The notes under the pieces were generated by a model that was not told the DNA's origin, did no database searches, and worked only from the letters and a program-made list of their open reading frames with translations. A stretch of 38,263 bases of DNA. Origin: Nitrospira sp. Lineage in GTDB: Bacteria > Nitrospirota > Nitrospiria > Nitrospirales > Nitrospiraceae. How positions within the stretch are numbered: position 1 is the first letter of the stretch; each line of letters begins with the position of its first letter. The position numbers were made by a program, and so were the translations under genes. Positions 1 to 38,263 of the stretch are shown one piece after another. The stretch spans positions 1 through 38,263 of the forward strand of contig JANYBU010000359.1 in assembly GCA_025360665.1 (NCBI GenBank). The letters run 5' to 3'.

Positions 1-218
1 ACATGTCTACAGATATTGTCGGTCTCAGTTTTCGAGAAAACCCCGCTTTCATGCGCCCTGCAGCTCGATGACCCTCGAACCGAACCACCAGTAGACGCCA
101 ACCAATTGATTTTGTTCAACCTTTAACCGGACACCTGTGAGCGTGCATATATATTTTTTCCGTAGCTAGCTAACAGGCTCTTGCATTATCCAACTCGCGC
201 TGGCCACTTCTTTTGTCC

Positions 219-410
219 TCAGCGCCGGATCGTCAGCGGGGAGGCAGCCATCGCATGCCACCTGTCGCTCGACAGATGGATATCATACATCGTGCCACCG
301 GGTGACGGCAGCCAGGTCTTCGGGAGAGGAGGCGAACAGCCGCCCAGCAGGACAGCGGCGCTCAGAAGACAGGTAACGATCACAGGACAAATAATCCGAT
401 TGCTCGCCAT
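219..410 (-). CDS. small putative lipoprotein
   Basis: MASNRIICPVIVTCLLSAAVLLGGCSPP: signal peptide with LGGC lipobox; AGGAGGTCC ribosome-binding site directly upstream of the ATG at 410. Confidence 0.6.
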   Translation of the reverse strand: MASNRIICPVIVTCLLSAAVLLGGCSPPLPKTWLPSPGGTMYDIHLSSDRWHAMAASPLTIRR

Positions 411-478
411 GGAGGACCTCCTTGCAATAGATTTCGATGCTCGCTGATATCCGCTACTCATGCAGGATAAAATGACCG

Positions 479-976
479 ATGGAGTCTCTCAATGCACAGA
501 TCGTTTCTTCGCCGACGTTCTTCGCCGATGCAATGCTCGGCAGACTGGCCCGCTGGCTCCGGATGCTTGGATACGACACAGCCTACGAAAAGGTCATTTC
601 CGATGAGGCGCTGACCGCGCGTGTTTTGACAGAACATCGGTGGCTACTCACCCGGGATGGATACCTCGCGCAACGCAAGGTCCTTCGAAATCGCCACACG
701 CTCATTGTCAGCGACCATCTGCAGGACCAGCTCCGGCAACTCCGGTCGGAGTTGCACCTTGAGCTTGATCTCGGTGACAGAACCGCAAGCCGGTGCGCCG
801 AATGCAACGTTCTCCTGAGGCCAATTCCGCACGCGGAAGCCGCTCACGCAGTCCCCGCCTATGTCGCAAGCCAACACGGCACATTTGCGCACTGTCCCCG
901 CTGTGAGCGCATCTACTGGCCGGGCACGCACTGTATATACATGCGCGCGCTCCTCCAAGAACTAGGGGTCTCATGA
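479..976 (+). CDS. Mut7-C RNase domain protein
   Basis: FFADAMLGRLARWLRMLGYDTAY...LLTRDGYLAQRK plus C-terminal CxxC...CxxC zinc ribbon, typical of Mut7-C (PF01927). Confidence 0.85.
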   Translation: MESLNAQIVSSPTFFADAMLGRLARWLRMLGYDTAYEKVISDEALTARVLTEHRWLLTRDGYLAQRKVLRNRHTLIVSDHLQDQLRQLRSELHLELDLGDRTASRCAECNVLLRPIPHAEAAHAVPAYVASQHGTFAHCPRCERIYWPGTHCIYMRALLQELGVS

Positions 977-983
977 GAACACG

Positions 984-1169
984 GGGCCGGTTCCCGAACA
1001 AACGCCGCAAGTCGCCTTTGTCGCGGGAGTGCTGGGTCCCCTCATCGGCGCAGATCTGCTCCCTCCCCGTGACATTAAGGCCCTTGAGACCGAAGTCACC
1101 AGTATCGGAGGCGCTGGCATGTTTGACGGCATTGCCCTCTCCGAAATCGTCGCCGCCTACCTCGCGTGA
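984..1169 (+). pseudogene. C-terminal relic of a DUF1614 family protein
   Basis: Frame with no start codon reads QTPQVAFVAGVLGPLIGADLLPPRDIKALETEVTSIGGAGMFDGIALSEIVAAYLA*, resembling the DUF1614 C-terminus. Confidence 0.6.
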
Positions 1170-1205
1170 ATCACTGTCTAATACGACCCTGTCGCTCCCA
1201 ATCCC

Positions 1206-2195
1206 TCAGGACACTTCGAGCATTCCCACGCCGTCGTGAAACAGAATCCTGCTGCCAAAGGCGGCGCACTTGGCTTGCATGGTCCTTTGCAAAAATGCGA
1301 TCTCCTGGTCCTTCGCCAGCCGGACATACAAGTCTTCGATGCACACGGGATGCAGAAAGATACGCGCGATGCGGCCTCGTTCGAGTTCCAACACCAACAA
1401 GAAGGAGAGATCGTTGCGCTCGGTTGAATCGACCGCATAGTCGTCGATGAAATCGCCGGTCGAGTAGAGGATGGCCTTGCCCTTGTAGATTTCGATGCCT
1501 TGCGGTGTGTGGTTGGAGTGGCCCCAGTAGAGATCGGCTCCGAGATCGATGATCTGATAAGCGAGCGCCCGCATTGCCGCCGAGGGGGGACCCCAGTTGG
1601 GCCCGACGTGCGCGCTGACAATCACGAGATCAGCCTGACGGCGGACCTGTTTCAAGGCCTGCGCAAGCCGAGACCCATAGGGTTCGACCAAACCCTTCGC
1701 ATCGTAGGCAATGTAGTGCGTGCCCGGCTTCTTCTCTCCCGCTTCCCATTCCGGCTCGTTGTCCGTGAGGGAGACGACTCCGAGCCGGCCTTGCGGCAAG
1801 TCCAGGATGGCCGGTGTGAGCGCCTCCATCAATGAGGCACCGGCGCCCGTCCGTTTGACGCCGGCTCGATCGAGCAGTGCGAGGCATTCGATCAATGCAT
1901 CCGTCCCGTAATCCAAGACGTGATTGTTGGCCAAGGTGACGCAGTCAATCTTGGCGGCGCGAAGAAAGTCGGTCGCACGGGGATGGGCACGGAAATGAAA
2001 GACTTTGGAATCGGGCTGCCACTCACGCCCCCGCCCGCTGATCACACACTCCAGATTGATCAGCCGTCGATCCGCCTTGAGCATCAGCGGCAACACATCG
2101 CTCCAGATCTTGTCCGGGCCGATCGACTGATTACGGATCACGTACTGATCCACCAGCCGCCCCAGCATGACATCCCCGGTCAGTGCGATCTGCAT
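1206..2195 (-). CDS. CapA family metallophosphatase (poly-gamma-glutamate/capsule biosynthesis type)
   Basis: ALTGDVMLGRLVD... NLECVIS... TLANNHVLDYG... VSAHVGPNW... GHSNHTPQGIEIYKGKAILYSTGDF motifs. Confidence 0.9.
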   Translation of the reverse strand: MQIALTGDVMLGRLVDQYVIRNQSIGPDKIWSDVLPLMLKADRRLINLECVISGRGREWQPDSKVFHFRAHPRATDFLRAAKIDCVTLANNHVLDYGTDALIECLALLDRAGVKRTGAGASLMEALTPAILDLPQGRLGVVSLTDNEPEWEAGEKKPGTHYIAYDAKGLVEPYGSRLAQALKQVRRQADLVIVSAHVGPNWGPPSAAMRALAYQIIDLGADLYWGHSNHTPQGIEIYKGKAILYSTGDFIDDYAVDSTERNDLSFLLVLELERGRIARIFLHPVCIEDLYVRLAKDQEIAFLQRTMQAKCAAFGSRILFHDGVGMLEVS

Positions 2196-2248
2196 GGCAG
2201 GCCCATTCCCTCAGGCGGTCCATGACGCAGTACGATCGGCACAGTCTG

Positions 2249-2710
2249 CTACCTCCCGAACCGTCCCATGAGCTGCGCTTCTGCCAGGATATGTCCCTTG
2301 CACGAGTCCAACACCTGAGCCTTGGTCGCGCGGGGCTTCAGATTCAACGTGACATCCAGCGCATAGAGCGTGAAGTAGTACCGATGGGGCTTGCCCGGCG
2401 GCGGGCAGGGCCCTCCGTAGCCGATGCGCTTGAAGTCGTTCAGGCCTTGCAGAGCCTCGTTGGGCAAACGGTCCTTAGGAGGAACGCCCTCCGTGAGCCC
2501 GCGCAGGTCAAGCGGGAGATCGTAGATCACCCAGTGCACCCATGTGCCGACAGGCGCATCGGGATCGTCCACAATGATGACGAAGCTTTTCGTCGCAGCA
2601 GGCGGCACACCCCAATGGAGCGGCGGCGACAGATCCTCACCTTCACAGGTATACCGGCGTGGGATGGGATCGCCGGCTTTGAATGCTGAACTTGTGAGTT
2701 CAAAGGCCAT
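2249..2710 (-). CDS. YbhB/YbcL family Raf-kinase-inhibitor-like protein (PEBP)
   Basis: MAFELTSSAFKAGDPIPRRYTCEGEDLSPPLHW... VDDPDAP...WVHWVIYDLP...GYGGPCPPPGKPHRY. Confidence 0.95.
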   Translation of the reverse strand: MAFELTSSAFKAGDPIPRRYTCEGEDLSPPLHWGVPPAATKSFVIIVDDPDAPVGTWVHWVIYDLPLDLRGLTEGVPPKDRLPNEALQGLNDFKRIGYGGPCPPPGKPHRYYFTLYALDVTLNLKPRATKAQVLDSCKGHILAEAQLMGRFGR

Positions 2711-2717
2711 AGGTTTG

Positions 2718-3602
2718 TTAACTCCTATACACCAGCACCGAACAGGGGGCATGTTTCACGACCGTGTCGGCCACGCTCCCCATGAAATATTCGTGAGCGC
2801 TGCGTCCGCTGCGAGACCCGACGACGATGAGGTTGGCCCGCTCACGCCCAGCGACTGTGACGAGCTCTGCCCCTGGAGGGCCGGACAGTACAATTCCTTT
2901 CGCGGAGAATCCGGCTTTCCGCAACGTTCCTGCCACTCGGGCAGCAAGTTTTTGGGCTTCACGTCTGAGTACTCCCTCGACCTGATCGCCCACCGCAAGG
3001 GCCCGAGCGGGGAGGCGAAGGCTGTCCATAGGGAGAGGGGGAATCACACTGGCGACCGTCACAGCCGGACGAATGTGTTCAGGTAACTGTCTCAGCCATG
3101 CGACAGCTTCCCACGACTCGATGGAGCCATCCGCGCCGAGCACGACTCGCTTGAGCCTGTTCGCCGGCTTCTTGACCACGAACACGGGACAGGGAGCCTG
3201 CATGAGCAACTTCCTCGAGACACTGCCTAAGAGCATCGGTTGAAACTCGGTCACCCCTCGTGACCCGATGACGAGGAGATCAGCCTGCTCCCGCTTGGCG
3301 GAGCGGGCGACCGCGTCAGCCGGACTTCCGCGCAAGAGTTTGGCCCGGACCGGCCCCCACGATCTGGAGGCTTTCAACTCCGCCCATTCCAGCACCCGCG
3401 CCGCGCCTTCGAGCGAACACTCCAACACATTCACCAATGCCGAGCGGGTTTTCCGATCCAGCTTCGGCAGGGATTTAAACTGAGTCATATCGAACGCATG
3501 GACCAACAATAGGGAGCAGTCGTCCGGACTGCAGACGTGCGGCAGCCAGTCTAGAGCCCACTGGGAGTGACGGGAACCATCGATGGCGCAGAGGATCTTC
3601 AT
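2718..3602 (-). CDS. tandem universal stress protein (two UspA domains)
   Basis: MKILCAIDGSRHSQWAL... and second domain ADGSIESWEA; two G-x2-G-x9-G(S/T) motifs (GSRGVTEFQPMLLGSVS; GSRSGRSAHEYFMGSV). Confidence 0.92.
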   Translation of the reverse strand: MKILCAIDGSRHSQWALDWLPHVCSPDDCSLLLVHAFDMTQFKSLPKLDRKTRSALVNVLECSLEGAARVLEWAELKASRSWGPVRAKLLRGSPADAVARSAKREQADLLVIGSRGVTEFQPMLLGSVSRKLLMQAPCPVFVVKKPANRLKRVVLGADGSIESWEAVAWLRQLPEHIRPAVTVASVIPPLPMDSLRLPARALAVGDQVEGVLRREAQKLAARVAGTLRKAGFSAKGIVLSGPPGAELVTVAGRERANLIVVGSRSGRSAHEYFMGSVADTVVKHAPCSVLVYRS

Positions 3603-4287
3603 GCCGGGAGTTTCCTCTCTGGCGTAAGCGCCCTGCGGACTTTCTCCAGGCACGTGATCACCTCCTCATCCTCGACCTGAGGAAACTGTTCATAGAACTG
3701 GCCGATCCCGAAGAACCACTCGGACGTGTGCAGGACCACCACGTCATCGACAAGCATCTTCAGTTCGGCCAATACTCGTGGCGGCGCGACCGGCACCGCG
3801 GCAACGATCCTTGCCGTCTCCGCCTTGAGCAGGGCGCCCAGCGACGCATAGAACGTCGCCCCTGTCGCAATACCGTCGTCCACCAGGATGACCGCCTGCC
3901 CTTTCAACGAGGGAAGTGCCCGTCCACCCCGATACCGTTCAATCCTCCGGCGGATTTCGCTCTCCTGACAGAGAACCTCCTCGTCCACGTCGGCTTTGCT
4001 CACGTGATACTCCCGGATCACATCCTCGTTCATATGCCGGTAGCCGGTTTCGGCCAGGGCGCCCATTGCGAGTTCAGGATTCGAGGGGCTCCCAACTTGC
4101 GCGTGATGAACACATCCAAAGGGAGTCGCAACGCCAGACTGATGTCGTAGCCCACCACAACTCCGCCGCGAGGCAACGCGATGATGATCGTATTCTTCGC
4201 TTCCTTGTAATGGAGAAGCTTCTGAGCCAGCCGCTGGCCTGCATCGTGGCGATCCCGAAACAGAGCAAACTCACCGGTTTTAATCAT
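3599..4287 (-). pseudogene. phosphoribosyltransferase family protein, split by an apparent 1-nt frameshift
   Basis: MIKTGEFALFRDRHDAGQRLAQKL..ALPRGGVVVGYDISLALRLPLDVFITRKLGAP in one frame, continuing as NPELAMGALAETGYRHMNEDV...VILVDDGIATGATF in another; break near 4079-4092. Confidence 0.8.
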
Positions 4288-4829
4288 CGTTTCCCCTCCC
4301 GCAACGGGATCCATTGAGGCGACCCCCAATAAGGCCCCCAGTAGGCACCGAAGTATGGATATGGACGGCCCCACCACACGGGAACCTTGGGAGGCCAGAC
4401 TGTCACGGCCTTGATGTCCAGGGTGGGATAGACATAGTCAACCTCGTCTATCGGCAAGGTGGCCGATCCGGTTACTTCGCCAACCACCGTCACGCGCGTC
4501 CCCAGTGGGATCGTCGCCGGATCCAGGAACTCCTTGTGGAAGGCGAGGAAGCGCCCCTGGGAGTCAGTCAAGCGACCTGTCGGCTCGTAGTCTTCGCCCA
4601 GAGGTAACTCAAGGATTTCGATCCTCGTCCCGTCCTGTTTCAACGGTCTGGCCGTCAAGACCATCCCGCCCACCACGATCAAACGGCCTGTGTATGAGAG
4701 CGGGGACGCCTTCACTTGCAGAAACGAAACATGCTCATCGACCTTGTCTTTGAGATCGGAAGGAACGACGGAAACCCCCGCGCATCCCGCCAACAAAACA
4801 CTCACCCCCATAGCAGCAAGACCCCTCAT
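4284..4829 (-). CDS. slp: Slp family outer membrane lipoprotein
   Basis: MRGLAAMGVSVLLAGCAG lipobox; LVVGG..L..R..EILELPL......DSQGRFLAFHKEFLDPA...G..VTVVGEVTG pattern of Slp. Confidence 0.85.
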   Translation of the reverse strand: MRGLAAMGVSVLLAGCAGVSVVPSDLKDKVDEHVSFLQVKASPLSYTGRLIVVGGMVLTARPLKQDGTRIEILELPLGEDYEPTGRLTDSQGRFLAFHKEFLDPATIPLGTRVTVVGEVTGSATLPIDEVDYVYPTLDIKAVTVWPPKVPVWWGRPYPYFGAYWGPYWGSPQWIPLREGKR

Positions 4830-4849
4830 TGAATCCTTCCATGCATCAA

Positions 4850-5039
4850 CCCGCATTATTCACGAAGGCTTCTACTGCAACCGCCGATACGCCGCTCCGA
4901 CAAGCCTGATGGCGGGCGGGCTCGCCGCTCGGTCGGTCAACATACTGTTTCAAGTATGCCTCCCTCCCTCACCGCTCCGCGCGCCCGTCTCGCGTGGCGT
5001 CTCAGCGGTTTCGTCACGAACCCTCGTGAACAATGCGGG
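4850..5039. repeat. MITE-like repeat family 1, copy A
   Basis: Terminal inverted repeats cccgcattattcacga / tcgtgaacaatgcggg; internal similarity to the copies at 16155 and 28792. Confidence 0.75.
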
Positions 5040-5253
5040 TTTAAGTAGTCTCCCCCAGTGACTGAGCAAGACGGATGCCGAAGTCATTCCCAAAGAGAAA
5101 AACGTAACCTGCTGAACCTTCGAAGAAAGTTGGATCGCGGGCGGCACACCAGAGCGATTCGCAGGGGTCAGTTGAGGGAAATTTCCACAGTGCCCGAATG
5201 TTGCTGCGGCAAGGAGGGGCAATCGGACGAATCCGGACGGCTCCAGCAGAACC

Positions 5254-5381
5254 AGCAGGCTGTTCAAAAAGTTCGACCAGCAAGACCGCAGCGAGTGAAG
5301 GGCCGAGGCGTACCCTCTGGGGTACGTTGAGGGTCTGAACGATGCGAGAACGACGCTGGCGGACTTTTTCAACAGCCTGCT
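5254..5381. repeat. palindromic interspersed repeat family 2, copy A
   Basis: agcaggctgttcaaaaag...ctttttcaacagcctgct ends; near-identical core in copies at 20967 and 37027. Confidence 0.85.
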
Positions 5382-5469
5382 AGTCGGACTTCCCCTTCCG
5401 CCAGAAGATCCACAAGAGCACCGCGGCCACGACAGCCGCGAGTATCAGTTCAAATATTTCAGCAGACAT
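5380..5469 (-). CDS. 29-aa single-TM small protein
   Basis: MSAEIFELILAAVVAAVLLWIFWRKGKSD*: hydrophobic helix with basic C-terminus; TAG stop falls on the family-2 repeat edge. Confidence 0.45.
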   Translation of the reverse strand: MSAEIFELILAAVVAAVLLWIFWRKGKSD

Positions 5470-5511
5470 AGATGCACACAACGAGAGACTGTCAGCTCGT
5501 CTCCTCTCACA

Positions 5512-5545
5512 GGATGCTGAAAAGTCCGCCGGCGACGTTCCGCTG
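5512..5545. repeat. partial (half-site) family 2 repeat
   Basis: caggatgctgaaaagtccgccggcgacg matches the family-2 end. Confidence 0.5.
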
Positions 5546-5556
5546 CCTCACGCCTC

Positions 5557-6282
5557 TCACGGACGGACCTCCATGCAATTGTCGACCTTGTCAACCCCGA
5601 AGACATACCAGGAATCGAACTCGGCCATCTCCTTCTGCGGCGCAGAGGGCGCGTCTCCTTCCAGCGTGACCACCGCCTTCTTCACCGTCACACGGATGCG
5701 CTCGACGTTGACGAAGGGATCCTTTTCCAACACGAAGCGCACCGCTTTCGCAATTTCCTCATCGGAATCTTCCTGCAGCGGGACGACCTCCATGCCATTG
5801 ATGACGTCTCGACTCCCAGGGACCCACCAGGCCAGCACGCCGGCCAGCCGCTTCTGGATGAGGCTGGTGACATGATCGTCCAGGAGCACGACCCCGTCTG
5901 TGACGGACAGTTGAATCACCCCATGCGGCGTCAGGGTCGCCTCCCTGACGGTTTCCCACGTCCCTTTGCGCTTCACCTGAATCGTACAGTTCTGCAAGCC
6001 GGGCTCTTGAAGCAACGCATCGCGCACGGCGTCCAGGATCGCTCCATCGCCCATGTGGGTGGAAGGCGTCACGTGCAGTCGATCCACGATGCCTGTGACT
6101 CCGGGAACAGCAATCGCGAGTTCCAGGGACAATTTCTTTGCCGCCACATGCTCCGCCTCACCCTCCAGGGTGAGCACTCCGTCGCTGAAGTCCATGCGAA
6201 CGGGATGCTTGTGCAAGTTGATACGCCTCTCCCGCTCGAATGCCGCACGGACCGCTGTGAGGACGTGACCCTCATTCGTCAT
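5557..6282 (-). CDS. BON domain protein (multiple BON domains)
   Basis: VRAAFERERRINLHKHPVRMDFSDGVLTLEGEAEHVAAKKLSLELAIAVPGVTGIVDRLHV; further BON-like modules follow. Confidence 0.88.
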   Translation of the reverse strand: MTNEGHVLTAVRAAFERERRINLHKHPVRMDFSDGVLTLEGEAEHVAAKKLSLELAIAVPGVTGIVDRLHVTPSTHMGDGAILDAVRDALLQEPGLQNCTIQVKRKGTWETVREATLTPHGVIQLSVTDGVVLLDDHVTSLIQKRLAGVLAWWVPGSRDVINGMEVVPLQEDSDEEIAKAVRFVLEKDPFVNVERIRVTVKKAVVTLEGDAPSAPQKEMAEFDSWYVFGVDKVDNCMEVRP

Positions 6283-6301
6283 GACACACTCCTTCTTGTC
6301 T

Positions 6302-6330
6302 GGCAGGATGCTGAAAAAATCCGCCAGCAA
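6302..6330. repeat. partial (half-site) family 2 repeat
   Basis: ggcaggatgctgaaaaaatccgccagcaag. Confidence 0.5.
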
Positions 6331-6337
6331 GTCTTGT

Positions 6338-6446
6338 TCATTTGGTCTATCTGGTTTGTTTGGTCTCTCTGGTCTGTCTGGTTTTTTGGTAGAACGAAAC
6401 TAACCAGATGAACCAAATCAACCAGATAAACAAAACAAACCAGAAG
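6338..6446. repeat. low-complexity TCTGGTTTG-type palindromic repeat
   Basis: catttggtctatctggtttgtttggtctctctggtctgtctggttttttgg ... ccagatgaaccaaatcaaccagataaacaaaacaaaccag; the two halves are roughly reverse complementary. Confidence 0.7.
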
Positions 6447-6461
6447 CCTGCGGGCAGAGAC

Positions 6462-7583
6462 TCAACCTTGCTCAGGTCGTGCGGCCTCCGGGCCAGCAAA
6501 CTCTTCCAGCAGTTTCCGCTGCCGCGGCGTGAGATTGGTCGGGGTGCGGACCTCCGTGACCACAAACAAATCCCCCTTCCCCTTGCCCTCCAGGCGTGAC
6601 ATCCCCTTTCCACTGAGCCGCAACGCCGTGCCGCTCTGCGTGCCGGCGGGAACGGTGACCCGCAAGGTCTCTCCCCCCAGCCCCGTCACGGAAATCTCAG
6701 TGCCCAGCGCCGCCTCAGGAAACGTGACCTTCTTCACCATATAGAGGTCGTCACCGTGCCGATCGAAGGAGGGATGGGGCCGCAAGTGCGGACGAATCAG
6801 CAGATCTCCCGGCGGACCGCCATTGGCGTTCGGCTCTCCCTGTCTCGCGAGCCGGATCATCATCCCGTCATCCACCCCGGAAGGAATCTGTACCTTGAGC
6901 CGATGGGTCACAAACTCATACCCGTTTCCCTGGCACGTCGTGCAAGGGGTCTCGATGAGTTGGCCGCGCCCGTGGCAGCGGGAGCACGTTGTCAGCGTGA
7001 CCATGCGCATACCCTTGCTGGTTTTGGCATGCTGTGTCTGACCGGTTCCGCCACAGTCGGGACAGGGTTTCGGCTTCGTCCCAGGCTTGGCGCCACTCCC
7101 TGCGCAGGGCGCGCATTTCTCGGATCGGGTGATCGGAATCTCGCGTTCGCCTCCCTTGGCGGCCTCTTCCAAGGTGAGATCCAAGTCATACCGCAAATCC
7201 ACGCCCCGGCTCGCCCCGGAACGGGGTCTCGCGCGTTGACCCAAGAAGTCGCCAAACGCACTGGACAAATCATCGAACCTGCCGCCGAAGAAATCGCCAA
7301 ACTGAAAATCGCGCATGAGATCTTCAGCGGTCCAGCGTTCGCTGACCCCCGCATGACCGGTCGCATCGTACTCGTGACGTTTCGCATCGTCTGATAAAAC
7401 CGCATAGGCCTCAGCGATTTCTCTGAACTTGGCCGTGGTATCCGGATCCTTATTCCGGTCCGGATGATATTTGAGCGCCAGCTGACGATAGGCCTGCTTC
7501 AGTTGATCCCGGGTGGCAGACCGATCCACGCCCAGGATTTCGTAGTAATCACGCTTCGTTTCAGTGGTCGGCACTTTTCCCAT
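6462..7583 (-). CDS. dnaJ: molecular chaperone DnaJ (J domain plus Zn-finger)
   Basis: [35 protein letters not shown]; CxxCxGxG-type repeats; C-terminal substrate-binding domain. Confidence 0.96.
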
Positions 7584-7647
7584 CCTGTTCCTACCTGCTA
7601 GGCTTTCGGGCTTCGCACCTCCGAATGCCCGTCTCGCTTCGCATCTG

Positions 7648-7695
7648 CTCGCGTTCGCGACGAACCGTCATGACTCATGCGGCCGAAGGGCTAAC
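7648..7695. repeat. degenerate right-end fragment of repeat family 1
   Basis: tcgcgttcgcgacgaaccgtcatgactcatgcggccgaagggctaac resembles gatttcgcgacgaaccgtcatgaataatgcgggctaac. Confidence 0.5.
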
Positions 7696-8899
7696 AGACC
7701 GCATAATCTCCCTTAGCCAGCGCCTGGCAAAAAGGCGTCATTCTGCGCAGGGCCTGCTGAACCTGCCTACCGATCAGCGGCTCAACCGAAGCCAACGACA
7801 CCCCCTGCGCCAGATGGACCTCGACCATGACGAACTGCGGCGATGACACTGGTCGGCCAATCTGGCTCGTCAACCAGACCGTCACTTCACGGAGCCCCTT
7901 CACGTTCCGGTGGATCTGCCCAGCCAGCACATGAGCAAGCACGTTGTAGATCTTCCCCACATGCGCCATAGGATTTTTCCCGGCGGCCGCTTCCGCACTG
8001 GCCGGCCGTCGGAGCGAGATCACCCCGCACACGCGATTCCCTCGCCCCACCTCGCCCGAATCGCCCGCTTCCGCTGACGTGCCAAGTAACGAGAGGTACA
8101 TCCCCTCGACTCCCGCTCCGCGACGATCCAACGCATTGAGCGTGACCTCGGCTGACAGCTTCGGCCCCGCCTTCTGTTTCACGAAGGACTGCAAGGCCTT
8201 CAACACCTCAGCCTTGCGCGAAAAGTATTGAGACCCTGTCCGAATGGCTGAAGCCAGCAAAGGCATCGCGACCGTGAGCGCCACCTCCCCCCTCGTCCGC
8301 ACGCCAAGCACCTTGACGTCTTGTCCCGTATCCGGAAATGCCTTCTTAAAGGAAGGGCTGTTCAGAAACTGTTCGACCTGAAAGACTAATCGCTCAGTCG
8401 GGGTGAAGGGCGCGTAGCCCACCGCAGCGGAGGTATCATTGGCAACCGGGCCTCCCAGCCGCTCACTCACTGATTGAAGTTCCGCGGGAGCCGGCTTCAG
8501 CTCCACCTGGCACATGAGGTGCTTGAGGGGGTCCACGTGCGGGAGGTGCTGCCTGAACCATGTAGAGGCAACCCGCTCGGCGATCTCCTCCACCGGCACC
8601 AATTTCTTTCGCCACTCGAATGTCGCCCGATCTCCCATGACCAAACGCATCGGCGTGATGACATGGCCTCCGCCGGGACGGCAGTCCACCTCACCCGCCA
8701 CCAACAGCCCCTTATCGGCGTTAAAGTGAAGCACGCGCCCACATATCTTCAGATAGGCTTGCGCCAACTCGACCGCGACCTGCTCCATCACCGCATCGCA
8801 GATCGTGTCGGGGTGACCCAAACCCTTCCGCTCGACAATTTCGAATGGCTGGTCGGCGAGGAGATCGTACGTTGATTTCAGAATCATCGGCTTCGTCAT
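7691..8899 (-). CDS. archaeal-type methionine adenosyltransferase
   Basis: VERKGLGHPDTICDAVMEQV...HFNADKGLLVAGEVDCRPGGGHVITPM...SAEAAAGKNPMAHVGKIYNVLA matches PF01941 rather than bacterial MetK. Confidence 0.88.
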   Translation of the reverse strand: MTKPMILKSTYDLLADQPFEIVERKGLGHPDTICDAVMEQVAVELAQAYLKICGRVLHFNADKGLLVAGEVDCRPGGGHVITPMRLVMGDRATFEWRKKLVPVEEIAERVASTWFRQHLPHVDPLKHLMCQVELKPAPAELQSVSERLGGPVANDTSAAVGYAPFTPTERLVFQVEQFLNSPSFKKAFPDTGQDVKVLGVRTRGEVALTVAMPLLASAIRTGSQYFSRKAEVLKALQSFVKQKAGPKLSAEVTLNALDRRGAGVEGMYLSLLGTSAEAGDSGEVGRGNRVCGVISLRRPASAEAAAGKNPMAHVGKIYNVLAHVLAGQIHRNVKGLREVTVWLTSQIGRPVSSPQFVMVEVHLAQGVSLASVEPLIGRQVQQALRRMTPFCQALAKGDYAVC

Positions 8900-9404
8900 G
8901 CAAGAGTCCCTCTTTCCTTTCCGGGCATCGCCCGTCGCCCGGCACGCCCGTCATACCTCTCCGAGCCACGAGATAGCCGTTCCAGGCCATGAAGCTAAAG
9001 AAATTGAGTCACGTGAACGGTCTCCAGGAAAGGTAGGCGCTCCACCTCACCGTCTCACCAGCCAGCAGATGTCCAGCCATCTCGTCCGATTTGACCATGT
9101 GCTCGGTTCAAGTCTTTCCGTCGTGCGCCAGGGAGTGAATCGAGTGCCTCGCCTTCTCAGCTGAGCAAGGCCGGTACCATCCGCCGAGAGCGAGCCATAC
9201 CCCAAGTCCATCGGGAAATCAGTAGATTAGAGCGGACAACTCAGCCGCACTTCCAGAACCAAGGGATATCTTGCTACAACGACCAGGCTCAACATGTAGT
9301 GAAAAGCTACAGAAGCCGTGAGGAAATTGTGTCTATGCTCTACTTCTCACGGCACCAGGCTTGCTCATTCTGCCAGGCATCATTACATAGGCTCCGTATC
9401 TCTT

Positions 9405-10166
9405 ATGAACTCCCCGGCTCGCCCACTGACATCGCTGTGGATGACGTGCGTCATACTCATCCACTCTCTGGTTGCCATCCCCGGATGCATCGGTGACTCT
9501 CATGATCCCACACGCCAGGCCGAGCGAGACAGGATGGTGAGCGAGCAGATCATTTCCCGTGACATCAAGGACCAGGCCGTCCTCGCCGCGATGCGTCGCA
9601 TTCCCCGGCATAGATTTGTTCCTGCCCTCTACTCCGCGTTCGCCTACAACGACGGGCCTCTCCCGATCGGCCACGGCCAGACCATCTCGCAACCCTTTGT
9701 CGTCGCGCTCATGACCGAAGCACTCGCATTGCAGGGCGCGAAAAAGGTGCTTGAGGTTGGAACCGGTTCGGGGTACCAGGCTGCAATCCTGGCCGAGATT
9801 GTGCCCAATGTCTTCACTATCGAAATCGTCGAGCCCCTGGCGACAGAGGCGGCACAGACACTGGCGGAACTTGGCTACCGCAACATCCGCACGCGCATCG
9901 GTGACGGCTATCAGGGCTGGCCGGAGGAAGCCCCCTTCGACGCCATCATCGTGACCGCCTCGTCCGAGCAGGTGCCGCAGCCGCTCCTGGATCAACTCGC
10001 CGTTGGAGGGCGCCTGGTTCTCCCGGTCGGCAAAGCCTTTCAGGAACTTCAGGAATTGGTCCTCTATCGCCGCACCACGAAGGGCTATGAACGCTCACGG
10101 CTCGCGCTTGTTCGCTTTGTTCCACTGATCCGCAAAGACCAATCCACCCAACCAGATAAGCGGTAA
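9405..10166 (+). CDS. pcm: protein-L-isoaspartate O-methyltransferase with N-terminal signal/lipobox-like sequence
   Basis: RDIKDQAVLAAMRRIPRHRFVP...AYNDGPLPIGHGQTISQPFVVALMTEAL...VLEVGTGSGYQAAILAEI; N-terminus SLWMTCVILIHSLVAIPGC. Confidence 0.92.
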   Translation: MNSPARPLTSLWMTCVILIHSLVAIPGCIGDSHDPTRQAERDRMVSEQIISRDIKDQAVLAAMRRIPRHRFVPALYSAFAYNDGPLPIGHGQTISQPFVVALMTEALALQGAKKVLEVGTGSGYQAAILAEIVPNVFTIEIVEPLATEAAQTLAELGYRNIRTRIGDGYQGWPEEAPFDAIIVTASSEQVPQPLLDQLAVGGRLVLPVGKAFQELQELVLYRRTTKGYERSRLALVRFVPLIRKDQSTQPDKR

Positions 10167-10169
10167 CCG

Positions 10170-11513
10170 ATGGATTCGCCTCGCTCGGAACTGCCGCGCC
10201 GCATCGGAATTTTTACCGCCGGCTGTCTGTTGGTCAGTAATGTCGTCGGGAGCGGCATCTTCACGACGACCGGATTTATGGCTCGCGATCTCGGCAATCC
10301 AGGACTGATCTTGGCGATCTGGTTCTTCGGTGCCTTGCTGGCCCTCTCGGGAGCGCTGTCGTACAGCGAGTTAGGAACGGCTCTGCCGGTCGCGGGAGGA
10401 GAATACGCCTACCTGCGCCGCGCCTACGGTCCACTTGTCGGATTCCTCAGCGGATGGACATCGTTCACGATCGGCTTCAGCGCCGCCATCGCGGCAGGGG
10501 CCATGAGCTTTGCCGCATACCTGCTTCAGATTGTTCCTTTCCACAGTGAAAACGGCCCCCTCTCAACGGGGATTGCGTTGACGCTGATCTGGGTCGTCAC
10601 CGGGTTTCATCTCGCCGGCGTCGGCTCCGGTGGATTCCTGCAACGGCTGCTGACCATGCTGAACATCGGAGCGATTCTGATCCTCGTCGTCGGAGTGCTG
10701 ATGCTCGGGGAGGGAAACTGGAGCTACTTCAGTCTCTCCGCACCGGACATCACCCCCGGCTTTGGAACGACGATGGTCTCGCTGATTTTCGTCACCTACG
10801 CCTACTCAGGCTGGAATGCGGCGGCCTATGTGGCGGGAGAAATCGTCGATCCCGGACGCACCATCCCGCGGGCCATGATCGGCGGCACTCTCTTCGTGGG
10901 GTTGCTGTATCTTGTCGTGAACGGGATCTATCTCTATGCGTTACCCGTCACTGAGCTAGGGCAACCACCGATCCTCCCCGTGGCGAACAAAGTGGCCGCG
11001 GCCATGCTAGGACCCACAGGCACCATCTTGGTAACGGTCCTTCTCTGCCTCTCAATCGCCGGAGCCGTGAGCGCGATGGTGTGGACCGGACCCCGCGTGT
11101 ATTATGCCATGGCGCAAGACGGCTTGATTCCCTCCCTCTTCGCGAAAACCCCTGGCACGCAACAGGCGCCGATCAACGCCATCCTTCTGCAAAGCCTGTG
11201 GGCCTCAGCCCTGATTGTGTCGGGGAGCTTCGAACGGCTGGTGATCTACAGCGGCACCGTGCTCATGATCTTCAACGCCCTTGCAGTGGGAGCATTACTG
11301 ATCCTGCGTCGGCAAGAGCCGACTCTTCCCCGTCCCTATCGCACCCCTCTCTACCCGTTTGTCCCGGCATTCTATCTTCTTGTGTCGACCGTGATCGTTG
11401 GGGCAGCACTCTATGAGCGTCCGGTAGAAGGGGGTCTGGGCATCGCAACCGTCTTAGCCGGAACGCCGCTGTACTTGCTATGGCGCAGGCTGAGTAGCGG
11501 TAGCCACTCTTGA
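10170..11513 (+). CDS. APC family amino acid permease
   Basis: VVGSGIFTTTGFMARDLGNPGLILAIWFFGALLALSGALSYSELGTALPVAGGEYAYLRRAYGPLVGFLSGW; about 12 TM helices. Confidence 0.92.
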   Translation: MDSPRSELPRRIGIFTAGCLLVSNVVGSGIFTTTGFMARDLGNPGLILAIWFFGALLALSGALSYSELGTALPVAGGEYAYLRRAYGPLVGFLSGWTSFTIGFSAAIAAGAMSFAAYLLQIVPFHSENGPLSTGIALTLIWVVTGFHLAGVGSGGFLQRLLTMLNIGAILILVVGVLMLGEGNWSYFSLSAPDITPGFGTTMVSLIFVTYAYSGWNAAAYVAGEIVDPGRTIPRAMIGGTLFVGLLYLVVNGIYLYALPVTELGQPPILPVANKVAAAMLGPTGTILVTVLLCLSIAGAVSAMVWTGPRVYYAMAQDGLIPSLFAKTPGTQQAPINAILLQSLWASALIVSGSFERLVIYSGTVLMIFNALAVGALLILRRQEPTLPRPYRTPLYPFVPAFYLLVSTVIVGAALYERPVEGGLGIATVLAGTPLYLLWRRLSSGSHS

Positions 11514-11574
11514 AGCGAGGCCGAGATCGAGGCGACGGTTAAGCAAAGGTTCGGTCAGATTAAAGAGGTCAATC

Positions 11575-11673
11575 CCTTTGTTTGCCCCGACCGATGTGAG
11601 GTGTGAGTTTTGCGGCCAGCGTTATCCCTTCAGCCTGGGAGAGCTGACGCGCCTGATGGAGGAGGGCCGCTGA
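11575..11673 (+). pseudogene. C-terminal relic of Hsp33 (HslO)
   Basis: Frame reads ...VRCEFCGQRYPFSLGELTRLMEEGR*, matching the Hsp33 C-terminal CxxC zinc motif; the rest of the gene is absent. Confidence 0.55.
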
Positions 11674-11805
11674 CAAGCCGGCCAAGCTTGGCCAACCGGT
11701 AGCCAAACGGGAAAATCATCGCCATAGAAAAGACTCCCGGTACATTGTCTATTTCTACTCGATGCGCGCCAAATCCTCCATCCCCCTCCCAGGCTTAGCG
11801 TCGGT

Positions 11806-12108
11806 TCATCCCTTTCTCTTCGGATCAATGTGCTTCGTCCATTCATCCATCGTCGTGACCGGATGAATGCCCCCGGTTTGGGTCGGGGCCAACGGCTCGA
11901 AAAACTCCAGCATGGATTGATAGTCTTTAGCCTGGACAGTGATGTAGTAGGTATGTTCCGTGACTGCCACATAGCCGCTCAGGATCTTGATTCCTTTCTT
12001 TGCGGCGAGATCGCGTTTTGCCCAGAATTCATTGAGCATAGTGGCTCCTTCTTTACTTCTTCCAGGGCAATTCTCAGGTGTGTGAGTCCAATGGGCTACA
12101 AATAGCAT
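11806..12108 (-). CDS. DUF3303-like small protein
   Basis: MLFVAHWTHTPENCPGRSKEG...GIKILSGYVAVTEHTYYITVQAKDYQSMLEFFEPLAPTQTGGIHPVTTMDEWTK. Confidence 0.7.
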   Translation of the reverse strand: MLFVAHWTHTPENCPGRSKEGATMLNEFWAKRDLAAKKGIKILSGYVAVTEHTYYITVQAKDYQSMLEFFEPLAPTQTGGIHPVTTMDEWTKHIDPKRKG

Positions 12109-12709
12109 CCCGTCGCCGTCCATCATGAGTTACCTCCATCTGTTCGGAATTAACTATCTTCCCTTCCCTCGACAGCAAGCGCTGTGCCTTTCCGACATCA
12201 CAACTGATCAGGGAAGATATGTTGAGAAATGACCGTGATTGAAGGGAAGGAGAACAAACATGTGTCAGAGGCGCATCATCGAGAGAGGAATGCTGCAACA
12301 GTGGCAGACTTATTAAGGGGGCAAATGGCTACAAAATGAAGGTTGGGTCTGACGGCCAGGCGATTCCGGGCGACTTCTGGTTGCGCCCCAGGACTACGTT
12401 GAAGAAGCCAGGCTGACAAACTGCCGGCCAAGGCCTGAGCGAGCCCTCGCCTCGGTGCCTCCCGGAGCGACCCTTTCTGACTCATCCGGATGGAACCTTC
12501 GGAAATTCCTTCGCGGACTCAGTCAGTTTCCGCTTTCCATTCCGGCTGAGTCTCGATGGGCCCCCGCTCCTCCGGCAAAGTCGGCAGAAGCCGCTCACAC
12601 CCTGATTTCTTCAGCAACCTTTCGCGGTGCAATGCTAGTAGCAAAGAGGAAATCCTCTCACCTACCACTAGGAGAACTAAGCCCATCACTTCAGGGAGAT
12701 TTACGACAC

Positions 12710-12771
12710 ATCTAACGACCCGCTTCAGGGGTGCGCCGCTTGCGGCGCGCCCCTGCAAGCGAATGTTGGAC
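12710..12771 (-). other. attC-like recombination site 1
   Basis: ATCTAAC ... GTTGGAC boxes around the imperfect palindrome cgcttcaggggtgcgccgcttgcggcgcgcccctgcaagcg; one extra base in the right arm is consistent with minus-strand orientation. Confidence 0.8.
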
Positions 12772-12778
12772 GGCGATT

Positions 12779-13273
12779 TCATTTCGGTAGTGCATCGCGC
12801 CACTGTGTCAGGAACGGGATGAGATTCGCGAACCGAGCTGGATGTGGGGTAAGGATCTCGTACAGCATGTTAGTAACTGGATATGAGCTGTTGGTGTCGA
12901 CGCCGAGACTAGAGATCACTTCGAGCGTTTGCGCTGCTTGAGTCGTTGGTACATCGAGAGACCACTCAGGACTGTGTTTCCAGTGATTGGCAGCAGCATT
13001 TATAAGTTGGGCCATGGATCGGCCCGTCCTATGCTTTGGACCAAGTGCTAGAGCTTCGCGCTTCTTGTTCTTCAGCTGGCTCCGACTCGCTACTGCCGTA
13101 ACATACATTTGGCACGCGACGAAGCCAAACCCGGAGATGTACTCCATCTCATCAAAGATTCCAAACGCATCTGGATCTGGGCTTGCGTGAGCCTTTCCAT
13201 TCAGGCGGTCGAGACTCGCATCGACCAAAGCCGCCGCAGCACTGAGAAAATCCAGATCGAAATCTAAGATCAT
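12779..13273 (-). CDS. hypothetical protein (cassette gene)
   Basis: MILDFDLDFLSAAAALVDASLDRLNG...; lies between attC-like sites 1 and 2; no family recognised. Confidence 0.65.
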   Translation of the reverse strand: MILDFDLDFLSAAAALVDASLDRLNGKAHASPDPDAFGIFDEMEYISGFGFVACQMYVTAVASRSQLKNKKREALALGPKHRTGRSMAQLINAAANHWKHSPEWSLDVPTTQAAQTLEVISSLGVDTNSSYPVTNMLYEILTPHPARFANLIPFLTQWRDALPK

Positions 13274-13303
13274 GATCTGCTTCCGCCCCGTTCCCGTCAC
13301 CAG

Positions 13304-13361
13304 CTAACGCTCCGGCTGACCCACGGGCGGACACCCCAGCGGGTCCAGCCGGATGTTAGCC
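13304..13361 (-). other. attC-like recombination site 2
   Basis: AGCTAAC ... GTTAGCC; stem ccggctgaccc / gggtccagccgg with one extra base in the right arm. Confidence 0.72.
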
Positions 13362-13392
13362 GGTCTGCACTGGATAGGGTTCATCCTCACAC

Positions 13393-14193
13393 CTACGTCC
13401 CATGAACCCGGCTATCAATGTAGTGAAGGAGTGTCCGAACCGAATTGATGACAAGCATGGCCTCGGGTTCAGCCAACAGGGATTCGTTCGGATGTGCCAA
13501 GCTCGACCGGTTACGGAGCGGGTTAAGGGCATCAACGATCATTGCCACGGCGCGGGTAACCCGGAGCAACTCCTCTTGCCTGCCTGCTTCACCACCAAAA
13601 GCAGGATGACGTTCACGGATCGCCTTGAACAACTGTGTGATTCCCGGGTCGTCACCGAGCACCTCAATACTTGCCTTCTTGCAGACCGCGAGCAGAAAGC
13701 CGTGAAACGCCGTGTGAACACGGTCCACGCCACTGGTCGCGCCACGTGACGCGATGAGTTGCTCAGCATCCTTCAGCGCCTGTTCGACAGCATCCGACGT
13801 TATCTGGGGAGAAGCTGATGATACCGGAGCCGGGCCCTCCTTCTTGTCGAGAGCAACGGCAATGAACCGAACGTATGGGCCGATCTCTGAAAGGGTCTCC
13901 GCAAGGGTTCGGAACGATGCCTTAGAAGCGGGGTCTCGCTCGCGCTCGGCTAAATCGACGTACTGCGCCATCGGAGCTGAAAGATAGAGCACGCTGAATT
14001 CATCACCGAAAGAGTTAGTGCCTTCGTGGAGTGCAAACGGATATTCCTCCAAGAGGCGTGCGGCGTGTTCCGCGCGCCGCGCGCGCAGCAGTCGCACTGC
14101 AGTGTTCCGCAGTTGAGTCCATTCTTCGCGGTCGAGCGCTTCGCCTAGGAGCTGAATCTCGCCCGACCCGCTAGCTCTGTAGAGGCTAATCAA
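13393..14193 (-). CDS. abortive-infection-like (Abi-C domain) protein, cassette gene
   Basis: C-terminus FHGFLLAVCKKASIEVLGDDPGITQLFKAIRERHP...ILDALNPLRNRSSLAHPN-like segment characteristic of Abi_C (PF14355). Confidence 0.65.
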   Translation of the reverse strand: MISLYRASGSGEIQLLGEALDREEWTQLRNTAVRLLRARRAEHAARLLEEYPFALHEGTNSFGDEFSVLYLSAPMAQYVDLAERERDPASKASFRTLAETLSEIGPYVRFIAVALDKKEGPAPVSSASPQITSDAVEQALKDAEQLIASRGATSGVDRVHTAFHGFLLAVCKKASIEVLGDDPGITQLFKAIRERHPAFGGEAGRQEELLRVTRAVAMIVDALNPLRNRSSLAHPNESLLAEPEAMLVINSVRTLLHYIDSRVHGT

Positions 14194-14214
14194 TGTCGCG
14201 CTCTAAGCATATCC

Positions 14215-14295
14215 AGCTAACGTTCGCAATAACTGGCACCCAAACAGCAAGCGCAGCGCCGCTGTTTGGGCGTCCGGTTCATTACGGTGTTAGAC
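14215..14295 (-). other. attC-like recombination site 3
   Basis: AGCTAAC ... GTTAGAC with central stem ccaaacagc / gctgtttgg. Confidence 0.72.
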
Positions 14296-14310
14296 GACGG
14301 GTACAACACG

Positions 14311-15192
14311 TCACTCGTGATCGGCGGAGTTGATTATCCCGCGTTCCCCTCTCTTGGCCCAGTCATTCCAGTAGTCCATGCGGCGGACGAGAAAGTCTTT
14401 CCGGGCTTGGGACATGTAGGGGTTTGTCTCAATTGCAGTGTCTAGACCGCGCAGGAGTGCGCGGTCCTCGGCAAGACCTGGAATCCATTTGAGAGTAGGG
14501 GGGACGGAAACAGCCGTAAAAATACCTTTCACATTGGGCCTCATGCACACAAGCTGATGTGCATTTGGATTGGGTCGAAGGCGGTCGTATGTCATAGTCA
14601 CGATGTCGTCTGCGTGCAGATAGGTGCGTTTCTCCGTAAGATTCGGGCTGGCGTTTGCTTCCTCGCGACGGCCATAGATCAGAAGGTAGGACGGCCGGAA
14701 CCGGCGTCGGCACCATGCTTCTCGATCCAGTCCATAGAGGGCTTTGAACGCTTCAACATTGCGCGAGACGCCAAACCACGCTTTCCATTCAGCTATCTGA
14801 TTGAGAGCATGGGTTAGCTGTGCGGTTTGATTTCCGGAGTCAGTAAACCAACGTTTACCTGGAGCCTCAATCTCGATGAGCACAGGCTCCTCTGTTTCGC
14901 TGTTCAAAGACAGCCACATAAAATCGGGGAAGCGACGGTCGTATGAGGGAAGCGGGGGTTGCGATATGAGCCCACAAAGCCATGGATAATGTCCGCTCTC
15001 GTTCCCCAGAAGGTTGAAGGCGCCGGGCATCATGGAGGGGTGCCGTTCAAGGAAGGCTTGCATTGCCTTCTCGCCCGGTGGCTCGCCGTTTAAAAATGCG
15101 TCCCACTCCGCCACAATGAGACGCTCGTAGGCCTCCCATTTCATCGCCGGCTCTGGAGGAGTTTCAATCTGATATGTTCGCTCGAACTTCAT
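14311..15192 (-). CDS. DUF4263 / Shedu (SduA)-like nuclease domain protein, cassette gene
   Basis: AMQAFLERHPSMM...RRFPDFMWLSLNSETEEPVLIEIEAPGKRWFTDSGNQTAQLTHALNQIAEWKAWF: PD-(D/E)xK-like core with conserved Q...EWK. Confidence 0.72.
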   Translation of the reverse strand: MKFERTYQIETPPEPAMKWEAYERLIVAEWDAFLNGEPPGEKAMQAFLERHPSMMPGAFNLLGNESGHYPWLCGLISQPPLPSYDRRFPDFMWLSLNSETEEPVLIEIEAPGKRWFTDSGNQTAQLTHALNQIAEWKAWFGVSRNVEAFKALYGLDREAWCRRRFRPSYLLIYGRREEANASPNLTEKRTYLHADDIVTMTYDRLRPNPNAHQLVCMRPNVKGIFTAVSVPPTLKWIPGLAEDRALLRGLDTAIETNPYMSQARKDFLVRRMDYWNDWAKRGERGIINSADHE

Positions 15193-15283
15193 CCCACTTC
15201 TCAGCAGCCACGTTCTGTCGTCTAACTAGTAAATCTGCCGCGACCTACCTGTCCAGCATAGCAAGGCAGCCTCAACAATCGAG

Positions 15284-15446
15284 TGCGGGCAAGTCTACTT
15301 CAAAGCCCAATGGTTATCCACCACTCTGGCTGGTGTCTGCCGCCGGGATAGGCCGCGAATCTGCGGCCTATCCAGCTATCAGCCCGCAGCCTATCTCTGC
15401 CGACCCGCTTTCATCAAAAGAGACGATCGTCCGGGCTGTCGCCTCG
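15284..15446. repeat. about 160-bp direct repeat, copy 1
   Basis: tgcgggcaagtctacttcaaagcccaatggttatccaccactctggctggtg... closely matches 16376-16537. Confidence 0.9.
15346..15373. terminator. perfect hairpin inside direct repeat copy 1
   Basis: ggataggccgc-gaatct-gcggcctatcc, 11-bp stem; no clear U tract, so function uncertain. Confidence 0.35.
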
Positions 15447-15551
15447 GTCTGCTACGGTTCGGGACCTGTGCCACAGAAAAGGCTCTCGGCACATTTTCTG
15501 TATCAGTCTTGGATTGCGTCAGGATGGGCGGGCATGAAGAAACTTGGGGCA

Positions 15552-15610
15552 GGCTAACGGCTGCGCTTAGCCGCCAAGTTTACTGCGTCGGCTGGAGCGC
15601 CTTGTTACTG
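15552..15610 (-). other. attC-like recombination site 4 (weaker)
   Basis: GGCTAAC ... GTTACTG with imperfect stem ggctgcgcttagccg / cggctggagcgcc. Confidence 0.5.
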
Positions 15611-15920
15611 ATGTTCCTGACCGCTCAGTACGCGACTCAAGCCATTTCTTGAATGAGACTTGACTCTCGCCAGAAGGCTTCCCGGCCAATAGACCTTCAA
15701 CACTGATATCTTCGTCAAGTTCCTCCCAATGAACCCCGTGGCCCTTACCAATTAATCTCCACGTATTTCGTTCGTCCAGAGTTGCATGGAGTAGTCTGGG
15801 AAACCAAGCGAGGGGAACCGAGATGGTCCGGCCATCATACAGCTCCACAACTAAGGTGTCGCTAGTTACTGTTACAGATTCGGCACGTGGAACCTCAAGG
15901 TCAACTCCTGAAGTATTCAT
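15567..15920 (-). CDS. DUF2442 protein
   Basis: VEVPRAESVTVTSDTLVVELYDGRTISVPLAWFPRLLHATLDERNTWRLIGKGHGVHWEELDEDISVEGLLAGKPS. Confidence 0.88.
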   Translation of the reverse strand: MNTSGVDLEVPRAESVTVTSDTLVVELYDGRTISVPLAWFPRLLHATLDERNTWRLIGKGHGVHWEELDEDISVEGLLAGKPSGESQVSFKKWLESRTERSGTSVTRRSSRRSKLGG

Positions 15921-16137
15921 TCCAAGCCTCCATGAGCTGCATGTGATGATCCCTGATGATTTTGTGGTTTCGACTGAGTTCTGCTCGATTAAAGCCACCG
16001 CTTCTTTGCAACCTGATAGGGTCGAGCCAGAACTTGGCGATCTTGTCCTCACGCTCGACGTGAATGTGTTGCGGTTCATCGCGATCGCCGGCGTAGAAGA
16101 ACAATCGATACGCGCCCACCTTGAGTACTGTTGTCAT
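15901..16137 (-). CDS. DUF4160 protein
   Basis: YRLFFYAGDRDEPQHIHVEREDKIAKFWLDPIRLQRSGGFNRAELSRNHKIIRDHHMQLMEAWNEYF; overlaps DUF2442 by 20 nt. Confidence 0.9.
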   Translation of the reverse strand: MTTVLKVGAYRLFFYAGDRDEPQHIHVEREDKIAKFWLDPIRLQRSGGFNRAELSRNHKIIRDHHMQLMEAWNEYFRS

Positions 16138-16154
16138 TTACTCTTTGTCTCTAA

Positions 16155-16342
16155 CCCGCATTATTCATGAACGCTTCTGCTGCAATCGCCGATCCGCTGC
16201 TCCGACGAGCCTTCGGTCGGCGGGCTCGCCCCTCGGACCCTCAACGTACTGCACGAGTACGCCTCAGATCCTCTGGGCTCCGCGCGCCGCTCTCGCGACG
16301 CGGCTCAGCGATTTCGCGACGAACCGTCATGAATAATGTGGG
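16155..16342. repeat. MITE-like repeat family 1, copy B
   Basis: Ends cccgcattattcatga / tcatgaataatgtggg; body shares cttctgctgcaatcgccgat and gatttcgcgacgaaccg with copy C. Confidence 0.82.
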
Positions 16343-16375
16343 CTAACTGCTCTCTCGCCTAACTACTAAATCTGT

Positions 16376-16537
16376 TGCGGGCAAGTCTACTTCAAAGCCC
16401 AATGGTTATCCACCAGTCTGGCCGGTGCCAGCCGACGGGTTATACTGCGAAGCCTGTAGCCTATCCAGCTATCAGCCCGCAGCCTACCTCTGCCAACCCA
16501 CTTTTATCAGAGACGATCGGCTGGGCTATTGCGTCAA
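16376..16537. repeat. about 160-bp direct repeat, copy 2
   Basis: tgcgggcaagtctacttcaaagcccaatggttatccaccagtctggccggtg...; preceded by cctaactactaaatctg as copy 1 is by tctaactagtaaatctg. Confidence 0.9.
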
Positions 16538-16597
16538 ACCTTCAATACCGCTGGCGGACGCTTTCAACAGCTTGCCCGCCTGCCTTCGACCGAAAAC

Positions 16598-16780
16598 CTA
16601 TTCCGGCTTAATCGACAAGAACAACGTGGCTTTCCCTCTCATGATCAGCATGAGCACCCCTTGCTTGGGTGAGAGACCGCGAACCAGTCGTTCAAAATCC
16701 TCCACGGACCGAACCGGCTTGCGGTTGATTTCTCGAATCACATCCCCCTCCCGCAGCCCGGCGCGACGGAAAGGAGAATG
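16598..16780 (-). pseudogene. C-terminal PDZ relic of a DegP/HtrA-type protease
   Basis: Minus frame SHSPFRRAGLREGDVIREINRKPVRSVEDFERLVRGLSPKQGVLMLIMRGKATLFLSIKPE*; in-frame stop just upstream. Confidence 0.75.
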
Positions 16781-16801
16781 GCTCTACGCTGGTTATCCGT
16801 A

Positions 16802-17908
16802 TCAGACGATCCCTTGGGCGCTTGTTAACACACTGGCGATTGGCGAAGAACCGGCGAGAGCCGTTTGCGCGTTCAACACGCTAATCCGTGCGGCGACCTT
16901 GGACGCCATGGCCCGGAACGCAGCAGCCAGGGGCGAGGCTGGTTCGTTGATCACGATCGGTTCACCCCAATCACCCCCAATTCTCAGTCGTGTATCCAGC
17001 GGGATGTTGCCCAGGAAGGGTATTCCAAGATTGACGGCGGCTTGCTTGCCACCACCGTGCGCAAAGATGTCGGTTCGAGTGCCGCAACGGGGGCAGATGA
17101 AATAACTCATGTTCTCGACGATCCCCAAGATCGGTACCCCGGCATCCTTGAACATACTGAGGGCTTTCACGACCACATGGACGGAGGCCCGTTGAGGAGT
17201 TGTGACGAGGACCACTCCGGCGAGGGGAACCAACTGGGTCAGACTCAACGATGCGTCGCCGGTTCCCGGGGGGAGATCGACCACGAGATAATCCAACAGC
17301 CCCCACGTCACGTCGCGGAAGAGTTGCCGCAGGGTAGTATGGACCATAGGGCCACGCCAGAGAACGGGGGCGTCTTCGGGAATCAAGCTGCCCAGAGAGA
17401 TGAAACGGACACCATGGCGCTCCAGTGGCGTGAGCCGATTCTCAGCTGCCTTCGGTGCACTGCGGTCGCCCATCATGATGGGCACATCCGGGCCATACAG
17501 ATCCGCGTCCAACAGGCCCACCTTTGCGCCGGCCATTCCCAATGCGACGGCCAGATTGACGGCAACGGTGGTTTTACCCACTCCGCCCTTCACGCTGCCG
17601 ACCGCGACAATGTTTTTCACATCAGGCAAGAGATTCTGTTGGCCTGGGAACGTTGCCGCGGTCACCGTCGCCGTGAAACGCACCTCGACCTGATTGACTC
17701 CGGGTAGGTTCAGGAGCGCCTGCCGGCATTGTTGTTCAATATCGGTTTGCAGGGGGCAGGCGGGAGTCGTCAGGTTCACGGTGACTCGCACGGTGTCTTC
17801 GCGAATCTCGACACCGGTAACCATGTTTAGGGACACGAGATCGCGGCCCAGCTCAGGGTCTTGGACAGCCCGGAGTGCCGCAAGCACGTCTTCAACTGTG
17901 ATCATCAT
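16802..17908 (-). CDS. mrp: Mrp/NBP35-type iron-sulfur carrier P-loop ATPase
   Basis: VGSVKGGVGKTTVAVNLAVAL...GLLDADLYGPDVPIMMG...LVVDLPPGTGDASLSLTQ...IVENMSYFICPRCG; N-terminal DUF59. Confidence 0.96.
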   Translation of the reverse strand: MMITVEDVLAALRAVQDPELGRDLVSLNMVTGVEIREDTVRVTVNLTTPACPLQTDIEQQCRQALLNLPGVNQVEVRFTATVTAATFPGQQNLLPDVKNIVAVGSVKGGVGKTTVAVNLAVALGMAGAKVGLLDADLYGPDVPIMMGDRSAPKAAENRLTPLERHGVRFISLGSLIPEDAPVLWRGPMVHTTLRQLFRDVTWGLLDYLVVDLPPGTGDASLSLTQLVPLAGVVLVTTPQRASVHVVVKALSMFKDAGVPILGIVENMSYFICPRCGTRTDIFAHGGGKQAAVNLGIPFLGNIPLDTRLRIGGDWGEPIVINEPASPLAAAFRAMASKVAARISVLNAQTALAGSSPIASVLTSAQGIV

Positions 17909-17988
17909 CGTGACCTGTTGATCTTGATCCAATGACCACACACCACTCCAGAACATTTCCGGCTGGTCTCCAACGCATGTACCTTCTC

Positions 17989-18012
17989 CATGTGCATGTG
18001 CATGTGCATGTG
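17989..18012. repeat. (CATGTG)x4 short tandem repeat
   Basis: catgtgcatgtgcatgtgcatgtg. Confidence 0.95.
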
Positions 18013-18035
18013 GGTCATACTTTCTGTCTATCCGC

Positions 18036-19136
18036 TTAGAGTCCTGGCCTGAATGAAAAATTCAGCACACGTGTCATTTCATCCGCGGGGAAGCGGGGAA
18101 CCGGGCGGACCAGTCTCCCCTCGGTTACAAATGTGACTCTCTTCCGAGCCGGGACGATGGTGCCGATGCGTGTCGCTGCAATGCCCGATCGGGTTAGGCG
18201 TCGGAGGATCGCCTGCATCCGGCTTGGGTCCGCACAGATGATGAGGGCACCTGACGCAATGGCCCCGAGAGGATTCATGCCGAAGTCGTCACAGAGTCGG
18301 CGTCCCTCTGGCAGAATTGGGATCGCCCGTTCGTCAACCTGGACTCCAACCTGGGCAGCCTCTGCGAGTTCATACAGGGCCGCGCTCAGGCCGCCTTCTG
18401 TCGGATCATGCATCGCATGAACTCCGCCGACCGCCAGGGCAATGGTCGCGTCACGGACGATGCTCACGCCGGGGTCTGTGAAATACCGACGGCACCGGGC
18501 CACGAATCGCGCCGAGTAGCGATGCCGGAGTTCCTTGCTCTTCTCACGTGCCAGGATCGAAACCGCTTCGATCGGGATGCCCTTCGTGAGCAACACGGCG
18601 TCTCCCACGCGGGCCCCTGCTGTGGTGATCAATCGGTTTTTTGGGCACTGTCCAAGAAGGCAGCCGACGACCACGGGTCGAGTCACCGCGCCGGTCACCT
18701 CCGTATGACCGCCGCACAGTGAGATCTTCAGTCTGCAGCAGGCTCTCCCGATCTGCGAAAAGATACGGGACACCTCGGCCCTCGTGGTTGTCCAGGCCGG
18801 CAGCAAAATTGTAGCGAAAAACCAGCGAGGCAGGGCACCCATCGTGGCAAGATCATTGGCATTGATGGCGAGCGCGTAGGCGCCAATCTCATCCGTCACA
18901 AAGGTGATGGGATCTGTTTTGACAATCACATACTCTCCACCTACGTCGAGAGCGGCAGCATCAAGACCGATCCCGGCACCCACGATGACGCGTGAGTCGC
19001 GGTTTCTGGTGTAGCGGGCCAGCAGGGTGCGCAGCAACGTGACCGGGAGCTTTCCGATCGGGAGCGAACGGCCTCCCCGCCCGGGCGATACCGCTGCTGT
19101 GAGACTCGTGCTGTTGGTGAAATGAAAAGAACCCAT
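18036..19136 (-). CDS. AIR synthase-related / HypE-like protein
   Basis: GIGLDAAALDVGGEYVIVKTDPITFVTDEIGAYALAINANDLATMGALPRWF...GGHTEVTGAV...MHDPTEGGLSAALYELAEAAQVG. Confidence 0.85.
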   Translation of the reverse strand: MGSFHFTNSTSLTAAVSPGRGGRSLPIGKLPVTLLRTLLARYTRNRDSRVIVGAGIGLDAAALDVGGEYVIVKTDPITFVTDEIGAYALAINANDLATMGALPRWFFATILLPAWTTTRAEVSRIFSQIGRACCRLKISLCGGHTEVTGAVTRPVVVGCLLGQCPKNRLITTAGARVGDAVLLTKGIPIEAVSILAREKSKELRHRYSARFVARCRRYFTDPGVSIVRDATIALAVGGVHAMHDPTEGGLSAALYELAEAAQVGVQVDERAIPILPEGRRLCDDFGMNPLGAIASGALIICADPSRMQAILRRLTRSGIAATRIGTIVPARKRVTFVTEGRLVRPVPRFPADEMTRVLNFSFRPGL

Positions 19137-19164
19137 CCGAACGGTATTCGGCGACACCCAGAGC

Positions 19165-19377
19165 CTAAGCCGGCCCGCCGCCTTCCTTTTCGATCTTGCG
19201 TTTCTTGGACACCGCTTCTGCCTGCACCACGTTCTTGCAATGCTCACACACCCAGTGGCCATACAACAGCGCCGGCCCCACCACTCCGCAGAGAAGACAA
19301 TAGCTAGGTTCTTCGAACGGCGGCTTCTCCTCTCGTTTTTCTTCCCTGTTCTGTTCCGTTTTCTCCGACTTCACCAT
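19165..19377 (-). CDS. small CxxC...CxxC zinc-ribbon-like protein
   Basis: SYCLLCGVVGPALLYGHWVCEHCKNVVQAEAVSKKRKIEKE. Confidence 0.6.
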   Translation of the reverse strand: MVKSEKTEQNREEKREEKPPFEEPSYCLLCGVVGPALLYGHWVCEHCKNVVQAEAVSKKRKIEKEGGGPA

Positions 19378-19433
19378 CGTAGCCTCCGTTGTATCTCAAG
19401 CGATCGTCGTGTGATGCTCTGACCTATTTTCTC

Positions 19434-20867
19434 CTACCCCTTCACACAAATGAGCGGTTCAAGCCTGGCGACCTTCCGCGCCAGGTGCGCGTCATCCGCC
19501 GCGTCCACCACCTCACTGACATTCTTGTACGCGCCTGGCGCTTCCTCGGCGACTCCCCTCATGGATGGACTGCGAATCAGAATTCCACGCGAGGCTAACT
19601 CCTTCACCACATCTCGACCATGCCACTGTCGAAGCGCCTGATGCCGACTCATACTGCGACCAGCTCCATGACAGGCAGACCCGAACGCCAACGTCATGCT
19701 CTCCTCTGTCCCCACAAGCACATACGAGGCCGTGCCCATCGTGCCGCCGATCAGGACCGGTTGGCCCACGGCTCGTAAGGCTGGGGGAATATCAGGATGG
19801 CCGGGGCCGAAGGCTCGCGTCGCTCCCTTGCGATGGACGAAGAGACGAGTGGCCGTTCCGTCGATAACATGCTCTTCGACTTTGCAGGTGTTATGGGAGA
19901 CGTCGTACAGCAGTGCGAGCGTGGCTTGTGGCAACAGGTCGGCGAAGACCTGCCTAACGAGATGCGTGACGATCTGACGATTGGCAAGTGCGCAATTGAT
20001 CGCTGCCCGCATTGCGCCAAGATATTCTTGTCCCACTTCGGAGTTAATCGGGGCACAGGCCAATTCACGATCCGGCAGTTCGATGTGGTAACGAGCTGCG
20101 CTCATGACCATGCTCTTGAGGAACTCGGTGCCGATCTGATGGCCGAGTCCACGCGAGCCGCAATGGATGCTGACGACAAGGTCTCCTGCACGGAATCCAA
20201 AGATCGCCGCCGCTTCTGCATCGAAGATCTGCACGACCTGTTGCACTTCGAGATAGTGGTTCCCTGAACCGAGCGTCCCCATCTCATCCTGCTGGCGTTT
20301 CTTGGCGTAATCCGATACGCACTCTGGTTTAGCGCCGGTCATGCGGCCGTGCTCCTCGATGAATTCAAGATCCTCATGCATCCCGTAGCCCTGTCCCACT
20401 GCCCAGCTTGCGCCTCCGGTAAGCATGGCATCCATCTCGTGCCGATCCAAGTGCACCTTCCCGGTACTTCCTACGCCGGCGGGAATGCGATGAAACAAGG
20501 CATCAGCCAGTTGCTCCTTCACCGGCTGAAGATCTTCGACCGTGAGTCCCGTGCGAAGCGCCCGGACTCCACAGGAAATGTCGAAGCCCACACCGCCGGC
20601 AGACACGACCCCTCCGAGATCGGGATCGAACGCGGCGACTCCGCCGATGGGAAACCCATAGCCCCAATGGGCATCGGGCATCGCATAGGAGGCTCGGACG
20701 ATCCCCGGTAGGGTTGCGACGTTCGTGACTTGTTCATAGACCTTCTCGTCCATGTCACGAACCAGAGCTTCGCTGGCATAAATCACGCCTGGCACCCGCA
20801 TCTTGCCGCGAGGAGAAATGTGCCATTCGTCGGGCCCTCGTCGCTTCAACAGGTTGAGATCCATCAC
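19434..20867 (-). CDS. rtcB: RNA-splicing ligase RtcB
   Basis: MPDAHWGYGFPIGGVAAFD...GGVGFDISCGVRALRT...LGSGNHYLEVQ...SIHCGSRGLGHQ...YDVSHNTCKVEEH...GSACHGAGRSMSR. Confidence 0.97.
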   Translation of the reverse strand: MMDLNLLKRRGPDEWHISPRGKMRVPGVIYASEALVRDMDEKVYEQVTNVATLPGIVRASYAMPDAHWGYGFPIGGVAAFDPDLGGVVSAGGVGFDISCGVRALRTGLTVEDLQPVKEQLADALFHRIPAGVGSTGKVHLDRHEMDAMLTGGASWAVGQGYGMHEDLEFIEEHGRMTGAKPECVSDYAKKRQQDEMGTLGSGNHYLEVQQVVQIFDAEAAAIFGFRAGDLVVSIHCGSRGLGHQIGTEFLKSMVMSAARYHIELPDRELACAPINSEVGQEYLGAMRAAINCALANRQIVTHLVRQVFADLLPQATLALLYDVSHNTCKVEEHVIDGTATRLFVHRKGATRAFGPGHPDIPPALRAVGQPVLIGGTMGTASYVLVGTEESMTLAFGSACHGAGRSMSRHQALRQWHGRDVVKELASRGILIRSPSMRGVAEEAPGAYKNVSEVVDAADDAHLARKVARLEPLICVKG

Positions 20868-20966
20868 TGCCTCATTTCTTAATGCGATCTAGCAGATTTT
20901 CATAAACCATTTGGGGCCGGAGAAAATACGCGACTATAGAAAGCCACGGACGGGTCCAGAAGCTCC

Positions 20967-21092
20967 AGCAGGCTGTTCAAAAAGGCCGGCCAGCAAGGCC
21001 GCAGCAAGCGAAGAGGCGAGGCGTACGCTTCGGTACGTTGAGCCTCTGCGCGACGCGAGAACGCCGCTGGCGGCATTTTTCAACAGCCTGCT
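20967..21092. repeat. palindromic interspersed repeat family 2, copy B
   Basis: agcaggctgttcaaaaaggccggccagcaaggccgcag...gctggcggcatttttcaacagcctgct. Confidence 0.88.
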
Positions 21093-21534
21093 ACACATCC
21101 ACCACACACTGCGCTACCCAGCGCCCCTCCTCATCCTGCTTCAGGGAGAGCTCGGTGTAGGTCGCGCCTTTCACTTCGACGTCCGGTTGATGTCGCGCCA
21201 CCTCGATCGGCTCTCCCCATGCCGTCGCGTGCAATGAATGGTCGTTGAAGCGAACGTTGAAGCGGCTGAACAGCATCCTTCTCGTGGCCATTTCATAGAC
21301 GAGCGCATTCAGCCAATCGACCAGCAGCAACTCATCATCAGGCGCCTCACAGACGATCGGCACCGATTGTGTTGGAGCGACAGACCCTAGATCCGTGATC
21401 ACGGCCGTCAAGGCCTGCGCCGCGCATTCAAACGCCTCTTCCTTGGTTGAACCAATACCTCGCACACCGACATCGGCCTGATGCGGGAAATGTTCCCAGC
21501 TTCCTTGCACGGTCTCGGAACGAGGGGGGTGCAT
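21091..21534 (-). CDS. archease
   Basis: [37 protein letters not shown]...[27 protein letters not shown]...[15 protein letters not shown]. Confidence 0.95.
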
Positions 21535-21609
21535 GATTAATGATCCTCGTAAAGATTGCAGATCGTCACAGAACACTTCTTGTGCCTGTGCCTCTGTACC
21601 GCTCCATTC

Positions 21610-22527
21610 CTAAAGCCAGTCCTGTTGAGCCTTCTCCGCCTTTTCTCCCCACATCGCACTGAGGGGGATCTCGGTGAGCACGTAGGCTCCCGGGTTAAGT
21701 TGTGGAAGGGCGCGAGCGGCAGCGACCATGACCTGAGCCGTCAGGACGGCGTCGTCTAAGCGCGCTTCCAATAGCAAATGGTGGTGTCCGAATCGTCCCG
21801 GAGGGCCTCGTCGATCGAGGACCACTCCCCGCCCTTCTTGTTCCAGCTCCGCGAGACTCTCAACGGGAAAGACCTGCGTGTTTTCACGGAGAAAGAGGGG
21901 ATCGGCACGGACGGCTTGAGTGATCCTGTCTGCATCCGCTCCCTGCTCCAATTCGACATAGACGTACCGCTGCAATCTCCCATCGGTGGCTCGCACTTCG
22001 GCACACAGAGCATCCTTCACCCCGACCATGCTCCGGGCCATCGTGGTGTGACGGAGACTGATGCCTGTGTGATGCCGCGTCTCCGTCGATCCCCCCGGCG
22101 TCAACAGGGCAAACCACGAGCGGAACACCGACAGCGCGCCGGGGTCCCATCCCGCTCCCACGATAGCCTGCGCCCTATGATGGAGGGCCACCTTGTGGAT
22201 TGCGTTCTTATGGGCATGAAGCGCCTCCCCATGCAGCGTGGCACAGTCCACGATCGGAATTCCATGCTGAAGGATCTGATACGCAGTCTCCATGACGGCG
22301 TTTGTCGGCACACAGAGGAGCGCTACGTCGACATCCCTCGCCTGACCGATGTGGGTGGTCACTGGAATGGATCGGAGTGTCTCCGGGAGCTTTCCCCCTG
22401 CACTTGCCGCTCGACGCACGATGGCCGCCAGACTGAGATCGTGGCTCAGGGAGATGAGTTCCGCACAGACCTGTCCCACCCTGCCGAACCCGACGACTGC
22501 GAGACGTAATGGTTTCACGGGTGACAT
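21610..22527 (-). CDS. meso-diaminopimelate dehydrogenase-like oxidoreductase
   Basis: RLAVVGFGRVGQVCAEL...IVGAGWDPGALSVFRSWFALLTPGGSTETRHHTGISLRHTTMARSMVGVKDALCAEV, resembling Ddh. Confidence 0.75.
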   Translation of the reverse strand: MSPVKPLRLAVVGFGRVGQVCAELISLSHDLSLAAIVRRAASAGGKLPETLRSIPVTTHIGQARDVDVALLCVPTNAVMETAYQILQHGIPIVDCATLHGEALHAHKNAIHKVALHHRAQAIVGAGWDPGALSVFRSWFALLTPGGSTETRHHTGISLRHTTMARSMVGVKDALCAEVRATDGRLQRYVYVELEQGADADRITQAVRADPLFLRENTQVFPVESLAELEQEGRGVVLDRRGPPGRFGHHHLLLEARLDDAVLTAQVMVAAARALPQLNPGAYVLTEIPLSAMWGEKAEKAQQDWL

Positions 22528-22534
22528 TCGCTCC

Positions 22535-23095
22535 CTACTGCCAGACAAGAATCTCCGGCGCCCGCCGTTGAACCGGCGGCGTCTCCCCGCTAGGATAGCC
22601 CGCGACGACGGGGAACACCGGCACATAACCGTCCGGGATGCCGAGACTTCGCTTGATCCTGGCCTGGTTCAACCAGGGTCGCGCAAACCCGATGGGGCAG
22701 GTGCCCAAGCCCATCGAGCAGGCGGCGAGCATCAGATTCTGTGCAGCGAGGGAACAATCTTCCTCTCCGTTATGCGCATCCGGTCTCGCACAGATGACGA
22801 TGAGCGTCCCCGCCCGATGGAAGATATGGTAGTCGGAACTGGAGACCATGTCGCGATACTTCGCGAGCGGGGAATCCGTCTTGAGATGCTTCAGCACGTA
22901 GGCTTTGATACGGTCGGACCAAGCTGCGAGCTGTGTTGGATTCTGAATCACAGCAAATGCCCAGGGCTGCTCGTTCATCGAGCTGGGAGCGTGAATCGCG
23001 GCCTTGATGAGGGCCTCGACGGTCGATTTATCGACCGGTTGATCGGTATAGGCTCGCACGGAGCGGCGGCTGTAGATCGCTTCCATCACGTCCAT
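22535..23095 (-). CDS. nitroreductase family protein
   Basis: MDVMEAIYSRRSVRAYTDQPVDKSTVEALIKAAIHAPSSMNEQPWAFAVIQ...AAQNLMLAACSMGLGTCPIGF. Confidence 0.95.
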   Translation of the reverse strand: MDVMEAIYSRRSVRAYTDQPVDKSTVEALIKAAIHAPSSMNEQPWAFAVIQNPTQLAAWSDRIKAYVLKHLKTDSPLAKYRDMVSSSDYHIFHRAGTLIVICARPDAHNGEEDCSLAAQNLMLAACSMGLGTCPIGFARPWLNQARIKRSLGIPDGYVPVFPVVAGYPSGETPPVQRRAPEILVWQ

Positions 23096-23155
23096 CGCAT
23101 CCCCCCATGCCCGCGCGAAGAGAACGGGAGTAGAGGCCATCTCGCAGCGCGGACC

Positions 23156-23377
23156 CTACCAGAGACCAAAGTTCACGTCCTTGAACGGAATCGTTTCCCA
23201 TTGCTCTTGTTCCACATCCAAAATCCCGATTTCGAGATTCGACGGAAACACTCTCATCCCCTTCGGTCGGACCCAGGTATCCGACTTCAAGGACTTGAAG
23301 TACAGATGGGGTCTGGCTTGGGCATAATCTCGTGCATGAAATAGTTCCAGTAATTGCAATGCGTCGGGAAATGTCAC
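23156..23377 (-). CDS. hypothetical small protein
   Basis: 73-aa ORF MTFPDALQLLELFHARDYAQARPHLYFKSLKSDTWVRPKGMRVFPSN. Confidence 0.6.
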   Translation of the reverse strand: MTFPDALQLLELFHARDYAQARPHLYFKSLKSDTWVRPKGMRVFPSNLEIGILDVEQEQWETIPFKDVNFGLW

Positions 23378-23794
23378 AGTGTCCTCCTCCTACGTTCCAG
23401 CCAACCTTGCCAGCTCCTTCAATCAATGAGCAATCGGAATGCCGGACGCCAACGATTAGCATTCTTTCCCCCTAGGATCTCCCTTTGCAGAGCAATCACG
23501 ATGAGATCGGATCATTCCGGGGGGTTCACAAATCAGATAAGAAGGACGACGAATTCTAATCTTCTGGAATCCTAGCGACCTTTCGCCACAGCGGGGTTGC
23601 TGCATCTGTAGCGGATTTCCACAGGCATCGCAGCGGTCCCTTCGTTAGTCAATTTCAAACCCAGGAATTTCCTATAAGTTGACGGCGGATCGGTGCTCAG
23701 GTGACATGGCCCCGTTCTTGCCATTGGAATCACAGCACCAGTCATCGAAACGCATTGGTTCGGGGTTCAGCGTAGAGAAGGAAGGGCTCATGCT

Positions 23795-24133
23795 ATGAGA
23801 ACGAAGTTATGCTCGCTCTGTCTTGTTTTCGCGATTGGACTCGTGGCCCTGACGACCCCCCTCGCGACCGCCGCAGCAGAGACCATCCAGCGGACGGTGC
23901 GAGGTACAGTGATGGCGACAAATACTGCCGTCGATCCTCAGACGATTGTCGTGAAAGTCGTGCTGCTCAATAAGGAAGAGTTGATTGTGGGGGCTCGTGT
24001 CCCAACTGACACCACAATCACGCGAGGCACGCGAGCTACCAGATTGGCCGACCTCAAGGTGGGAGAAGCAGCCGAGCTTACATACCTGAAATCGCCGGAT
24101 GGTTTGATTGCACGATCCATTCACGTTCGATAA
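23795..24133 (+). CDS. secreted hypothetical protein
   Basis: MRTKLCSLCLVFAIGLVALTTPLATAAAE signal peptide; beta-rich remainder. Confidence 0.75.
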   Translation: MRTKLCSLCLVFAIGLVALTTPLATAAAETIQRTVRGTVMATNTAVDPQTIVVKVVLLNKEELIVGARVPTDTTITRGTRATRLADLKVGEAAELTYLKSPDGLIARSIHVR

Positions 24134-24146
24134 CCAAGGAGCGCCC

Positions 24147-24758
24147 ATGTCGACCCGGTGCCACCTGTCCTATTTCCGTGTCTGCCTCTGCCTGCTTATT
24201 GTTGCGATGCTGTCCGGCTGCGCAAGCCGCAAGGTCGTCACGACGGTTGAAGACCAGAGTTATGCGCCGGGGCCGACACCCCAAGCCCAAGCGCCTGCGT
24301 CAGCCCAGCCGGCACCAGTCCAGGTTGAAAAGTCGACGCCCCCGCTTGTGGTGGAAGAAGCACGGGTCGTGGAACAACCGATTGCTCCCGTCCCTCCGTC
24401 GCAGGCGCCGGTGCCTCAGGCCAGGCCGATACGCGAACTATCCGATATCTTTTTTGATTTTGACCGGTTTGTGATTCGCGATGATGCTCGATCCGGGCTC
24501 GAAGCCAACGCCGGTCTTCTGAAGTCACAATCCGGCAAAAAGATCCTGATCGAAGGCCACTGTGACGAGCGGGGCACGAGTGCCTATAACCTGGTCTTGG
24601 GTGAACGTCGCGCGCAGGCGGCCGCACAGTATCTCCGGGACCTCGGCGTCCCCTCATCACAGATGCAGATCACGAGTTATGGGAAAGAGCGCCCATTTTG
24701 CGCGGAACACAGTGAAGCCTGTTGGCAGTCGAATCGACGGGCTCACTTCACCAGATAA
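24147..24758 (+). CDS. pal: peptidoglycan-associated lipoprotein (OmpA domain)
   Basis: Lipobox MLSGCAS; DIFFDFDRFVIRDDARSGLEANAGLLK...ILIEGHCDERGTSAYNLVLGERRAQAAAQYLRDLG. Confidence 0.94.
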   Translation: MSTRCHLSYFRVCLCLLIVAMLSGCASRKVVTTVEDQSYAPGPTPQAQAPASAQPAPVQVEKSTPPLVVEEARVVEQPIAPVPPSQAPVPQARPIRELSDIFFDFDRFVIRDDARSGLEANAGLLKSQSGKKILIEGHCDERGTSAYNLVLGERRAQAAAQYLRDLGVPSSQMQITSYGKERPFCAEHSEACWQSNRRAHFTR

Positions 24759-24827
24759 TCAGCGAGCATGTGAAGATGCCAGTCGGAGGAACGGTCCTCG
24801 AGAGTCCTTGAATGTAAGGAGGGTCCT

Positions 24828-25454
24828 GTGAAGAGACGTCGGACGCTGCTCATGTGTTGGGTCAGTCTCATTGCCTTGGCTGGATGCGCCGGCACAGGCG
24901 AGATCATTCCACTCCAGATCCACCCCATCGTGACCGGATCTGAGGGGGTCGCAAGGCAGAGGGCCGCCGTTCGGGTGGCGGTGGGCTCGGTCGAGGACGG
25001 TCGGAGCCATAAGACCGGCCTTGGAGTTCGGACACACCTGTGGGGAGGTGTCAGCTATTTCGATGTCCCGGGAGGCAACCCCGCTGACGTGGTCGCCCAG
25101 GCCCTGACCGATTATCTGACCGCGAAGGGTTGGCAGGTGACCAAGCGAGGGACCGGCGACGCCGGGGCCGATGTTGTCCTCACGGGAAAAATCCTCGACT
25201 TTTCAGTCCACGCCAAGAGTCGAGTCGGCTTCACCGAGGTCACGACGAAGACGAAGCTCACGTTACAAGCACAGAATGTCGCAGACGGGAGCACGATCCG
25301 CATGACCCTGAATGGGAGTGGAGGCGACGACGTCTTTTGGTTTGATCCGGAGGATGCCAAAGCGCTTGTGAATGACGTCTTGACCGACAGTTTTGGCAAG
25401 TTGGTCCAGGATACGACGGTTGAGAACAAGCAGTTACGGCTGAAAAGCCCGTAA
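24828..25454 (+). CDS. YajG-like lipoprotein
   Basis: MKRRRTLLMCWVSLIALAGCAG lipobox; VGSVEDGRSHKTGLGVRT...VVAQALTDYLTAKGWQV. Confidence 0.7.
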   Translation: MKRRRTLLMCWVSLIALAGCAGTGEIIPLQIHPIVTGSEGVARQRAAVRVAVGSVEDGRSHKTGLGVRTHLWGGVSYFDVPGGNPADVVAQALTDYLTAKGWQVTKRGTGDAGADVVLTGKILDFSVHAKSRVGFTEVTTKTKLTLQAQNVADGSTIRMTLNGSGGDDVFWFDPEDAKALVNDVLTDSFGKLVQDTTVENKQLRLKSP

Positions 25455-25488
25455 CAAAACCAGCTGCTTCTAGCAAAGGAGGATTCCA

Positions 25489-25956
25489 ATGAAAGTCCAA
25501 GATATTATGACCAGCGATGTGCAATGTTGCGGCCCGGCCACGAATTTGACTGCCGCCGCCAAAATGATGTGGGACAGCGACTGCGGGGCTCTGCCCATCC
25601 TGAATGTTCAAGGCCAGGTGATGAGCATGATCACGGATCGCGACATCTGCATGGCCGCAGCCACCAAAAATAAACCGGCGTGGGACATCACCGTCTGGGA
25701 AACAGTGTCCGGAAAGGTTTACACCTGCCACATGTCCGATGATGTCCATACGGCCCTGGACATCATGAAACGGGAAAAAGTCCGACGGCTTCCTGTCGTG
25801 GATGAAGACGGGGTGCTCCAGGGCATCGTCGCCATGAACGATTTCGTCCTCCTCGCCGGAGAGGCGAAGGGGGGAAAGGCACCGGCTCTCTCCTACGAGG
25901 ATGTCGTGCGGACGATGAAGGCGATCAGCGCGCACCGGGTGCTCGTCGGCATCTAA
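25489..25956 (+). CDS. CBS domain protein (CBS pair)
   Basis: MKVQDIMTSDVQCCGPATNLTAAAKMMWDSDCGALPILNVQGQVMSMITDRDI...VRRLPVVDEDGVLQGIVAMNDFV. Confidence 0.94.
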   Translation: MKVQDIMTSDVQCCGPATNLTAAAKMMWDSDCGALPILNVQGQVMSMITDRDICMAAATKNKPAWDITVWETVSGKVYTCHMSDDVHTALDIMKREKVRRLPVVDEDGVLQGIVAMNDFVLLAGEAKGGKAPALSYEDVVRTMKAISAHRVLVGI

Positions 25957-25965
25957 ACCGGAAAT

Positions 25966-26058
25966 GTTTAATGAGGAATTATGAATGTTGAATTTGTATC
26001 GACACTCGGGGCGCCATTGCGGGTAATTCATCATTCAAAACTCATAATTCAACATATA
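25966..26058. repeat. AT-rich imperfect palindrome
   Basis: tgtttaatgaggaattatgaatgttgaattt ... aattcatcattcaaaactcataattcaaca. Confidence 0.6.
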
Positions 26059-26073
26059 GCCTCGTGAGGCGCC

Positions 26074-27801
26074 ATGTATCGTCGCGTCATGGCTTTCGAC
26101 TTCGACGGCACGCTCGCCGTCAACGGGAATGTGCCTGCCGAGGTTGAAACAGCGTTGGAACAATGCCGCGACAGCGGCTATGTGCTGTTTCTGGTCACAG
26201 GGCGTCGGTACGAGACCGTGACCTTGGGCAGCCTCGGAGATCTCTTTGCCGGCATCGTCTGGGAAAACGGCGCGGTCCTGACCCATACTGCGAGTGGGGA
26301 GACCTATCTCCCGTTCGGCCAACTCGATGCACGATTGCTCAAGGCCATCGAAGAAGCGGGCATTCCGTTCGAGCGGGGGCTCGCCATCGCCGCTACCTGG
26401 ACACCCCATGATCAAGCCCTGTGGCAAATCCTCCGCTCACACGGTGGTAGTACCTCGATCGAATACAACAAAAGCGCGGTCATGGTGCTGCCACCCGGTG
26501 CGACGAAAGGGACCGGCCTGGAACGGCTTCTCGCCTTGTGCGGTCTGTCGCCCAGAAACCTCGCGGCGTTCGGTGATGCCGAAAACGACCTCTCGATGCT
26601 GACCTTGGCCGAAGTCTCGGTCGCGGTGGCTGACGCCGTCCCCGCCGTCATCGAAACAGCCGATGTCCTCGCCACAGCCCCTGGCCCTCAAGGAGTCCTT
26701 GAAATTCTCAGGCAGTATCCGCTCAGCGCAAAATTCCTCGATATCCCGCTCAAACGCGAGCGACCAATTTTGCTTGGGCAGACTGAATCCGGCGCGGCCA
26801 TCAACATCCCCGCTGCGCAGCTAGCCGGACGCAATCTGGGGGTCTTCGGCAATTCCGCCACCGGCAAGTCGTGGATGGTCGGCTTGATCGCGGAAGGGCT
26901 CCATCACGAAGAGTATCAGGTCCTCCTGATCGATCCCGAAGGAGACTTTCGCGGGCTCCGAGTTTTGCCGCGATTCGTATCGGTCAGCGGTGACCGGGCA
27001 ACCCTCCCCCCTCCGTCCGCCGTGGTATCGCTCCTCGATGAGGGAGGCGTGTCGTTGGTCCTCGATCTGAGTCAGTATCCCATCAGCTTGCGGAGTCACT
27101 ATCTTGCCGAACTGATTCGTACCTTACGCCCCGTGCGCGAACGCAAGTTCCGCCCCCATTGGATCGTGCTGGATGAAGCGCAGGAATTCTTGTTTGAGGG
27201 AAGCGAGATCACGGCGCTGCTCCGTCCCTTGCTGGAAACCGGCGGTTGGGCCTTCGTCTCCTATCGACCGGACCGCCTCAGCGAGTCGGTGCTCACCTCA
27301 CTCCACCACCTGCTTTTGACCCGCCTCACGGACCGCCAGATCGGGGACTGTCTTCGGACCCACTGTGCCGTCTGCAGTTTAATAGGTGCGAGCCTCGATC
27401 AGATCCCAATGGGCAGTGCACTTCTCTGCGGAGGCGAAATCGTCCGCATGCGCCCGGCCATCAGACGCGTGCCCCACGTCCGCCACCTCTACAAATATCT
27501 CGACGTACCTCTGCCGCCGGGGAAACGGTTCTCCTTCCGAACCGAGAAAGGCCATCTGGGGATAGAAGCAGCCAGTTTATACGAACTGTCCCGCCTGATT
27601 CCGACCCTCCCGCTGGAGAGCCTCGAATACCACGATCGGCGAGAGGATTTTGTGAAATGGGCCGACTGGACGCTCGGCGACGGAGGGCTCGCCGCGCGTC
27701 TCCGAAAAGTGGAGAATCGCCACTATCAGGGAGATGAACTCCGGGAGGCGCTCAATCAGGTTGTGTCAACCCACTATGAAGAGCTCCGACAACTAAAATA
27801 G
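26074..27801 (+). CDS. fusion of HAD-IIB-type phosphatase and HerA/DUF87-like P-loop ATPase
   Basis: N-term MAFDFDGTLAVNG...LVTGR...GDAENDLSML (HAD motifs); C-term GRNLGVFGNSATGKSWMVGLIAEGL (Walker A), LLIDPEGDF, HWIVLDEAQEFLF (Walker B). Confidence 0.88.
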   Translation: MYRRVMAFDFDGTLAVNGNVPAEVETALEQCRDSGYVLFLVTGRRYETVTLGSLGDLFAGIVWENGAVLTHTASGETYLPFGQLDARLLKAIEEAGIPFERGLAIAATWTPHDQALWQILRSHGGSTSIEYNKSAVMVLPPGATKGTGLERLLALCGLSPRNLAAFGDAENDLSMLTLAEVSVAVADAVPAVIETADVLATAPGPQGVLEILRQYPLSAKFLDIPLKRERPILLGQTESGAAINIPAAQLAGRNLGVFGNSATGKSWMVGLIAEGLHHEEYQVLLIDPEGDFRGLRVLPRFVSVSGDRATLPPPSAVVSLLDEGGVSLVLDLSQYPISLRSHYLAELIRTLRPVRERKFRPHWIVLDEAQEFLFEGSEITALLRPLLETGGWAFVSYRPDRLSESVLTSLHHLLLTRLTDRQIGDCLRTHCAVCSLIGASLDQIPMGSALLCGGEIVRMRPAIRRVPHVRHLYKYLDVPLPPGKRFSFRTEKGHLGIEAASLYELSRLIPTLPLESLEYHDRREDFVKWADWTLGDGGLAARLRKVENRHYQGDELREALNQVVSTHYEELRQLK

Positions 27802-28103
27802 AGCCCGGTGGAGCGGCTGGGATTCGAAACATGGCGTCGTTGCCCAGATAGCGGCCAGTTACAGAGAGCGGCCCTCGGCAGTGACCCTAGCGGGAAACTG
27901 TCGCCTATTGCAACAGTCGTATTTTCCAAGTTGAGGCACCTTGGTCAATCAGCCAGCCAGCCAGCCTCCTCTGTTCTGTCTTACCAACGTCAACCCCCTA
28001 TGCAATCAAGGCTCACTTAAATCAGCTTGGCCATGGCCTCCCGGCACGGCGCTTGCTGTTCACCTAACTATCCATTCGAGTGACGACGCAACGAGACACC
28101 CAA

Positions 28104-28459
28104 TGTTTTATAAAGACGTTACCCAGCCAGTCCTCCAAGCGAGTCCCTCTTTGCGCCCAGAGGCCTACACGGCGCCGCTCCTTCTTCCTGTTTGCTGTGT
28201 CTGCGGGCTGATTCGTGACGAAACGGGATCACTACCCAGCCGCATGTCCTGGGTCACGCCGGGATCGTATCGAAGAACACACAACGTGCGTTCAACCAAT
28301 CTTCTCCTCACGCATACCTATTGTCCCGATTGTCTCCTCCAGGCCCAGATCAGAATGAGAGAATTCTTCAGAGAACAAAAGGAGCAAATCATTGAGAGCC
28401 TGCGGAAAAGCGCCCCCGCTGAAAAAGGCAAGGAAAGAACCGCGACGCCAAAACTGTGA
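28104..28459 (+). CDS. hypothetical CxxC...CxxC protein
   Basis: LLLPVCCVCGLIRDETG...THTYCPDCLLQAQIRMREFFREQKEQ; zinc-ribbon-like. Confidence 0.55.
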
Positions 28460-28562
28460 GGCCCCGCCACAGAAGGTGTCGGAAGATCATCGAAGCCTGC
28501 ACACAGTTCAGTGTTCACTCTGTCAGCAACCGCGCGCACGCGCCTTACAAAGGAGGAGTCCC

Positions 28563-28763
28563 ATGTCCGTAGCGAAGGTCATCGAGATCAGTTCCGAATC
28601 GCCGAAGAGTTTCGAAGATGCCATTCAGGACGGAATCACCCGGGCATCCAAGACCATACACAACATCAAATCGGCTTGGGTGAAGGAGCAACACGTGGTG
28701 ATCGACAACGGCAAGGTCGCCTTGTATCGCGTGGATTTGAAAGTAACATTCGTGCTGGATTGA
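28563..28763 (+). CDS. dodecin
   Basis: VAKVIEISSESPKSFEDAIQDGITRASKTIHNIKSAWVKEQHVVIDNGKVALYRVDLKVTFVLD; AAGGAGG ribosome-binding site. Confidence 0.95.
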   Translation: MSVAKVIEISSESPKSFEDAIQDGITRASKTIHNIKSAWVKEQHVVIDNGKVALYRVDLKVTFVLD

Positions 28764-28791
28764 CGCGTCATGGAGGGAGTAGGGTCCTAAC

Positions 28792-28953
28792 CCGTATGAT
28801 TCATGAACGCTTCTGCTGCAATCGCCGATGCCTGACTCAAGCGAGACGGGCGAGACTGGCGGGAAAAGCGCGACAGGCAGGGACAGGGCTCCGTGCGCCG
28901 GTCTCGTGACGCGGCTTAGCGATTTCGCGACGAACCGTCATGAATAATGCGGG
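28792..28953. repeat. MITE-like repeat family 1, copy C
   Basis: cccgtatgattcatgaacgcttctgctgcaatcgccgat...gatttcgcgacgaaccgtcatgaataatgcggg. Confidence 0.82.
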
Positions 28954-28961
28954 CTAACAGG

Positions 28962-29036
28962 CTGCGGGAAAACCATTTCGGCACAGCAGAACATCGATGG
29001 CCTGCACATCTAGGACAAGAGGAGAGCACCCCAGGA
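28962..29036. repeat. interspersed repeat family 3, copy A
   Basis: ggctgcgggaaaaccatttcggcacagcagaacatcgatggcctgcacatctaggacaagaggagagcacccc resembles 36949-37025. Confidence 0.6.
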
Positions 29037-29842
29037 GGATAGCCGCGCGAGACTGGCGGGACGGGCGAGGGTTCGATATCCGAAGTTCGAGATTTTCGGA
29101 ACTTCGAACCCCGAACTTCGAACTTCGGATCGCGCCTGTCTCGCGCTTCCCGCGCCACAGTCTCTGGCGCCGGCATTGGATCGCCAGGAGCGCGGCCTTC
29201 GCCCTTCTCCTGTTTCTTGTCACCCCTACTTGCTCCATTGCGTTCGGCTCATCGGGCCAGCTCTCGGAGCCCCCCACTGAGGCGGTCCGCTCGACACTCA
29301 CCGAAGTCTTCCGCATCCTCGAAGACGAGAAACTGAAGGATCCGGCCAAGCTCATCCCGCGCCGACATATGCTGGAAGCGGTCATCGCTTCCCACTTCGA
29401 CTACACGGAGATGTCGAAGCGTGCACTCGCGGCCCACTGGGCTCCCCTCACGGCCGGCGAGCGGGCCGAATTCGTCGAACTCTTCAAGAGTTTTCTCTCC
29501 GACCGCTATGCCGAAAAAATCGAAGGGTATTCAGGACAACAAGTATTCTATCTCTCTGAACGGATCGAGGGGAATTATGCGGAAGTGCGGACCGAGCTGC
29601 GGTCGAGCAAAGTCGAAATCCCGATGGATTACCGGCTGCACATCAAAGACGGGACGTGGCATGCCTACGACCTCATCGTGGACGGAGTCAGCCTGGTGAA
29701 GAATTACCGCAGTCAGTTCGAGAAGATCATCCGCACGTCGTCCTACCAGGAGTTAGTCCGCAGGCTGCGCGAGCGCACCGTCGGCGAGGACAAGAAAAAG
29801 AAGGCCGCGCTCACGACAGTGCCGCACAGCCTCGCCGCCTGA
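28997..29842 (+). CDS. MlaC/Ttg2D family ABC transporter auxiliary protein (N-terminus uncertain)
   Basis: HMLEAVIASHFDYTEMSKRALAAHWAPLTAGERAEFVELFKSFLSDRYAEKIEGYSGQ...YRLHIKDGTWHAYDLIVDGVSLVKNYRSQFEKII. Confidence 0.88.
   Translation: MACTSRTRGEHPRRIAARDWRDGRGFDIRSSRFSELRTPNFELRIAPVSRFPRHSLWRRHWIARSAAFALLLFLVTPTCSIAFGSSGQLSEPPTEAVRSTLTEVFRILEDEKLKDPAKLIPRRHMLEAVIASHFDYTEMSKRALAAHWAPLTAGERAEFVELFKSFLSDRYAEKIEGYSGQQVFYLSERIEGNYAEVRTELRSSKVEIPMDYRLHIKDGTWHAYDLIVDGVSLVKNYRSQFEKIIRTSSYQELVRRLRERTVGEDKKKKAALTTVPHSLAA
29070..29132. repeat. GAAGTTCGA-rich palindromic repeat
   Basis: gttcgatatccgaagttcgagattttcggaacttcgaaccccgaacttcgaacttcggatc. Confidence 0.75.
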
Positions 29843-29861
29843 GAGCCTCCGCCTCACGTAC

Positions 29862-30113
29862 TCAGATATGCGGGGTGCCCGACCCGGGGAACGGCCTGAT
29901 CCCCGCGCGTCCAGCTAGCTCATGGAGCTTTTCGTGGACTGACTCGTTGTTATAGGACTGGACTTCAGAGAGCGCCAGGCAATAGTCCGTCAGCGCCTCC
30001 AGCCAGTCCTTCTGATTCTCGCAGGTCACGGGACCTTGTCGTGCTTCGTCGATCCTGAACGATGCCTCCTTGAGCTTGGCCGCTGCTTCAGCGAGATGTT
30101 TCGGCACTGACAT
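29862..30113 (-). CDS. hypothetical small protein
   Basis: 83-aa ORF MSVPKHLAEAAAKLKEASFRIDEARQGPVTCENQKDWLEALTDYCLALSEVQSYNNESVHEKLHELA. Confidence 0.6.
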   Translation of the reverse strand: MSVPKHLAEAAAKLKEASFRIDEARQGPVTCENQKDWLEALTDYCLALSEVQSYNNESVHEKLHELAGRAGIRPFPGSGTPHI

Positions 30114-30137
30114 AGATGGCTCCTTTCTTGATGACGA

Positions 30138-30659
30138 TTACGGCACCTTCACAAAGGGGAAACGCTCCCGCATCGTTCGGGTGGTCAATCCCACTCCACA
30201 TTCATCCCCGATCAGTTCCACTGCAACAATCGCATCCGGATCCTTGAAGTCAATGAGCGGCGCGGCGCCCTGCTCCCGTAAGTGTGCGAGCAGCGTGCGA
30301 CCCAGTTCCTGCTCCAATGGCTGGCTGTGGATGTCACCCGCATGGCCTCGCCGTTCGATCCGCACGTAGAACGAGCCGCTGTCGATCCGGTCTGCATAGG
30401 CCAGGACGGCTCGCTCAAGTTGGGTCGGCAGGTACTCGACCTGGAAGGTGAACGTGCGATCAATCGGGATCAGCCTTGCCAAGGGACGGAGAAACCCGGG
30501 CCTCTCCTCTTCGCTACGGAGTAACTGCTCGCAGAAGGCTTCATGATCCTCCACGCGCCCGACCAACAGCCCGAGAAACGGCGTCCACCGGAAGTCGCCC
30601 AGCCGCTTCACGCACCTGGCCAAGTGTCGTTGTTCATGATCCTTGGCGGTGACCACCAC
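30138..30659 (-). CDS. THUMP-domain-like protein
   Basis: RTFTFQVEYLPTQLERAVLAYADRIDSGSFYVRIERRGHAGDIHSQPLEQELGRTLLAHL...DFKDPDAIVAVELIGDECGVGLTTRTMRERFPF. Confidence 0.7.
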   Translation of the reverse strand: MVVTAKDHEQRHLARCVKRLGDFRWTPFLGLLVGRVEDHEAFCEQLLRSEEERPGFLRPLARLIPIDRTFTFQVEYLPTQLERAVLAYADRIDSGSFYVRIERRGHAGDIHSQPLEQELGRTLLAHLREQGAAPLIDFKDPDAIVAVELIGDECGVGLTTRTMRERFPFVKVP

Positions 30660-30665
30660 ATTCCA

Positions 30666-30695
30666 GGAAGGGAGGGTCTGTGGCTCCTCCCTTCC
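30666..30695 (-). promoter_or_regulatory. perfect hairpin immediately upstream of the THUMP-like gene
   Basis: ggaagggagg-gtctgtggct-cctcccttcc, 10-bp stem. Confidence 0.5.
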
Positions 30696-30778
30696 TATAG
30701 TTGAGACCGCTGGTTATCTCATCGTCATGGACTCTCCCAGGCGACAGGGAACAGTTGCGTCTCTTCGTGATACGCACG

Positions 30779-31318
30779 TCACCCACAGTGATACGTATCC
30801 AACGTTCCGGCTGCGACGGCTGCCGCCAGGTCCTCGATCGTCCTATTGGACAAGACCGAGGTGTCATATTCCTGCACCACATCGTGACCGGGACGAGCAT
30901 CCTCGTCTCGCTGTTTGATCAGCAGCCACTGTCGGAGCCGGTCTTTCATGCGCAGGAGCGTAAAACCGCCCCGCAACCGTTGTCCGTGCAGATGCACGTC
31001 CAATTTGCCCGCATGGAGCATCATCGCCAGCGATGCGGGGCCCTGGTTCACGCCAAGCGGTTCGAACCAGCCTGTATCCCACAGCAGCACCGGGCCTGCT
31101 CCATAATGGCCTTCTTCGATCACCCCCTCGAACTCCGCATACCCGAGATCGTGATCCTCCACTTCCACGGCAAGCCGTTTGACCGATGGGTCCAACGAGG
31201 GGCCTTTGGGGATGGCCCATGACTTGAGCAGGCCGCCGATTTCCAGACGGAAATCGTAATGAAGGTGAGAGGCCTGATGCTTTTGGACCGTGAAGATCGG
31301 CCGCTTGGATCTCGGCAT
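30779..31318 (-). CDS. stand-alone LigD-type 3'-phosphoesterase domain protein
   Basis: FTVQKHQASHLHYDFRLEIGGLLKSWAIPKGPSLDPSVKRLAVEVEDHDLGYAEFEGVIEEGHYGAGPVLLWDTG. Confidence 0.93.
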   Translation of the reverse strand: MPRSKRPIFTVQKHQASHLHYDFRLEIGGLLKSWAIPKGPSLDPSVKRLAVEVEDHDLGYAEFEGVIEEGHYGAGPVLLWDTGWFEPLGVNQGPASLAMMLHAGKLDVHLHGQRLRGGFTLLRMKDRLRQWLLIKQRDEDARPGHDVVQEYDTSVLSNRTIEDLAAAVAAGTLDTYHCG

Positions 31319-31331
31319 ACTCTCCTGTGCC

Positions 31332-31826
31332 TCAGAACTTGTACCCGAACCGGCGTAACAGCGCTTTCCGTTCCACGATATCTGCTTCCGCCTCAATCCC
31401 CTTCGGAGGAAATCCATCGACCACGCCGAGAATCCCCCTCCCTTGCTCGGTCTCAGCCAGTATCACCTCCACCGGATTGGCCGTCGCACAGTAGATCAGG
31501 CAGACTTCCGGAACCTGCCGGATGGCAGGCAGCACGTTCACGGGATAACAATTCTTCAAGAGCACCAGAAAACTATGGCCCGCCCCGATGTTTTTCGCAT
31601 GGGTCCGCGCCAGCTCGATCAGGTCCTGATCGGTCCCGCTCCATCGCACCAAGCAGGGCTCCGAGGCCTCACAGAACGCCAATCCAAAGGCGATGCCCGG
31701 CACAGCCGTAACCAGGACCTCGTGGAGATCCTCGACCGTCTTGATGAAATGAGCCTGACCAAGAATAACTTGGACCGCCGGAGGACTCGGAATATGAACC
31801 TTCACAGAGATCAGACGGATGGACAT
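31332..31826 (-). CDS. adenosine-specific kinase (PF04008)
   Basis: VILGQAHFIKTVEDLHEVLVTAVPGIAFGLAFCEASEPCLVRWSGTD...AKNIGAGHSFLVLLKNCYPVNVLPAIRQVPEVCLIYCATANPVEVI. Confidence 0.9.
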   Translation of the reverse strand: MSIRLISVKVHIPSPPAVQVILGQAHFIKTVEDLHEVLVTAVPGIAFGLAFCEASEPCLVRWSGTDQDLIELARTHAKNIGAGHSFLVLLKNCYPVNVLPAIRQVPEVCLIYCATANPVEVILAETEQGRGILGVVDGFPPKGIEAEADIVERKALLRRFGYKF

Positions 31827-32706
31827 CGACTCCCTCTCATGTGTGAATCGATAGAAGCATCAGCCATGCCATCGACGGAATCAGAAGACGATCGCTCGCC
31901 GTCCCACAGCAACGTCAGGACTTCTCACGATTCTGTGATGATCTGATCGAGAACGTGCGGACCTTGATGACTCCTGAGGTGATCCGCCCCTGCCCTATTA
32001 CGCCACAGTGATTCAGTGACCTGGCCTGACGGAATATTTCCAGCGATTGACCTCTCGCGAAAGACGGTTATCTTATAAGTGAGCGGAGGCCTCGGTGAGA
32101 GGAACATTCAAGGGAATCGAGGTCAAGCGCAGGGGTGGTGTGCAGGCCCGCTGAAGGGTGGGAAGCCTAAAACTCCTCCAAGACCTCCACACTAGACACA
32201 AAGCTCTCTGAACCCGCCTCCGCCCCGTTTTTTTATCTTCACCTTCCTCGCGAACTCCCCCATTGATGAACTTCCTACTCATGGGGTGTTGTTTTTATGA
32301 GACCTATTGGTCGTCGTTCTCTGTTTGGGGAAGGGCGGGGGGGGGATTGAGACGTACGGGTGGGAAGGAACAAGAAAAAAAACGGCCCGCCCTTATGTGG
32401 AACACCGAGACTACCATCCGAACCGGGTGACGTTCAGCAATCCTCCAGTCGCCCTCGCTGATTGCTCCGCGCCTCAATCTCCGCTTAGGCTCGCATTTAC
32501 GGCCGTGCCTAGTGGCACCGACATCGATAGCGCGTCCCTTGAACCATCACCCCGCCACTGAAGCAGAAGCGGTGCCCTTTGCACGCTGGCTGCACAAGGG
32601 CGAGTCACATTCGAACCAGGCTGCTGACCTCTCTGAGCATTCCACCTCTCTCACTTATTCAATAACCATTCTCTCCTCGAAATCAACGAGCCAATGACGG
32701 CCAGGC

Positions 32707-32898
32707 ACTGTAGACAATCGCCTCACAACCCTGACGAAGATGGCGGCCCAGACAATGGCGAAGAAGCGGATAGGCTCACTCCTCGTGATTGAAGCCGACG
32801 AAATGGTCGGGATCGTGACCGAGACCGGCCATCGTGCGGGAGTGTTCTCCTCTTGTGCCACACGTACGGACCCTCGAAGTTCCCACGTACCAACATAG
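32707..32898 (+). pseudogene. CBS-domain gene relic
   Basis: KMAAQTMAKKRIGSLLVIEADEMVGIVTETGH closely matches AAQTMAEKQIGSLLVLEAGEMVGIVTETDV in the intact gene at 37306. Confidence 0.8.
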
Positions 32899-32913
32899 TT
32901 TTTCCGCAGCCTA

Positions 32914-33968
32914 TTAGGCATATAGCCCCTTTCTTTGGAACCCGACGCCGGTCATCGACAGGGTATGGTCGTTGAGCGTCGCCCTTACCCCGAGAAACTT
33001 CTCTGCCAGCCACAGGTTCGTCAGAAGATGGTCGTTCACGGCCGTAACACGGAATTGGCTTTCTCCTTCCGCGAGTGCGACAAAGGGAATGATCTGGTCC
33101 GCGGCGAACCGGTCCACAGTGGCCCCAGTTTTCATGTCTTCAAGGAGCTGTTTGGCCACGTGCTTCCCTATGAATTCAGCTGTCCGCCTCAAGGCGCCGG
33201 CTTGATCCGCCCCCAAACGCACTCCCTCACCGAGATCGGCAAACAACGCCAAGACTGCGCCGGGCTGCAGGGACTCCCGGTCGTATTGCACGTCGATGTC
33301 GGCCCGATGCCCCGCTCTTCCAAGACCTCCTGGGCAGCATCGGCCATCCGTTCGCTCACGTGCCGTTTCTCCAAATGAGACGAGAGCGCGATGCCCCACA
33401 GACGCGTCACCATTCCTGGTTCCTCAATCCTCAGATGGCGAAGCGGCTTCCGAACCGGTTGCACCGCCAGATGCACAATGCCTTCCCCTCTCGGAACATA
33501 CCCCGGCCGCTCCATCACCAACTCGACCTCCAGCCCCATGCGGTGCAGAAGGGGCAGCATGACGTGCTGAAGATGAAAGACCGATGGAGCGCAATCCTGA
33601 AATAGCCCACCTCGTAATTCCACATTCACGGACGACGAAGCGAAGGCCAGGACCGGGAGAATACCGAGCCCCAACATGGTCGTCGATCCGGCAGTGCCGA
33701 TGTCCCACAGGTAACGTCTGCCGATCCTAAGCGTTCCTGGCCGAAAGATGATCTCTTGTGACCCCGGAGACAGTCCTTCGGCTGTTCCGTTCACGAGCTC
33801 TCCGATGGCCTGCACCACGCGAATGTGCTGGTGCCTCAGGCCCGGCTTGGGCCGTCGAGTCCTGGCATTGACGATATGGACGGGCTGCCCGGTGAGGGCG
33901 GAGAAGGCGACCGCCTGGCGCACGATCGTGCCACTGCCGGAATACTGCGATCCATCGATCTCGATCAT
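32914..33968 (-). pseudogene. rtcA: RNA 3'-terminal phosphate cyclase RtcA, split by an apparent 1-nt frameshift
   Basis: MIEIDGSQYSGSGTIVRQAVAFSALTG...EVLEERGI in one frame then RADIDVQYDRESLQPGAVLALFADLGEGVRLGADQAGALRRTAEFIGKHVAKQLL in another; break near 33301-33310. Confidence 0.88.
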
Positions 33969-34074
33969 GCGTGGCTTTCACGGGATAAGGGGATACAGGG
34001 ATAGCGAGGTACAGTTGCGAGGCGCCCTTTACCCCGTTACCCCCTCGATCACGCTATCCTGTTAACTGCCCCCT

Positions 34075-35799
34075 CTACATCGTGCGCTTCAACAGCGAAC
34101 GCAACGATTGCAGGGATCTGGCGTTCAGGACGTCGCTCTTTTCCAGCCAACCCCTGCGAGCTTGCCCAACACCGTAACGAAGATTCTCGAAGTCCAGGAC
34201 GCTGTGGGCGTCGGAGTTGATGCTCACCAGGACTCCCTCGTCTTTCGCCATTTGGCAGTCCGTGTCAGTCAGATCGAGGCGGACCGGATGCGCGTTCACT
34301 TCCAACACACAGCCACGTTCACGCGCATGACGGATCAGACGCGGCATATCCACCTCATAGGGTTCTCGTTCATCGATGAGCCGGCCGCTGGGGTGGGCCA
34401 GGATTGTGAAATGCGGGCGGTCCATGGCGCGCAAGATCCGCTCGGTCTGTTTCTCCCTCGACAGTCTGAAGTGACTATGAACAGCCCCCACCACAAGATC
34501 CAGCCTGCCGAGGTCTTCATCGGGAAGATCCAGGCTGCCGTCTTCCAGAATGTCCACCTCAATCCCCTTCAGTATCGTCAAACCTGGTGAGGCCTCGTTC
34601 AAACGATCGATCTCGTCGAGTTGTTCGAGCAGCCGCTTCGGATCAAGACCATGGGCCATCGCCAGACGGCGGGAGTGGTCGGTGATCGCCAGGTATTCGA
34701 ACCCGCGCTTGCGCGCCGCCTCCACCATCTCCTTGAGACTGTTCCGGCCATCCGTCGCTTTTGTGTGGGCATGCAGGTCGCCTTTCAGATCGGCGAGCTC
34801 GACGAGCTTCGGCAGACGGCCTGCCCTCGCCGCTTCGAACTCGCCGCGATTCTCCCGCAGTTCCGGAGGAATCCAGGGAAGCCCCACCACCGCGTAGACC
34901 GATTCCTCGGTGGCTCCTGCCACAGACTGATCGCCTTTGAACAGGCCATACTCATTCAGCTTGAGCCCTAGCTGCTGCGCCAATTGGCGAAGCACCACGT
35001 TGTGTTCCTTGCTCCCCGTAAAATATTGGAGGGCGGCACCGTAGCTCGCTTTCGGGACAACCCGCAGATCGACTTGCAGCTGGCAGGCCAGACGGATGCT
35101 CGCCTTGGTCGTGCCGTGAGCCAAGACTTCTTCCACTTCCGGATAGGACGCAAAACGATCGATCACCGGACTGCCGGAACGAGCCGTGACCAGGAGGTCG
35201 AGGTCTCCGATCGTCTCCTTGGCTCGTCGATAGCTCCCCGCCGCGACAATCTGTTCCACCCCCGGTGAGGCCTTCAGATAGGCGATGAAGGCCTCTGCAT
35301 ATTGAGTGGCGATCGCCAGTTTGAAACGCTTCGCTTCGCTCGTCCTGGTTTTTAACTGGTCGAGGATATGCTGCTCGGTCTTGGCTCCAAACCCTTGCAG
35401 GGTCCTGACGCGCCCCTCCTGCGCTACCTTCCGCAATTCGTCCAGCGTGCGGATGCCGAGCTTGTGATACAGCGCCTGCACTCGTTTCGGCCCAAGACCT
35501 GGAATTTTGAGCAGGTTCGTAAGCGTTGCCGGAACATTTTTGCGATGCTCTTCAAGCATGGCGGCTGTGCCGGTCTCGACGATCTCTTTGATCTTCGACG
35601 CCAAGTCCTCGCCGATGCCGGGCAGTTCCGTGACGTCCTCCCCCTGCGCAATCATAGCGGCAACGTCCTGGTTGAGATCCCGCAATGTCCGTGCGGCGTT
35701 GCGATAGGCGCGCACGCGGAACGGATTGGCGCTTTCAATCTCCAGCAGGTCCGCAATTTCATCGAAGACTGCTGCGATATCAGCATTGTGCACCGGCAT
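34075..35799 (-). CDS. polX: DNA polymerase/3'-5' exonuclease PolX
   Basis: [38 protein letters not shown]...[18 protein letters not shown]...[36 protein letters not shown]. Confidence 0.97.
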
Positions 35800-36260
35800 A
35801 ATCCACTCTGCTTTTCTCAGCTGCTGAATAATCAGGCTGCAGTCACACCTCTCCCTCCCCCAGCTTAGTAAGCAATCAACAGGCCTCGTGGATGAGATGA
35901 GGTGGGAGCTTCTTCTACCAGGGAATAGCAGAAAGTACGACTTCCCAGACTCTCTCCCAGTCTACGCCCCTGTCGCCTTCTTCCCCAGTTGAAGCCCCTG
36001 TGTTGTTGCGGAACGCCTCGATCTGTTCACGCCGACTTATGTCAGCCTATCTTTAGCAAGGAAGGGTGGAGACAGAGGGAACAGATGGCATGGTCTTTCG
36101 ATTGAAGTTCTTCGCGGTGAGGGAAACTGTGGTTGGTCGTTGGATTGGATTACAGAACGGAGGCGGCACTCTTGAACAACTATTCTCGCCCCCCTGAAAC
36201 GAAAGAACGAACGCCGAGAGACGCTTCACGAACGACGGACGAAGAGGACGAACGTATTAA

Positions 36261-36288
36261 CCGATCCCGCTAATTCAAGCGGGATCGG
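36261..36288. terminator. perfect hairpin containing the stop codon of the adjacent gene
   Basis: ccgatcccgc-taattcaa-gcgggatcgg. Confidence 0.55.
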
Positions 36289-36506
36289 CCTGAACCGGCA
36301 AACATCTGTTCAGCTTCTTGCCGCGCTTCCTGGTGTTGGCGGTGGGCCAGAATCACCTGATCGACCCTCTCACCGCACGTCACACAGTGCCCTTCTACCG
36401 TCCCAGTGTCAGTAGAGAGCGACACCATTAACCCGCCGCATCGATGGCAGCAATCGAGCGCCCGCTTCTTGCCTTGATTCGTTTTTGTCGTCACTGTTCC
36501 TATCAT
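36270..36506 (-). CDS. small CxxC...CxxC zinc-ribbon-like protein
   Basis: ALDCCHRCGGLMVSLSTDTGTVEGHCVTCGERVDQVILAHRQ. Confidence 0.7.
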   Translation of the reverse strand: MIGTVTTKTNQGKKRALDCCHRCGGLMVSLSTDTGTVEGHCVTCGERVDQVILAHRQHQEARQEAEQMFAGSGRSRLN

Positions 36507-36948
36507 ACATTTCTCCTTCTTTAACTATATTGGAGGCAGCCGCCGTGACAAGGATTCATTCCTTTTTACATTCAGGATGATGCGCTGCATTACATCCCTG
36601 AAACCCAGCGTCCCCTGCTCTTCGAGACAATAGGCGACACTGCAGGTTAATAGTGATGATTCGGCTTAAGTCAACCGGCGTCGCGACACAAGTACGACAT
36701 AGCACGGAATCCGGTTGATGTTGCCCTCCCATCACTATAGCCATTTACCGCAGCCTGCATCCTTAGAAATGTGGCGCGTTGCCCCTTCTGAATTTTCTTC
36801 GTGCGCAACGGCTGTGCAGGCTGATATATTTTCTTGATTCCTTCGGCGATATACAGAAGGTTCTCTGCTCTCCAACGGCGCTATCCTGGCTCGCCATATG
36901 CAATTACTAAATGATAAGCTTGCATTATTCATAAATGATCTAGCGGGC

Positions 36949-37025
36949 TGCGAAAAACTATTCTGTTGGCACGCGAGAACTTCGATGGTTCGCATCGTGT
37001 GCCACAATAGGAGAACAACCTCGCG
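36949..37025. repeat. interspersed repeat family 3, copy B
   Basis: ggctgcgaaaaactattctgttggcacgcgagaacttcgatggttcgcatcgtgtgccacaataggagaacaacc, aligns with 28962-29036. Confidence 0.6.
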
Positions 37026-37026
37026 G

Positions 37027-37236
37027 GATGCTCAAAAAGGCTGTCCAGCAAGGCCGCAGCGAGTGAAGGGCCGAGGAGGTACAGACCGCACTTCGTGTGG
37101 GCCGTTCGCCCTTACAATGGATCTTGGCGAACGGAAAAGCCCCTCCAGCGCTTCCGACCTCCGAGCTTCTCATTTGGTACGTTGAGGGTCTGAACGATGC
37201 GAGAACGACGCTGGCGGACTTTTTCAGCATCCTGCT
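37027..37236. repeat. interspersed repeat family 2, copy C, with about 95-bp internal insertion
   Basis: gatgctcaaaaaggctgtccagcaaggccgcagcgagtgaagggccgagg ... ggtacgttgagggtctgaacgatgcgagaacgacgctggcggactttttcagcatcctgct; insert about 37077-37175. Confidence 0.85.
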
Positions 37237-37305
37237 AGGCTCACAGAGGGTGATCGAAACAGAGCAGGAAGGCAGCATGCTGTCTCACGAAGAAAGGGAA
37301 CGTCT

Positions 37306-38151
37306 ATGACTGTACGGTCAGGAGGCACGGTCGGGGATTTCATGCACCGATACTTGGAAGTCGTCCCACCCGAGACCACGATCGTGGAGGCCGCCGGGCG
37401 TATGCGGGAGAAAAGCCTTGGTTCCCTGTTAGTAGAGTCGACCGATGCAGAGGGTCGCATGTCCCGCAAGTCGGGGATCGTGACTGAGACGGACCTGATT
37501 CGGAAGGTGCTCGCCAAAGGAATTGATCCTTCTCTTACCATGGTGGACCAGATCATGACCAGTCCGCTGCTGACGATCACGGCGGATCGCCCGATGCTGG
37601 ATGCGAGTCATCTCATGGAAACGAACCATGTCCGCTATCTCTGCGTCTCGGACAAGGAAGAAATCGTCGGGATCGTTTCGATGCGAGATCTCGCGCGCTA
37701 TTTTGTCGATTCAGAAGGGGGCCCCATTCGTGACCTCGACAACGTATACCGGCCCCTCAGTGTACTCATGCACACGACGATGGTGACCATTGCGAGTGAG
37801 CGGACGGTGCTGGAGGCGGCGCAGACGATGGCTGAAAAGCAGATCGGCTCGCTCCTCGTGCTTGAGGCCGGCGAAATGGTTGGAATCGTGACCGAGACCG
37901 ATGTGGCAAGGAAAGGGATTGCGTCCCAGCTCCCTGCGAACAGCACCCTCGTCGGGGCCATGATGAATTATCCCCTGATTCACATTGACATCAACCGCAC
38001 CGTTCGCGACGCCAGCAGGCTCATGGCCGAGGAACGGATTCGCCACCTCGCAGTCACGGAAGACAACAAGGTTGTGGGCCTCTTGTCTGTGCGGGACCTG
38101 GTGAAGATGGTGTCCGTGAGAGACAAGCCCCGGTTCCTTCGCAATACATAA
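37306..38151 (+). CDS. protein with four CBS domains (two CBS pairs)
   Basis: VGDFMHRYLEVVPPETTIVEAAGRMREKSLGSLLV...MTSPLLTITADRPMLDASHLM...VRYLCVSDKEEIVGIVSMRDLARYF...IRHLAVTEDNKVVGLLSVRDLVKMV. Confidence 0.94.
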   Translation: MTVRSGGTVGDFMHRYLEVVPPETTIVEAAGRMREKSLGSLLVESTDAEGRMSRKSGIVTETDLIRKVLAKGIDPSLTMVDQIMTSPLLTITADRPMLDASHLMETNHVRYLCVSDKEEIVGIVSMRDLARYFVDSEGGPIRDLDNVYRPLSVLMHTTMVTIASERTVLEAAQTMAEKQIGSLLVLEAGEMVGIVTETDVARKGIASQLPANSTLVGAMMNYPLIHIDINRTVRDASRLMAEERIRHLAVTEDNKVVGLLSVRDLVKMVSVRDKPRFLRNT

Positions 38152-38263
38152 CGCCACGCCTCTCCCTCACCGCCGCAATGGTGTTGGTCGAAAGCCTTCT
38201 TCCAAGGTGAACCGATGAGAGACCCCGACTCAATGGGTTTCCTCGATTCCGTGATCGCCCTTC

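Follow-up and report, generated by a model that had tools for sequence, protein, structure and literature searches.

The minus-strand gene at positions 14311–15192 of the window, the whole 38,263-nucleotide stretch of Nitrospira sp. DNA that was analysed, probably encodes a single-gene Shedu (SduA) defence nuclease that is carried as an integron cassette and cuts phage DNA. The open reading frame comprises 293 amino acids, starts with ATG and has exact coordinates, and the motifs quoted for its core in the initial annotation (RRFPDF, PVLIEIEAPGKRWF and TAQLTHALNQIAEWKAWF) are all present. Two relatives, one from an Acidobacteriaceae MAG (L009) and the other from a Latescibacterota MAG (L010), are 67–71% identical to it. 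Comparison of the gene with these two relatives yields a pS of 0.78–0.83, at which synonymous sites are saturated, and a pN of 0.17–0.21. Synonymous saturation combined with low pN therefore places the frame under protein-level constraint, and the open reading frame is a real gene.

Sequence profiles and the predicted structure identify the protein as a member of the Shedu (SduA) family. Pfam model SduA_C (PF14082) matches residues 41–205 with 61.7 bits (cut-off 27), and the PADLOC SduA model PDLC00398 aligns residues 11–293 to model positions 10–289 of 289 with 303 bits, so that the Shedu/DUF4263 assignment proposed initially is borne out, SduA being the only family named by the sequence profiles. 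Full-length homologues with 32–40% identity were detected by tblastn on plasmids of Agrobacterium, Sinorhizobium, Priestia and Arthrobacter, where they are already annotated at NCBI as 'Shedu anti-phage system protein SduA domain-containing protein'. On a Priestia megaterium plasmid (L013, 70–4867), gajA, gajB and the SduA relative are only a few bases apart, giving an operon-like arrangement of Gabija and Shedu. Among viral contigs and phage records no close relative was found with the single protein as query, and an alignment query of the viral contigs returned one distant relative (L079). Neither phmmer with the single protein nor a profile of close relatives matched any PDB chain; sequence matches to solved structures came only with a broad profile of 21 diverse members, which retrieved the SduA proteins of B. 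cereus (8ti8, E 1.7e-31) and E. coli (8ps4, E 8e-24).

The AlphaFold model of the 293-residue protein (pLDDT 83, pTM 0.85) places the nuclease core at about residues 19–205. Its predicted helices (19–35, 41–50 and 124–140) and strands (74–77, 91–96, 100–108, 168–172 and 197–200) follow each other in the order of the PD-(D/E)XK arrangement. In a fold search of the model against the PDB, the top eight matches were all Shedu chains (8ps5, 8ti9, 8ps4 and 8ti8) with E-values of 1e-4 to 1e-2 and probabilities of 0.99–1.00. These were the only significant matches, with noise below them, and the structure prediction that had been suggested as a check thus recovered the PD-(D/E)XK core and solved Shedu entries only.

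The predicted active site is composed of E41, D90, E107, E109 and Q132. Four of these residues, E41, D90, E107 and Q132, are invariant in the 21 diverse members, as is G174. When the profile is aligned with the solved Shedus, E107 lines up with the glutamate of the B. cereus SduA motif LIEIKTP, a position occupied by alanine in construct 8ti9, as would be the case in an active-site mutant, and E109 lines up with the lysine of the E-x-K motif. The catalytic lysine, which the characterised members possess but the family models do not require, is absent from the protein and replaced by E109. The motif IEIEAPGK had been noted initially as standing where typical family members have E-x-K; the exchange of lysine for glutamate holds, but as a clade-wide swap in the catalytic-lysine column and not as the oddity of one member. 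In a tree of 26 sequences, in which several deep rows are long-branched and the internal order is uncertain, 17 E-x-E and nine E-x-K proteins lie on opposite sides of one branch with a split support of 98/97; all 17 E-x-E proteins had been brought in by the family searches. E41, D90, E107 and Q132 are unchanged on both sides of this split, and since E-x-E is in addition fixed throughout a well-supported branch, it does not represent decay. The host genome carries one protein of each type: besides the E-x-E protein of the window, contig C140 (L001) encodes an E-x-K SduA with an N-terminal region of about 130–150 residues.

Lys113 might have been the catalytic lysine in a shifted position, but it is kept only in the query's own subfamily and not in other E-x-E members, and is therefore not a general replacement. 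BamHI is an active PD-(D/E)XK enzyme with an E-x-E motif (D94/E111/E113), and by this analogy nuclease activity of the SduA protein is plausible. Catalysis is, however, not simply transferable to an E-x-E protein, since the nuclease-site lysine of V. cholerae SduA is essential and its exchange (K557A) abolished defence (PMC12137116).

C-terminal to the core, residues ~210–280 are predicted to form a β-hairpin and three helices, mostly with pLDDT values of 83–97. This region is conserved in nine full-length homologues and covered by PDLC00398. Folded alone, it matched none of the solved PDB structures. The C-terminus was initially described as unassigned, which holds insofar as it has no solved relative, but it constitutes a conserved and confidently folded subfamily domain. 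At the opposite end, only about 20–40 residues precede the nuclease core and an N-terminal sensor is missing. Type I Shedu proteins consist of an N-terminal sensor and the nuclease; as the regulatory N-terminal domain is absent and the extra domain is C-terminal, the protein is not filed as type I. Owing to the missing N-terminal sensor, the C-terminal domain would be the best candidate for a sensing, clamping or autoinhibitory part.

The gene is situated, next to defence-like genes, in a small array of integron cassettes. Scanning for attC sites, defined by R'' (RYYYAAC) and R' (GTTRRRY) boxes whose arms are complementary, identified three sites on the minus strand, 14215–14295, 13302–13361 and 12710–12771, each directly after a minus-strand gene. 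Four candidates on the gene strand scored 11 or more, compared with none in six shuffles; the fourth, 14770–14819, falls within the coding sequence of sduA and is regarded as a chance hit. The hairpins of the three sites fold far better than shuffles, with z-scores of −3.2, −4.3 and −5.1, respectively. The stop codon is separated by 15 bp from the attC site of the SduA cassette, which is 81 bp long. The left junction of an integrated cassette is expected to be complementary to that cassette's own R'' box, and the junction GTTAGAC (15220–15226) is the exact complement, at 7/7 positions, of the R'' box GTCTAAC (14289–14295). The SduA cassette therefore spans 1005 bp on the minus strand, 14221–15225, from the TT of the junction G/TTAGAC to the G of the attC R' box. 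The junction match and the three same-strand attC sites, one of them directly 3' of the gene, confirm the label of cassette gene given to it initially.

The neighbouring cassette encodes an Abi_C protein of 266 amino acids (13393–14193, minus strand, TTG start; PF14355, 42.9 bits, cut-off 24), which also gives a weak AbiJ match in PADLOC, followed by the site at 13302–13361. The third cassette gene (12779–13300, minus strand, 173 amino acids), which has no significant family match in searches that included Pfam and PADLOC, is followed by the site at 12710–12771. A candidate degenerate attC site after the DUF2442 gene (15552–15610, minus strand) has boxes recognizable by eye only, and its folding (z −0.35) lends no support. 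An integron integrase (TIGR02249) was not found above cut-off in the host genome, which is 78% complete, and is present in two of the 32 same-genus genomes. With no linked integrase, the array is at most a CALIN-type cluster, i.e. attC sites without integrase. An Rfam search of 11400–17200 found nothing.

Comparison with the same-genus genome G400, which is syntenic and shows 92.7% DNA identity in one flank, suggests turnover of the array. Both genomes contain an overlapping pair of DUF4160 (78 amino acids) and DUF2442 genes (15567–16137, minus strand), located upstream of the SduA cassette, and the adjoining repeat. DNA similarity ends at 15222, beyond which G400 contains different genes, none with a Pfam match, and synteny returns at 11521. 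No other same-genus genome in the sample was seen with this SduA. As judged from the sequences, cassettes were probably gained or exchanged here at a boundary that stayed fixed.

The DUF4160 protein (15901–16137, minus strand) shows a weak match to the toxin DhiT (21.6 bits, cut-off 100), and the overlapping DUF4160 and DUF2442 genes are a possible toxin-antitoxin pair. Adjoining the DUF4160 gene is an imperfect, MITE-like inverted repeat (16152–16345) with 46-nt arms 102 nt apart, which is missing at the G400 site, where the flanking matches abut. Further upstream, a C-terminal remnant of about 50 codons (~16625–16770, minus strand) derives from a protease of the HtrA/DegP type, of which G400 has an intact copy (L054, 7239–8795). 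The place of the 5' part of the protease is occupied by an Mrp/ApbC-type gene (16802–17956), an arrangement that may reflect an assembly join.

The left edge of the SduA cassette coincides with the end of a repeat that occurs throughout the genus. The copy at 15220–15400 (minus strand) consists of a hairpin (15328–15391) and a conserved tail of about 105 nt, which ends with TAGTTAG at the cassette edge; a second copy with a truncated tail (16369–16535, minus strand) is positioned upstream of the DUF4160 gene. The repeat was found in 21 of 32 same-genus genomes, often in several copies per genome (among them L054, L055, L056, L059, L060, L085, L099 and L103), and unrelated genes often begin within about 50 nt of the tail end. 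In 4 of the 19 copies with a clear junction, an attC-like site follows whose R'' box is the exact complement of the junction, whereas shuffled junctions matched in 1.6% of cases on average and in 16.7% at most. Three of the four matches are convincing, namely those of the window, L099 and L103. This junction test is more informative than an attC scan downstream of all repeat copies, which gave only a weak excess over random segments. In L103 (G197:C22) and L099 (G402:C358), the order is repeat, gene and attC-like site, with the junctions GTTAGGC and GTTATGC.

Two other readings of the repeat were considered. True integron integrases occur in two same-genus genomes, in which no repeat was found near the integrase and no significant match anywhere; the interpretation as the canonical attI of a resident integron was therefore rejected. 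It was likewise rejected as an attC site, as no R'' box complementary to the repeat end was seen in the aligned copies. The repeat may be more novel than the nuclease, and its position at the junction makes it possible to test whether integron cassettes load at numerous sites in the chromosome.

For the SduA protein itself, defence by cutting phage DNA is the likely function as far as can be read from the sequence. Relatives on Priestia plasmids are located directly after gajA–gajB (Gabija), and the relative in L010 immediately follows genes for a BglII-type endonuclease and an MT-A70 methyltransferase. Given these defence neighbourhoods and the family assignment, protection against phages through DNA cleavage is the explanation that fits best. 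In an infected cell, the protein, which probably forms oligomers as the solved Shedus do, would bind phage DNA, perhaps at free ends as E. coli SduA does. A metal-dependent site formed by D90, E107 and E109, with glutamate where most Shedus have the catalytic lysine, would then cut the DNA, and the conserved C-terminal domain would take the sensing, clamping or autoinhibitory role. In E. coli SduA, the part credited with sensing DNA ends is an N-terminal clamp (PMC12904381); because such a clamp is absent here, the analogy for end sensing is weaker.

Three alternatives have to be weighed against a nuclease that defends by cutting phage DNA. Loss of catalysis in an otherwise intact fold, which would turn the E-x-E branch into DNA-binding, regulatory or antitoxin-like proteins, could explain why glutamate occupies the catalytic-lysine column in 17 proteins that a single branch separates from the rest. 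However, the invariance of E41, D90, E107 and Q132 on both branches is unexpected after such a loss, and BamHI is active with E-x-E (D94/E111/E113), rendering this reading quite improbable. By far the least probable alternative is a sequence-specific, BamHI-like restriction enzyme of another PD-(D/E)XK family. Although the D...E-x-E pattern is shared and BamHI appears in the fold list, its fold matches are not significant (E 0.7, probability 0.10) and come after the eight Shedu chains, SduA alone is named by the profiles, and no methyltransferase was present among the cassette genes examined.

The third alternative, abortive infection, accepts the nuclease but assumes that triggered SduA cleaves the host's DNA along with that of the phage, with the death of the cell as the outcome; its Abi_C neighbour might act in this way too. 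The presence of this Abi_C protein in the adjacent cassette is in line with such a role, and heterologous expression of Shedu has been described as toxic (PMC12904381). V. cholerae SduA, however, gave protection at every multiplicity tested, as would be expected if targeting is direct and the host survives (PMC12137116). As that protein has a different sensor domain, the argument is one of analogy, and abortive infection is regarded as unlikely. Cleavage of phage DNA by the cassette-borne Shedu nuclease is the preferred reading.

Both the Shedu family and Shedu integron cassettes are already known, and the gene of the window adds a member to them. The primary Shedu papers (Gu 2025, Loeff 2025) aside, no description of the E-x-E branch with its C-terminal domain was found in the literature searched, and no record of experimental testing was found for the PDLC00398-type subfamily. 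A more far-reaching proposal, in which the E-x-E proteins form a distinct Shedu subtype with BamHI-like metal chemistry, the subfamily carries its sensor at the C-terminus, and defence cassettes of the genus enter chromosomes at the dispersed repeat of ~105–170 bp, where an integrase provided in trans would find its landing site, is tentative and, taken as a whole, doubtful. Being compact, altered in a catalytic residue and reversed in the order of its domains, this Shedu branch could be used to test the need for the N-terminal sensor and the catalytic lysine in Shedu defence.

Compared with the solved SduA proteins of E. coli (8ps4, 8ps5) and B. cereus (8ti8, 8ti9), the nuclease fold, the D...E...Q residues and the family are common to all. 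In those two proteins, however, about 180–215 residues lie N-terminal of an E-x-K core and the chain stops right after it, whereas the window protein has E-x-E and alone possesses the C-terminal domain; the extra domain has thus changed ends. The likeness to BamHI is in the D...E-x-E active-site pattern, while fold and sequence matches are not significant. The plasmid-borne SduA subfamily described by PDLC00398 matches over the full length including the C-terminal domain and has the motif EIExPxK in common, but the plasmid relatives inspected (L011–L014) show no clear attC site after the gene and are not attC-bounded, unlike the gene of the window. As for the mode of carriage, Xanthomonas integrons are reported to contain Shedu cassettes (PMC12444791), and anti-phage cassettes are on record for the integrons of Vibrio and for mobile ones (Darracq 2025, Getz 2025, Kieffer 2025, all cited in PMC12444791); clusters of cassettes that lack an integrase are reported for Nitrospira inopinata (PMC9024848). 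The window resembles the Xanthomonas, Vibrio and mobile integrons in having Shedu or another defence gene as a cassette, and adds a further lineage, beyond the well-studied integrons of Vibrio and Xanthomonas, to those with Shedu as cassette cargo; it differs from them in its host lineage, in having no linked integrase, and in an array that starts at a genus-specific repeat.
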